From: Carallia brachiata
Lineage: Eukaryota > Streptophyta > Magnoliopsida > Malpighiales > Rhizophoraceae
Direction of reading: 5' to 3'
Assembly: GCA_021464245.1 (NCBI GenBank)
Contig: JADCRB010000119.1
Span: forward strand, 124,001-188,000
Length of the DNA stretch: 64,000 nucleotides
Position 1 is the first letter of the stretch, and each line of letters begins with the position of its first letter. The translations under genes and the position numbers were made by a program. This document shows, one piece after another, positions 1 through 64,000 of the stretch. Under the pieces are notes generated by a model. The model was given only the letters and a program-made list of their open reading frames with translations. It was not told the origin of the DNA and did not search any database.

Positions 1-3000
1 CCACTCCCAGATGCATCATAGAGAAGGAGACAGGAACTTGCACGCTGCTTCTTCCTAAGAGCTGTCCTATACAATCTACCCGTGTGCAAGGACACATTAA
101 AATTGTTAAGCAGAAGGCATGTCTTGAAGCATGCAAGCAACTTCACACCATTGGTGCTTTAACAGATCATCTTGTTCCTGACATTTTTGTGGAAGAAGCT
201 ATTGCTAAAGAAGTTGGTAATTCCAGCAAGCAACTTCCCATTGTTGCTTCATGTGTCTTTTACAATATTAAATGCTTTCTATAGTTGCAACGGTGTCCAC
301 TCTTTTAGTCTTCTTTTGATATTTTTCTGCTGTCAATATTTATACATTTGAGTCCCTTACATTTCTAATTGTTTGATACACAGGCAACGAACCGTATAAT
401 GATGAACAGCCCATTTACTTCCCACCCGAGCTGGTGAATCAAAGCCCGCAGAAGTTGACAACAAAGTACTGTTGCTATTTAATCAAATTAGATCAATGCT
501 TTCAGCATGATGTTACTGTTCAGGATGTTATGCTTGTCTTGAGAACTGAACTTGAATCAGATATCTCAAGTGCAAATTTTGACTTAGAAGTTGACAGAGG
601 TTTATTGAAGGTGAACTTGAGATATGTTGGAGAGATTAATCTTACTCACGAGCTGGTAGAATCTCTACTGCTTTTTCTTTCTTTTTATTAGTATTTTTTT
701 TTGGGGGGAAAGGGGGGCACTCAGCTGTAGTGATTCTTAAATTAAATGACACATTGTTTTTGGTGTTCTTTTTCACATGTTCAACAGATGCTTCTATGCA
801 GGAGGTTCAATGTCACACTTCTGAAGATCCTTTTATATCATAATCTGAATGAATTGGACAAGGTCTTAAAGGGATTGCAGTTAGGTATTGAACCTGAGGT
901 TGACTATTTTCTACTTCCTGCTATCATCTCTTCCCGTCAACCTTCCATTGATTGGACATCCGTTGCCTCTGTACTTTTCTCATACAAGAATGTGAGGGGG
1001 GATCATAAGAACTGTCCTCTAAAGGACAATGCTCGTTTCATACAGACCAAAAATGGTCTGGTATGCAAATGCAAGCTTCAAAATTCTTTGGTCTATACCC
1101 CACATAATGGAAAAGTCTACTGTGTCAATGGTGCTTTTGATGATCTGAATGGGAACTCCCTTTTGAGCCTGCGGGATAGAAGTCAGATCACCTACAAGAA
1201 ATACTATGAAGTGCGGTGTGTTTTTTCATCTTATCAATATCTTTATATCCCCTTTTAAATTTTTTTTCATCTTATCAATATCTTTATATCCCCTTTTAAA
1301 TTTTTCTTACTCATAATAACACGAAATGCTACATGGCCTTTAAGTAATTCAAATTAACACTGAATTGCAGGCATGGGATTAAATTGTGTTTTGAAAAAGA
1401 AGTGTTACTTAAGGGGCGACATATTTTTCCAGTGCAGAATTACCTACACAGATGCAGACAACAAAAGGAGAAAGGTCGTAGATTCTACTCATCTTATTCC
1501 TCTGATGTCAACTATTTCGTTGGATGGTGTTTGGGAAACAAGAGTTGCAAAATGAAACATTTCTTCCACACATTTTTTGGCCTTTCTACTCATCATATGA
1601 ATCTCAATGCTAAATCATCTCTGGAATCTGATTTGAGCCTATGCAGTGAAATTTCATTTTCTTTGATCACTTAGTTTCAAGCCTTTGCATCATTTTTGTT
1701 TGCAATTCTTTTCCCAATCCATTTTTCTTAAGTACTAGTTTTATAGATGCCATCAAACATGTGGTAATTATACTAGACTATTTTAGTTAAGGGAGATGTA
1801 AAGATGGAGGGGAAGGAATTGTTTGGGGTAGAAGTAGAGGCCAACCTTTTAAAGAAAGTGTTTAGTGAAAACTCTCAATTTCATGTGTGAATATTCAGTA
1901 ACAAAATTCCATCCTTTTTTCTGATTCTCTTTTGGAAAAGCCTCTAATTCAGATATTTGTTGTTTCATAGGTTCGACATTTCATTTGTGTTATTTAGTTA
2001 ATTCAATTGTCTTGTGGCAGAGTCGGAGAATGCATACGTTGAGCTCCCTCCTGAGCTTTGTTGCATCATCATGTCTCCAATATCAACTAGCACCTTTTAT
2101 TCTTTTACATTCATTCCCTCTATTATGCATCGATTGGAGTCTTTGCTCATTGCAATCAACTTGAAGAAGATCCATTTGGATTGCTTTATACAAAATATAG
2201 ACATTCCAACTACAAAGGTACTTTGTTCTGTCTCCTGTCTATTGAATCTGGCTTTGACCCTAAATGAGTTGACCAGTTACCACTCTGTTCTACCCAAAAC
2301 AGTTTCTCTTTGTTCGCATTAAAGCTGAAATGTTAATTTGTCCTCGGGTTTAGTATTTGCAATGGAATCTCAGTGGTGAATCTGTAAATGATCCAGAGAA
2401 GACATAGTAGGTTGAATCATGAATGAAACCGATACAATTGAAACTAACTATCAGCATTAGAGAAACTGATGAAATGGATTTGTTTTCAGTTTGCTGAATC
2501 TGTGGCTTGTTCTGAATTGTTGTTCAGTGGCATAATAAGAGAAACTAATGAATAGCATTTATAGTAGTGTCTGACTTGGTAATTCAGCAATACTTGAAAA
2601 GTATAGTTTGCTGGCACATAGTGCTTGTCTGGCTTACAAATATATGCATGCATCTCTTTTTGGTGGTAGCCATTTCATGATGTATTTCATAACACAAGAT
2701 GAGAAGGCTGCAATGAAGATCCAAATCATTGGCTTCCAATTTATTATGGCGGGTTATTTGTTGTGTCATTAAGCATCAGGTTAGAATGCCAAAAAGGAAA
2801 TTCAAATGCTGATACTTAAGCTTGCATTATTAATCATCGGCTATTGAATATATTGCCATATACTCATATAGTTGTATTCCCATCTTTTCCTGCTTACTTA
2901 TTATGCTATAGAGTTGAACTCTTGTTCCATCACTGTTCCAACTATTTTCTGAATTGTTTCTTTGGACTCATGCCATGCTAACTCTGTATTGTAGATTTTG

Positions 3001-4738
3001 GAGGCAATTACTACCAAAAAATGCCAAGAGAGATTTCATTTGGAATCCTTAGAGACACTTGGAGATTCTTTTCTTAAATATGCCGCCAGCCAGCAACTTT
3101 TCAAAACAGATCAAAATTATCATGAAGGCATTCTGAGCATTAAGAAGGAAAAAATTATTTCTAATGCTGCACTATGCAAACTAGGATGTGACCACAAATT
3201 GCCGGTGACTTTTTCTCTTTAGAGGATTATTCAGCTGTATGTCTCCTGTATTTGATGTTGCTAATCTTTCTTTTGAAAGTGCAGGGATTTATCCGCAATG
3301 AGTCCTTTGATCCTAAAAGGTGGATTATTCCTGGTGACAATTCTGGGAGTTATTCTTTGAAGGAGGAGTTGCTTTCTAATACGAGAAAAGTTTATGCAAG
3401 AGGAATAAGAAAGGTTAAAAATAAGACAGTTGCCGATGTTGTGGAGGCACTAATTGGTGCTTACCTTAGCTCTGCCAGTGAAGTAGGAGCTCTGCTATTT
3501 ATGAATTGGATTGGTATAAAGGTGGATTTCGTTGATATACCGTATCAAAGGGACTTTAAACTGCAGCCACACACATTAGTTAATGTCAGACATTTGGAGT
3601 CAGTGTTGAACTACTCGTTCAGGGACCCCTCTCTGTTAGTTGAGGCACTTACTCATGGTTCTTACATGCTCCCTGAAATTCCAAGATGTTATCAGGTAAT
3701 TTTATCAAAATTACAACATGTTATCAGATGCTTCAAATAAGTAAGTATACATTGGTTTTCAATTACATCATAGTGCTGTAGCCTGTGGGTACTCGATCAA
3801 TACTTTTCTGCTAGTCAAAGGTCGGTTTCACACATTCTTAATATTACAGTACTTGTTTCTTTGACCTATGGCTGCAATCTGTTAAATTTTGGGCAGCGGC
3901 TTGAATTTCTGGGCGATTCTGTATTAGATTATCTTGTGACGATGCATCTGTACCTCAAATACCCTGAGATGTCACCAGGACTATTGACCGACATGAGGTC
4001 TGCTTCAGTGAATAATGACTGTTATGCTCAATCTGCCATTAAGGGAGGATTGTACAAACACATACTTCATGCATCACAGAAGCTTCACAAAGATATAGCT
4101 GATGTTATTAAAAATTTCGAGAAAATATCTTCAGAATCAACTTTTGGATGGGAATCTGAGGTATCACTGCCCAAGGTTAGTCAATTGCAGTAATTAATAT
4201 ATTTTAATATGTAAGACTAAGACCTTGTCCTTGTCTTGCTTTTTTTTTAAAAAAAATTAGTTTTTTACAAATGTCATTTTGTTTAGGGTTATTAGGACAT
4301 TGACTAGGCGTTTTCTTGTCTGGATTTTTGTAACAGGTACTGGGAGATGTCGTAGAGTCTCTGGCAGGTGCTATTCTTGTCGATTCGGGATACAACAAGA
4401 AGGCTGTGTTTAGAAGTATAAGGCCATTGTTGGAACCTATGATCACTCCAGAGACAGTCAGGTTCCATCCCGTCAGAGAGCTGAATGAAGTATGTCAGAA
4501 ACAAAATTTTGAGCGGAAAAATTCCATTTTTGCAAGGGAAAATGGAACGACTTCTTGTACCATTGAGGTTGAAGCAAATGGAGAAATATTTAGGCACACA
4601 GCCTCAGCTAAAGATAAGAAGATGGCAAAGAAAAATGCTGCCGGGGCAGTGTTGAAGGCCCTGAAAGAAAGCATACATTATACAGTAGTAACTACTAGTA
4701 AAGCATCATCATCATCATCGTCAGAGGCAAACAGCTAA
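1..4738 (+). CDS. DCL2: Dicer-like 2 endoribonuclease (DCL2), copy 1, 5' end outside the window
   Basis: DCL2 cuts long double-stranded RNA into about 22-nt siRNAs and acts in antiviral and transgene silencing (family knowledge). Exons read: 1-216, 384-655, 788-1215, 1371-1474, 2021-2217, 2995-3204, 3285-3695, 3897-4175, 4337-4738; all junctions are GT-AG and keep frame. The visible protein starts inside the Dicer dimerisation domain (DUF283), then has the platform/PAZ region ([11 protein letters not shown] in exon 5), RNase IIIa ([15 protein letters not shown], then [12 protein letters not shown]), RNase IIIb ([13 protein letters not shown], then [16 protein letters not shown]) and a C-terminal dsRNA-binding domain ([12 protein letters not shown]). 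The acidic catalytic residues of both RNase III domains are present. The protein ends in a Ser-rich tail coded by a TCA repeat. The order and the motifs KTLTNLVPDI-like, GFIRNE and RSASVNN fit DCL2 better than DCL1, 3 or 4. The helicase part must lie to the left. Confidence 0.93.
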
Positions 4739-5069
4739 CCGGTGGGAATGGAGGAGGAGTATTAATAATCTCACCCATTGCCATCGGCCTGTTTGTCTAA
4801 TATTAATTTATGTGTGTATTTATATGAAAAACCAAATTGTACTGTACTTGGTACGCATTATTATCACTTGTTTATTTCAGAATAAAAAAGGAAAAGAGAA
4901 TTCTGAATCCTTCCGTTTGCGCAACCAAAAACTAAAAAAAAAAAAAAAAAAAGGAAAAAGGAGAGAGAATTCCTTGTCTTTCGTATTAAGATATGGAATA
5001 TGTTGTCTTGAAACGACGTGTCGTTAGGTATATGAGTAGAAAATTTTTGGGTTGAAATTCGACAATCTG
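145..5069 (+). repeat. Tandem duplicon, left copy
   Basis: Collinear with 10212-15132 at high identity by eye, in exons, introns and about 330 bp of 3' flank. The left edge is in the DUF283 exon, the right edge at the shared CGACAATCTG (ends 5069 here, 15132 there). Confidence 0.9.
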
Positions 5070-5317
5070 ATGTAAATAAAAAAAGATAAAAAAAAAAAAA
5101 AACCTTTAGCAGTCGGAACTGAGTATGGACGGACTTTTTGTTTGGTTTGGGGGGCGCGGCAGAGCAGTCGGAACATTATATGTCTAGCAGCCATCGAACC
5201 AAACAAAATTAGAATGACTTCTTGAAAGGCCCACAAACTCTTGTTACTTCACAGGCCCTAAACGCTCAGGCCTACAAAACAATGCATTCGCACTTTGTGA
5301 GAAAACATGAGCTAGAA
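4739..5317. other. DCL2 copy 1 3' flank
   Basis: Likely 3' UTR with A-rich tracts at 4935-4952 and 5088-5102. It includes an inverted repeat AACGAC/GTCGTT at 5012-5025, whose arms are also present after copy 2. No gene seen. Confidence 0.5.
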
Positions 5318-5468
5318 TGGTTGAGGGGGTTATCTCTCAATCAGTAGATTATCTCTCAATCAGTAGATGAGGGGTTCAAATCTCACCAAATCTCACTTCC
5401 CCCTCTCCAAATGTCCAATAAGGCTCCTTACAGATCAAAAAAAAAAAAGAAAAAAAAGAAAACAAAGG
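5318..5468 (+). mobile_element. tRNA-derived SINE with target site duplication
   Basis: The element starts with a pol III box A-like TGGTTGAGGGG (5318), has box B-like GGTTCAAATCT at 5373-5383 and ends in an A-rich tail. It is flanked by a 17-bp near-perfect direct repeat, GAAAACATGAGCTAGAA (5301-5317) and GAAAACATGAGCTGGAA (5469-5485). An internal stretch TATCTCTCAATCAGTAGAT is tandemly doubled (5331-5368). A relative lies at about 48503-48630. Confidence 0.75.
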
Positions 5469-5485
5469 GAAAACATGAGCTGGAA

Positions 5486-6490
5486 CATTATATGTCATGG
5501 AGACGGGGGAAGCAAACTCCTCAGGTCAGGGATATTATGCAGCATTCTCTGGCATAATTAACAGAAATTTAAATGCAAAAGAACACAGAAAGCATTGATA
5601 TTGAGGCTTGAGCACACTGTGCGCATGTGCAACAATGTGAATTGAGTAGGCACAACAACACTCAGGAATTGTATCAAAGGCACATAAACAAGTAATCCGG
5701 AGTTGAGAAAATGTGAAATGTAAGTAGAGATGCAATGAGTGTGGGAGAAGGGGGAACGACAAGTGGATATACCTGGAGGAAGAGATTGCTTCCAACTTGT
5801 CAAGCCTTGTCAAAGTCGTACACACAGAGTGTGTAAAGATACTTGGAACAACGGACCCTGAACTTAGACCACATTTTTGGACTTCTTAATTTTGACAGAA
5901 TGGGGGCATCCTTCCTTCGAGTTGTGAGAGGACAGGTTATACTTTGTTAACTAAACAAACAGCATCAACACCAGCAACAACAACAACAACAACAACAACA
6001 CAACATATGAATGTGGACTGGATGACAGACACCCTACTGTCTGACTTTGACTTCTTTCTGATTTCATCATCATCATCATTATCATCTATCATTCTACCCT
6101 TTTTACTAAATATAAATAATAATAAAATAATAAAATAATAAAAATAGGAGGATAACATTAACACATGAACACGATTTGCTATCTGACGAAATGAGGATAA
6201 GGGGGAGCATAGCCAAAAAGACAGAAAAATAGATCGAAGAAGAAGATCATCAAGTGAAGCACAGATGAGAGACAATATGATCATATGATATGATAATGAG
6301 CATCAGATGAGATGATTAAATCGTACCATTTTGCGCGTTTTATATGTATCTTCCTTCTTCTTCTTCTTCTTCTTCTTCTTCAAGCCTCTGGCCCGTGTGT
6401 GTGTTGAAGACAAGAGGATGGAGTCGGTGGAGAGGAGCAGAGCCAGGGGTCGTCTTCAACAGCCGCCCGCCTCCAGCGCGTTTTGGTTGG
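5486..6490. other. Intergenic DNA with microsatellites
   Basis: No supported gene. CAA repeats at about 5971-6001 and a TTC repeat at about 6352-6380 dominate. An ATG at 6418 opens a short GC-rich frame that runs into the LINE; I cannot assign it. Confidence 0.4.
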
Positions 6491-8432
6491 TTCTATACAT
6501 CAGGCAAAGGCTCTTAGCCGCCATGCAGGTGTTTCACTTACAAAGGACCTGGGAAGATACCTTGGTGTACCTATACTTTATGGTCGGATTACTTTTGCAA
6601 CGTATAAGGATGTTGTTGATAAAGTACAATTATAATTGGCTGGGTGGAAAGCTAAATGCTTGCATTTTGGAGAAAGATTAACATTGGTTAAATCGACCCT
6701 TTCATCTATACCCACATACACTATGCAAACCTCTTGCCTACCTGTTGGTGTATGTAAGACCATTGACCGGGTAAAAAGGAATTTTCTTTGGGCCGACACT
6801 GATTGTTCTAGAAAAGTTCACCTGATTAACTGGAAGATAATTTGCACCTCTAAGAAGGCAAGGGGTCTTGGAATAAGAGCCACCAGGGATATGAACAAGG
6901 CTATGATATCGAAATTAGGATGGCGAGCTTGCAAGGAGAAAGACAGCCTATGGGTTCGAGTACTACAGACAAAGTATTGCTGCCAAGGGGTTGACATGTG
7001 CTCCTTTGAACGCCGAAGCTCCTCCTCCTACACTTGGAAGAGCCTTGGTGTTGCTGGAGATTGTCTTAAAATGGGGCTTCAATGGCGAGTTGGAAATGGA
7101 CTTACCACCAAATTTTGGGCTGACCCCTGGGTGCTACCTGAAAATCTATCTTCTCTTGCTCTCACAACAATAAGTCAGGATGAAGCTCGGTTATGGGTGG
7201 CAGATTTCTGGAGGCCAAATGAGGGTTGGAATTGGAGCATGATTTGTGGAAAGCTCTCACAATGGGCAGTGCATAAATTAGCAACTTACTTGGTCCATGG
7301 CAATAAGGACAATGATGATGTACTAGCATGGAGATATGCCTCTGATGGTATGTTCACGGTGAGAACAACATATAATGCTATATGTCCTACCAATACATGT
7401 GCTAATGGGGATGTGTTTAAAGCCATATGGACCGTACCTGTTCCCAAAAAGGTCCGTTGCTTTCTTTGGAGGCTAGGCCATGGACGGCTTCTTACAAATG
7501 TAGAGAGATGGATTCACAGCATGGGAGATTTCAAGACTTGTCCTTTGTGCCATGTGCAAGATGAGACGATTATACACCTACTTTGGGACTGTCATAAGGC
7601 TAAGGAGATCTGGATGCAGCTTGGAGATCGGATTTCTTCTGCATCCCGCTTACAGAGTGGTTTAAATGGAACTTAGTGAATACAGGGAAGGACAAGCAGT
7701 TAAGCAAGTGGGGGTCAATTTTTTCCCTTGCATGTTGGTGGATTTGGAAGTGGCGCAATGACTATGTATTGGGAGGAATCTCCTCGTCAGGATACTCAGC
7801 TAATTTATCTTACATCAAGCGAAGGAGTAGGAGGAAGCATGGGATATAGGTGACGGTGGAGAGACTATTCGTAAAAGAGAAACCATTTTCATAGGGTGGC
7901 AATTGGCACCTCCTGGTTGCATTAAAATTAATACTCAGTTCATGGCCGGGGCTATGCTTGCGCTAGTGGCTTAGCTCAAGGCTTCTGTGACTCATGGGTT
8001 GAAGGTTTTGTGTGTAATATTGGACCAAGTAATATCTTTGCTACAGAAATTTATGGCATACTTTAAGGTTTTAAAATTGTTTGGGAAAAAGTTTTTAGAG
8101 TTATCATTATTGAGATAGATTTATAGATAGTTTGTCAAGTCATTTTACAGGGTGTACCCATTACCTCCCCCAAATTTAATTTGGTAGCTCGCTGTCAGGA
8201 ACTCTTACAAAGAAATTGGTATGTTCGTATCATGCATGTGTACAGAGAAAAGAATAAAGCGGTAAATTGAATAGCTTTTTATACAGTTTCATGTTGTGCT
8301 GGTTTGACGCTCTTACAAGAACCTCCCCTGAAAGTTTCTTTTTTTATTCAGGCTGACTTGATTAAATTTCAGCTCATTAGAGATGTAACTACTTAACTTT
8401 TGAACTTGTCATCTCTTTTAATCAAAAAAAAA
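6491..8432 (+). mobile_element. 5'-truncated LINE (L1-like non-LTR retrotransposon), decayed
   Basis: The segment translates to the C-terminal part of a plant LINE polyprotein: end of reverse transcriptase (SLTKDLGRYLGVPILYGR, then a TAA), the connection LAGWKAKCLHFGERLTLVKS, and a zinc-finger reverse transcriptase region ending in the Cys/His motif CPLCHVQDETIIHLLWDC at about 7540-7593. Longest open stretch is 6636-7676. From about 7700 to 8300 there are broken RNase H-like pieces with stops in all frames, then a short A-run at 8424-8432. The 5' edge is approximate. No clear target duplication was found. It sits between the two DCL2 copies. Confidence 0.85.
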
Positions 8433-9907
8433 TTATTAATAATAAGTTGGAGGATACCACTACACTAACCGAGGATTTTGTCCGAATATTTTTTATGAAA
8501 TTAACTTTTTATAATAATTACTTAACTTTTTGCAACGACACTTCTATATTTTATAATAAAAAAATAAAAATATATAACGGTATTTTTGAGTTGTGAAAAA
8601 TAAAAATATTGTAGTAAAAATTTAGGTGACTGTTGTATTTGGGTAAAATTATCAGAGAAATTTTACCCGAAGCTGTAACATTTTAGATTTAAAAAAATAA
8701 AAAACAAAACAAAATAATGCCGTGTCTTTATCAAATCTTCCGACCATGCTAACTCAATCTTTCTTTTCATATTTACCTGTATACCCCCTCTCTCTCTTTC
8801 CGTCTAACTCTTCCTGTGTCTGCATATCTTTACTTCTTTACCCTCCTTATTGTATTTTATTATTATTATTTTTTAACATGTTATTTTACCCTTTTTAATT
8901 AATCTTAGTAATCACCTTTCTTCTTATTTAATTTTGAATCAAAATGCCGTATCAGTATCAGTATCAATAACAGTAAGTATTATTATGTATATAATTATAA
9001 AAAAAAAAAAGAATAGATGACTGTTATATGTTGGAGAAATGTAAAAATGACACTAGAAAAGTTTTGAATTGAGTTGAGTTAAGTCGAATTTATACGTTAC
9101 GGATGTGAATTATTGCATCTACAATGGATTGGTGGTCGTGAAGTGAAAGCAAATCAAATTAAATCAACACTATTTGGGTATGTGATTGTGAGACAAAATC
9201 ATCTAAAATTTATTTGCCTAATTTTACTGAATGTCTGTGTCTGTGAGATTGGGCATACTTGCTCTTCCTCATGTATATATATATATATTCTTTGCCTTTT
9301 ATTAATTAGATTACTATCAACTAACAACAAGGTAAGGCAAGGGAGCTAACTCCAAATCCAAAATGCCTAAAATAATTTAATTTAATAAATGAAATGTACA
9401 TGAGATTGGGAATTCGGGATAGGGTGGGTGGTTTCCCTTGCCATTTTGTTTTCTGGGTGAGTGGGTGGGTTTATCTCATTAATTATAATTAATTAATGAA
9501 AGCAGTGGCCAATTAGCACTGAGTTAATAATAAATTAGTATGTTTTTATATTGAAAATTTAAATTTGAGCACACATGTTTGTATTTTTTCTTGACAAATA
9601 TTTGGTGGCTCTAAAAATGTAGCGAAATTCTGTGATGCGATATTAGTGTCCAAAGTCGATAATCACCGTAAATTTTAATGATAGAGTCACATTCAATCTC
9701 ATTAATATTTAAATAATAAATTTACTCCTATAAAAATGACTGAATAAGATGTTGATAAGTAAAAATTATTCATAACTCAAATTATGTTTTTCATGGCTGA
9801 CGTATATGTAATAATATTTTTTTTTGGTTCGAAACAAAATTAGCGCTGACGTTGCCTCGGACGAGGACGACACGCACGGGCACACACTGACCGTGTCATA
9901 GATGACG

Positions 9908-9942
<35 letters not shown>

Positions 9943-10192
9943 GACCAAAAGACCCAAAAGCAAAGGTCCTTGGTAAGTAAGTAGTCCAGTTGGAAGTCCT
10001 TGGTAAGCAAGGTCTCTATAACACAGTCAAATCAATACCAAAAGCAAATCCAATCCCTTTTAAAAAAAAAAAATTCAATTAATAAAATAATTTGATATTA
10101 AATACCCGACCCTTTCCCCTTCCCCAATTGAAATTGAAGAGGCTATACAGACTACTGACTGCACTACCCTCCTCTTTGTTTTTACTGCTGCT
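8433..10192. other. AT-rich spacer upstream of DCL2 copy 2
   Basis: No coding region seen. It holds a GA repeat followed by a G-run at about 9907-9943. The last few hundred bases must supply any promoter for DCL2 copy 2. A TCTATAAC at about 10014 is a weak TATA-like candidate. Confidence 0.4.
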
Positions 10193-13100
10193 ATGGCGTT
10201 GGCGTACAATGACACCATTGGTGCTTCAACAGATCATCTTGTTCCTGACATTTTTGTAAAAGAAGCTACTGCTAAAGAAGTTGGTAATTCCGGCTAGCAA
10301 TTTCCTGTTGTTGCTTCGTGTGTCTTTTACAATGTTAAAATGCTTTCTACAGTTGGAACGGTGTCTCCTCTTTTCAGTCATCTTTTGATAGTTTTCTGCT
10401 GTCAATATTTCTACATTCGAGTCCCTTACATTTCTAATTGTTCGATACACAGGCAATGAAGCGTGTTATGAAGAACAACCCATTTACTTCCCACCCGAGC
10501 TGGTGAATCAAAGCCCGCGGAAGTCGACAACAAAGTACTCTTGCTACTTAATCAAATTAGATCAGTGCTTTCAATATGGTGTTTCTGTTCACGATGTCAT
10601 GCTTGTCTTGAGGACTGAACTTGAATCAGATATCTCAACTGCAAATTTTGACTTAGAAGTTGACAGAGGTTTATTGACGGTGAACTTGAGATATGTTGGA
10701 GAGATTAATCTTACTCACGAGCTGGTAGGATCTCTACTGCTTTTTCTTTCTTTTTATTTTATTATATATATATTTTTTGGTTTTGGGGGGGGGGGGGGGG
10801 CGCACTCAGCTGCAGCGATTGTCAAATGAAATGACACATTGTTTTTGGTGTTCTTTTTCACATGTTCAACAGATGCTTCTATGCAGGAGGTTCAATGTCG
10901 CACTTCTGAAGATCCTTTTAGATCATAATCTGAATGAATTGGACATGGTTTTAAAGGGATTGCAGTTAGGTGTTGACCCTGAGGTTGACTATTTTCTACT
11001 TCCTGCCATTAGCTCTTCCTGTCAACCTTCCATTGATTGGACATCCGTTGACTCTGTGCTTTTCTCCTACCAAAATGTGAGGGAGGATCATAAGAACTGT
11101 CCTCTAAAGGACAATGCTCGTCTCATACAGACCAAAAATGGTCTGGTATGCATATGCATGCTTCAAAATTCTTTGGTCTACACCCCGCATAATGGAAAAG
11201 TCTACTGTGTCAATGGTGCTTTTGATGATCTGAATGGGAACTCCCTTTTGAGGCTGCGGAAAAGACGTCCGATCACCTACAAGGACTACTATGAAAAGCA
11301 GTGTGTTTTTACCTCTTATCAATATCTTTGTATCCCCTTTTAAATTTTTCTTACTCATACTAACACGAAATGCTACATGGCCTTTAAGTAATTCAAATTA
11401 GTACTGCATTGCAGGCATGGGATTAAATTGTGCTTTGAAAAAGAAGTGTTACTTAAGGGGCGACATATTTTTCTAGTGCAGAATTACCTTCACAGATGCA
11501 GACAACAAAAGGAGAAAGGTCGTAGATTCTACTCATCTTATTCCTCTGATGTTAACTATTTTGTTGGATGGTGTTTAGGAAACAAGATTGCAAAACGAAA
11601 CATTTCTTCCACACATTTTTTTGCCTTTCTGCTATGAATCTCAATGTTAAATCATCTCTGGAATCTGATTTGAGCCTAGGCAGTGAAATTTCATTTTCTT
11701 TGATCACTTAGTTTCAAGCCTTTGCATCATTTGCGTTTGCAATTCTTTTCCCAGTCCATTTTTCTTAAGTACTAGTTCTATATATGCCATCAAACGTTTG
11801 GTAATTATACTAGACTATTTTAGTTAAGGGAGATGAAAAGATGGAGGGGAAGGAATTGTTTGGGGTAGAAGTAGCGGCCAACCTTTTAAAGAAAGTGTTT
11901 AGTGAAAACTTGTAATTTCATGTGTGAATATTCTGTAACAAAATTCCATCCTTTCTTCTGATTCTCTTTTGGAAAAGCCTCTAATTCAGATGTTATTTGT
12001 TTCATAGGTTTGACATTTCATTTGTGTTATTTAGTTAATTCAGTTGTGTTGTGGCAGAGTCGGAGAATGCATACGTTGAGCTACCTCCTGAGCTTTGTTG
12101 CATCGTCATGTCTCCAATATCAACTGGCACCTTTTATTCTTTTACATTCATTCCCTCTATTATGCATCGATTGGAGTCTTTGCTCATTGCGAACAACTTG
12201 AAGAAGATTCATTTGGATTGCTTTATACAAAATATTGACATTCCAACTACAAAGGTACTTTGTTCTGTCTCCTGTCTATTGAATCTGTTTTTGACCCTAA
12301 ATGAGTTGACCAGTTACCACTCTGTTCTACCCAAAACAGTTCCTTTCTGTTCACATTAAAGCTGAAATGTTAATTTGTCCTCGCATTTAGTATGTGCAAT
12401 GGAATCTCAGTGGTGAATCTGTAAATGATCTAGAGAAGACATATTAGGTTGAATCACGAATGAAACCGGTACAAATTGAAACTAACTATCAGCATTAGAG
12501 AAACTGATGAAATGGATTTGTTTTCAGTTTGCTCAATCTGTGGCTTGTTCTGAATTGTTGTTCAGCGGCATAATAAGAGAAACTAATGAATAGCATTTAG
12601 AGTAGTGTCTGACTTGGTAATTCAGCAATACTTGAAAAGTATAGTTTGCCGGCACATATTGCTTGTCTGGCTTACAAATATATGCATGCATCTCTTTTTG
12701 GTGGTAGCCATTTCATGATGTATTTCATAACACAAGATGGGAAGGCTAAAATGAAGATCCGAATCATTGGCTTCCAATTTATTATGGCGGGTTATTTGTT
12801 GTGTCATTAAGCATGACGTTAGAATGCCAAAAAGGAAATTCAAATGATGATACTTGAAGTTGCATTATTAATCATCAGCAATTGAATATATTGCCATACA
12901 CTCATATAGTTGCATTCCCAGCTTTTCCTGCTTACTTATTATGCTATGGAGTTGAACTCTTGTTCCATCACTGTTGCCACTATTTTCTGAATTGTTTCTT
13001 TGGACTCATGCCATGCTAACTTTGTATTGTAGATTTTGGAGGCAATTACCACGAAAAAATGCCAAGAGATATTTCATTTGGAATCCTTAGAGACACTTGG

Positions 13101-14789
13101 AGATTCTTTTCTTAAATATGCCACCAGCCAGCAACTTTTCAAAACATATCAAGATTATCATGAAGGCATTCTGAGCATTGAGAGGGAAAAAATTATTTCT
13201 AATGCTGCACTATGCAAACTAGGATGTGACCACAAATTGCCGGTGACTTTTTCTCTTTAGAGGATTATTCAGCTGTATGTCTCCTGTATTCGATGTTGCT
13301 AATCTTTCTTTTGAAAGTGCAGGGATTTATCCGCAATGAGTCCTTTGATCCTAAAAGGTGGATTATTCCTGGTGACAATTCTGGGAGTTATTCTTTGAAG
13401 GAGGAGTTACTTTCTAATACGAGAAAAGTTTATGCAAGAGGAATAAGAAAGGTTAAAAATAAGACAGTTGCCGATGTTGTGGAGGCACTAATTGGTGCTT
13501 ACCTTAGCTCTGCTGGTGAAGTAGGAGCTCTGCTATTTATGAATTGGATTGGTATAAAGGTGGATTTCGTTGATATACCGTATCAAAGGGACTTTCAACT
13601 GCAGCCACACACATTAGCTAATGTCAGACATTTGGAGTCACTGTTGAACTACTCGTTCAGGGATCCTTCTCTGTTAGTTGAGGCACTTACTCATGGTTCT
13701 TATATACATCCTGAAATTCCAAGATGTTATCAGGTAATTTTATCAAAATTACTACATGATATCAGATTTCAAATAAGTAAGTATACATTGGTTTTCAATT
13801 ACATCATAGTGCTGTAGCCTGTGGGTACTCGATCAATACTTTTCTGTTAGTCAAAGGCTCGGTTTCACACATTCTTAATATTTCAGTCCTTGTTTCTTTG
13901 ACCTATGGCTGCAATCTGTTAAATTTTGGGCAGCGGCTTGAATTTCTGGGCGATTCTGTATTAGATTATCTTGTGACACTGCATCTGTACTGCAAGTACC
14001 CTGAGATGTCACCGGGACTATTGACCGACATGAGGTCTGCTTCAGTGAATAATGACTGTTATGCTCAATCCGCCATTAAGGGAGGATTGTCCGAACTCAT
14101 ACTTCGTTCATCACAGAAGCTTGACGAGGATATAGCTGATGCTATTAAAAGTTTTGAGAAAATATCTTCAGAATCAACTTTTGGATGGAAATCTGAGGTA
14201 TCACTGCCCAAGGTTAGTGCATTGCAAGAATTATAATATATATGTTAATCTACAAGACTAAGACATTGTTCTTGTCTTGCTTTTTTTATATATATATATA
14301 ATTTATTTTTTACAAATGTCATTTTGTTTAGTGTTATTAGGACAATGATGAGGCATTTTCTTGTCCGGATTCTTGTAACAGGTACTGGGAGACGTGATAG
14401 AGTCTCTGGCAGGTGCTATTCTTGTTGATTCGGGATACAACAAGGAGGCAGTGTTTAGAAGTATGAGGCCGCTGTTGGAACCTCTGATCACCCCAGAGAC
14501 AGTCAGGTTCCATCCCGTAAGAGAGTTGAATGAAGTATGTCAGAAACAAAATTTTGAGAGGAAAAATCCCATTTTTGCGAGGGAAAATGGGACGGCTTCT
14601 TGTACCATTGAGGTTGAAGCAAATGGAGAAATGGTTAGGCACACAGCCTCAGCTAAAGATAAGAAGATGGCAAAGAAAATTGCTGCCGGGGCCGTGTTGA
14701 AGGCCCTGAAAGAAAGCGTACATTACACAGTAGTGACTACTAGTAAAGCATCATCATCATCATCATCATCATCAGAGGCAAACAGCTAA
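10193..14789 (+). CDS. Helicase-less Dicer-like 2 copy (DCL2 copy 2), 5'-truncated duplicate with its own start codon
   Basis: Exons read: 10193-10283, 10453-10724, 10873-11300, 11415-11518, 12058-12254, 13033-13242, 13323-13733, 13934-14212, 14382-14789; 2400 nt, 799 aa, no internal stop. Each exon matches copy 1 in phase, and in length except the first and last. Homology begins at 10212 inside the DUF283 exon. The seven codons before it (MALAYND, from ATG 10193) come from unrelated DNA and are in frame. The product would have the tail of DUF283, platform/PAZ (about 30-364), RNase IIIa (E384, D388, D485, E488), RNase IIIb (E574, D578, D668, E671) and a dsRBD (about 700-780), but no DExD/H helicase. 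Both active sites are intact. A TAG at about 10296 lies in intron 1 and is harmless. It could be a transcribed truncated Dicer or a recent pseudogene; transcription cannot be judged from sequence. Confidence 0.8.
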
Positions 14790-15132
14790 CCGGTGGGAAT
14801 GGAGGAGGAGTCTTAATAGTCTCACCCATTGCCATTGGTCTGTTTGTCTAATATTAATTTATGTGTGTATTTATATGAAAAACCAAATTGTGCTGTACTT
14901 TTGGTATGCATTATTATTACTTTTTTTTTTAGACAAAAAAAATGGGAAAGAGAATTCCGAATCCTTCTGTTTGCTTTGCGCAACCTTTAAATAAAAAAAA
15001 ATAAAAAAAATAAAAAAAAAAAGAGGAGGAAAAAAGAGAGGGAATTGGTTGTCGTTCGCATCGAGATATGGAATATGTTATCTTGAAACGACGGGTCGTT
15101 AAGTTTATGAGTAGAAAATTTTCGACAATCTG
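10212..15132 (+). repeat. Tandem duplicon, right copy
   Basis: Partner of 145-5069. Its retained introns show a DNA-level segmental duplication and not retroposition. Small differences include intron indels, an A/T-rich tract at about 14282-14305 and a longer TCA repeat in the last exon. Confidence 0.9.
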
Positions 15133-15350
15133 CCTTCTGGAAAGCGAAGCGACACGACACACCCAACCAAACTAAAGCGCTAAAGCCAAGCCCAGCCAGC
15201 CAGGAAACGAAGAAGAAGAAGAAGAAGAAGAAGAAGAAGAAGAAGAAGACCCAAGACCAAAAAAAAACAAGAAGAAGAAGAAGGGCAAATCGCAAGGAAG
15301 AGGATTGATTGAAAGCATCGCTTTGCTATACGAAAGTGGGGGTGGGGGCC
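14790..15350. other. DCL2 copy 2 3' flank and release factor 5' region
   Basis: The duplicon ends at 15132. After it comes a GAA repeat at about 15209-15248, probably in the 5' UTR or promoter of the release factor that starts at 15351. Confidence 0.45.
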
Positions 15351-15881
15351 ATGGAATTGGAGGGTTGCGTTACTTTTTTACCAACACCACCACCACCGCC
15401 TCTATTGCTGTCAAAGCCATCCGCCTCGCTGCCTCATTTCTTCAAAAAAAAGCACTCTCTTTCCCTCCCCATTCTCTCTTCACCTTCACGTTTCCTCCCT
15501 TCTTCTTCTTCTTCTTATTCTCCTTCTGCTGGTGGCCCGTCTGTCAGACATGGTCGGTTTTCTTTCTTTTTTTTTTTTTGGTTATAATTTTTTTCAATTT
15601 CTACTCTTTATTTTAATTTTCCCTTCTTCTCTTATATTCGAAGCCCAATATAAAAATAATAAAAAAAAAAATTTCTGTAATTCGGTGGTCCTTTCAATTC
15701 TCCAAATGGGTTGATTATAAGTTTTGACTACTCTTATTTCATTCAAACATAACAAGCTCATTTATCTCCCCAATTGCACTTGAATTTGGATGCAGTGGTG
15801 TATGCAGCTCCAGAGAGACAGTTGAATCTTGAAGCTGAGACTGAGGCCAAAGAATGGGCATTACAAGGTATGCGTTAATTG

Positions 15882-15954
<73 letters not shown>

Positions 15955-18403
15955 GTAATTGGGTCACCTTCCTTTCTCAACTGTTGATTAGTTCGCCCCA
16001 ATTTTAGCTGATCATTTTGTAATTCTGGTTACACTGGCAGACTTTTATAGCTTAAGGAGGGAAGTAGAAACTGTCTCAGAGCGTGTTGAAGAGATCAGAG
16101 ACTCTGCAGGTTTACGGCTATTAGAAGAGGAGCTTGCAGATTTGGAGTCAAAAGCAGCTGATAGCTCCTTTTGGGATGACCGTGCTGCAGCTCAACATAC
16201 GCTTTTGGCACTCACTGATGTCAAAGATAAGATTGTTTTGCTTAATGACTTCAAAACCAAGGTCCGTATTCCTTTTCGTCATCTTTTCAGATGCATCTTA
16301 ATAAAGTTCAACTGACTTGTTCCCAGTTGCCTCCACAATTATTAGTGAGCCTGAAGCAAGCTCTGCCTCAATACTGCAAATGATGTTCTACTTAGTTCTT
16401 CTTCCACACATGGTGTTTATATGTTTTTTTTTTCAGCTCAATACCAACACTTCTGCACTTTGATCTACACATTTGGACAGAAGTGTTATTCATGAACACA
16501 CATTAAGCATATCATTATTGATATCTTCTTTTTTTTTTTTTTGTTTTTCTCCACACACCTCTACGTCCGAGTGTGAATGTTTCTGAGCCTGTGATGTTGA
16601 TCATTATTTTAGATGTGTTTTCTTCCACCTAAAACTTGACGCAGGTTGAAGATGCAGAAACTATAGTGAAGTTAACAGAGGAAATGGACTCCATAGATGC
16701 TGGACTTCTTGAAGAGGCTACCAATATCATTAAAGAATTAAATAACGCGTTAGACAGATTTGAGTTGACTCAACTTCTTTCTGGTCCCTACGACAAAGAG
16801 GGAGCTGTTGTATCCATTACAGCTGGTGCCGGAGGTACCGATGCACAGGTACTTCCCTCTGCTCGTCCTTATTGGTAATTATATTAGTCTAACTTAACCC
16901 CTTGATGATCATCTGGATTCCATAACCCATTCATAAATCTACACGACAAAATCATAGGAACTTCATGTCAGAATAACTTTATATGAGATAGTTAAGATAG
17001 GCACAAATAGTTTGATATTGTTCTCTCTGAGGACAGATATCCAGGGTAATAGATGGACTGCCGATATACAACACAGCAGTACAAATGGTTTTCATCACCA
17101 GGCGCGACCGTCTGTTAAGATGCATGTCACCACTCTCTCTTTTGCGTGAGTGATATTGATTATTTATAGGAAGTGAAGACCATCTGCCTGAGTGATCAAG
17201 AGGACCAAAATGCATCCACCATCACATTTTCTTGGTCATTCATGAAATGCAAAGGTTGATGGTTAATCTCAAAGTTTTCATGGTTTCTTTTCCTGTGAAA
17301 GAATCTTTCATCCCTGCCAGTGCAGGACTGGGCGGACATGCTTCTCCGGATGTATGTGAGATGGGGAGAGAAGCAGAGATACAAGACAAGGGTTGTTGAA
17401 AAATCCCCAGGAGAAGAAGCTGGGATTAAGTCTGCCACAGTTGAGGTTGGAGGTCGTTATGCATATGGTTATTTATCTGGAGAGAAAGGAACGCACAGAA
17501 TTGTGCGACAATCTCCTTTTAATGCCAAAGGTCTTCGTCAGGTAACTTTTACCTATGCCCTTCTGTTTGTGTGCCTAAAAAAAAAAAAAGGCAAACTTGG
17601 AATTATTCCGCTCTTTAAAAAGTATTTTTGAGATTTTAGAAATCAGAAAATCGAGCATGCATATTGGCAGACAAGCTTTTGTGGGGTCGAAGTCATGCCT
17701 CTACTTCCCGAGGAGTCAATGGACGTGGAACTACCTGAAGAGGATCTAGAAATAAGTTTTTCAAGGGCAGGCGGCAAAGGGGGTCAGAATGTGAACAAAG
17801 TTGAGACTGCCGTCAGAATTACTCACATCCCCACAGGCGTCTCGGTTCGCTGCACAGGTACAATAGGCCACACAGTTCTTTTCTTTGTTTTATTAACAAG
17901 AAGAGATGATGGAATTATTTTACTGCTAAAATGCCATTTGAAGCCAAAACGTGCACAGGGGAGGATATTGTAGGACAACTTAGCTTATTTCCCCCTGTTT
18001 TTGTCGGTGGGAAAAACTGGCCAACAAAAGTTATAATGGATTTTGTGTGAGTTCCAGAAGCAAAACCATGAGCGTTTCCTTAACTTTCTGCAATGCAGAA
18101 GAGAGATCCCAGCTAGCAAATAAGATCAAAGCTCTTAGCCGTTTAAAAGCTAAGCTGTTGGTCATAGCGGAGGAGCAACGTGCATCCGAGATCAAGCAAA
18201 TAAGGGGAGATGCAGTAAAGGCTGACTGGGGGCAACAGATAAGAAATTATGTATTCCATCCATACAAACTCGTCAAAGATGTACGGACAGGTCAAGAGAC
18301 GTCAGATATCACTTCTGTAATGGATGGCGAATTGGAGCCTTTTATCAAAGCTTATCTCAAGCACAAGTACACCATGACACTATCTGCGAGCAGTGTTAAC
18401 TGA
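15351..18403 (+). CDS. PRFB1: Peptide chain release factor 2, plastid type (prfB1/HCF109-like)
   Basis: Class I release factors recognise stop codons on the ribosome and trigger peptide release; RF2 reads UGA and UAA. Exons read: 15351-15552, 15796-15867, 16041-16261, 16645-16848, 17326-17541, 17671-17857, 18099-18403; 468 aa. Residues 1 to about 68 are rich in Ser, Pro and Leu without acids after the start, as in a chloroplast transit peptide. The coiled N-terminal domain follows ([30 protein letters not shown]). The RF2 tripeptide SPF is at about 296-298 and the catalytic GGQ loop at 342-344 ([11 protein letters not shown]). The C-terminus [20 protein letters not shown] is typical. SPF rather than PxT makes it RF2 and not RF1. 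Arabidopsis HCF109 is needed for stability and translation of UGA-terminated plastid mRNAs (established). Mitochondrial targeting is a less likely alternative. Confidence 0.93.
15882..15948. repeat. (CT)n(TA)n microsatellite in release factor intron 2
   Basis: About 15 CT units run directly into about 18 TA units right after the exon 2 donor. Confidence 0.95.
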
Positions 18404-18615
18404 TATTGAGCAGATGCAATTGTTGGCTGTAATCTACTGAACCTAAGTGGTATAAATGTAGCCGAAACTTCATGTTCGTTCATGTTTTGAGGTTATATGT
18501 GGCCACTGCTGAGTTGCAATGACAAAAACAAATATTATAGCTATAAAACAGGTACGGTTTGCCTTCGTTGACAACTGCTGCAACCTATACCCAATGGTGT
18601 AATGCAAACAACCAT

Positions 18616-19824
18616 TCAGTTAGCCTTCTTTTTTCCAAACAACATGTTCAATGAATAGGTATTTCCTTTCTGAGCTGCAACTTCAACTCGCTTCCCTCCA
18701 ACCTAATCCAGTAAATTTAAGTCAGTTACAATTAATAACTACTAATTTATGAAAACGACTAAAAATAAAAATACTTTAATAAAATGTGAGTTCTTAGAAA
18801 ACTGGAATCAGGATTCATGAAATAAGATACCTTATATTAGGCTAGATGAGATAAGAAAAAAACATAAAGGGAAGAGAGCAATCTATAACAACTTTTATTT
18901 GGGTCTTAGATAAGATACCTTATCCATCAGCCAGTAGCCTATGGTTGGCATATACTGCACCAAGTACATAACAGCTAGTACAGGCTGAAACAGAGGCGAA
19001 ATATTAGTTTTGCACACAACTAACAAGTAATGTGTCACAAGTCACAGCCAAATAAACGCAAAAAAGGAAGGATTTGGTAGTACATTCGACCAGAAGATAT
19101 AAGCATAGTCTGGGTTTACAAATATCAGACTTGCTCAGGTACACGCATTGTGAAAATATAACTTTTCAGCTCAAACTCTAGAAATATAATTAGCAGTCTA
19201 CAAAACGTACTGACTCTCTTTAAATGTAATCATGATTGCTGCCTCGTCCAAATTGTACATATGCAAAGGGTGTAGCATTTCTGTGATACTTATGTGGATA
19301 AATCAGATTCAAGGTTGAAAGTTGGAGAAATTTCCAATAGGAATAAAATACCTGATTCGATATCCAAACTTCCTTCAAATGGTGTGTTGCAGCAACAATT
19401 GTCAATTCTGCACACCGCTCTGATGACACACGCTTCTGCAAAATTAGAACTCAAATTAAATTAAAATATTCTGCAGTGAACTAATCATTGCTACAGTCAT
19501 GAAGAGGGACGATAAAATCTGATACAATGATGAAATTAGCCACAGTCTGCATCATTCTGAAGTAATGAACTGAAGATTTTGCAGCTGTACAACCTTTAAC
19601 TTGTCCAAGGATAACAGTAAAAAGATGGGCCATAGAAGTAAGCTCCATTCATATTAGCAATATACCTGTAAGGAGCTTACCTCTTTCTTTCCACTGCTTG
19701 TCGTTTCATTGCTCCCTGATGTGTCTATTGGCCCAGGACAAACAATGGTCACATTAATTCCTTTTTGATAGAGCTGCAATTTAGCAAGATTTAAAAGATT
19801 GCAAGAAGCATTAAATAAATTAGG

Positions 19825-19861
<37 letters not shown>

Positions 19862-22800
19862 CTGATATTGGTAGGGTGAAACTTATTAATATTGTTATGT
19901 AAAATGGCTTCAGAAATTGCTAGAGCAAAGTCAGTTATCCATTAGCTGTGAGAACCCAAGGATAAAAGGGAAGAAAATGTGAAAATAAAAGATGAAGGTG
20001 TTGATCTCTTCGAGGGATCGGCCTCCAATATTGACAACTTGGAGGAGATTGGCGTCCAATAAAGCCAAACAGCCCTTAATTGTATTTGATTGCTTGAATT
20101 AAAAGGTCATACTGGCACTACATACTTAGAAGCTTAGAAGCCTAACTTGATATGGAAGTAAAATTAAACCCTAGTACTACTACATAGATTATCCCTTCTA
20201 AATAGGTAGAATATCAAATACTAAATAACATAATTGACAATAATCTCCTAATCAAGGGAATCCTATCTATCATTAACCCTCAGTTAGCCTTTATCTGGAC
20301 AAGAGGGTCACAACAGCTAAAATTCTTCTCTTTTTTGTTCTTTTCCTTTCTTTGGCTCAGCAATGTGGAGGTGGTCTACATCCCTTATAGATGTGATCAT
20401 CTTGGGTCTGTCACAGGACATACTGAAGTCGAGGTGGTCTACGTTAACTAATAATCCATGAATTGTACCTAGAAAGCACTGCAAACAATTCAGGTAATAA
20501 CATGTAATGAATCTTTTTGCAGATTAACAAAAATACCTCAGAACGCAAGGAATGAAAGTATCCATTTAGAGCAAATTTAGATGCAGAGTATACAGCCTGA
20601 CCCGGGGCCGGTACCTTGCCCGCAGCGCTGCTCATCTGCATGTACAGTCACCCATTAAGAGGATATCTTAAATATAAGATGCTAACCAAACAGATCCTTC
20701 TCTTTTCTTTTTGAGTCAAATACTTTTCCAGCTTTCCCTTTTTCTCCTCCATTTTTTTGGAGCTTTTAAAAACAAACGGGTTCTACAATAAAGTTTCACC
20801 TCGTTATATGTTTAGTCCATAACTGACTACCTGAAACATACAAGGGAAGATTATGTGCTTAATTAAAATGAAAAATCTCATAAAAGTCCAGGAAAAAATG
20901 TCAAGCAAATAACAAACTTTAAATATATGATGCAACAATGTCAAGACATTTTCAAACAATAACGGTCATCTTGGCGCCCTAATACTTATGTCCAGCTACA
21001 AAAGGACATGCTTTCCATCCAGAAAATGGGAAGGAAAAACAATCATCATTAGCTGCCACATACCACAACAAAATGTCCCCTTCCCCGCCTCAGCATTAAA
21101 GGTGCCAATAGCCGTGTTAGAGATATTGTCCCCAGAACATTGATATTGAATGTGGCCTACCACCAAAAAAGAAGTACAATTACTAGTTTTTAAAGAAATA
21201 GGATCAACGTTTCTGTTAGATGGATTTTCCTTGTATGAAAGCATCATATTGACTGAATCCTGGGTTTCAATGTTATTTGTGGTAAGATTTGGAGTAAATC
21301 TGACTATCAGTAAGGAATTCCTTCTGATACCTTAAGACCTTCCTCAGGTACATCCAAAGCTGTTGATTTCTGCCAAAAAACAATTGAAAAGAAAGGGTCA
21401 AAAAAAAAAATCATGTTCTTCAAAATGTAAATAGTACAAGCATACATGTTAACAAGTGTCATAGAAGTCCATCAAAAATAGAAAACTCTATTGCAACCTC
21501 TTAAGTATAAAAATCAAGACGTGCCTTACATTGTTCTTTTACTGTAATAAGGTGCATATACGCATGAGTTAGAAGCTTGGCACTTACTGGGCGCTCAAAA
21601 GCTGCATTATGGATCATATAATCAACACCAGCATCAGGAAAAAAGGATTCAGCTTTGTTGACAGCCTCCCTGAGTGAATCTTCACCAGACGCCAAATCCA
21701 AAGGTAAAACCTTCACTTCATCAGGTGCATGTTTACCTGCGCACATGCCAACAGACACATGTTGAAATATGGAGATGAGAGGAAAAATTGCAGCATCAGA
21801 TTCAGATAGATGGAGAACCTGTAAGTTGCTTCTTAACCCGCTCCAATTCGGCTTCGTTCCGAGCAGAAAGGATGAGTTTGGCACCTAGACTGGCTAACTG
21901 TTTAGCAAGAACTTCACCTGACATCCACCAAGAATCAGCATTTCATTAAGAGAAAAACAAAAATGAATGAGAAATAAAAGTGGGGACCCCGGTTTCAAAC
22001 TACAATCAACTAATACGAAAATGGTTATTTTTTTTAAAAAAAAAAAAAGAAAGAAAGAAAAAGAAAAGATAGGAGCCAGAAGTCAATTTTTTTTTTTTTT
22101 TAATAATAATTGCAGGTAAGAGGGCAAGTGCACCAAAATTCAGCATATAAATAGTTCAAAGAGAAGCATGGGTGGAATAATAACATCAAGAAATTTAGGG
22201 CAAAAAGAAGAACGGGGGGAGGGGAGGGGTATACCTATTCCACGGCTGGCTCCAGTAATCCAAACAACCTATAAATAAAATTTAGAAAGAAAAAAAAAAA
22301 ACTTATTAAACGAAATTCTTTGATTATTCAGAAAATGAAAGAAAGAAGAGAGAAGAGATGGGGGGGGGGGGGGCACAAAACATCTAACATGCATGTATGT
22401 GGCACAGAGAAGAGAGGAAACTCGAATTGATCCGTTTAATGTATGAATGAATGAATGAATGAATGATGGCCCAACCAATTTAAAGTTAAAAGTTGAGAGT
22501 AGTGGAGAAAATGGGGTGGGGGTTGGGGTTACCTTATCCTCGATTTCTTCATGCTTGACCCTCCTCCTCTTTGACATCAACGTCATATCCCCTTATTCAT
22601 CCCATCATTACCGTAAATAAAATCATTCACTCATTCATTCATTCATTCATTCATGCATCCATAACGACTTAAATAGCAATTAAAAAAAAAACAAAAAAAA
22701 GAAGAAAGAAATTGATTTTATTTAAGGGAAGGGAAGAAGAAAGGCATGGGGGCATGGGGATGGGAGATGTATGTATATATGTTAGTGTAAGTACGGTAAG

Positions 22801-22917
22801 ACTGGTGAGTTGTAGATTACCATCGGCGACGGCGGCAAAGATTGAGAAAGCAAAGACTAGAAGCAGCACCGGAACACAAATGAAGAATAATAATAGCACA
22901 ACAACAGCCATCCCCAT
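18616..22917 (-). CDS. Membrane-anchored short-chain dehydrogenase/reductase (DHRS7-like)
   Basis: Twelve exons, read from the complement: 22917-22821, 22591-22533, 22268-22235, 21917-21819, 21736-21588, 21369-21331, 21156-21064, 20635-20537, 19773-19681, 19435-19352, 18984-18919, 18702-18616; 332 aa, all phases agree. The first 30 residues form one hydrophobic segment (signal anchor), so the enzyme is probably on the ER or a similar membrane. The NAD(P) motif TGASRGIG is at 57-64 and HNAA follows the central strand. The SDR catalytic set is complete: Asn165, Ser193, Tyr206 and Lys210 (YSASK). CPGPIDT follows the active site. The closest family I recognise is DHRS7 (SDR34C type); plant substrate unknown. 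The 3' end faces the release factor gene with 212 bp between stop codons. Confidence 0.9.
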
Positions 22918-25900
22918 CCCTCTCGATGATTCGAACGAATTGATACCCCTTCTTCCCTTCCCTTCCCTTCTCTTATCGGGCTCCTATTGCCACTTTGTAT
23001 TTACTTTTATATATTCAATTGATTGATACCCAGATTGTGCAGTTTCTGAATGCCGCTCGCTAATCAAAGCAATTGCGTTTTGTAGCCTCAGATGATGGCC
23101 GCGCCGCTGGCTAGCCGGTCAGAACGGTTTAGTTGCCTCGATTTCCTCAACCCCCCCCCCCCCCCCACCAAAACTTTGTTTTCTAACGTCCTCCCTCGGA
23201 CAGTCGTCACTTTGCAATTGGTTGTCTTTTGTCAACTCAACTGTTTTTGACATTTTCCTCTTCGGATTTACTCAGATGCCCCTCCCACTGTCTTTTTTTT
23301 TCATCTAAATTCTGAATTGTTTAAGATTCTCAGAATCAGACTGGTTATCAAATTAGAAATATCAGTGGGTCAATATTCAATCAGTTTAACATGTCAAATC
23401 GATATTTGAATCGATATTTATTAATATATATATATATATATATAATTTTAAAAAGTAATACTTATATATGATTATTAAATATTAATTTTTTTATTTTTAA
23501 GAATTAAATTAAAAGTTTTGATAAATTTGTAACTAAATTAAAAATTTTGATAAATTTAAAATTAAATTGAAAGTTTTAATTAAATTTAAAACTTAAATTA
23601 TAATTTAAATGAACATTTGGATCAAATTATAATTTATAAAACTTTATACCAATTTCAACCGGTTGAATCAGCTCCGATTTTTCACCGATTTTTACCAATT
23701 TTGACCGATTCTTGACCGATTTTGACCGATCTGAGTTAAGAGGCAATAGCGACCATGAACCGGACCGGACCTTTGACCGGTCACCGGTTAAACCGGTCAG
23801 ACACGCCGATCCAAACCAGTTTTAACAACACGGAATTTTCACACTAACTTTTCTCTCAAACAAAGCTATACTTTTTTTCTCTCTCTCTTTTTTGCGTTTT
23901 TCAAATCTATGATATGAATATTCACGCTTCTCTCATTATCAATACTTTTTAATCAAAAAAAAAAAGATATATTATTAATATGTGAGTATTATATTTATAG
24001 GTTAAAATTGAAAGTTATGTATTAATATTTTCATTCAATGTCTCTTATAAAGATAATTCATTATCCATGAATTCAAATATATTTCATTTACAATTCACCT
24101 AATAAATGTCAAATTTGAGTCTCACGATCAATTATCCCCAAATCTTCAAGCTTGTATTAGAATAAGAACACTCAATATTTAATCAAGAGAATTGCGTAGT
24201 TCAAAATTTTAAATTTGAGTCATTTTGAGTAATATTTTGCTCAATATTTGGACTTAAAAAAGAGTTTTTATTTATAGGTAGAAAGTATTATTAACTAATA
24301 TGAGATGTATTTGAGACCTGCTCCTCTCCCCGCGCGCAACAGAGGTGTTTCCTTCTCTTTCTTTTTTTTTTTCTTGATTCAAGTTTGCTTCTCTTTCGAC
24401 AAAGAGCTTACAATTATAATTGCTAATTCATAATTCATTTCATTAGGTTGCTGGCCACAAAGCTTTAACTGCTTCTTCTTTTCAATTAGTTTTGATTGAA
24501 CTCGAAGACTTTTAGACAAAAATAATTTTAAAACTAATTGAATTACAGTTCATTAATAAAGCTTTAACTACTGCTACGAACAGTACCTATTATATTAAGA
24601 TTAATCTCACCAAATAAATAATAATTTGATTTCCAACTTAATAAGAAAGAACAAATTTCTAGTAATCGAATCTGTAGTTCTGAGTGTTCCAAAAGAATCT
24701 GTAGTTCTGAGGAAGCGACAACCCTCAGACAAAAATGTTCCCCCCTTATTATCGCGAGGAAACAAAAAGAATGCATAAAAAAAAAACCAGTATTATATAT
24801 GTATAATAATAACAACAACATTAATAAAGGAGTTTACTGAAATACTGTTCTAGTACTAGTAACATTGATAAAGGAGTTTACTGAAACACTGTTGTAGTAC
24901 TAGTAATATTAATAAAATAATTCGTTTAGGGGGTAAGTAAAAAGTTCAAAGATTTTGATTTTAATATGTTTGATGAAATTAAATTTATTATTGTGAGATG
25001 TGCTTTTCTAACAAAAATAATATTTATTGATGAGATTATAAAATATTATATTTGCTTGTTTTATTATTTTTTTTTGGGGAAAAAAAAGAGAAAAAAACAG
25101 TATTTTTTTTTCTCCATTTTGTATGTACTCTACATATTTATGTACGCACAACCTTAGCCTTGTCTTTTTTATATTATATTATATTTCATTTTATTATTTA
25201 AGAAGCACAGTCAAATAATCTTAAAGAAAGAAAGAAACAAAAAATTTCGTTTGTTCGCGGACGGAACTGGCAAAGGAGTTTTCAATAACCCAGATTCATG
25301 TTATTCAAAACTAGTGGATGGTTTTGTGTTGTTTTGGTTAACATTAGAGACGGTGGTACGGTAGTCTAGTAATAATATCATACATGTTTTTTATATTAAA
25401 TTGGATTGAAGTGGTTTGTTTGTAAATAAATAAGAATTTATATTAAGTGTAGTTTTAAATTTTAAATTTATTAACATTAAAATTGAACGTGATAAAAAAT
25501 TATTTTAATTTAATAATATTTAAATAGATTATCTTTTTAATAAATAACTTAATTTTAATTTTATAAATATAATAATTAATATATTTATTATACATTTTAA
25601 AAAAAATTAGTGTTGTTTTGGTTTGGTTCTGGAGATTATTCTCTCGACAATTGTTGTATCATAACGTGTGATGTGTTGTGAGGCAGACAGCAGGGGACGA
25701 CAAAGCTTTTTGTCCTCCGTGAAAATTAAAAAACTAAAAAGTGACTGCTTGACTGTCTGTTTGTCTTTAACTCTTAAATGAAAAAAATAAAAGAAAAGAA
25801 AAAAAAAATAGAAAAATGAAAAAATGGAAGGAGAAAAGCAAAACCCTTTCCCTAAAAAAATGATGTCTTTTTATGTATATTTGATATAATTATAATATTG

Positions 25901-26106
25901 AATGAATAAAAGAAGCCCTTCCTTTGTCAACTGGGAATGTGAGCGTGCGTGTGCCTTTCTGTGTTTTGCTTTGTTGTTTGGATTTGGGGAAAATTGGGGG
26001 CGGAAAAAAGTGGGCAGGAAAAGAAAGAGAGAAAATCAGCTTTCATCAGGACATTTGGTTGGGGGAGCAAAGGGGAACTGAGCAAAGAGGCCGAAGGCAG
26101 GGGGAG
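22918..26106. other. AT-rich spacer with degenerate repeat DNA
   Basis: No gene seen. It holds a C-run at 23151-23166, a TA repeat at about 23422-23443 and a block at about 23330-23840 rich in AATTAAA and GACCGATT/ACCGG words that looks like an old non-autonomous transposon. The stretch just before 26106 is the likely promoter and leader of the next gene. Confidence 0.5.
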
Positions 26107-26181
26107 ATGTGGACACCATTAGCATTACCCACAAGCACAACTACGGCTACTACCACTGCTATGACTATGAGACTTCTGTTA

Positions 26182-26216
<35 letters not shown>

Positions 26217-26313
26217 CGCCGCCACCGCTGCCACTCCCTCCCTTTTTTCTTCTTCTTCTTCTTATCCTTCTCGCTATTTTTCTTCCTCTTTTGATTTTCC
26301 TTCCGTATTGTAA
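26107..26313 (+). other. Open frame resembling a plastid transit peptide, out of frame with the gene that follows
   Basis: From ATG 26107 the frame is rich in Thr, Ala and Ser, with Arg and no acids until near its end, and stops at TAA 26311. It looks like a plastid transit peptide. The conserved gene continues 33 bp later in another frame. An indel, or a non-coding leader, would explain this. Confidence 0.4.
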
Positions 26314-26345
26314 TTCCAACAACAGCAAATCCTGGCTGTACCCGC

Positions 26346-26933
26346 ATGTGTCCGGCAAGAACTAAGCGTTTCTACATCTCCAAGCCTACGGTATGCCCCC
26401 CCCCCCCTCCATCTCTATTTAGATAGCTCTGTATTGAATGCTACCCAATCGACTCTCCTATTTCGCCGCCCTGGTTCTCTTGCGCTGTTTGAGACGTTAG
26501 CAAAGCATGCTCTATCTCTCAACTATTTAGGTGCTTTTGATTTGAAGTACGATTTTGTGAATTCTCCCCATTTTCTGCCGCTTTTAAAATGAGGGCCAGA
26601 GGGCTCTATGTGCTTAATTTCTGGGTGTATATCTTGTTCTCTAGCATTGCTTTCCACTGGAAACTCGGATGATGCAATCCCGTTTGTTTAATTTTGTTGA
26701 AATGCTGTCAGCAAACAAAGAGTGGACCTTGTCTGTGTTTCCAAACGAGACGAATATAATAATAGAACAAGGGGTTCGGCTTCTGCTTCTTGTTGCTCTC
26801 ACATTCTGTTTTCCCATCCATTTGAAATTGAGTATTTCTTTTGTCCCAATTACGACTAGAATCCTAAATTCTCTCTATGCAATAAATGCTTGTGAGAATG
26901 TGCCGGCAAACTATTTGATTGTATCAGTTGGGC

Positions 26934-26964
<31 letters not shown>

Positions 26965-29456
26965 GCTGACTTTGTAGTGGTAGAACTTCCGGCCATGTTA
27001 TTAAAATGCCTGTTCTGCTGAATGAATGTTGTTTGTTAAAGATCTTTACTTCTTTGCCAGTTTAACGTATTGACTTAATGCTTTTCCTGATCCTTGTTAA
27101 GCTTTGTGCCTTAATATGTGTATGAAATTTGCACACTTTACTGTTTTTAAACTCCAAACACCTGTGATATCTTAGTTCATGCCCAAATTGAATTGATATC
27201 TGTGCATTTATGGATCTTTCCCTGAGTGGTGTCATTTAATGGCGGTGATCTAGCAATTGAAGCTTACTAAGATTCAAGCCATTAAAGTATTTTGATGCTG
27301 AAGGTAACTAAGCTTTCAAGGTGTTGAAATATTTTATTTCAAGCAGGTTTACTGTCTACGGAGAAAGTGCCTTACAACTAGTGTTACCATGAGCTTGTCT
27401 GATCACCTATGTTTACATGCAGTTGGTTTTCACTAATGATTTACTCCCAGGGGCTCTGTTTTTATGTACTGGCAATAGTGGCTTTGTGGGCATAAGAGGA
27501 GGGAACAAGATTTGGATGCTTGGGGAGCTAAAAATGAGAATCTGGCGGGCATGTTTTCTTCTGATGAAGATACTGGCATTCCAACACAAGCCCAAACACT
27601 TGTGGAAGGTTCAGAGACAGTTGTGGTGTCAGAGATTAAACCCGTTCCTGATGTCGACTATTTACAGGTGTGTATTGCAACTTGCTCGAGTTGGTAATTT
27701 AAGTGCACGGCAGACTTCTGTGGGACCACTGACTGATATTTCCTTCTTAAGATATGTTGCACAATGAAGAATATTAAATTCGGTGTTCTTTGCCTATGTG
27801 AGGAAATATACGTAGATGTTAGTTTCTTTCCCAATGAGACACTTTTAAAAATCTAATGGATTTCCTGAAAAAATGGCAGCTGCATTTCAGTACGTATGGC
27901 TTATGTCTAAGTTTGCACTTAGCTTGGAAGTTGCAAGCAGCCCCAGCTTTTCCAATGTTTGTTTTGCAATTATTTTTACCGTATCAATAGTTCCGTTCTT
28001 ACTCGTTTTGCAGGAGTTATTGGCCATTCAACAACAAGGGCCAAGAGCTATTGGCTTTTTCGGGACAAGGAATATGGGCTTCCTACATCAAGAACTCATT
28101 GAGATTCTTAGTTATGCTTTGGTTATAACTGTAAGATGCTACAACCTCTCAGCCAACATAAATTATATTTGTGGGCACTGTTACTGTACAGCGCCGTTTC
28201 TTGATCTGTACCCGCATCACTGAAAGAGTAAACATCACTGAAAGAGTAAACAAGTGTGATTGAAAGAGATACATTTCTAAACTCACTATTTAATTTCTAT
28301 TTGCAGAAAAACCACATATATACATCAGGCGCCTCTGGGACGAATGCAGCTGTTATTAGAGGTGCTCTTAGAGCAGAGAAGCCGGAGTTGCTTACAGTGA
28401 TATTGCCCCAAAGTTTAAAAAAGCAACCACCTGAGAGCCAGGAATTATTGTCAAAAGTAAGAAGTAAAATTCTTTCAACCATTCATGTCATGCTCTCTGT
28501 GTTCTGAAGGTTATTTCACCATTGGTGGCTTTTCCTCTATTAATAGTTTTACTTGGCTCAAGTAAATTGTGATCAATTCTGCAATGCTGCTTTTGCCGCT
28601 TGATTTATTTTTATGCTTTACTGTTATTGGTTTTGTACATAACATCAATTCTCCACAAGATGTCCCTCCATGTACACTACTGTTCATTTGTCTTCAATAG
28701 TTAAACTTTATGGTGAAGTTGAGGTGTAAAACATTTAATCGGCATAATCAATAATTGTGGCATGCATATCCAAATATTCAGTCACTCCGTATTGGAAATT
28801 AATGGCATTATCAGTTAACTTAAATTGAATTTGTCTGCCTAGAAGAAATTCAGCATTATATGCATGCCAAAGTTAGATAATAGCAATCATTGATGGGCAA
28901 GGTGCCAATTGCATTACAAATTCCATAACAAGGGTAGGCATATCAGACTCTGAGAACACTTTGGTATTGAGTAAGTTGTTTATGGTGTTGCACTTTCAGG
29001 TCCAAAATGTAATAGAGAAGCCGCACAATGATCATCTACCACTAATTGAAGCCAGCAGGTTTGTAGAAACTCGTTATCCTTGCAGGGTTGCCTTTTTGTG
29101 GTATTTCGATAGCTTAAAAGGTTTGAGTTTTCAATTTGTTCTTTGACTATTAGATTATTCCCTGCCCATTAGGTGTTGGGGGCAATATTGCTGTTGGAAG
29201 TAGTAGTCATTAGAAATGCTCAATTTCTAGCATCTGTTTGATCTAGTAATCTTGCAAATATATGAATGAGTCTGAATAGCTTTATTTATTTATTTTTTTT
29301 TGCGCATTGGGAATTTTCAGGTTGTGCAATATGGACATCATTTCTCATGTACAGCAGGTAATTTGCTTTGCCTTCCATGATAGCAGATTGCTGATGGAAA
29401 CATGTCAGGAGGCAAAAAACCTCAGGAAAATTGTGACTCTCTTTTACCTGGATTGA
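26346..29456 (+). CDS. Conserved plant/cyanobacterial protein with DprA/SLOG-like Rossmann fold
   Basis: Exons read: 26346-26390, 27479-27667, 28014-28130, 28307-28456, 29000-29058, 29321-29456; 231 aa from ATG 26346 to TGA 29454. Exon 2 starts at an AG that avoids an upstream TAG in that frame. The core reads GPRAIGFFGTRNMGFLHQ, then TSGASGTNAAVIRGALRAE and LLTVILPQSL, a nucleotide-binding pattern like the SLOG/DprA group (G-x-R near the first strand, then SGGA-x-G-like loop). It ends CFAFHDSRLLMETCQEAKN. Plant relatives are often annotated as DNA recombination-mediator protein A-like; their role is not established. The start is uncertain: a transit-peptide-like frame at 26107-26313 lies just upstream but is out of register. 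Confidence 0.8.
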
Positions 29457-30808
29457 AGCAATTTGCTGATGCCCTCACACAGTGTCTTAGAACATGGAGA
29501 GAGAGAGAGAGATAGAGAGAGATTGATTTTGGTTATTCTTTTGTCTGTAAACTAGAAGATGGGATGGAAGAAACAAATTGATTTGCCTTTCATAAATTGT
29601 CACAGCAGTGAAAGGGAACGAATTTACTACTCTTTATTGGAATTGGAAAAAGAAAGCAAAGGTTATTAGGCAGAATGAGTTGATTAATTATTTGTCGTCT
29701 TTTTATGTACTCAATGTGTGTGATGGCCAAATTGCAGGAGCCATGAGGCTGTTGATTTGTCTTTTTTCCTTTTTTTTTTTTCTTGTCCATCAGCACTGCT
29801 ATTGGACTAGAGCTATACAATATGGACGATTCTCCCTTTTTTTTTTTTTTCTCATAGGTCTCAAATTCTCCCATTGGACTAGAAATGTTTTGTTGTGAAA
29901 TGAATAGATGTTGATAATGTTGTATTTGTTGTCCATCTTATGTGGATAACATTAGTGAATGATCGCAATTGCTGGCAGAGACCTGGTCTTTGTATTCTTA
30001 CCTTGTGAACACAATTGCTGGCGTTCCCTCTTTTATCTTTTTTAAACAAATATGAATTGGCTCTAATCCTGTGGCGACGATTGTTGTCGTGCTTAGTCCG
30101 TACCTGTAACGTCACACGAGGAATACATCAAACGCCTGTTGCGTTAGTTTCCTTTTTTTTTGGGTTTCATTCAATTAAGCAGACATTAGTTACAACGCTA
30201 TTTTTTTGGTCAATTGAGATTGTGGGATACATATCACAGGCTTCAGAAATTCAGAGACAGCGAACTCTTAAGTCTATCAAATTTGTGCTCTGGACTTCCA
30301 CTTAGTAGAACATGCGACATTAAATTTCAACAATCAATAACCTTCTTGTTGTTAAAAATTGTTTGGTGCGGGGATTTAGTAATAGTTGAAGTAGTTAGAA
30401 ATAATGACTCTTAACTAAGAGATGCTAGGTTTGAATTTTAATTTTTTTCATTTTTTTAAATTTTTTAACTGTTAGATTAGATGACCAAAAAAAATAAATA
30501 AATAAATAAAAAGAGATGCTTGGTGCAATATGGGTATTCAAATTTCATTATAATAAAATAATAACGTAGAGAGGTTTTGCTTGGGAGGAACAGCCAATGC
30601 GGCGCCGTTTGACAGCTCCGCGGTCACACACAGCGAGATCAGATATTTATCCTATCCTCGACTCCCTTCATAGTTCTGTCTCCATCGCCGGCGCAAGTGA
30701 AGAAAGAGGTAGAGAAAGAGAGGAGTGAGTCGAGGAAGGGGACTGACAAATAATCAATTAAACGAAAGAGAGAGAGAGAGGGAAGGAGGGAGGAAGGCAA
30801 AAGCTGAA
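29457..30808. other. Spacer with T-rich tracts and a SINE-like block
   Basis: No gene seen. It holds an AG repeat at about 29497-29522, the SINE candidate at about 30357-30516, and the likely promoter/leader of the acyl carrier protein gene, including an AG repeat at about 30768-30780. Confidence 0.45.
30357..30516 (+). mobile_element. Possible tRNA-derived SINE
   Basis: The block has a box B-like GGTTTGAATTT at about 30429, ends in (AAAT)n and is bounded by a short repeat TTGGTGC on both sides. Box A is weak, so this is a candidate only. Confidence 0.35.
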
Positions 30809-32631
30809 ATGGCGGCAAGAGCGGCTTTGCTGAAGCACCTGAGAGTTAGGGTAGAGGGTTTACCTCAAAATCGTAGGTCTAGGTCTATGGCTATGGCTGA
30901 CAGCGGCTCCCTCGCCCTCTCTCTCAACGCCATACTCCGCCGTTTCTCCTCCTCCGAGGAAGTCAGGGGCTCCTTCCTCGACAAATCTGAGGTCACTGAT
31001 CGCGTCGTCAGTGTTGTCAAGAACTTCCAGAAGGTCGATCCTTCCAAGGTATAAATTTCTTTTTCTTTTTGTTCCTTTTATTATTGAATTATTATCTATA
31101 CACTACTCTCCTGTTTTCTTGTCTGTACTTTTGGAATTCGCTCGTTAATCGTTTTACCAAATTAATCTTTTTGAACTTCCCAGTCTAAGTGCTGTCAATA
31201 CCAATTTATGTGTGACAGACAAACCCCAAAGTTGTTAGTCTTTTGTTGTTCCTCTTCAAAGTTAAGTCAGAAGCTGTTAGCAGCCTTCCATAAGATTTTT
31301 TATTTTCCAAGCCTAAATTTTTACCTTGAAGGGCTGTTTCTTTCTCCCTTTTCCTTTTTTTTTGTTTAATTTTATTTTCCAGCATGCTTGAATATTCTGG
31401 AAAATACTTAAAGCTAAGAAGAGGGGTAAAAAGGACTGTTGATTGGGAACCTTATAATATCCTCGTCGCAATTACAACAGTACCTCTGAATGATAAACTG
31501 GGTTATGTAGTTTTCCTAGGCAAAGCCTCTTGGGTTTGATTTCCCACTTCTTCGAAGGTATAGAACAATGACTATCTGGTTTATTCGGGAAATTGGTTCC
31601 CTTAATTTGTATTCCGGATCGTCATTCTGTTTTTTGTGCCTGCTTGCTGGCGATGAGACCAGTGGACTAGTTGCTGCCGCACTGTAAATGGCTGCTCCTT
31701 TATTTTTATTATCCCATTCCATCATTGTGCTTCTGTTGGTTTGGGGTTTCCCAGTTTTATCTTTTAACAATTGTCAAAGTGTCAGTCTAGCACTCTTAAC
31801 AATCTTTCTCAGTTCTTTCTTTTAACTACTGTACGAGTCTTCTAATTGTTCAACTTTTGAAGTTTGAAGAGAAAGATTATTATGCACTTACGCTAGGAAC
31901 AGTAGCACCTCATTGCTGAACTCTCTGTCTCTTTATTGTGGGGAAGAAATATGGTCTGTCAAATAAGCAATCATTGTTGTAATTGTTATCTTGTGCAGCG
32001 AGAGTGACTTTTTTTTTTCATTTTTTTTTTATTTTGGGGAAGCAATGAGGTCCGTCAAATCAGTAATCTTTGTTGTGTTTGTTATCTTGTGCCAGGAGAG
32101 TGACTTTTTATCGTGGGGAAGGAATATGCTTCGTCAAATAAGTAATCTTTATTATGGTCATTATCTTGTGTCAGGAGAATGACTTTTTTGTTGCAGGCCC
32201 GGAATATTTTTTTAGCTTAGTGTCAATATGTGTGATATATGTTGCAGGCTTGTGCTAAGATCCTTGTCTTTCTTCCGCTGGTTGTTTAGAATCTTTACAC
32301 AGGCAGTGTTTTTATTCAAGTGTAGCAGCATTGATATGTTTAAGTTCCTAGTGGTCCAATTCGGCCACTTGTTGCCATATTTTAGCGCTACCAAGAGTGG
32401 CGTTGATCTTGTGTGATAATATTGTTTGTATGGCATTTTCCCCCCCTTTTTCAGGTTACACCAAGTGCTCATTTCCAAAACGATCTTGGCTTGGACAGTT
32501 TGGATGCTGTGGAGATTGTTATGGCCCTTGAAGAAGAGTTTGGGTTTGAAATTCCAGATAATGAAGCAGACAAGATCAACTCTATCAATCTGGCTGTCGA
32601 TTTCATAGCTTCATACCCTCAGGCAAAATAG
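30809..32631 (+). CDS. Mitochondrial acyl carrier protein
   Basis: Exons 30809-31048 and 32455-32631; 138 aa. The protein carries the growing acyl chain in mitochondrial fatty acid and lipoate synthesis and is an accessory part of respiratory complex I in many eukaryotes (family knowledge). The N-terminal region of about 50 residues is Arg- and Ala-rich without acids until the middle, as in a mitochondrial presequence. The ACP domain starts near [19 protein letters not shown]. The phosphopantetheine site is Ser95 in [23 protein letters not shown] and the helix IASYPQAK at the C-terminus are typical of mtACP. The intron falls between K80 and V81. Other plant ACPs are plastid forms, which have different presequences. 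Confidence 0.93.
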
Positions 32632-34485
32632 GGAAAGATATGGAGCTGTATCTGGTCCTTTGCAAGGAATTGGCTGCATTTGGTGCCTATTATTTCTTTG
32701 GGAAAAGTGTTTTAAGGGTCCTTTGTTTTGTCTATTACTGAATTATTGTTCAAGAGGATAGTTATTGTTATGTGTGACTTCAGTGCTGGCGCTCATGTTG
32801 GTGATTGCATGAACTATTGTTCATTGCCTGCATGATGTTTTCTTGAATAAATTACTTTGATCAATGTCTGTTGGGCTGGATTGCCGTACAAGCACTGAAT
32901 TTTTTTTCCCATGGTTTTAACTATTCGCGAAGCATGTGACTACTCTTTTTTCCTCCTCTTCTGGTCCATTGCATGTCATTTCTGGTTACTCTTTGGAAAC
33001 AGGAAAACTAAGACAAGCAGGCGGACTGTTTGGGGAAGCAAAGAAAGTAACAGAGCTGGATGGTGCTCGTGAATGCCAGATGTATGAGCATTAAGTAATT
33101 TGGCGATATGAGTGGCCAAGGATCATTCTTGTTTTTGATAGAATGCAGATGGCAGGGTGTCCAAACTGCAGCAAAAAGTTAGGTTTTCCTTGCTGGTTTT
33201 GGCTACACGGGCTGAGGTTTAAATAATGCAAGAGTTTTTTTTTTTTTTTTTATAAAGTCTATTAAAAGGTTTTTTTGGACTTGCACGAGGATAAATCCCT
33301 CATTTCCTAATTTATTTATTAATTTTATTTATTCTTTATTCGAGTTCAATGTGGTTGGAGAAGGACTTAATTCACAGATTTTTCTGCCTTTGTTTTTTTC
33401 CGTTCTTTCTTGTGTATCGACGGAGAATCTAGACCCAAGAAAAATTAAACGACAAGGTAGAGGGCCCAGACCCTGCAATGCCAAGCGACACCCCTGATAT
33501 CAGCTTAGAAGACTGGTTCGAGAGCTCTCGGAGGAGGAAATGCAACCCAAGGGGGGAGTTGGGAAGCTAACTGCAACCCAATTAGCTTTCGATGCACTGG
33601 CTCAAGTCTATGATGAAATGCGAGAGCCTCGCATTCCGCCGTAGTCTAAACTGATATCGTATGATCTTTGGTCCTTTGGATAAAGCTCGTAATCAGAAGC
33701 TACTCATAATTCGCAGAAGATGCTTAGGGGAAGAGCTTGACATTTAACACCGAATTCAAATCATCCGGGCTGGTTATCTTAGAGATAATGATGATTTGGA
33801 GATGACCATCATTTACTTGAGTTAATGTAGCTTCCAGCGTTTTAGCAAATCAAAACTGTTGCAGGAGTTCACACCTTCCAACCGATTTATGCTTGTCATT
33901 AAAATGCCTGAAGTCATACAACCAGGAATTTGCCTTGAACACCTTTTGGGGCTTTACAGTACAATGATGGGAAGAACTAAGATTTTATCTCTTTAGTTGT
34001 AGTGAACTCGAAGCTCATCTCATTGCAAATGCCCTTGATACGCAGTAACATAAACACCTTTTCTGAATTCTCTTGTTCATTATTCGACTATACAGAAAAA
34101 GCTCAAAACCCGAACTATATTCCACCTCTCCCTCATTCCTAGCCTTGTCGAAATGCTACTGCATTCATTCCAAGGCTGCACTTTCATTGCAATATCAAGT
34201 GAAGTAAAATTGGATGATTGGAAAGACACGATAAAATACAAGGCTTCGATAGTTATGAGCAAATGATTGGTTTCTAGTGGTTTCTACCCAAAACTTATAA
34301 CATCTGAAAATCAAACAGATGGCATGCCTTGCCTACAAACATAATAAACCCCCATTAGAATCTGCAACATTCATTACAGTCCCTGCTTTATCAATCGTCG
34401 TCTAAGGAAATCAAATATGATGGCCCCCTATATCAATCTTGTTCTTGTAAGCTTAGACATTCAAGGACACAACTAGAGAGATGCC
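32632..34485. other. 3' flanks of the ACP gene and EMC10
   Basis: Nothing coding recognised. The region holds the ACP 3' UTR, a T-run at about 33234-33251 and presumably the EMC10 3' UTR at the right end. Confidence 0.5.
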
Positions 34486-37400
34486 TCATCTTCTTCGTGC
34501 AGCAGGACTTGGGCCACGCTGGACTGCTGCTCCTGGCTGGCCAGACGGCTGCTCTTCAGCCATATTCATTGCTTGGGTTATGGCATTCATCACTATGAGT
34601 CCAAGAGGAATCAAGTACATCCACTGGAACATAAGAAGTGGCAAAGGCACACTTAGTGCAAAGTTTTTCCCAGTCAAATTTGGAAATAAGTTTTAAGTGT
34701 ATTCATACCACAAATTTCAACCCTATGTAGTAGGTGCATATTTGGGTACGTATACATGGATACATGTAGTATATGAAAAACAAATATGTCTTACAGGACT
34801 TACATATTTAGCCCAGAAGGACCTTTCTGGTGGTTTTAAGCCTTCATCCTCTCCATTTTCACCACCAAGTGTACTCTCAGCAAATACTGGAGTTCTACAA
34901 AAAAAAAAAAAAGTGGAAAGAAATGAATACTCACGATTGAAAAACAATGAGCATACAAAAATAAGGGCATTTATGCTTGGCATACTGAAGCTTGATACAT
35001 TTTAGTTAGAATTTCAATTTACCAAATCATTTTGTTGAAGTAGTTCTTTAGTAATTCTCTGTTTGAGATTTATCTCCTTCAATTTTTTTCTAAATATATT
35101 ATTCAGTTTTTCTTTATGTTTGCCTATAAATATGGATTTTTTTTTTGAGAAAATCCTATAAATATGGATTTGATTATTGAAACATCTGTTGATGGCTGAA
35201 CTTATTTGAGCTGTCGTATTGCTCTCCCTTTACCTCTGTGTTTCTCAGAATTGCTCCCATATTATTTTTGTCTTCCCTGTCTTTTATAATTTCACTATGG
35301 TTTTTCTCCTTTCCACCATTCACTCTCTCATTTCCTCTATTATTGATTATTCTGCTCTGCCAGATCACAAAAATTTAGCACAAGCCCTTTCCTCAAACTT
35401 ACACATAATACATAAGAGACTGTCACTGAAATTGCAAATACAAACTAACAGTTAAAGCAGAAAATTTTGACTAAACCCTTAATGACGTCAAAAAGGTTTC
35501 GACAAGAACTGCAAGCACCAAAGTCACTGGAAAAGGAGTATCCTATTAATTTTCCTGATTCTTTTGCAACAAAGTTCAGAGTCAGGGTAGCCTAAGTAAC
35601 TAAAGAATGAGAGACAGAATGGCCTTATCTAATAGGTATCACTGCAGAAGCATGTATCTCACCCAACAGCATGACTTTTAATGCATATCGTGTTTAGACC
35701 ACTAACAAATACCATGCATACTTTACTCTTTGGCACACCTCAATTCTTCCAGGGTGAAAGGTCAGAAGGACAAACAGTTAACGAACGTAAACTAATACAA
35801 AAATACTTTACCTTGGTGCCTGCTCGCCAGTCTTCAAAACCGCGTGTGAGTTGAATGACCACTTAGTAGGCTAAAACATGAGACAAAAACATGCGTATGA
35901 GAACTAGCCTATGAAAACCCTCATCATGAACAAATTGAAAAGAAAACCACATTATTAAATGTGCTCAACTTCATTATGACGAGAAAATGAAGAGCAAAAA
36001 GAAAGGATAGTTCTCACTTACAAGTTTCATTTGCCGGGAATATGGGCAAGCCCCAGGGGCACCATAATTGACAGCCAAAATATTAACACCATCCTTCAAA
36101 AAGTTAAAAAAGGACAAATTTTTTTAAAAAAAAAGGACAATGAAGAGAAAGAAAAATCATGACCTTCACTTCTTCATGAACACCAAACAATTCTTACTCC
36201 TAAATCTAGATAAGCTGGGGATATTCCTCCTGTGGCCTATTCCTTTAAAATCTCATTATGGCATTGATGTGATGATTATGGGTTGAATGAGGCATGGCGT
36301 TTCCTATTACCTTATAAAGTTAGCACGTAACACCAACAGAGGGGATTTGAGAATTCTATTTATAAATGGAGTGTAAACAGGAGAAACAACAAGTAGCTGC
36401 ATCATTGGGCACAAACCTACTCGCTTTTGCCCTTCTCTACCCAAAATCCAGACTGATGCAAAAAGAAACTTCTACCCTACCACAAAAAGCTGATAAAAAG
36501 GAGATCACTGGCCAGTAGTTTCACTCAAATCCTCAACTTCTGGTGAATCACAAAGTTCAACTCTAAAGAATAAAGAAAGGTAAAATTCTTAAATGCATGG
36601 GCTGATTAACGATTAATAATGGAAACACAGCATAATTGTCCTTCTTTGTTTAGACTGACTCGTGATTTAAGAAAATTAACAGAATAGAAGTAATGAAAAA
36701 AATAACAGGCAGATCACCTAAGTGGAACATTACCATGTGTATGACAAAATGCTCATCCAAGCTCCCTAGAGTAAGACATCTCTGTTTCAGATTCAGAAGG
36801 ATAAAAATAAAGAATTAGTGCTGCATAAAATTGAAATTGTTTATTAGAAACAAATGCAACAGAACTGGCATAAAACCCACCCAGACATTTTATTCCCTCA
36901 AAAAGGAGATTTCACAGTCACATAGACATAGAAGGGTGTCTATCTACATTACCCAACTCCAAATTTCTCACCAATTCCCCAAAAATGAGATTCCATATTT
37001 AAAAGGATAACACTAAATGCACGGCAGATTTTGGTTTCTAAACAGATTGGCGGCTTTAGAGTATACTGGGCTAAGAAGAAGACTCATATAATCGACAATT
37101 TGACAACAATGACATCAGATAAAGAAAGAGTGAAAGAGACATTGGAGAAATGTTTTGAAAACTGCACTCAAAGTATAAAATTGCCTTGCAAAATCTACCG
37201 GCCCGGTTTAAAATTAATTAGAAAAAGAATACGAGCTATTGAATTAGCAGCAACTTACGGCTTTCACTGATGAGATAACATGTTCTCTTCCAGAAGGACC
37301 CAAAACATTAGATGGCAGTCTGATACTATAAAAGTCATCACCTTGCAGCAGTGTCTGCAAAAGTTTCACATAAAGATTGAGGAATGCTTGTTGCAGAGCG

Positions 37401-38501
37401 CCAAAGAAAGAAAAAAAAGTTCAGAAGAAAAGAAATTACCTTAAAATTTTCTTTGTCTGCATCAGTGAAAGCATTTCTTGTAAACCGCAACTTTGTAAGC
37501 GTCTGCCAGGAGTAATTTTGCACGTGAGTCAGACAACAAATTCAGGCTTTTCCGAGTAACAATCAAGCATTAAAGCCAAAGCTCAGCTTAATTGGGAAAA
37601 AAAACAAAAAGGACGAATGAAGCCTTAAACAGTTGTAGGAACTGAATTTCTCAAGTTTGAAAAGTGACTAGGCACAGAAAGAAAGCATTACATTACGCAA
37701 ATATTTCACTTAGCTGCAATGATACTAAATACCAGTGTGTATCTTAGACTAGGGTTAGTGCACAAGCCAACCAAATTCTCATCCAAAAATAAGTATAAAT
37801 GGAAATAGACGAGCAAGCTTTGAAATCTGAGGATTGAGCATTAAAAGACGCTAACTTTATTGATGGGTCTGCAACAAGTTTAGGAAGCCTTGCTCAAATA
37901 ATCAAAATAGAGATGGGCAACAAAAAGGTAATCTCCAGAACCAGAAAAAAGGTTGGGGAAAAAAGGAATAGTGCTTTACTAACATAGAACAGAAAGCAAT
38001 TTCGACGGCCAATGATACTTTAAGAGAGTATTATTAGCACATGCAAAAGGAAAAAGAAAAACCAAACAGAAAGAGAGAGAGAGGAAGGGGGGTGGGGTGG
38101 GGTGGGACCTGGCCGCCGTGATGCAAAGTTTTGAGGCGGGCGGAGAAGGTGCCGGCGGGAGAGAAATCGGAGTGGCCAAAGGAGTGGTCGAGGGTGAAGT
38201 GGATCTTAGAGTCGGAATCCGGATCCGAATACTTTCTTCGGGTAGGAGTAGTTGGGGAGGATGGTGTGGACGAGGAGGAGTACGCGTGGGTATCAGATTG
38301 GGTATGTTGCGAGTGAGACGGAGGGGGAGGCGAAGGCGGATGCAGGCCTCCCTCGAGACCAAACTCTTCGTCGTCTACCAGAAGCTCATCCGATTCGAAG
38401 GCGTACGAACTTCGTCCTGCTGATAATAACAATACTAATAATAACAATAATAGGAAGGGATAGCGACAGAAGGAGGAGGACCGCTGTGCCATCTTCTTCA
38501 T
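34486..38501 (-). CDS. EMC10: ER membrane protein complex subunit 10 (EMC10)
   Basis: EMC inserts and stabilises multi-pass membrane proteins in the ER; EMC10 is a lumenal-facing subunit with one C-terminal anchor. Exons from the complement: 38501-38109, 37502-37440, 37354-37259, 36781-36734, 36093-36022, 35870-35812, 34894-34804, 34623-34486; 319 aa, all phases agree. A signal peptide is seen at about 5-35 (poly-Leu core then SAGRSSYA). A Ser/Pro-rich acidic linker follows, then the beta-rich EMC10 domain (KIHFTLDHSF, DDFYSIRLPSN, GAPGACP). The family signature ERSFWAKYWMYLIPLGLIV is at about 267-285 and holds the membrane segment. An in-frame upstream ATG at 38651 exists but precedes poly-Ser/Leu simple sequence; the ATG at 38501 or 38492 is preferred. 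The gene is divergent from the LUC7 gene. Confidence 0.9.
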
Positions 38502-38579
38502 CCGCACTGTTTTTTCTATTCTCTCTTCTTTGGAGCTCTCTGACTTTCCCAGGAGCTTCTCTCTCACTAAAAAAAATAC

Positions 38580-38613
<34 letters not shown>

Positions 38614-39065
38614 GGGGGGGTGGTTGGCGTTGAAGTTGCGAAGAAGGCCAACGAAACGAGGCACAGGATAGGAGTCCCATTTGATTGGGAATTGGGATTG
38701 GATCTTATTTGGGGGCCTCATTACGATTATTGGGCATAGAAACTACAAAACTAGTTCATTGGGCTTCCGTTGGGCCCATCTTCCATTAATTTTAACAAAA
38801 AACAAAAAAAAATCCCTAATTTGGAATTTCCTTAATAATATAATAATAATGAATTGAGTCGGCGGTGAATTTGGTACACTCATGTAAATACGTGCAAGGC
38901 GTGGGGGCACATATGGATTTTCGAAAGAGGGTTTAGACATCGAGAGAGTTGCATCGCCGCTTTGGCAGTCAGTGGAAGGAGCACGCAGCAGCCGAAGAGG
39001 AAACCCTAGTCCTACTCGGCTACACAGTGATAGAGAGAGAGGAGAGAGAGAGAGAGAGAGAGAAG
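38502..39065. promoter_or_regulatory. Shared 5' interval between divergent EMC10 and LUC7 genes
   Basis: Only 564 bp separate the two start codons. It contains AG repeats near each start (about 38584-38611 and 39028-39061), probably in the two leaders. No clear TATA box was seen. A bidirectional promoter is inferred. Confidence 0.6.
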
Positions 39066-42000
39066 ATGGACGCGATGAGAAAGCAGCTGGATGTGCTGAT
39101 GGGAGCCAATCGAAACGGCGACGTCAGGGAGGTCAATCGCAAGTACTACGATCGCGATGTCTGTCGCTTGTTCTTGGTCGGCCTTTGCCCTCACGACCTC
39201 TTCCAGCTCACTGTTCGTTTCTTTCTCTATCTATTCCTTCTTCCGTTTCTTTTTTTGTCTTTTGTTTCTTTAATTTGAAAACCCTAATATTTTGGGACCA
39301 ATCATGTATAACAACTTATTCCGAATTACATCATCAGTTCGCCCTTGTATATGTATTCAGCAACACAGAGAGAGAGAGAGAGAGACCGAACATTCTTTTC
39401 TTTTCTTTTCTTTGGGTTTTTATCAATCTCTCTACTTAAATCGTTAAATCATTACTATTGTTTTTTTTTACAGTTCAAGTTCTTGTTTATATGATGGTGT
39501 CTTTCATTCTTTTAATTGTTCTATTTTATTTGTTTCAGAAAATGGATATGGGGCCATGCCCAAAGGTCCACTCCTTGCAACTGCGTAAAGAGTATCCTTC
39601 TTCCAACTCTTCCATTGCTAGTTTTATGTTCCTATTTTTCCCTACTTTGTTAAAACATGCAATAATGATTTATTCGCCTTCTTTAAAAATCTCAGACATG
39701 TAAAAATGGTTCATTCCTTTAAATTTAATTTCATTGAAACTTCTGCCACTTTGCACTCTTTTTCCTATGCCTTCTTTTCTTTTTTTTTAAAAAAAAAACA
39801 TTCTTTTTAACTCAACCTAGGTATGGAGAGGCGAGGGCCAAAGGTGTAGATAACTATGATAGAGAGTTGGAGGATGTCATTGATAGGCTGATTGTTGAGT
39901 GTGACAAGAAGATTGGTAGAGCTCTTAAGCGCCTTGAGAATGAGGAGGATGCAAAGGCTGCTATTGCAATTTCAGTCTCTGAGGTTACACAGGTTCATTG
40001 GCTCTCTTTTTTGGTCTCTCTGCTTTTTCTGCTTTTCTCCTTTGATAATCCTTCTTTATTGGACATAATCCTCTTTCTTGTAATGTTAGACACCCGAGAT
40101 AATTGAACTTTCAAAGCAAATCAAGGAGAAGTTGAAAGAAGCTGATAAATATGGTATGAAATATAATTACTGTTTTGTTTATTGCATTCTATGCATCAAT
40201 TAATAGATTCCTGGATGTAGGATTTAAATATCCTCTGATCCTGAAGTTTGCTGCCGTTATGTGCCACTGAATTGACATTGGCATCTGTATTGAATGATGG
40301 TTATAATGTTTGTGTCACTGCTTAATCTCTTTGTTGAATCCACCTAAGCTTGTCTAAATATCCATATATGTGTTTATTGGTAGCCTCTTGGGCTGTTCTT
40401 TTCATTCCATGCGCACATCAATCCAGCTTATGTTAGATAGCTACTATTTTATTAGCTTTTCAGAGTCCATGGGGATTTTCAAGTGCTTATCTTGGCTTTT
40501 TAACAGGAGACTATGTATGCGTGTTTCCATATATATGCAGATCTTGAAGGCAAGACTGATTTCAAGATTCAAGCATTGGAAGAGGTTGAAAAACTCAGAA
40601 GTGAAAGAGCAGAAAAGCAGGTATAGAATAGCTTGCAAATGATTGAAATTACCTGTTGGGTGCTGTTTGTGGAAGCCTGAGATTAATAAGCTGTGTGATA
40701 TCGGGTTAACTCTTTCTCTGATGAATGTATTTTTTATGATAGTCTGCCCTTCTTTTGGAAGCCTTCAACAAAGATAGAGCTTCTTTACCTCAACCGCTGC
40801 CAAACCCGCCATCTTTAGCACCCTTGCCTGTAGCTGCTCCAGATGCCCGCACCCAAGAAATGATAAATGAAAAGTTGAAGAAAGCAGAGGATCTGGGTAA
40901 GTCAGTGTATGACGAAAAGTTTTCATACTGAGGTCAATTCATCTATGCATAGTATGACTGAATGGATTGAGAGCTTTGGTGATCATCTCTCTGTGTTGTT
41001 GTTTATTTATTGATTTTAATTTTTCCTCATGTACACCCGTTTTCCTATCTCTTTAGCTTTAGATCTATTGTCCTGTGATCACCACTGTCAGTAAAATCTT
41101 AATCGAGCTTTTGTAGACCCTTTTTTTTTGGGATAAGTTGGGTGTTTTTGATGAGTTTTGGAAGTACAGTTGTCGGTTTTACTTTGGTACAACTCTGGAT
41201 ATCATGTGCTCGTATTTGCACAATGGTATTATAACTCTTGTTATATTACTTGAGAACTATTCTCTAGTTTACTGGCATTAAGTTGAACAATGCTGTGTGC
41301 ATTACCAGTTTCACACACAACACACACACACACACAACCCATTTCTTTTTCAAGAAGTGCACTTTGCTCAGCATTTTCACATTTTTTTAGGGGAGCAAGG
41401 AATGGTAGATGAAGCTCAAAAGGCATTGGAAGAGGCTGAGGCACTTAAGAAGGTTTTGAATTTTTTTATTGCGGTGTATAGTAGTTTTCCTTTTTTTTTT
41501 TTTGCACTGCATGCGTTTTATATCTTCTGTTTCTTTTCCTCAACCCACTATTAATATAGGTATTTAAATTCACCTTTTTCCCTATCTACAGCTCCCTGCC
41601 AGACAAGAGCCTCCTCTGGATTCCTCCAAGTATACTGCTGCTGATGTGCGCATTGTATGTACATTTCCCAACTAACTGGTTCCATATTTATGCTTTTTAG
41701 TTGGCTTTTTGCTTAGTTTTTATTTAATGCCACTCTTATCAATTTTATGCATTTCAGACTGATCAAAAGTTGCGTGTATGTGACATCTGTGGAGCGTTTT
41801 TAAGCGTATATGACAGGTACAGTGTTCATCGTCTTTCTTGAGTAGTCAAGCATGTTTTTAAGGTTTGCTAAGGGAGACAATTAGTATTTCGGGTTTCAAG
41901 TGGTTCCGCATTTGACCCAACTTATACCTTGTTACCAGCAGGCTTTTGGGCCCAGTTTTACGCGGATAACTTTTGCAGCTAAAGAATGTGCGTTTTATTT

Positions 42001-44050
42001 TGTTTTATATTTTTATAGATTGTAATATGATTAGAAAATTCTGGGGATGCCTTCTGTTCCTGAAAATTTTCAGCCGTATTTTAGAAAATTGAAGTAGGCA
42101 TTTGCTGCTTTCAGTGACCGACGTTTGGCGGATCATTTCGGAGGAAAGCTCCATTTGGGCTATATGCAAATTCGTGAGAAACTGGCAGAGCTGCAGGTAT
42201 GAAAATGGGTGGAACTCTACTTGATCCATTACTCTTTCCAGCTAGTTGCATGGTACTGAAAGAACTACTGTGCTGTGGACATACCCTATTCACCTTAACT
42301 CTTTGGGTGGTTCACTAATATTAAGAAAAAAAAATAACATACAAGCAAGCTCATAATTTTTTTTTTCATGAGTTGGATTAGGACTAAACTCTTTTTGTGA
42401 CAAGTGACAGATATAGTCTTTTAGCTATTATGTTATTGGGATGTCTTTAAGTTGGTATTCTGAATATGTTGGTTCAGGTGCTGGTATAATGTTTCACATT
42501 CATCTATAGAGATTCTCAGTTAGTATTCAATCTGTGAGTTTTTCTAACCTCGGAGAAGAAGAATTCCTTATTCCCTTTATTTTCATGTCTGTAAATAATA
42601 CAGATAACTCTGTACGAGGTGTGAATAAGAAATATGCATCACTTTTGATATGTTCCAGTGCTTGTTACTGAAGAACAGCCTAATATATATGTGAGTGAAA
42701 TTAAAAAGAGTTTTGCAGAAAAAGGTTATCTTACTTACTCTGTGAGAATAGCCATCCAAATCTTTTGTGAGATTAACTCTATTTAGATATGATGATGGGA
42801 TACTCTTGGCATAATGTGGCTGTTTGAATTTTGTATGTTCTTTGAAATGCATGAGACAAAGAATCTTGCACTGTTGATTGGCCAAGTTGGAAAATATTGA
42901 TGACAAATGGTAGGTAAACTAATTGGGAAAAAAAAAAATGAATAACAATAATGTTAAACCTGTGCATCTTGCAATTTCATCACTTGTTTCAAGTGATTAT
43001 ACAAGAGCACCTCGCACATGGATTGTGTGGGTGAGAAAGGTAGGGTGCTGACTTCTATCGCTGCTCATGTTTGTGTTTTGTTGTAATGGTGTGAAATAGT
43101 TGGAGAATGATGGTGTGAAGATCTGCCTAATGGTTGATTTATACCTTACCACAAGTTCATTCTACTATTCTTTTAGGAGATTTTATCTTTGCCTCAAATG
43201 GAGTGCATGTCATTTAAGCATGTCTTTAGTAGCGTTTTTTTTCGTAATTTATTTGTCAGGAAGAGAGAAACAAGCTCCGCAGAGGCGATCGCCAGGATGA
43301 TCAAAGGTAATATCATTTATTTCTCTGAAGTACCAAATGAGTATATAAGATCAGTCATTTACAAGTTTGTTACTCTTCCACATACTGTGCCCATATTCTT
43401 TAAGTTTACCTTGCAGATCGAAAGAAAAAAGTAAAGATCGTGAAAGAGAATCAAGCAAGGACCGGGAAAGGGGTGATAGCCGTGACCGAACAAGGGATTA
43501 TGATCATAGGAGCAGAGATCGTGATAGGTACTATGATCGGGATCGTGGGTATGATCGGGAACGTGGTAGAGATTCAGATCGCACCCGCAGTTATGACTCT
43601 AGAAGTAGCCGTAGGTCACGCTCCCGGTCCAGGGAGCGGGCTAGGGATTATGATCGTCACAGGTAGAGATCCATCTGCATATCTAGCTTTTTGATAAGTG
43701 CTTTGACCTTTTATGGCTTCAATGTTACTCTACACATAGTTCTTCTTCTTTCACTGTGGTTCAATGCTCCAAATTAGCTGCTATGTTTGACCAAATAACA
43801 CTGTTGCATGGTACCATAGTTTGATGAATTGTCGGAAAAATCTATCGTAAGCCCAAGCTTATAGCAGAAAAATTAGTGGATAGGTAGCATGATTATGGAT
43901 CCGGACCTGCTTAAAGATTTAACATCCCTTCAATTGTCCAAGAAGGATCCAACATCTGTAATTGCTACTCAATATTATGACAATAATAATAACCCCTTTG
44001 TTTGACCATCATGTCAATCTCTGTTTTGCAGGCGCTATGATCGGTATTAG
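39066..44050 (+). CDS. LUC7-like U1 snRNP-associated splicing factor
   Basis: LUC7 proteins belong to the U1 snRNP and help select 5' splice sites. Exons: 39066-39212, 39539-39591, 39821-39992, 40090-40153, 40541-40620, 40743-40896, 41391-41452, 41592-41654, 41758-41816, 42115-42196, 43260-43306, 43417-43662, 44032-44050; 415 aa. Zinc finger 1 is C33-x7-C41-x14-C56-x3-H60. Zinc finger 2 is C273-x2-C276-x15-H292-x5-H298. Between them is a long helical coiled region (about 75-235). The last 90 residues are an RS/RD-rich tail, ending RRYDRY, as in LUC7-type factors that bind other SR proteins. Intron 2 looks like a U12-type intron (see separate entry). The 5' leader has an AG repeat. Confidence 0.94.
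39592..39820 (+). other. U12-type (minor spliceosome) intron in LUC7 gene
   Basis: The only junction that keeps the LUC7 frame uses donor GTATCCTT, which is the U12-type consensus. Near the 3' end TTTTTAACTC (about 39804-39813) matches the U12 branch site (TTCCTTAACY-like) about 10 bases before the AG at 39819-39820. Confidence 0.8.
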
Positions 44051-44698
44051 TATGGTTTCTGTGAGCAGTTGGGTGTGAGAATTTGTAGTTCTTCCTATGT
44101 CTGTCAACTTATGGATGGAAAGTATGATTTTGTGTTCGCTGACTCTTCTTATCATACTTTTAGTCTCGACTCTGTCAGTAACTGTGGTTATTGTAGGCAT
44201 GCCTTCAGCTTCACTGATTTTATGTACTTTGCTATCTAAGAAGTATGATCTTCTTTGTCTGTTCACTTTTAGTTTGCTTTGTTCCGGTAATGGGTTCCCA
44301 GATTCATCAAAACAGATTGTTTTTTGACAAACCCCTAATAAACTTATGCTGATAAGACTTCCCAAATTATATCAGAAGATGATATTATATTAAGAACATC
44401 TTACTTTTGAGATTTAACATCCTAAAAGAGTTGTGGTAAGTATATCATGTTATAGAACCGCTGAATCGGGTGTACGATTCTCAGGGGTCGTTTGGCCTTT
44501 CAAAACAAATTCTTGTTAGTCTGTTACTTACCGCAAATTAGTGTCATCTCTATTGTATGACAATTCTCCTCATTCATTCTTAGACAAGTATATATGAATT
44601 ACATCCTTCCAAAAAAGCTCCATGCTGTTGACCCCATACTCAAAGGAACCATCCCTTCTCACCCCAACCTCCCAAAACCCCACATTCAATAAACTCTG
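44051..44698. other. Spacer between LUC7 and thaumatin-like genes
   Basis: No gene seen. It should hold the LUC7 3' UTR and the thaumatin-like promoter; a TATATATG-like stretch lies at about 44590. Confidence 0.45.
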
Positions 44699-45518
44699 AT
44701 GGGACGTCTCCAGCTTCGTTACCTTCTGGTTTTTGTCTTTTTCTCAGGTAACTAAATAATTACCTTCCTAATCGTTTACTAAGCATTTAATAATGATCGT
44801 TTCTAAGAGATGGACACCAACATTGTGTTGATGCTACTCAGTTTGTGTTGATGCTGCAATTATTACTCTACAAAACAAATGCACGACTGTCGTATGGCCT
44901 GGAATTCAAGGAGGAGCAGGAAAACCTGCTCTACTAGATGGTGGCATTAAACTGAGGCCCGGCGAAACAATAAAGGTCGATGCACCGCAAGGCTGGTCAG
45001 GCCGTTTCTGGGGTCGTAGTGGATGCTCGTTCGATGGATCCGGCCAAGGCAAATGCATCACCGGTGATTGTGGTGGCTTGCTGAGGTGTGGTGGGGCAGG
45101 GGGCGTACCACCGGCCACTCTTGCCGAGTTTACCCTGAACAGTCCAATTGACTTTTATGATGTTAGCCTTGTTGACGGGTTCAATATTCCAGTCTCTATA
45201 GTGCCTGGTGGTGCAGGTGAATCCGGTTCTCGGGGATGCAAGGCAGTTTGGTGTTCCCAAGACCTGAACGGGATTTGCCCAGGCATCCTGCAGGTGAGAC
45301 GGAATGGAAGAGTTGTGGCATGCAAAAGCGCTTGCCTCGCATTCCAAGAGCCTGAATATTGCTGCTCTGGCGCTTATGGTAACCCCAACACATGCAAGCC
45401 CACCAACTATTCAAAGATATTCAAGGCCTATTGCCCCTCAGCTTACAGTTATGCCTTTGATGATGCATCAAGTATAAATACTTGCAATGGATCAAATTAC
45501 CTAGTTAGGTACTGTTGA
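44699..45518 (+). CDS. Thaumatin-like protein (PR-5 family), secreted
   Basis: Thaumatin-like proteins are secreted, cysteine-knit proteins; several bind or degrade beta-glucans and respond to fungi (family knowledge). Exons 44699-44747 and 44842-45518; 241 aa. The intron splits the signal peptide, giving a leader MGRLQLRYLLVFVFFS then VCVDA. The mature part has ITLQNKCTTVVWPG, GWSGRFWGRSGC, the family signature region GDCGGLLRCGGAGGVPPATL, EFTLN, DFYDVSLVDGFNIP and the C-terminal YLVRYC. I count all 16 conserved cysteines, as expected for a full-length TLP. The acidic cleft residues around AEFTL, DFYD and LVDG are present. There is no C-terminal extension or kinase fusion. Confidence 0.94.
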
Positions 45519-46615
45519 ACTTTGAAGTCACCCTCTTGACTCGAGAGGAAAACCAAGAAAAGAGGAGGACGAAATAGTAGTCTCTGCCTAATATCCATAC
45601 AAGATACGCCATTTGTCAACAAATAATTAAAATAACAGAAAAAAATAATTTTTCAAATCCTAGTTGGATTTGGATCCATATCAGAAATGAAAGAAGAAAA
45701 ACTATGTTGCACCCTGGTCCTCTCAAGAACTTGATGCAATTTAAAATTTTCTTTTTTTTTTGCCGAGGAAAATTCAACAACTTTGAATTCACCACTTCAT
45801 AGAAGTACTACAAACGAATGCAAGTGGAAATTTTCAATTTGGAATCATTAACATGGTTTCAATCTCTAAACATATCTACTCTGCAAATGCTATCTTTTTA
45901 TAGGCCTTCCTTGTTAACTTAACAAGAGTACTCGGAGAAGAGGGTTTTTATTTGCCGGCGCTAATCTATTTTTACACGAGATATTTTGTACAGAATATTT
46001 TTGCATTGCAAGATAGCATTTATAACGGTAATACATTTTAACTGAAAACTAGGCAGTTGAATATATTCATAATATAATGTTAATTTTTCCCTTTTCTTGT
46101 TTTTGAAAACAAAAAATTATTATTTAACTAAAATTTGGGGATCTTTGATCAATTATGGACATTTAGGCAAATGATATGATTAAATACTATGAAAAATATC
46201 CTTCATATAACAAACAAGATCAAGCATACAGTCATTCACATCACTGCCTGTTATGATGGAACAGAAAACAAACAACGTACACATGTATCAAACAATCAGC
46301 CAAAAACCTGGACCAGTGCATGTTTCACTTCCATCTCCACAACAAATTAGACCAATTTTCATAACCTATTTCCTTTCCACCTGTTGGCCAAATTTGTTAT
46401 GCTCCTCAATGTGGGCAGAGACAGAAGTGTCAGGTCTAAAAGTCTGTACAGCGCAAATCCAAAGCACACGTACTCAAAGCATAGCATCTGCCAAACCAAA
46501 CTCCCCAACAAACAACAACAACAACAAACAACAACAACGTCGTCGTATGTTGGCGAATAAGAAAACAAAAGCTCAAAAGTTTGACTGACTCCAACCTATA
46601 ATTACTTACTTGAAC
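45519..46615. other. AT-rich spacer
   Basis: Convergent 3' flanks of the thaumatin-like and DUF538 genes. A CAA-rich stretch lies at about 46510-46537. No gene seen. Confidence 0.5.
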
Positions 46616-48011
46616 CTACAACCTATGAAACAGCAATTCCAGCATCTTCTCGACCAACTTCAACAGCATCTTATCAGGCTGATTCTGGGGATCAGAAAAC
46701 GATGATTATTAGCAATGTCTTACTGAACATGGGGAAACAAAGTCAATGGCACTACAAAGACAAAGTGATATAAAGCAACCGTTCAGACTGCATTATCGGA
46801 ACACAAGAGCTCGGAAGATTAACTAAGAAAACTATAATAAAGACGAATGAATCGCAGCATGCACAGTGAGTGTTAAGGAAACAAACACAAAATTTGAAAG
46901 GAAAAATTAAATGTGAAATACATAATCATTATAATATAACGAATTGTCTCGGATGAACTCGACTGCACGCGATGCTAACAAGTTAGGGTCCTTGGAATGG
47001 TTTTCTAGACTCCACAATGCCAAACATAAAACAAATGCATTATATATTCCGTACCAAAAATAACAGGGCCACAGGGGAAGAAGCATTCAACAAAATTCTC
47101 GTGAATTTAGAAATCCATCAATGCAAAGCTAACAAAAATTCCGACGGTGATAAAAGGAAGAAACCCAAAATTCATATAGATAGATGAATGAGAGAATATC
47201 ACTCAACGTATACAATTGTTATAGATCTAGAGAACAGATTGGATTTTAACCCAAACTAAAATCAGGTAAATAATCCCAACATTATTCCGCCGCCCCCGAC
47301 GCAACAAAAAAAGAAAAAGAAAAGAAAAGGAATAATCTTGATCATTTATCAGCGCATAAAACTTTGTTTTTTTTTTTTTTTTGAAACAATTGAAATGTTT
47401 GAAAAAAGGGGATGCATCAAAGACAGAATAGAAGAAAAGAAGCTTACCTTAGACTTAGAGGCATCATCGGAACCTCCCGGGGGGGAAGAATCGGCGGCGG
47501 CGGTGCAATCGAGGGGGTTGTCAAACAAAGACAAGGAGAACTGCTTATCGGCAACACCAACATCAAAGTAAACCAAACCGGAGGTGGGGATATCGACGCG
47601 TATGCTCTTAACAGGAAGCCAAATGAAAAGCTCCTGCTGGGACATACCAGATAAATTCTGCATCTTGCCGAGGGACAAGTACCCAGAAACGTTGAATTCG
47701 TAATGGAGAAGGTTCTGGAACTTGGCATCGCAAGGCTCCGTGAGGTTTATAAGGAAGCGACCGGTGGAGGGGTCGAGGGAAAAGTCCGTGATGCCCTTTG
47801 GGAGAAGGCCCTTGGGGAGGCCGTTGAGACGGAGGTGGTCGTAGATGGACAGCTGCTGCTGCTGCTGCTGGTGGTGGTGGTGGGATTGGGCGGCGGCGGA
47901 GGCAGAGAATAGGAGGAGGAGGAGGAAGGAGGCTTGAAAGAGAAGGCAAGGGAGGGAAAGCATAAGCTTGGGAAATTGAGGGAAATTGGGGGATTCTGGG
48001 AGGGGACCCAT
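46616..48011 (-). CDS. DUF538 family protein, secreted
   Basis: Exon 1 is 48011-47448 and exon 2 is 46678-46616; 208 aa. The DUF538 domain is clear: YDHLRLNGLPKGLLPKGITD, FLINLTEPCDAKF, YEFNVSGYLSLGKM, LFIWLPVKSIRVD and YFDVGVADKQFS. A hydrophobic signal peptide (LLFQASFLLLLLFSASAAA) precedes a His/Gln repeat. The function of DUF538 proteins is not firmly known; some are stress-induced. The start at 48011 was chosen because the upstream open frame (to 48224) is only poly-Ser and Lys simple sequence from (GAA)n/(GAC)n; a Met at about 47963 is an alternative. Exon 2 (20 residues, PDKMLLKLVEKMLELL) rests only on splice sites and frame, so it is less sure. Confidence 0.85.
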
Positions 48012-48502
48012 TTGAGCCGATCCGACCCGGCCTTTGTTTGTTTGTTTGTTTCTTTCTTTCTTTCTTTCTTTCTGTGCTTTGGGTTTTTCCGATCGTTTGA
48101 AGGGTCGGTTTGATGACGAAGAAGAAGAAGAAGAAGAAGAAGACGAGGACCACGACGACGACGACGATGAGGAACCTGCAGAAACCAATGAGAGCCGGAG
48201 AATACAGTAGATGAGAGAGCCCAAAAGCCCGGCTTATAGTTCTTATATTTATTTCGCCATCAACATGGGCCTAAAAAAGTGGGCCTCGAAGTGTCTGATT
48301 CCTTGACATTACATTATTTTAATGATGGACGGACAGACGGACGGACGGACGGACGGGTCCATTCCACATACAGTTTCAGTTTGTTTGTTAATATGATCAA
48401 ACGGACATAAGCCATAACTTTTCCAGTACGCATACCACATCCGTGGGCATTTTATTTTATATATAAAAAATTCATCACCCACAGTTTGAACATTTGTTTA
48501 AT
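48012..48502. other. DUF538 promoter/leader region
   Basis: TTTC repeats at about 48050-48073, GAA/GAC repeats at about 48116-48170 and a GGAC repeat at about 48327-48355. No gene seen. Confidence 0.45.
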
Positions 48503-48630
48503 TGGTTGAGGGGATTGTTTCTCAATCAGTGGGTGAGGGGTTTAAATCCCACCAAACCTCATTTTCCCTTCCCAAATACTCAGGGCTCTTTAAAAAAAAT
48601 AATAATAAAAATAAAAATAAAAAATAAAAA
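48503..48630 (+). mobile_element. tRNA-derived SINE, second copy of the 5.3 kb family
   Basis: It begins TGGTTGAGGGGATTG (box A-like), repeats CTCAATCAGT and GGTGAGGGG as in the first copy, and has box B-like GGTTTAAATCC at about 48539-48549. It ends in (AAAAT)n. No clean target duplication was found. Confidence 0.65.
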
Positions 48631-48704
48631 TCATCGCCCAGCAAGCTGCCAGTGGCGATTCCCGATTCCCACCCAACGAAAATTTTAGCATCTAGATGGG
48701 CGGA

Positions 48705-49180
48705 GTAGGGGAAAGGAATTTGAAGATTGGAAAGCAGTCTTTGCCACAACCTGCTGGTGGGCCTGGAAGTGGCGAAATGGAAAAGCCATTGCAGGACAAA
48801 ACACTCCCAACTTATGCTAAAGATCTCATCATTCGACAGGCAGTGGGGGGAGTTTCAAAGAGTATATTCCAATTTGGTTTTGGATTGGATGCCCAAGGAA
48901 ATTTCCAACACTCATCCACACGCCAATCTTAGTCATAGCATCAAGGATTTACTGACCAGAATTTGGACTGTTCGGATTGCACATACCTTCCGTGAAGCGA
49001 ACTGGGTAGCAGAATTGTTGGCCAATTTGGCTTTTGAGTTTGAATGGGGAGTTCATATATTGCAGCAAGCGCATGAGAGAGTGATTCATTTACTAAGACA
49101 AGATATTTTGGGTGTACATTAGCCTACAGGGTCAACGATGCAATCCCTTTTATTTATCTATTTTAGATAAAAATAATAAA
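48705..49180 (+). mobile_element. LINE 3' fragment (RNase H end)
   Basis: One frame reads CWWAWKWRNGK, like the linker of the 6.5-8.4 kb LINE. A shifted frame reads IWTVRIAHTFREANWVAELL, the C-terminal RNase H region of plant LINEs. It has frameshifts and an A-rich end at about 49170-49188, so it is dead. Confidence 0.7.
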
Positions 49181-51394
49181 AAAAAGGAATATTTCTCAAT
49201 TGTCAGCCAAAGAAAAAAAAATGTCAAGGACTGTACGGAATGGATCATGCCCATTTGTGTGGAAAGCAGAGACGAAGCACCACTCGATTACTTTTTGGTC
49301 ATCGGCACCACTAGACTCTGCCTAGAATCTTTTTTTTTTTTTTTTTTTTTTAAATTTTTGAGAATAACTCTGCCTACAATCTTTTTGAGGTTCTTAACTT
49401 GTGGGCATTAGAACATCAGATTATCTACGCCAGCCCTCACCACTCACCACCATGGCAAGAATGTATTTGCATTCCCATTCCCTCTCCTATGTATCAAACA
49501 AAAAGGGAAAAAGAGCTTACTTTCATACTTTCTTTGACATAACTAACACGTGTACATGCTATTTGTGCATTGTGTACATGCTATTTGTTGACGCGATTCG
49601 AGAAGAATCGGCTTCATTTCATAGCACCTGTGTCTAAAATGTGCACTTCTAGACGGCGATATTGGTATATCTTTTGCCCGAATACAATTACAGAAGGCTA
49701 CGAAACCATCGGATAACTCTCCGACACAGCAACATGCTTTCAAGGTGACCAAAGTGTTATTAGGGGTCCCTAACAATCCCGTATGGTCTACTGCATTCTA
49801 ACCAGGTATAACCAAAGAGTTCAGTTTGAGATTCATGCATTGGTAGTCATACTTAGTACTTATATTGTGACGAATTTATTTATTTCTGCAACAAGACTTA
49901 TAGTTTTTACAACAAAAAATAACATGTTAATTTCTTATATCATATTTTATCAAGTTTATTGCAGAAATGAATAAGACTGTCACAATATGAATACCAAGTA
50001 TGGATACCAACGTATGGATCCCAAACTTTTTCCATTATCAAAATACTTTGCCTTTGTATCACATCACACAACAGAAATCATTGTATGTTGCTAATTTTTG
50101 TCATTTTCAGTAAAATTTCCATTTTTTTTTAGAAAAAAAAAACCGAAACATGTAATTTTATTTGGAAGGTTACCAGCAAAAATTAAAGATAAACTTATTT
50201 TTCTAGTGTACCCGAAAAAAAAAAAAAAAAAAAAAGAAGCTATACAAATTCTCCATATAGAATCTCGGATAAAACAACATACAACAGACGTGCATTGCTC
50301 TCACTGTAACATGTAAAAGCTTATTGAACTTCTTTCCCCTGGAAACAAATCATCAAACAACACAAGGCCACGCCGAGGCACCAGCATGCTCAACTCACTA
50401 GCAAGCTAACGGTTGGAAAAGATCAACGCCCTCATCAACTACAGGTGACCAAAAGCCCAGAAGAATTTCATCTTTTTTTTTTTTTTAAATGGACAGATTC
50501 AATCAAATGGAAAAAATGGTAATAAACAATACATACCCCACTATTATGTGCTGCTCCCTCAAAATGCACTTCAAGAGAATTCTATTTCCAACATAACAAG
50601 GACGACAACAAGCGCTAATTCTACTTCTAACATGTGAAGAAAAAGAAATCTACTACCTGTATTCTTGACTCTCTACTGATAACCCAAAAGTCGATATCAT
50701 CTCTTCCTTCATGCGCAGTCCTCCTTGCCAATAAATATCCCATCCACATCGAGCATCCAGCAAGCATCATTATCTAGACAAAAAACTTGGAGCATTTAAG
50801 TTATAGCAGTAATACATAGGATTACAGTAACTCAAGCCAATCATACATATAGGTGCAGAAGTTACTGTAATCATACATATGGGTGAAGAAGCAATTACAG
50901 GTGAGTTGAGCACAGAGCACACAGCAGATTAACCCAGAGCAGCTTTGGTTTTCTTATAGCCAATACAAAAACAATGGACTGAACAGGCTAACATAAAACA
51001 ATTTGACAAGGCATGTCAGGGTGAAATTTTTGGGGTAGTAGTCAAATTAAACATGAAAAGTACTCAGATTTGATTGAAGGATCAACAGAAATCAACAATT
51101 TTCAACTTTCAATCAGCCAAAAAGCTTTGCAAAGATATGTTTTCCCAATAAATTACCAATAATAAGTAAAACAACTGTCAATGCTTGAGCTACTATGATA
51201 ACTGCAGAATGCTAAAATTTCAAATCAAATAGTTTAGCCACTGGGATTAAACACAGCTTCCAATAACTAGCAGATAGATTCTTTTTGCTTTGAGAGTTCC
51301 AAGAAACAAAGAAAGGCGAAAAGCAATAATTTAAAACTGCTTCCCTAACAAAAAATTACCTCGTCAAAATCTATGCTTAGGTTGGTACTTCTGC
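49181..51394. other. Spacer left of KRI1
   Basis: T-run at about 49330-49350 and A-run at about 50217-50235. The right part is probably the 3' UTR of KRI1, possibly with an intron. No further gene recognised. Confidence 0.4.
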
Positions 51395-53425
51395 TTAGTG
51401 TTTCCCTTTACTCTTTGATCCAGGTGGAATCTTTCCATACGCCCAGAGCCGTCCTCGTGACAAGCTGAGTTCAGCCTTGCGGCGCCTTCTCTTAACATTC
51501 CTGGATAGGCTGGTCAGATCAACATTTGATTCCTCAATCTTTTGACTCTTCTTTCCACTCTTCTCATCCTTTCCTTTTCCTCGGAGACGCTCCTTAAGCA
51601 TCGTCTTATACCGGTAGCGCTGATTGTTAGGTACTTTCCATTCCTTCTCCTTGTAGGTTGCAAGCTTTTTGACAGAAACATATTGATTCAAGTCCTTGTC
51701 ATCAGACATCAATATTTCATATGTCTTCAATCCATATCTATTAGGATCTACTTTAGCATACTTGAACCTCGTCTTCAAGTCCCCAATTGTGCCTTCATAA
51801 TCCAACTTATAATATTCCTCCATCATCTCTTCTTTAGCTTTCTTCACAAGTGACATTTTACGTTTCCTCTTCCGCTTGCTTTCCTCAGTCCTCTCCTCTT
51901 CTCCATGATCTTCTGCTTCTCCGTCTTCCTCCTCTTCTTTGTCATTATCCTCCTCAACATCATTCTTAGATTTTCGTTCTAAGACTCTTTTCCTTGCAGC
52001 TAAAAATCCATCACTAGAATCAAGCACATCCCAATCTTTAGGAAGTCCAAGAATCTCATCCTCTTTATCAAAATCTGGCTTCCCAATTTCAGCATCTTCA
52101 TCACTATCGTGACCAAAATGTGGGTCCACATCCTCTGCCTCATAATATTTGTTATTGAAAGCCTTCTTCATCATCTTATCATACTCCTCGGGATCAAATT
52201 CATCCTCCAGGTCATCTAAATCCAACAGGCAATCATTGTCATCCTTAATTCCAGCAGCATCCATAACTTTTTTCATCTTTTCCTTCATCTCCTTCTTCTT
52301 CACATTCTTCAAGTGCTTCAGCTCCTCCTTCCTCTCCATCTCCGCAATCTTCAAGTTCTCTTCCTTGCGCTGCCTCTGACTTTTTCTTGCACTCGGCTTC
52401 TTCCTCACGGACCCTTCGACTTTTCTGGAATGGCCCATAACCCTGTCTCCTGCATTCTCCTGATACCTAAACTTATAGTAGTTCTCCTCGTACTCTTCTT
52501 GCTTCTCAATGTCTTCCTCATCTCTCGACAGGTCAGACACGTCATCATCCTCAAAAACGGCTTTCCCATCGTTATGGCCCTTATCAACCCACATCTTATT
52601 CAGGAAAAATTCCTTCAAAAACAAGTTGTTCTCATCCAACTCCTCCTCCTGACCAAAATACTCGCTCAACTTCTTCTCAAAATCTACATTGTCACCGTCA
52701 GCAATGTTCTCATTGTAGTTCTTCTCTTTGACTTTCAAGAAACCCCCATCACCGTCCTGCTGCTCCTCAGCATCATGGATCGCATCCAATAGCGCATTCT
52801 TTAGCTCCCGTTGTTCTTCATCATAAGTCTTATATTTCTTATTATTCTTGGGCTCATCGTTTTCATCAAATTCAGGGCCTTCATCCATCAAATGCTGGGC
52901 AACTACATCCTTTAAATACATAGACTTCTTCTTTTTATTCTTCTTATTCATGTTTCCCTCGTCATTATCCCCTTCCTCCTCCCTTTCTCCATTGATAGCA
53001 TCATCAGGAGCAATATCACTATCGGCATCACTGCCATCAGAGCCGAAAAGGCTGACGTTCTGATAGATAGAGGGATCACGGTTGCGTACCTTGATTAAAT
53101 TCTTAAAGAACTCCACGTCCTCTTTTTTGCCTAACTTTGCAACTTCGTTATTGCCGTCATAATCATCGTCGTCGCCAGGGGAGGAGGAGGATTCAGAATC
53201 TGAAAGGTCGTCGTCGCCGATGAGGCCTTTCTTTTGGAGCTCCTGGAATCTGTGCAAATCCTCCCTCTCCTTGTTATGCTCATATCTCCTTGCGAATTCC
53301 TCGTCTATTTCTATCTTGGAAATGTCGGCTGAGGACATACCTGAGGGTTCCGCGAAGAGATCAAGCTTGACGCGGCGGCCGGCGTTGCTCAGAGCTGCGA
53401 GGCGGCGCTCTTTTGTCTTTCCCAT
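51395..53425 (-). CDS. KRI1: KRI1-like ribosome biogenesis protein
   Basis: KRI1 is a nucleolar protein needed for 40S ribosomal subunit assembly (known from yeast Kri1). One uninterrupted frame of 676 aa from ATG 53425 (MGKTKERRLAAL) to TAA 51395. The N-terminal Kri1 motif is seen: EFARRYEHNKEREDLHRFQE at about 51-70. The middle is highly charged, with long Asp/Glu and Lys stretches predicted to be helical or disordered. The C-terminal Kri1 domain reads VDPNRYGLKTYEILMSDDKDL, LNQYVSVKKLATY and EKEWKVPNNQRYRYKTMLK. The C-terminus is basic, as expected for nucleolar targeting. An open extension of 9 codons upstream of the ATG has no ATG. Confidence 0.9.
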   Translation of the reverse strand: MGKTKERRLAALSNAGRRVKLDLFAEPSGMSSADISKIEIDEEFARRYEHNKEREDLHRFQELQKKGLIGDDDLSDSESSSSPGDDDDYDGNNEVAKLGKKEDVEFFKNLIKVRNRDPSIYQNVSLFGSDGSDADSDIAPDDAINGEREEEGDNDEGNMNKKNKKKKSMYLKDVVAQHLMDEGPEFDENDEPKNNKKYKTYDEEQRELKNALLDAIHDAEEQQDGDGGFLKVKEKNYNENIADGDNVDFEKKLSEYFGQEEELDENNLFLKEFFLNKMWVDKGHNDGKAVFEDDDVSDLSRDEEDIEKQEEYEENYYKFRYQENAGDRVMGHSRKVEGSVRKKPSARKSQRQRKEENLKIAEMERKEELKHLKNVKKKEMKEKMKKVMDAAGIKDDNDCLLDLDDLEDEFDPEEYDKMMKKAFNNKYYEAEDVDPHFGHDSDEDAEIGKPDFDKEDEILGLPKDWDVLDSSDGFLAARKRVLERKSKNDVEEDNDKEEEEDGEAEDHGEEERTEESKRKRKRKMSLVKKAKEEMMEEYYKLDYEGTIGDLKTRFKYAKVDPNRYGLKTYEILMSDDKDLNQYVSVKKLATYKEKEWKVPNNQRYRYKTMLKERLRGKGKDEKSGKKSQKIEESNVDLTSLSRNVKRRRRKAELSLSRGRLWAYGKIPPGSKSKGKH

Positions 53426-54346
53426 CCCTAACGATAACCTTTCTTTACCCAAATTAATTACAATTCTCTTCGATTCTTCTTTGCTTTTTTTTTTTCTTGT
53501 TTTTTTTTTGGTGTTCTGTCTCTTCTAGTTCCAGTATTCTCTTCGATTTTCTAATATTACTTCCTTCCTCTGGAAATCGAAATTGGAAACAAACTGAAAT
53601 TTGAATTGATATTTCCTCCGACAAAAAAAATTGAGAGAGAGAAACTTGAATTGAAATCCCAAACGCCAATCTTCTCGATATAAAGAGTACAAGGAAAACG
53701 ATGCGTCGCGGGCCGCATGATCCAACTGCAGAGGGCGTCCGGGCCAGGTACGCCGATCAGTGATTGTTCTCGTATTTCCCTTTTTGCCCCTTTTTGGTGT
53801 ACTGTTCAACATTCAAATTTAATTTATTTCTTGTAAAAACAATACCATTTCACCCAAAGTCATTAGGCCTGAGGAATGCCTTTTCTCGCGGATCTTTAAA
53901 CTTCTTCTCCAAATAAGAATTTGGTACCACCAACAAGCGTTGGTTCGGATGGCAGGTGTTTGTCACTGTTTAATCAGACTTTTGTTACTCTTTGAAGTTC
54001 TGTCTGGGTCAGTTTAAATTAATCAGTTTATTAGATTGCACACTGAACAGTGTTAGACAAAAAAAAAAAAAGAATTCGGTATCTCTAACATAAATACTAT
54101 TTTTTTTTAACTTTTAAAGTATCGGTCTAAAGATTTTAAATACAATAAATTTAAAATCAAATATTGTAGTTGATGACCATGAGCTTCTAGGCCGAGTAAG
54201 TTGGATTGCACACTCACAAGACAATCTATCTAACTGGGAGTCCGCAGCAGCACTTAAATGCATAAACCGATAAGTAAATAGGTAAATTTAAGATCAACTG
54301 TCTCAACATCGTCGTCGTAGTTGTCGTCGAACAGTTTCAACCCCTT
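53426..54346. other. KRI1 5' flank and left flank of the Copia element
   Basis: T-rich leader, an A-run at about 54059-54071 and, just left of the element, a GTCGTCGTAGTTGTCGTCG stretch. No gene confirmed (see finding on insertion site). Confidence 0.45.
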
Positions 54347-55793
54347 TGTTGGTCCCTTCGGTGAAGCCTAGAGGGGGGTGAATAGGCTTTACCAATGAAA
54401 TCCTCAAATAAAAATTTCTGCAAATGAATGTAAACAAGAGATTAAAAGAAATACAATACCGATTTTTACAAGGTTCACCAAATGGCTACGTGCTTGGTCT
54501 TCTCAACAATCACTCTTTTGGAGATTCTTGAGAGTTCAACTATGGGGTGCCTTTGGGCGCACCAATCACCACCGTACAATTTACAAGAAGACTCCGCAAA
54601 CACCTTTGCGTCCGCCTTCAAAACGCTTGTTGCAGAAGTCCCACTAGCCAACACCACTTTCCCTTTTCTTTTAGGTTTTCCTTCTTGGAGTTCAACCCTA
54701 ACTCCTTACAAGATAGTCCTCACAAGTCCCACTTGAGAGCTCTCAGCTATTCTCACAATGTATTACAATACAAATGAAATTTACTAGCTTGAATGCTAGT
54801 TTTACAATGAAAGCACTTAGAGCAAAGAAAGCCTTTTTGCCTTGAGAGAGATTGTACAATACTTGAATATGACTTTCTGCCCCTGTAAAACATCTTCAAG
54901 TGATGTTTTAGTAGCTGCAAGATAGGTTAGCAACTTGTTAGAGCCGTTGCTATGGGTTGCACATGCATACTTTGTTGTTTTCCTCTTCACAGCTTTGCAT
55001 TGATTCTCTTGTCTGACACTTTCTGGTAGAACGACTATAACTTGGTATAGACAACTTAAAAAATTACGATTCCTTTTTTTATGTTTAGTAGACTGTCAGA
55101 GCTCTCTACCCACAAAATTTGACTATTTATGAATGAGTATAGCATAGTCAAATAAATGTTGGAATACTGACGTTAAAGTTCCGTTAGACAGTCTGCACAC
55201 TTTTAGTAGAACGATAATATCTTGCAGATAGCTTTGAATTTTGATGTGATTCTTTTTGCATTGATCAATAGAAAGAACAGGGAATCTACACACAAAATTT
55301 CACAATCAAATTCGTTGTGTGCTCGTCTAGGCAGCCGTTGCAATTCACTCCATGTGCACTGAAGGTTCCTGACAGCTTGTACCCTCTTGGTATAAAATTC
55401 ATAAGTTTTTCTCTAGGGCTCCAAAAATTGCACGACCAAGCTCATTTGAAACTAGACTTATAGTCCTGCAAAAATATATATATTTTAGGCCCAAAATATA
55501 TCTCAAGTGAGTAAGTTTGGTACCTGCAATCTGCCCTAACAGATTTACTCTTGTGTTGTCTTTCTAAGATAGTAGTTTAATAAGGCCCAATGTGATCTTT
55601 CACTTCCATGCACGTGTAAGATGGCATATGTATACCTCTTTGCACTTCTTGAACCTGAATTGTATACTTGAAGAACATACAAATGAAATCCACTTGTACT
55701 TATGTTAGATTGGTTCATAGCTCATTATCAAACCATGAATTCACACTTATTAACAATTCCTTAATGTATGCATGGGGTGTGAATTGTCCAACA
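54347..55793 (-). repeat. 3' LTR (minus orientation)
   Basis: 1447 bp, near-identical to 60478-61912 with scattered substitutions and small indels (a few per cent by eye, not computed). Plus-strand open frames inside it are mirrored in the other LTR and look chance. Confidence 0.95.
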
Positions 55794-55808
55794 ATCTCCC
55801 CCTTTTTG
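55794..55808 (-). other. Polypurine tract
   Basis: The complement reads AAAAAGGGGGAGATT directly before the 3' LTR TGTTGG, typical of Copia elements. Confidence 0.9.
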
Positions 55809-56387
55809 ATGATGACAAAACCTTTAAGATAGATGCTCCCTTAATCTAAGTTTCCTCTAGAAATGCTCTTTCTTGATGACTCTTTCTTAATTTTCTCCCC
55901 ATTTTTATCATCAATAAAAATGGTTGAAACAAAAAATGTGAACGCTAACTAGGTTAAGAGATTGAGACTCCCCCCTTTATGTATGCATGTATCACAAGTT
56001 CACATTTACAATTAGGCATATAAGTTATCATAACTTTAAGACTCCCCTTTAATGTATGCATGAATATAAGTTCACATTTCACTAAAACAAAAAATGTGTA
56101 TTTACTTCATTAATTTGAAATAATTTCATTGAAAATTTGGCCACTTTGTTATGTCATAAAATGGCAAGACATAATCACAAACATTCATGCAAAATTAAGC
56201 AAATGAAGACATTCAAGCATATGCTAATGCATGGGGTGTGACATGCCCAATTTTCTTCTTAGATAACAAAAATGATCAATCAAGAGGTCTTAATTCAAAA
56301 ATTGGGTCACTATGTTACCAAAAATCTAATGTGGATCACTACCTTTAAAAATAGTTCATGAACAGGTCAAAAATATTACCATAGTAA

Positions 56388-56754
56388 ATTGCTGACGTGG
56401 AAGTCTAGCTCAGCAATCAATTGCTTACGTGGAAGCTGACATGACACGCCTAGTCAGAAAGGTTGCTGACATAGCACACAGTCAGAAAAGTCACGAACGG
56501 TCAGACGGAAGTAGCTGATAGTTAGGTGAAAGTGGAGGACAACTGGCCCATTATTACCGCAGACAATCAGGCGTAATTTTCGGATCGTCAGGCATAAAGT
56601 GAGAATCGAGGGTGATAAGCATTAAGCCGGAATCTTTCATCTTTCATCTTTCATTTGTTTCCAAAGTTTCATCTTTCAGATCAACCATATTTCATCTTTC
56701 ATCTTTGTTGTTTCCAGAATCTTAAAATTTTCACTCACCTTTCAGATCAACAAA
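56388..56754 (+). promoter_or_regulatory. Possible promoter/leader of the WOX-like gene
   Basis: Two 16-bp near-copies, ATTGCTGACGTGGAAG (56388-56403) and ATTGCTTACGTGGAAG (56420-56435), contain ACGTGG cores like bZIP sites. A TTTCATC repeat block (about 56634-56708) and a doubled TTTCAGATCAAC precede the ATG. Confidence 0.35.
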
Positions 56755-57366
56755 ATGAGACCACCATCAAGCCATCAAAACTTGGAGATTGGAGACTCTT
56801 CCAATTCTAGATGGAGACCAGAACCAGAGCAATTGCAAATCTTGGAAGATGTTTTTTGTGGCATTGAAGGAGCTTGTCTCACATCACGACAACTTGCTCA
56901 GCTTGCCTCACTGCTGAGACAATATGGTCCAGTTCAGGCAAGTCATATTAGAGTATAGATGCAGAATCGAAGGCGCGATCTGAGAAGAGCCGTAGCGCCT
57001 CCTGTTGTAGATCTCAACAGTGCAGGTTCTATTTTGCCAAATGTTACTGGAATGGTTTCTCACGAAAATCCCAACCAGCATCACCTACCACCAGGGATTT
57101 TCTCCTTCCCATTTCAAATCTTTGATGTGGGTCAAAGACCAAACTCCCATAAGTATTTTTACCCAGTAGGGAGCATCATTCCAGTAAGCAGTAGTTCAGT
57201 CGACCCTCCTCATGAGGAAGAAGGGAAAACACTCACTCTCTTTCCTCTTTATCCAGGCGATGTCAATCAGCAAAGAAATCCCGGTAGCGTCAACATTGCT
57301 ATCCCACTGAATGATGAGGACCCTGTGGATTTAGAACTACGCCTTGGACCTTACATGAGGGACTGA
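56755..57366 (+). pseudogene. WUSCHEL-related homeobox (WOX)-like gene inside the Copia element, one in-frame stop
   Basis: One exon, 204 codons counting the final stop, antisense to the element. Residues about 19-78 form a WOX-type homeodomain: SRWRPEPEQLQILEDVF, then LRQYGPVQASHIRV, then QNRRRDLRRA in helix 3. A TAG at 56956-56958 sits where the near-invariant Trp of helix 3 belongs, and an ATG follows directly, so two shorter frames (56755-56958 and 56959-57366) result. The C-terminal part has a WUS-box (TLTLFPLYP) and an EAR repression motif (DLELRL) just before the end. These three parts together are diagnostic of WOX transcription factors, which control stem cells and organ growth. No intron is seen, which fits a retrocopy. 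Helix 3 Asn and Arg are kept. Function, if any, is unknown. Confidence 0.8.
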
Positions 57367-58079
57367 AAGGGGTAAGATCTGAAGATGTTTTCTGGCATTG
57401 GAATATGGATTCTAATATGCAAATCTTTACTAGAATGTATGTATGTGCAGGGATGTTGGTTTGTCTTGTAGTGCATAGTACATGCATGAGTAATGGTTGG
57501 TGTATGAATAAGTGGTTTGTGTTATTTGTTTTGTAAGTGTGTACTTATCAATTTTGGCAAGTCTACTTGTACTGCTGAGATAAAAAAGTGGGGCAAAATG
57601 TAAAACCTTGTGAAAGTGTGTGAGATGTCGATTTTGGGCTCTTTCCCTGATCTAGAAAATGAAATATGTATCTGTTTTATTCTAAGCACATGCATCACAC
57701 AACTAATTCTAAAGCATTGGCAAACCTCTTACTAAATTAAGCTTAGATGATTATGGAATGATACTCATGCTAGAATTTCCAAGCTTTCATATTTGTACTA
57801 ACAGTAGCTTTATGAGGTTTGAAAAGCTTCCTTTTTTAGCTCACAATTTTGTTCAAACGGATCTCTTTTGGGCAACATCACCAAGACTCAATTTAAGCTT
57901 GTTTCCTTTCTCAATAGGATAGCTCTGACACTTCTTAAAGAATCAATCATAAGTCTACCTGTATAACTCCAAATCATATCCCGTTTCTTCCATTTGAAAG
58001 TAGACTCATAGAGCTTTTAATACATGTAAAGATCATGGTCTGATTCCACTCCAGTTAGCCGTGGTGCCTTCTGGAAGTT

Positions 58080-58390
58080 GACTGATCCTGCTGGACGGGA
58101 CAAGCTGTACATTCTTTAGTATTTTGGCAATATCTCCTTCTACAGAACTCCAATTTGCGTGATTCTGGTCAATTTAGAAACTAGACAGAATTATATTTGT
58201 ATGCATATAAAACTCAACAGCTAGTTCCTTCCCATTTGGTCGCAATCATCTCTTAAAGTGGACTGATCCTGTCTGCCTTGACAGATTGAGCACCTTCAGT
58301 TCATAGACTATAACTTCCTCCAACAATATCCAATTGAGATGATTCTTGAGAATTCAGAAACTAGACAGAATTATCTTTCTAACCGTATAT
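58080..58390. repeat. Diverged tandem duplication inside the Copia interior
   Basis: Two blocks about 180 bp apart share ACTGATCCTG, AACT(T)CC..CAA and TTAGAAACTAGACAGAATTA-like words (58080-58205 and 58262-58385). Non-coding. Confidence 0.5.
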
Positions 58391-58609
58391 AGCACATTGT
58401 ATAGTTCATCTCCATGTGAGCAAACGAGCCTTTTAAAGTTGACCATACTGGATAGTACTTACACTGAATGTGACCAATTATCAATGGTTGCCTTATGCTA
58501 GCATTGCTTCCGTTTCAATTGATGTTTATTTGATTAAATCATTTAACTACACACTTAAATAAACATATTAGTAACTCTCAATGTTTAACAATCATCAAAA
58601 CCAAAAAAA

Positions 58610-58960
58610 ATGAAACCTTAGGGTTTTAACAAGCATATACACATTTCCTTTTCTTTTTTCTAAAAATCTCAATGCATTAGTATGGGGATCATATACTTCA
58701 AAAGTCATGGGTTTGAATAATACCTCAAAACCTTTATCACACAATTGACTAATGCTAATTAAGTTGTGCTTTAAACCACTTACCAAAGCAACATCCTTAA
58801 TAAAACTTGATACATTATTACCTATAGTGCCAACTCCAATGATTTTGCCTTTTCTATTGTCTCCAAACGTGACACATCCTCCATCCTTGCTTTTTAGTGT
58901 GGAGAAAAATGATGCTTCTCCGGTCATATGCCTTGCACATCCACTATCAAGTACCAAATG
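58610..58960 (-). pseudogene. Copia protease / GAG-pre-integrase remnant
   Basis: The minus frame contains the retropepsin site LDSGCARHMTG, then GGCVTFGDNRKGKIIGVGTI and the pre-integrase part LKHNLISISQLCDKGFEVLF. Similarity stops at about 58610, where integrase should follow; instead unrelated non-coding DNA begins. Confidence 0.85.
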
Positions 58961-59189
58961 ACATCTTCTTTAAAATATGTTGCCTTCAAGCACTTTTCCA
59001 CCTACAAACAAGATGTAGAATATTTTGGTACCCATATCTTTTTGGGTCCTTCAATGTTACAACAATCATTCTTCTTCATTGAATCTTTTACCATCCATAC
59101 TTGTTTGAATTTACTAGGCTTTGTCCAAACTTTAAAAGATGACACATAATTTTTAATGTAGGACTTGTTGGGATCACTAGGTCTTCTAA

Positions 59190-60422
59190 GTCTACAATCA
59201 TGAAATGTGTGTCCTTTTTTATGACAATAAAAACATGATACAACATTTTTCTTCTCTTTTATGGATTAGTCTTTTTTATGAGTATCCAAACCGGATTTGT
59301 TAAAAAATTTCTTTTGACAAGATAACATCTCATCTAACTTATTGCTACCTAATGTGAATTTTGAAAAGATTTTCTAAATTTGAATTCTTTTCTTTAAGGT
59401 CCTCAACTTCTTTTTCCAAAGCATGATGTAAATTGTCTTTGATGTTAGGGCCTCTTTAGATATTGCAAGCTCTTGTTTAAAAAATTTAACTCACTACAAG
59501 TTGATTTATGATCTAATTTAGCCTTTTCAAGTTCTTCTTTTAAAAGACTATTTTCCAAACAATTTCATCTTTCTCTAAAAAAAGTTTTTCACATGCTTTC
59601 TTTTGCTCTTTATATTGTTTACATTTCCTTTTAAAAGTGATCAATAAATCATCAAAAGCTTCTCTAAGTTCTTCATAAGAGGGAAGATCCATTACCTCAT
59701 TGTCACTTTCATCGTCATCATCTAGGGCCATGAGTGCTACATTTTTTGAGGATGGTTCTACTTGTGGTAATGCACTTCTCCTTTTGAGTTTGATCTCATG
59801 AGTCATCAAGGACCCAAGTAACTCTTCCATGGTTAGCTCCTCCACGTTGTGAGTTTCTTCAATGGCATTAATCTTCATTTCGTATTCCTCATTCATCGAA
59901 TTCATTAATTTCTGCACAAGTTACCCTTTCCAAACACTTTGCCAAGATCGGTTAGTCCATTAGCAATAATCATGAGTCTATCATACACACTTTTAACCGA
60001 TTCATTTGGTCTCATAGTGAAAAGTTCAAAGTCTTTCATAAGCATGCCAAGTTTAACTTTCTAACTTTTAATGTCCCTTCATTTGAGAGACACAATTATT
60101 CCAAATTTCCTTAGCATTTTTACAATGTTTGATGGTGTTATATTCACTTCTAGCTATGGACGTTTTCAAATAATAATATGCTCTTTCATCTATTTGGTTT
60201 TTCTTATAGTCCTCTTCATCCCATTTTCCTATTGGTTTTCTCTCAAGGTTTTACTCCCTTATCATCAACAACTTCTTCCTTAGGCACATATGGTCCCTCT
60301 TCTACACTTTGCCAAACTTTCATCCCCTTAAATTTAAGATAACTTTCCATATGATCTTTATAGTATTGAAAATCACTACCATCAAAGAAAGGTCTCTTGT
60401 TTTCATTAGATGAGGATTCCAT
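59190..60422 (-). pseudogene. Copia gag remnant (UBN2-type) with zinc knuckle
   Basis: The minus strand opens at ATG 60422 (MESSSNENKRPFFDG) and runs into stops. Further pieces read AYYYLKTSIARSEYNTIKHC and EELLGSLMTHEIKLKRR (frame 59917-59540), matching UBN2/DUF4219 gag of plant Copia elements. A CCHC zinc knuckle, C-x2-C-x4-H-x4-C, is at 59194-59235. Several stops and shifts break the frame, so no full gag is made. Confidence 0.85.
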
Positions 60423-60463
60423 GGGGATCCCTCAAGGATGTTAAGCCTTACAAGTGAGGTTAA

Positions 60464-60475
60464 GCTCTGATACCA
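60464..60475 (-). other. Primer binding site, initiator tRNA-Met type
   Basis: The complement reads TGGTATCAGAGC, the standard tRNA-iMet complement used by plant Copia elements, two bases from the LTR end. Confidence 0.95.
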
Positions 60476-60477
60476 AA

Positions 60478-61912
60478 TGTTGGTCCCTTGGGTGAAGCCT
60501 AGAGGGGGGGTGAATAGGCTTTACCAATGAAATCCTCAAATAAAAATTTCTGCAAATGAATGTAAACAAGAGATTGAAAGAAATACAATACCGATTTTTA
60601 CAAGGTTCACCAAATGGCTACGTCCTTGGTCTTCTCAACAATCCTCTTTGGAGATTCTTGAGAGTTCAACTATGGGGTGCCTTTGGGCGCACCAATCACC
60701 ACCGTACAGTTTACAAGAAGACTCCGCAAACACCCTTGCGTCCGCCTTCAAAACGCTTGTTGCAGAAGTCCCACTAGCCAACACCACTTTCCCTTTTCTT
60801 TTAGGTTTTCCTTCTTGGAGTTCAACCCTAACTCCTTACAAGATGATCTTCACAAGTCCCACTTGAGAGCTCTCACCTATTCTCACAATGTATTACAATA
60901 CAAATAAAATTTACTAGCTTGAATGCTAGTTTTACAATGAAAGCACTTAGAGCAAAGAAAGCCTTTTTCCTTAGAGAGATTGTGCAATACTTGAATATGA
61001 CTTTTCTCTGTAAAACATCTTCAAGTGATGTTTAGTAGCTGCAAGATAGGTTAGCAACTTGTTAGAGCCGTTGCATGGGTTGCACATGCATACTTTGTTG
61101 TTTTCCTCTTCACAGCTTTGCATTGATTCTCTTGTCTGACACCTTCTGGTAGAACGGCTATAACTTGGTACAGACAGCTTGAAAAATTATGATTCCTTTT
61201 TTTCTATTTAGTAGACTGTCAGAGCTCTCTACCCACAAAATTTGACTATTTATGAATGAGTATAGCATAGTCAAATAAATGTTGGAATACTAACGTTAAA
61301 GTTTCGTCAGACAGTCTGCACACTTTTAGTAGAACAGTAATATCTTGCAGATGGCTTTGAATTTTGATGTGATTCTTTTTGCATTGATCAAAAAACAGAA
61401 CAGGAATCTACACACAAAATTTCACATCAAATTCGTGTGTGCTCTTCTAGGCAGCCGTTGCAATTCACTCCATGTGCACTGAAGGTTCCTGACAGCTGTA
61501 CCCTCTTGGTATAAAATTCATAAGTTTTTCTCTAGGGCTCCAAAAATTGCACGACCAAACTCATTTGAAACTAGACTTATAGTCCTGCAAAAATATATAT
61601 ATTTTAGGCCCAAAATATATCTCAAGTGAGTAAGTTTGGTACCTGCAATCTGCCCTAACAGATTTGCTCTTGTGCTGTCTTTCTAAGATAGTAGCTTAAT
61701 AAGGGCCAATGTGATCTTTCACTTCCATGCACGTGTAAGATGGCATATGTATACCTCTTTGCACTTCTTGAACCTGAATTGTATACTTGAAGAACATACA
61801 AATGAAATCCACTTGTACTTATGTTAGATTGGTTCATAACTCATTATCAAAACATGAATTCACACTTAGTAACAATTTCTTAATGTATGCATGAGGTGTG
61901 AATTGTCCAACA
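60478..61912 (-). repeat. 5' LTR (minus orientation)
   Basis: 1435 bp, partner of 54347-55793, next to the primer binding site. Confidence 0.95.
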
Positions 61913-61917
61913 CCCTT

Positions 61918-63127
61918 CTCTATTCCTCTTCCCATTCTTTTCTTCACTCTTCACTAGCTTCTAATAATTTCTAGCTCTGAACAGTAATAATTATCGATTG
62001 AATGCACACTCTGGTCTGGAAATCCGGACTCCAAACAGACAGAGATTAGGGCTTTATCGTGCCCTCCCCTAACCTATTATTTTATTAATGGTTAAGGTAA
62101 TCTACAGCAGCAGCAGCAGTTGTTAGGGTACAGAGATTCTGCAGGGAAAGAGCCAGAGCCAGAGCAAGAGCGGCCTGCAATTAGGGTTTTGGACAGGATT
62201 GAGTAGGATTTACACGTAGTCCAAGTGTCCTCCGACTCCGAAGTTATTTTTTGGCTATTTTTATCTGTGGATTTAGTATCCGAGATCAGATCTACGACGG
62301 GACAAGGCAGTTTGATTTCTTTTTTTTTTTTTTTGGGGGGGGGGGGGTGTTCCATAGTTTGATATCTTCTGATTGTAGCTTTGTTGTGCGTCAATACACG
62401 GTTTTCCAATATTATTATAAATAAATAGTTTACTTACATTAATCACTTAAAACTTAGGATCACAACTACAAGAGAGTCCTCCTCCTCAAGCTCACTCATC
62501 GAAATTGGTATGGTACGCATTCCAGGAAAAGTTAAAATAGGCTGTGGATTTACGCGCTTTGTTTGATCCATAACGCATGCATACAGATTCATTATGCCGA
62601 TTGCTTTGCATCCAAGGCGTTTTACAACTCACGATTATTGCCTTCACATACATAACAGACCTCGTTTCTATTAAAGCAACACATGATGATACCATTACAC
62701 TTCTTCCCCCCAGTCCCTCACTCCTTTACTTTCCTTCTTCTTCTTCTTCTTCCACTTCATATTGTACCATGACAAAGCAAAAGTGTTTATATCGAAGCTC
62801 GAATTGGGTTGCAAATATTCTAGAACAACAAAATAGAAAAAAAGAAAAAAAAGGTATCATAGAGATTCATGACAAAAGACATCCGCTACAAGCAGCAAAG
62901 CAAAGAAAGGACATTTGACAACTCTGATGTTAATTAATGGAATTGCAGCCGCTGCATCTTCAACTTTTTTACAATGGGTACACATCTCGACAATATAATT
63001 ACCACATCCAAGATCTAGCATTAGCCACTACGCCAAACAAATCTCCAAATGAAGGCCGTCCTGTGAGGGACAATCGTTCATGAATCAGGAAGGAGGCATA
63101 CTCCGAAGGGTCAGTTTCAATTTTTCA
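61918..63127. other. Right flank of the Copia element and GFAT 3' region
   Basis: CAG repeat at about 62106-62120, a T-run followed by a G-run at about 62320-62347 and a TTC repeat at about 62737-62752. Probably includes the 3' UTR of the aminotransferase. No gene confirmed. Confidence 0.4.
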
Positions 63128-64000
63128 CTACTCAGTCGTCACACTCTTTGCAAGATTGCGTGGTTGGTCAACATTGTAACCCCTCAGAACAGTGAGATGA
63201 TATGCCAGCAACTGCGACCAGAAAAAGAATTCATATCATGATATCAAGATAATTCTCTATGTAAAACAAGAAGCAAAGGAGCTGCCACATTTCTGAGAAG
63301 GAAAAGAATGCAAATTAAAAGCATCGATGATAGCTGCCCCAGTTTCGGTTGAAATAGGAGCTCAAATCTTCTTTTTTGCATGTACGTCTTGTAAGCAATT
63401 GATAGAGAACCAGGATTTTTTTCTCTAACTCAAAGGAGTAAATGAACACGAGTGATTGCCCACAAAACATATTGTTGCTCCAAAAACTTCGATGAAACTT
63501 CTTCTATGATCGGCTGCTTGAAATTCAAAAACTGTGCCTACCATCCTTCTTACATCAAAGCAAAACCACTTAAAAAAGGGTGTCTGCATGCACATAAGGA
63601 CACATAGATTCCTGCTTTGTTATGTGTCATTGTCCCCATCTATTCATCCATCTTGGTATCCTTTGTTGGTGGTGAAAAATCCTAGACTTTTGAAAAATAT
63701 ATGACATCAATTGACATTTACTAAATTGACAGGCTCTAGATGCCAATGGGCAAACGGTCGATGTTTTACTTCAAGAGAACCCATGCATCTACCTAAGTTT
63801 GTGTCTAAGGCAAAAGGAAACCACCTGTAAGGGAACGATGTTGATGACAGGTTGAAGGCAATCCTCCACCTGAGGAACTTCAATCACTCGACATGATCCC
63901 CCAGGGCACACGGATGGAGCATCACCTTTTGAACATATCACTATGAGGCGACCTTTACGGGCATGAAGTTGCTGAATGACTGACTGCTGCTTGCTGTCAG
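63128..64000 (-). CDS. GFAT: Glucosamine-fructose-6-phosphate aminotransferase (GFAT), 3' end only
   Basis: GFAT makes glucosamine-6-phosphate from fructose-6-phosphate and glutamine, the first step to UDP-GlcNAc. Two last exons are seen on the complement: one from the window edge to 63825 ([19 protein letters not shown], then INIVPLQ) and the last, 63211-63128 ([19 protein letters not shown], ending LAKSVTTE). They form the end of the second SIS (isomerase) domain; LAKSVTxE is the conserved GFAT C-terminus. A CAG at the extreme right edge could be an acceptor, so the exact left limit of that exon is open. The glutaminase domain lies outside the window. Confidence 0.92.

What the first reader, a model, noticed from the sequence alone, without database searches (positions are those of the whole stretch)
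56755..57366. A WUSCHEL-type homeobox gene carried inside a Copia retrotransposon
Seen: homeodomain, WUS-box and EAR motif in one intronless stretch, inside a complete LTR-LTR element and antisense to it, in place of integrase and RT. Known: plant retroelements can transduce cellular gene pieces, but a nearly full-length developmental regulator with all its signature motifs is unusual. Inference: if other copies lack the stop, the element family could be spreading a WOX gene with its own promoter.
Basis: partly seen in the sequence, partly recalled or inferred. Interest (0 to 1): 0.86.

Follow-up and report, generated by a model that had tools for sequence, protein, structure and literature searches.

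The report
WUSCHEL-like gene riding in plant retrotransposons
A plant stem-cell regulator gene of the WUSCHEL type sits as a built-in part of two families of jumping genes in this plant genome and is still readable in many copies, which suggests the jumping genes made use of a copy of the plant's own developmental switch.

Summary
Window 54347-61912 is one complete Copia-type insertion: LTRs 96.2% alike, perfect 5-bp duplication CCCTT, primer site, polypurine tract, broken gag, no integrase or RT match. Antisense inside it lies an intronless WOX frame with homeodomain, WUS-box and EAR motif, stopped by one TAG at the homeodomain Trp codon.

It is no lone capture. The frame occurs at 33 or more places in the 337.5-Mb genome. 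Of 19 others read, 16 are the same element with gag and antisense WOX; five of six tested, window included, have their own duplication. One more copy is open. Inner tree branches carry fewer amino-acid changes than tips (16 of 26 rows: N/S 1.29 vs 2.91, p 2e-5; all 26: 1.89 vs 3.13, p 0.0015).

A second, Gypsy-type family carries a related WOX in sense orientation between integrase and 3' LTR; 150 of 2307 candidates were scored, 111 without an internal stop.

So the WOX is a standing, probably selected element gene. Its function (a WUS-like repressor acting on host or element) is inferred, not shown.

The parts
54342..54346 (.). target-site duplication, left copy (CCCTT)
54347..55793 (-). LTR (3' LTR in element orientation), 1447 bp, TG..CA
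55794..55807 (-). polypurine tract (reads AAAAAGGGGGAGAT on minus strand)
55808..56754 (.). element 3' region and WOX leader, shared in whole or part by the family copies read
56755..57366 (+). WOX frame, ATG to stop, 203 codons, antisense to gag
56806..56994 (+). homeodomain (codons 18-80)
56956..56958 (+). premature TAG at the homeodomain helix-3 Trp position
57229..57246 (+). WUS-box TLTLFP
57331..57345 (+). EAR-like motif LELRL
57367..58594 (.). interior stretch of unknown origin, shared in whole or part by family copies; holds two diverged 61-bp repeats (58149-58209, 58329-58389)
58595..58969 (-). Pol_BBD piece (start of Copia pol)
59002..60431 (-). broken gag (Retrotran_gag_2 pieces at 59540-59920 and 60068-60250)
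60464..60475 (-). primer binding site TGGTATCAGAGC
60478..61912 (-). LTR (5' LTR in element orientation), 1435 bp
61913..61917 (.). target-site duplication, right copy (CCCTT)

Best explanation
A WUS-clade WOX mRNA of a host ancestor was captured by an LTR retrotransposon and became a standing accessory gene. In family A (the window, Copia-type, no integrase or RT found, so presumably moved by enzymes supplied in trans) it sits antisense between gag/PR and the 3' LTR. In family B (Gypsy-type, with integrase) it sits in sense between integrase and the 3' LTR. While elements were moving, the protein was under purifying selection; after insertion each copy decays neutrally. The window copy is such a dead copy, stopped at the helix-3 Trp. 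Shown: anatomy, multicopy insertion as a unit. Supported by statistics: shared ancestry of the A and B proteins, selection on family A. Inferred: the protein enters the nucleus, binds DNA and represses through its WUS-box/EAR motif (TOPLESS recruitment, recalled from WUS work), either regulating the element or biasing the host cell towards a stem-cell state in which new insertions reach the germ line. In family A helix 3 is altered (Phe49 to Met/Ile, numbering recalled), so its DNA targets probably differ from those of WUS.
For: Complete element with TSD. 33 places by my count; 16 of 19 read besides the window have WOX and gag in the window's arrangement. Insertions: 5 of 6 tested (window included) have their own TSD; LTR K2P 0.030-0.140 in 15 elements, some on part of the LTR, two twin pairs among them. 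Family A selection: 16 rows, inner S72 N93 vs tips S125 N364, p 2.2e-5, stop gains 0 vs 32; shifted frames p 0.21 and 0.11; with the open copy L050, p 6.9e-5, stop gains 1 vs 30; window-L050 dN/dS 0.50. Family B: P0002 207 aa, WUSCHEL 1.3e-18, Homeodomain 1.2e-12; integrase on the same strand in 9 of 11 loci and PPT plus LTR start in 9 of 11; integrase core above cut-off and Ty3 Gag-Pol matched at 1.6e-13; LTRs 98% alike 9.67 kb apart around the WOX of L041. A and B proteins align end to end, E 2e-18; their C-terminal parts score 35.8 bits, against at most 25.4 for the database WOX C-termini tested. In seven of nine host WOX loci a WUS-box was found, separated from the homeodomain by in-frame stops; the element versions have no such gap.
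Against: Pairwise codon-position counts show no clear third-position excess in A or B. With all 26 A rows the contrast is weaker (1.89 vs 3.13, p 0.0015, stop gains 10 vs 34) and a shifted frame also differs, in the opposite direction (p 0.006). Without C>T and G>A changes the coding frame gives p 0.02 (16 rows) or 0.083 (26 rows), and in 26 rows a shifted frame differs in the same direction (p 0.035). With L050: 17 rows shifted frames p 0.15 and 0.094; 27 rows coding p 0.0086, shifted p 0.42 and 0.023 (opposite direction). The 16-row set was chosen after the 26-row result. Family B: 11 rows lean the other way (2.22 inner, 1.57 tips); 17 rows 1.67 vs 2.10, p 0.42. No expression, DNA-binding or protein data. 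Common origin of A and B rests on a 63-column tree (98/92, bootstrap not settled, no outgroup) and C-terminal similarity; long branches could mislead. No nucleotide similarity joins A and B outside the homeodomain.
Confidence: 0.75

Rival explanations
1. Passenger: an ancestral element picked up a WOX cDNA by chance, and the gene was only copied along without doing anything.
For: In one search the family A copies read are broken by stops or frame changes, the window's among them; pairwise codon-position counts are flat; family B inner-versus-tip test not significant. LTR-captured genes are common in plants (672 in rice, 1343 in sorghum; PMC3726574, passages seen).
Against: Fewer amino-acid changes and no stop gains on inner branches of the 16-row family A set, in the coding frame only; motifs kept between A and B although synonymous sites are saturated; open frames in both families; two different element types carry it.
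Confidence: 0.2
2. Old host WOX locus with LTRs inserted on both sides, or WOX inserted later into this one copy.
For: Nothing beyond the fact that the window alone shows a single copy.
Against: Perfect CCCTT duplication around the whole unit; same insert in the same arrangement in 16 of 19 other places read; no A-run over 6 beside the WOX.
Confidence: 0.02
3. A and B captured host WOX genes separately, twice.
For: Different element types and opposite orientations; no nucleotide similarity outside the homeodomain; helix 3 differs (RVWMQN vs FYWFQN).
Against: Tree branch separating A+B from the 23 host and other plant WOX rows, 98/92; C-terminal halves more alike than to the database WOX C-termini tested.
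Confidence: 0.25
4. The WOX stretch acts as RNA: antisense transcript or siRNA source against the element or against host WUS.
For: Antisense aORFs of plant elements have been proposed to give dsRNA (PMC7264820, parts 1 and 2 of 3 read).
Against: The selection signal follows the protein frame; nucleotide similarity of A to the nine host WOX loci is one 44-bp stretch at 77% with host WOX3, little for siRNA targeting of WUS; family B is in sense.
Confidence: 0.07

Closest known systems
Antisense additional ORFs (aORF-3R) of plant LTR retrotransposons: maize Grande gene23, rice RIRE2, Silene Retand, PvRetro13 (PMC7264820, two of three parts read)
   Same: An extra gene between pol and 3' LTR, antisense, kept in most copies of a family; [quoted passage not shown]
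   Different: The review says gene sequences like these ORFs are lacking outside elements (it notes an SMC domain in PvRetro13 and a transposase-28 domain in Retand); here the ORF is a WUS-clade homeobox gene, in a Copia-type element without integrase/RT
Bs1 of maize and other LTR elements that transduced host genes (PMC7264820; PMC3726574, passages)
   Same: Host gene sequence inside an LTR element
   Different: Per the review transduced genes are usually in sense and in one or a few copies; here at least 33 places, antisense, with signs of selection
[quoted passage not shown]
   Same: Position and orientation of the family B gene
   Different: Encodes a homeodomain protein with repression motifs, not a membrane protein
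Host WUSCHEL / WOX3 genes
   Same: Homeodomain with the extra loop residue (shared with WUS and a few other WOX), WUS-box, C-terminal EAR as in WUS
   Different: Intronless; the family B homeodomains read are 56-60% identical to STENOFOLIA against 67-90% for the nine host WOX genes; helix 3 altered in family A

Membership tests
WUS-clade WOX protein | WOX-type homeodomain | tested here: met
   WUSCHEL/STENOFOLIA are the PDB matches; Pfam met for family B (1.2e-12), below cut-off for the window copy (18 vs 22.9 bits)
WUS-clade WOX protein | WUS-box TLxLFP | tested here: met
   TLTLFP (window), TLSLFP (P0002)
WUS-clade WOX protein | C-terminal EAR-like motif (as in WUS itself) | tested here: met
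   LELRL, LELHL near the C-terminus; one host WUS (L036) ends SLELSLNSYTGQLSPDYL
WUS-clade WOX protein | placement among WUS-clade genes in a tree | tested here: inconclusive
   A+B lie outside all 23 sampled WUS-clade rows; WOX9/13-type outgroups not included
WUS-clade WOX protein | transcription factor activity in meristems | not testable with these tools
   no expression data
Copia-type LTR element (family A) | LTRs with TG..CA, 5-bp TSD, PBS, PPT | tested here: met
Copia-type LTR element (family A) | Copia gag | tested here: met
   Retrotran_gag_2 36.1 bits over cut-off 27, Pol_BBD 61.8 over 27
autonomous Ty1/Copia element | pol with integrase before RT | tested here: not met
   no integrase or RT profile match; filed only as a non-autonomous Copia-type element
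aORF-bearing LTR retrotransposons | extra ORF present in most family copies and conserved like element genes | tested here: inconclusive
   16 of 19 other places read and signs of selection, but copies were found by searching with the WOX, so elements lacking it are under-sampled; the one interior fetched from the LTR search also had it
Ty3/Gypsy element (family B) | Ty3/retrovirus-type integrase | tested here: met
   rve 42.8 and 42.9 bits over cut-off 32.6 in L044 and L039 (28.4 in L041); Ty3 Gag-Pol 1.6e-13, PFV integrase 2.6e-18
Ty3/Gypsy element (family B) | integrase last in pol, after RT | tested here: inconclusive
   WOX, then PPT and LTR follow the integrase; the stretch upstream of it was not read. 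RT was seen only in L047, on the opposite strand. Tat-like lineage is recalled, not tested
Ty3/Gypsy element (family B) | LTR pair | tested here: met
   98% alike, 9.67 kb apart around the WOX of L041

The most novel reading that the evidence does not exclude
Plant LTR retrotransposons have taken over a host stem-cell master regulator as an accessory gene, much as acute retroviruses took oncogenes: the element-made WUS-like repressor keeps or makes the host cell stem-cell-like (or lifts silencing there), so that transposition happens in cells that give rise to gametes. Two different element types in one genome share it, one of them amplified to at least 150 and perhaps thousands of copies.
Probability: 0.3. 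Interest if true: 0.96.

Novelty: new variant of a known kind. Interest (0 to 1): 0.88.

Why it matters
The origin and function of most antisense extra ORFs of plant retrotransposons are unknown (PMC7264820). Here the origin is plain (a WUS-clade homeobox gene) and open copies exist, so function can be tested directly. It would also be a developmental regulator mobilised in bulk, a source of WOX paralogues and of mis-annotated 'WOX family expansions'. Transposable-element RNA is transiently raised in Arabidopsis meristems before flower induction (PMC7560203, abstract read), which gives the stem-cell hypothesis a concrete place to look.

Tried and rejected
LTRs around an old locus: rejected by the TSD and the other copies. 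Nested retrocopy by a LINE: no A-run over 6 and no shared exact flanking direct repeat over 9 bp beside the WOX. TIR transposon inside: only weak inverted repeats. WUS-site (TTCA/TGAA) enrichment: leader TTCA 9 vs 5.6 expected, P 0.08; LTR TGAA 18 vs 10.8, no P computed; the rest near or below expectation. First protein search with P0001 found nothing although the database does hold plant WOX. Viral contigs: no relative. Pairwise codon-position test: flat. The script returned no rows (faulty pattern) and was redone. PF00046 genome search did not complete, so WOX9/11/13-type host genes are not in the tree. Literature: searches found no paper; searches list papers, and in what I saw none reports a WOX gene inside an LTR element (listings; passages of PMC5471313, PMC5501002, PMC6482515, PMC11963269, PMC11728184, PMC13128126, PMC3726574; one section of PMC5501002; two of three parts of PMC7264820; outline and abstract of PMC7560203). 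The library holds open-licence papers only, so this is not proof of absence.

Rows dropped: ten of 26 family A rows were left out (six of seven tandem-array units, four presumed twins) after seeing the 26-row result; both results are given. L014_1 was left out of these tests as too short. In one search L039 (twin of L038) was left out. In one search the A rows are the 15 whose homeodomain reads in one frame with at most one stop.

Full report
1. The window copy. The plus frame 56755-57366 reads 203 codons from ATG to stop with one internal TAG at codon 68. In the PDB sequence set it matches STENOFOLIA (1.9e-5) and WUSCHEL (5.2e-5) and no other homeodomain. TLTLFP and LELRL follow in the places of the WUS-box and EAR motif; the pair arose in 5e-5 of shuffles. 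Pfam's homeodomain model scores 18 bits, below its cut-off of 22.9.

2. The element. LTRs 54347-55793 and 60478-61912 differ by 35 transitions and 11 transversions in 1434 sites (K2P 0.033: 1.3 to 11 My for rates of 1.3e-8 to 1.5e-9, rates recalled). CCCTT flanks both ends. PBS and PPT are in place on the minus strand. Gag and Pol_BBD are on the minus strand, gag broken; no integrase or RT profile matched. It is therefore a non-autonomous Copia-type element with an antisense WOX.

3. It is a family. Searching the window's own genome (337.5 Mb, 164 contigs) with the WOX stretch gave 47 matches, by my count at 33 places including the window; 40 of 111 candidates were scored. In 16 of 19, WOX and gag recur in the window's arrangement; both outer LTRs are at least partly in view in 14 of these 16. 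The other three are a tandem array beside an LTR on C19 (L014/L015) and two places on C132 without gag (L012, L013). TSDs: 5 of 6 tested, window included, all different; none found for L011. LTR K2P is 0.030-0.140 in 15 elements, some on part of the LTR only and two twin pairs among them. So LTRs and WOX have moved together repeatedly over time. One more element interior (L050, reached by the LTR search) has a gag-strand frame of 352 aa and a WOX frame of 195 aa, both open.

4. Selection on family A. Changes were counted by parsimony on a tree of the WOX stretch. In 16 of 26 rows (twins and array units reduced) inner branches carry 72 synonymous and 93 amino-acid changes, tips 125 and 364 (Fisher 2.2e-5); stop gains 0 and 32; shifted frames p 0.21 and 0.11. 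With all 26 rows: 110/208 vs 127/397, p 0.0015, stop gains 10 and 34; one shifted frame differs the other way (p 0.006). Leaving out C>T and G>A: p 0.02 (16 rows), 0.083 (26 rows), and in 26 rows one shifted frame differs in the same direction (p 0.035). With L050 added: p 6.9e-5 (17 rows, stop gains 1 and 30, shifted frames p 0.15 and 0.094) and 0.0086 (27 rows, stop gains 8 and 35, shifted frames p 0.42 and 0.023, the latter in the opposite direction); window against L050 dN/dS 0.50 over 194 codons. Raw pairwise codon-position rates show no such signal, as expected if most change is post-insertion decay. I read this as purifying selection while elements were active, followed by neutral decay; the evidence is good, not overwhelming.

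5. A second, larger family. A search with the STENOFOLIA homeodomain returned nine host WOX matches at 67-90% identity and below them 141 matches at 49-60% (150 of 1342 candidates scored); I read the first 11 of these (L038-L048). L041 gives a 207-aa ATG-stop protein (P0002): WUSCHEL 1.3e-18, STENOFOLIA 1.2e-16, Homeodomain 1.2e-12. P0002 against the genome: 150 of 2307 candidates scored; most match residues 1-206 or 1-207, the shortest 13-206 and 1-195; by my count 111 have no internal stop and 39 have, and 23 places share one identical score. These are best-scoring places, so the intact share is biased upward. In 9 of 11 loci an integrase reading lies upstream on the same strand, and in 9 of 11 GAAGTGGGGGCATT followed by TGTAAA lies about 1 kb downstream. 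The integrase core scores above Pfam's cut-off in L044 and L039 and matches Ty3 Gag-Pol at 1.6e-13. For L041 the LTR recurs 9.67 kb upstream at 98% identity, the two enclosing the WOX. LTR pairs 9.3-9.7 kb apart also enclose WOX places on C19, C113 and C145 (my reading). Family B is thus a Gypsy-type element with a sense WOX between integrase and 3' LTR; its gag and RT were not read. Its selection test is not significant (17 rows: 33/55 vs 72/151, p 0.42, stop gains 0 and 8), while 28 of 28 pairs of eight chosen intact copies have dN/dS 0.35-0.87.

6. Kinship. P0001 and P0002 align end to end (31%, 2e-18). In the homeodomain tree a branch of support 98/92 separates A plus B from nine host and 14 other plant WOX rows, with few columns, an unsettled bootstrap and no outgroup. 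The C-terminal parts of A and B match at 48% over 46 aa, 35.8 bits, against at most 25.4 bits for the database WOX C-termini compared (host C-termini were not compared). Both keep an extra loop residue seen in WUS and in 9 of the 120 database rows. Among the nine host loci the nearest DNA to the B homeodomain is WUS (6.6e-11). In the seven host WOX loci where a WUS-box was found, homeodomain and box are 257-1462 bp apart with 3-29 in-frame stops between, so the intronless element versions most likely come from mRNA. In 5.8 billion proteins P0002 finds 235 relatives; among the 120 listed none matches beyond 67% of it, and none has its WFQNRR or C-terminal LELxLGP. The element type therefore looks lineage-specific, with the caveat that repeat-derived proteins are often not annotated.

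7. Mechanism. Shown: a WOX frame that travels inside two element families. Supported: it was kept as a protein in at least family A. Inferred: nuclear DNA binding and repression. Helix 3 of family A keeps Trp (13 of 15 readable copies) and Asn (15 of 15) but has Met (12) or Ile (3) for the usual Phe (homeodomain positions 48, 51 and 49 by recalled numbering), so altered specificity is likely. In the window copy the TAG removes the end of helix 3, the WUS-box and the EAR motif, so it is a dead copy. For the per-lineage LTR divergence of 0.016, 0.24 new stops are expected in the frame, so the stop is compatible with loss after insertion.

8. Comparison. The review of additional ORFs says transduced genes are usually in sense and in one or few copies, and that gene sequences like the antisense aORFs are lacking outside elements (PMC7264820, two of three parts read). 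This case departs from both. It is therefore a new variant of a known kind.

Noticed in passing
L014:3337-9670 and L015:249-2087 (C19:1.603-1.612 Mb): Tandem array of eight WOX units (the first partial), about 1.2 kb each with element tail and leader, beside an LTR: the WOX region itself has been amplified in tandem.
   Followed up: partly
L022/L023, L019/L021 (also L025/L026): Pairs of loci on different contigs with the same insertion; the first two pairs have reverse-complement flanks, the third the same nested LTR: retained haplotigs or segmental duplicates, so copy counts are somewhat inflated.
   Followed up: partly
L050 (C49:554300-558600): A family A element interior with open gag-strand frame (352 aa) and open antisense WOX (195 aa).
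   Followed up: yes
L012, L013 (C132:13.40 and 13.43 Mb): Two WOX copies 27 kb apart with the leader but no gag in view, followed by a 296-bp LTR piece; L012 has an open frame of 197 codons over the WOX.
   Followed up: no
window 51395-53524 (-): Open frame of 709 aa matching KRI1-like families (Kri1 and Kri1_C), about 0.8 kb from the element's left end.
   Followed up: no
window 58149-58209 and 58329-58389: Two diverged copies (79%) of a 61-bp repeat in the element interior, also seen in other family copies; origin unknown.
   Followed up: no
own genome, LTR of family A: 311 LTR candidates against 111 WOX candidates: there may be family members without WOX or many solo LTRs; not resolved.
   Followed up: no
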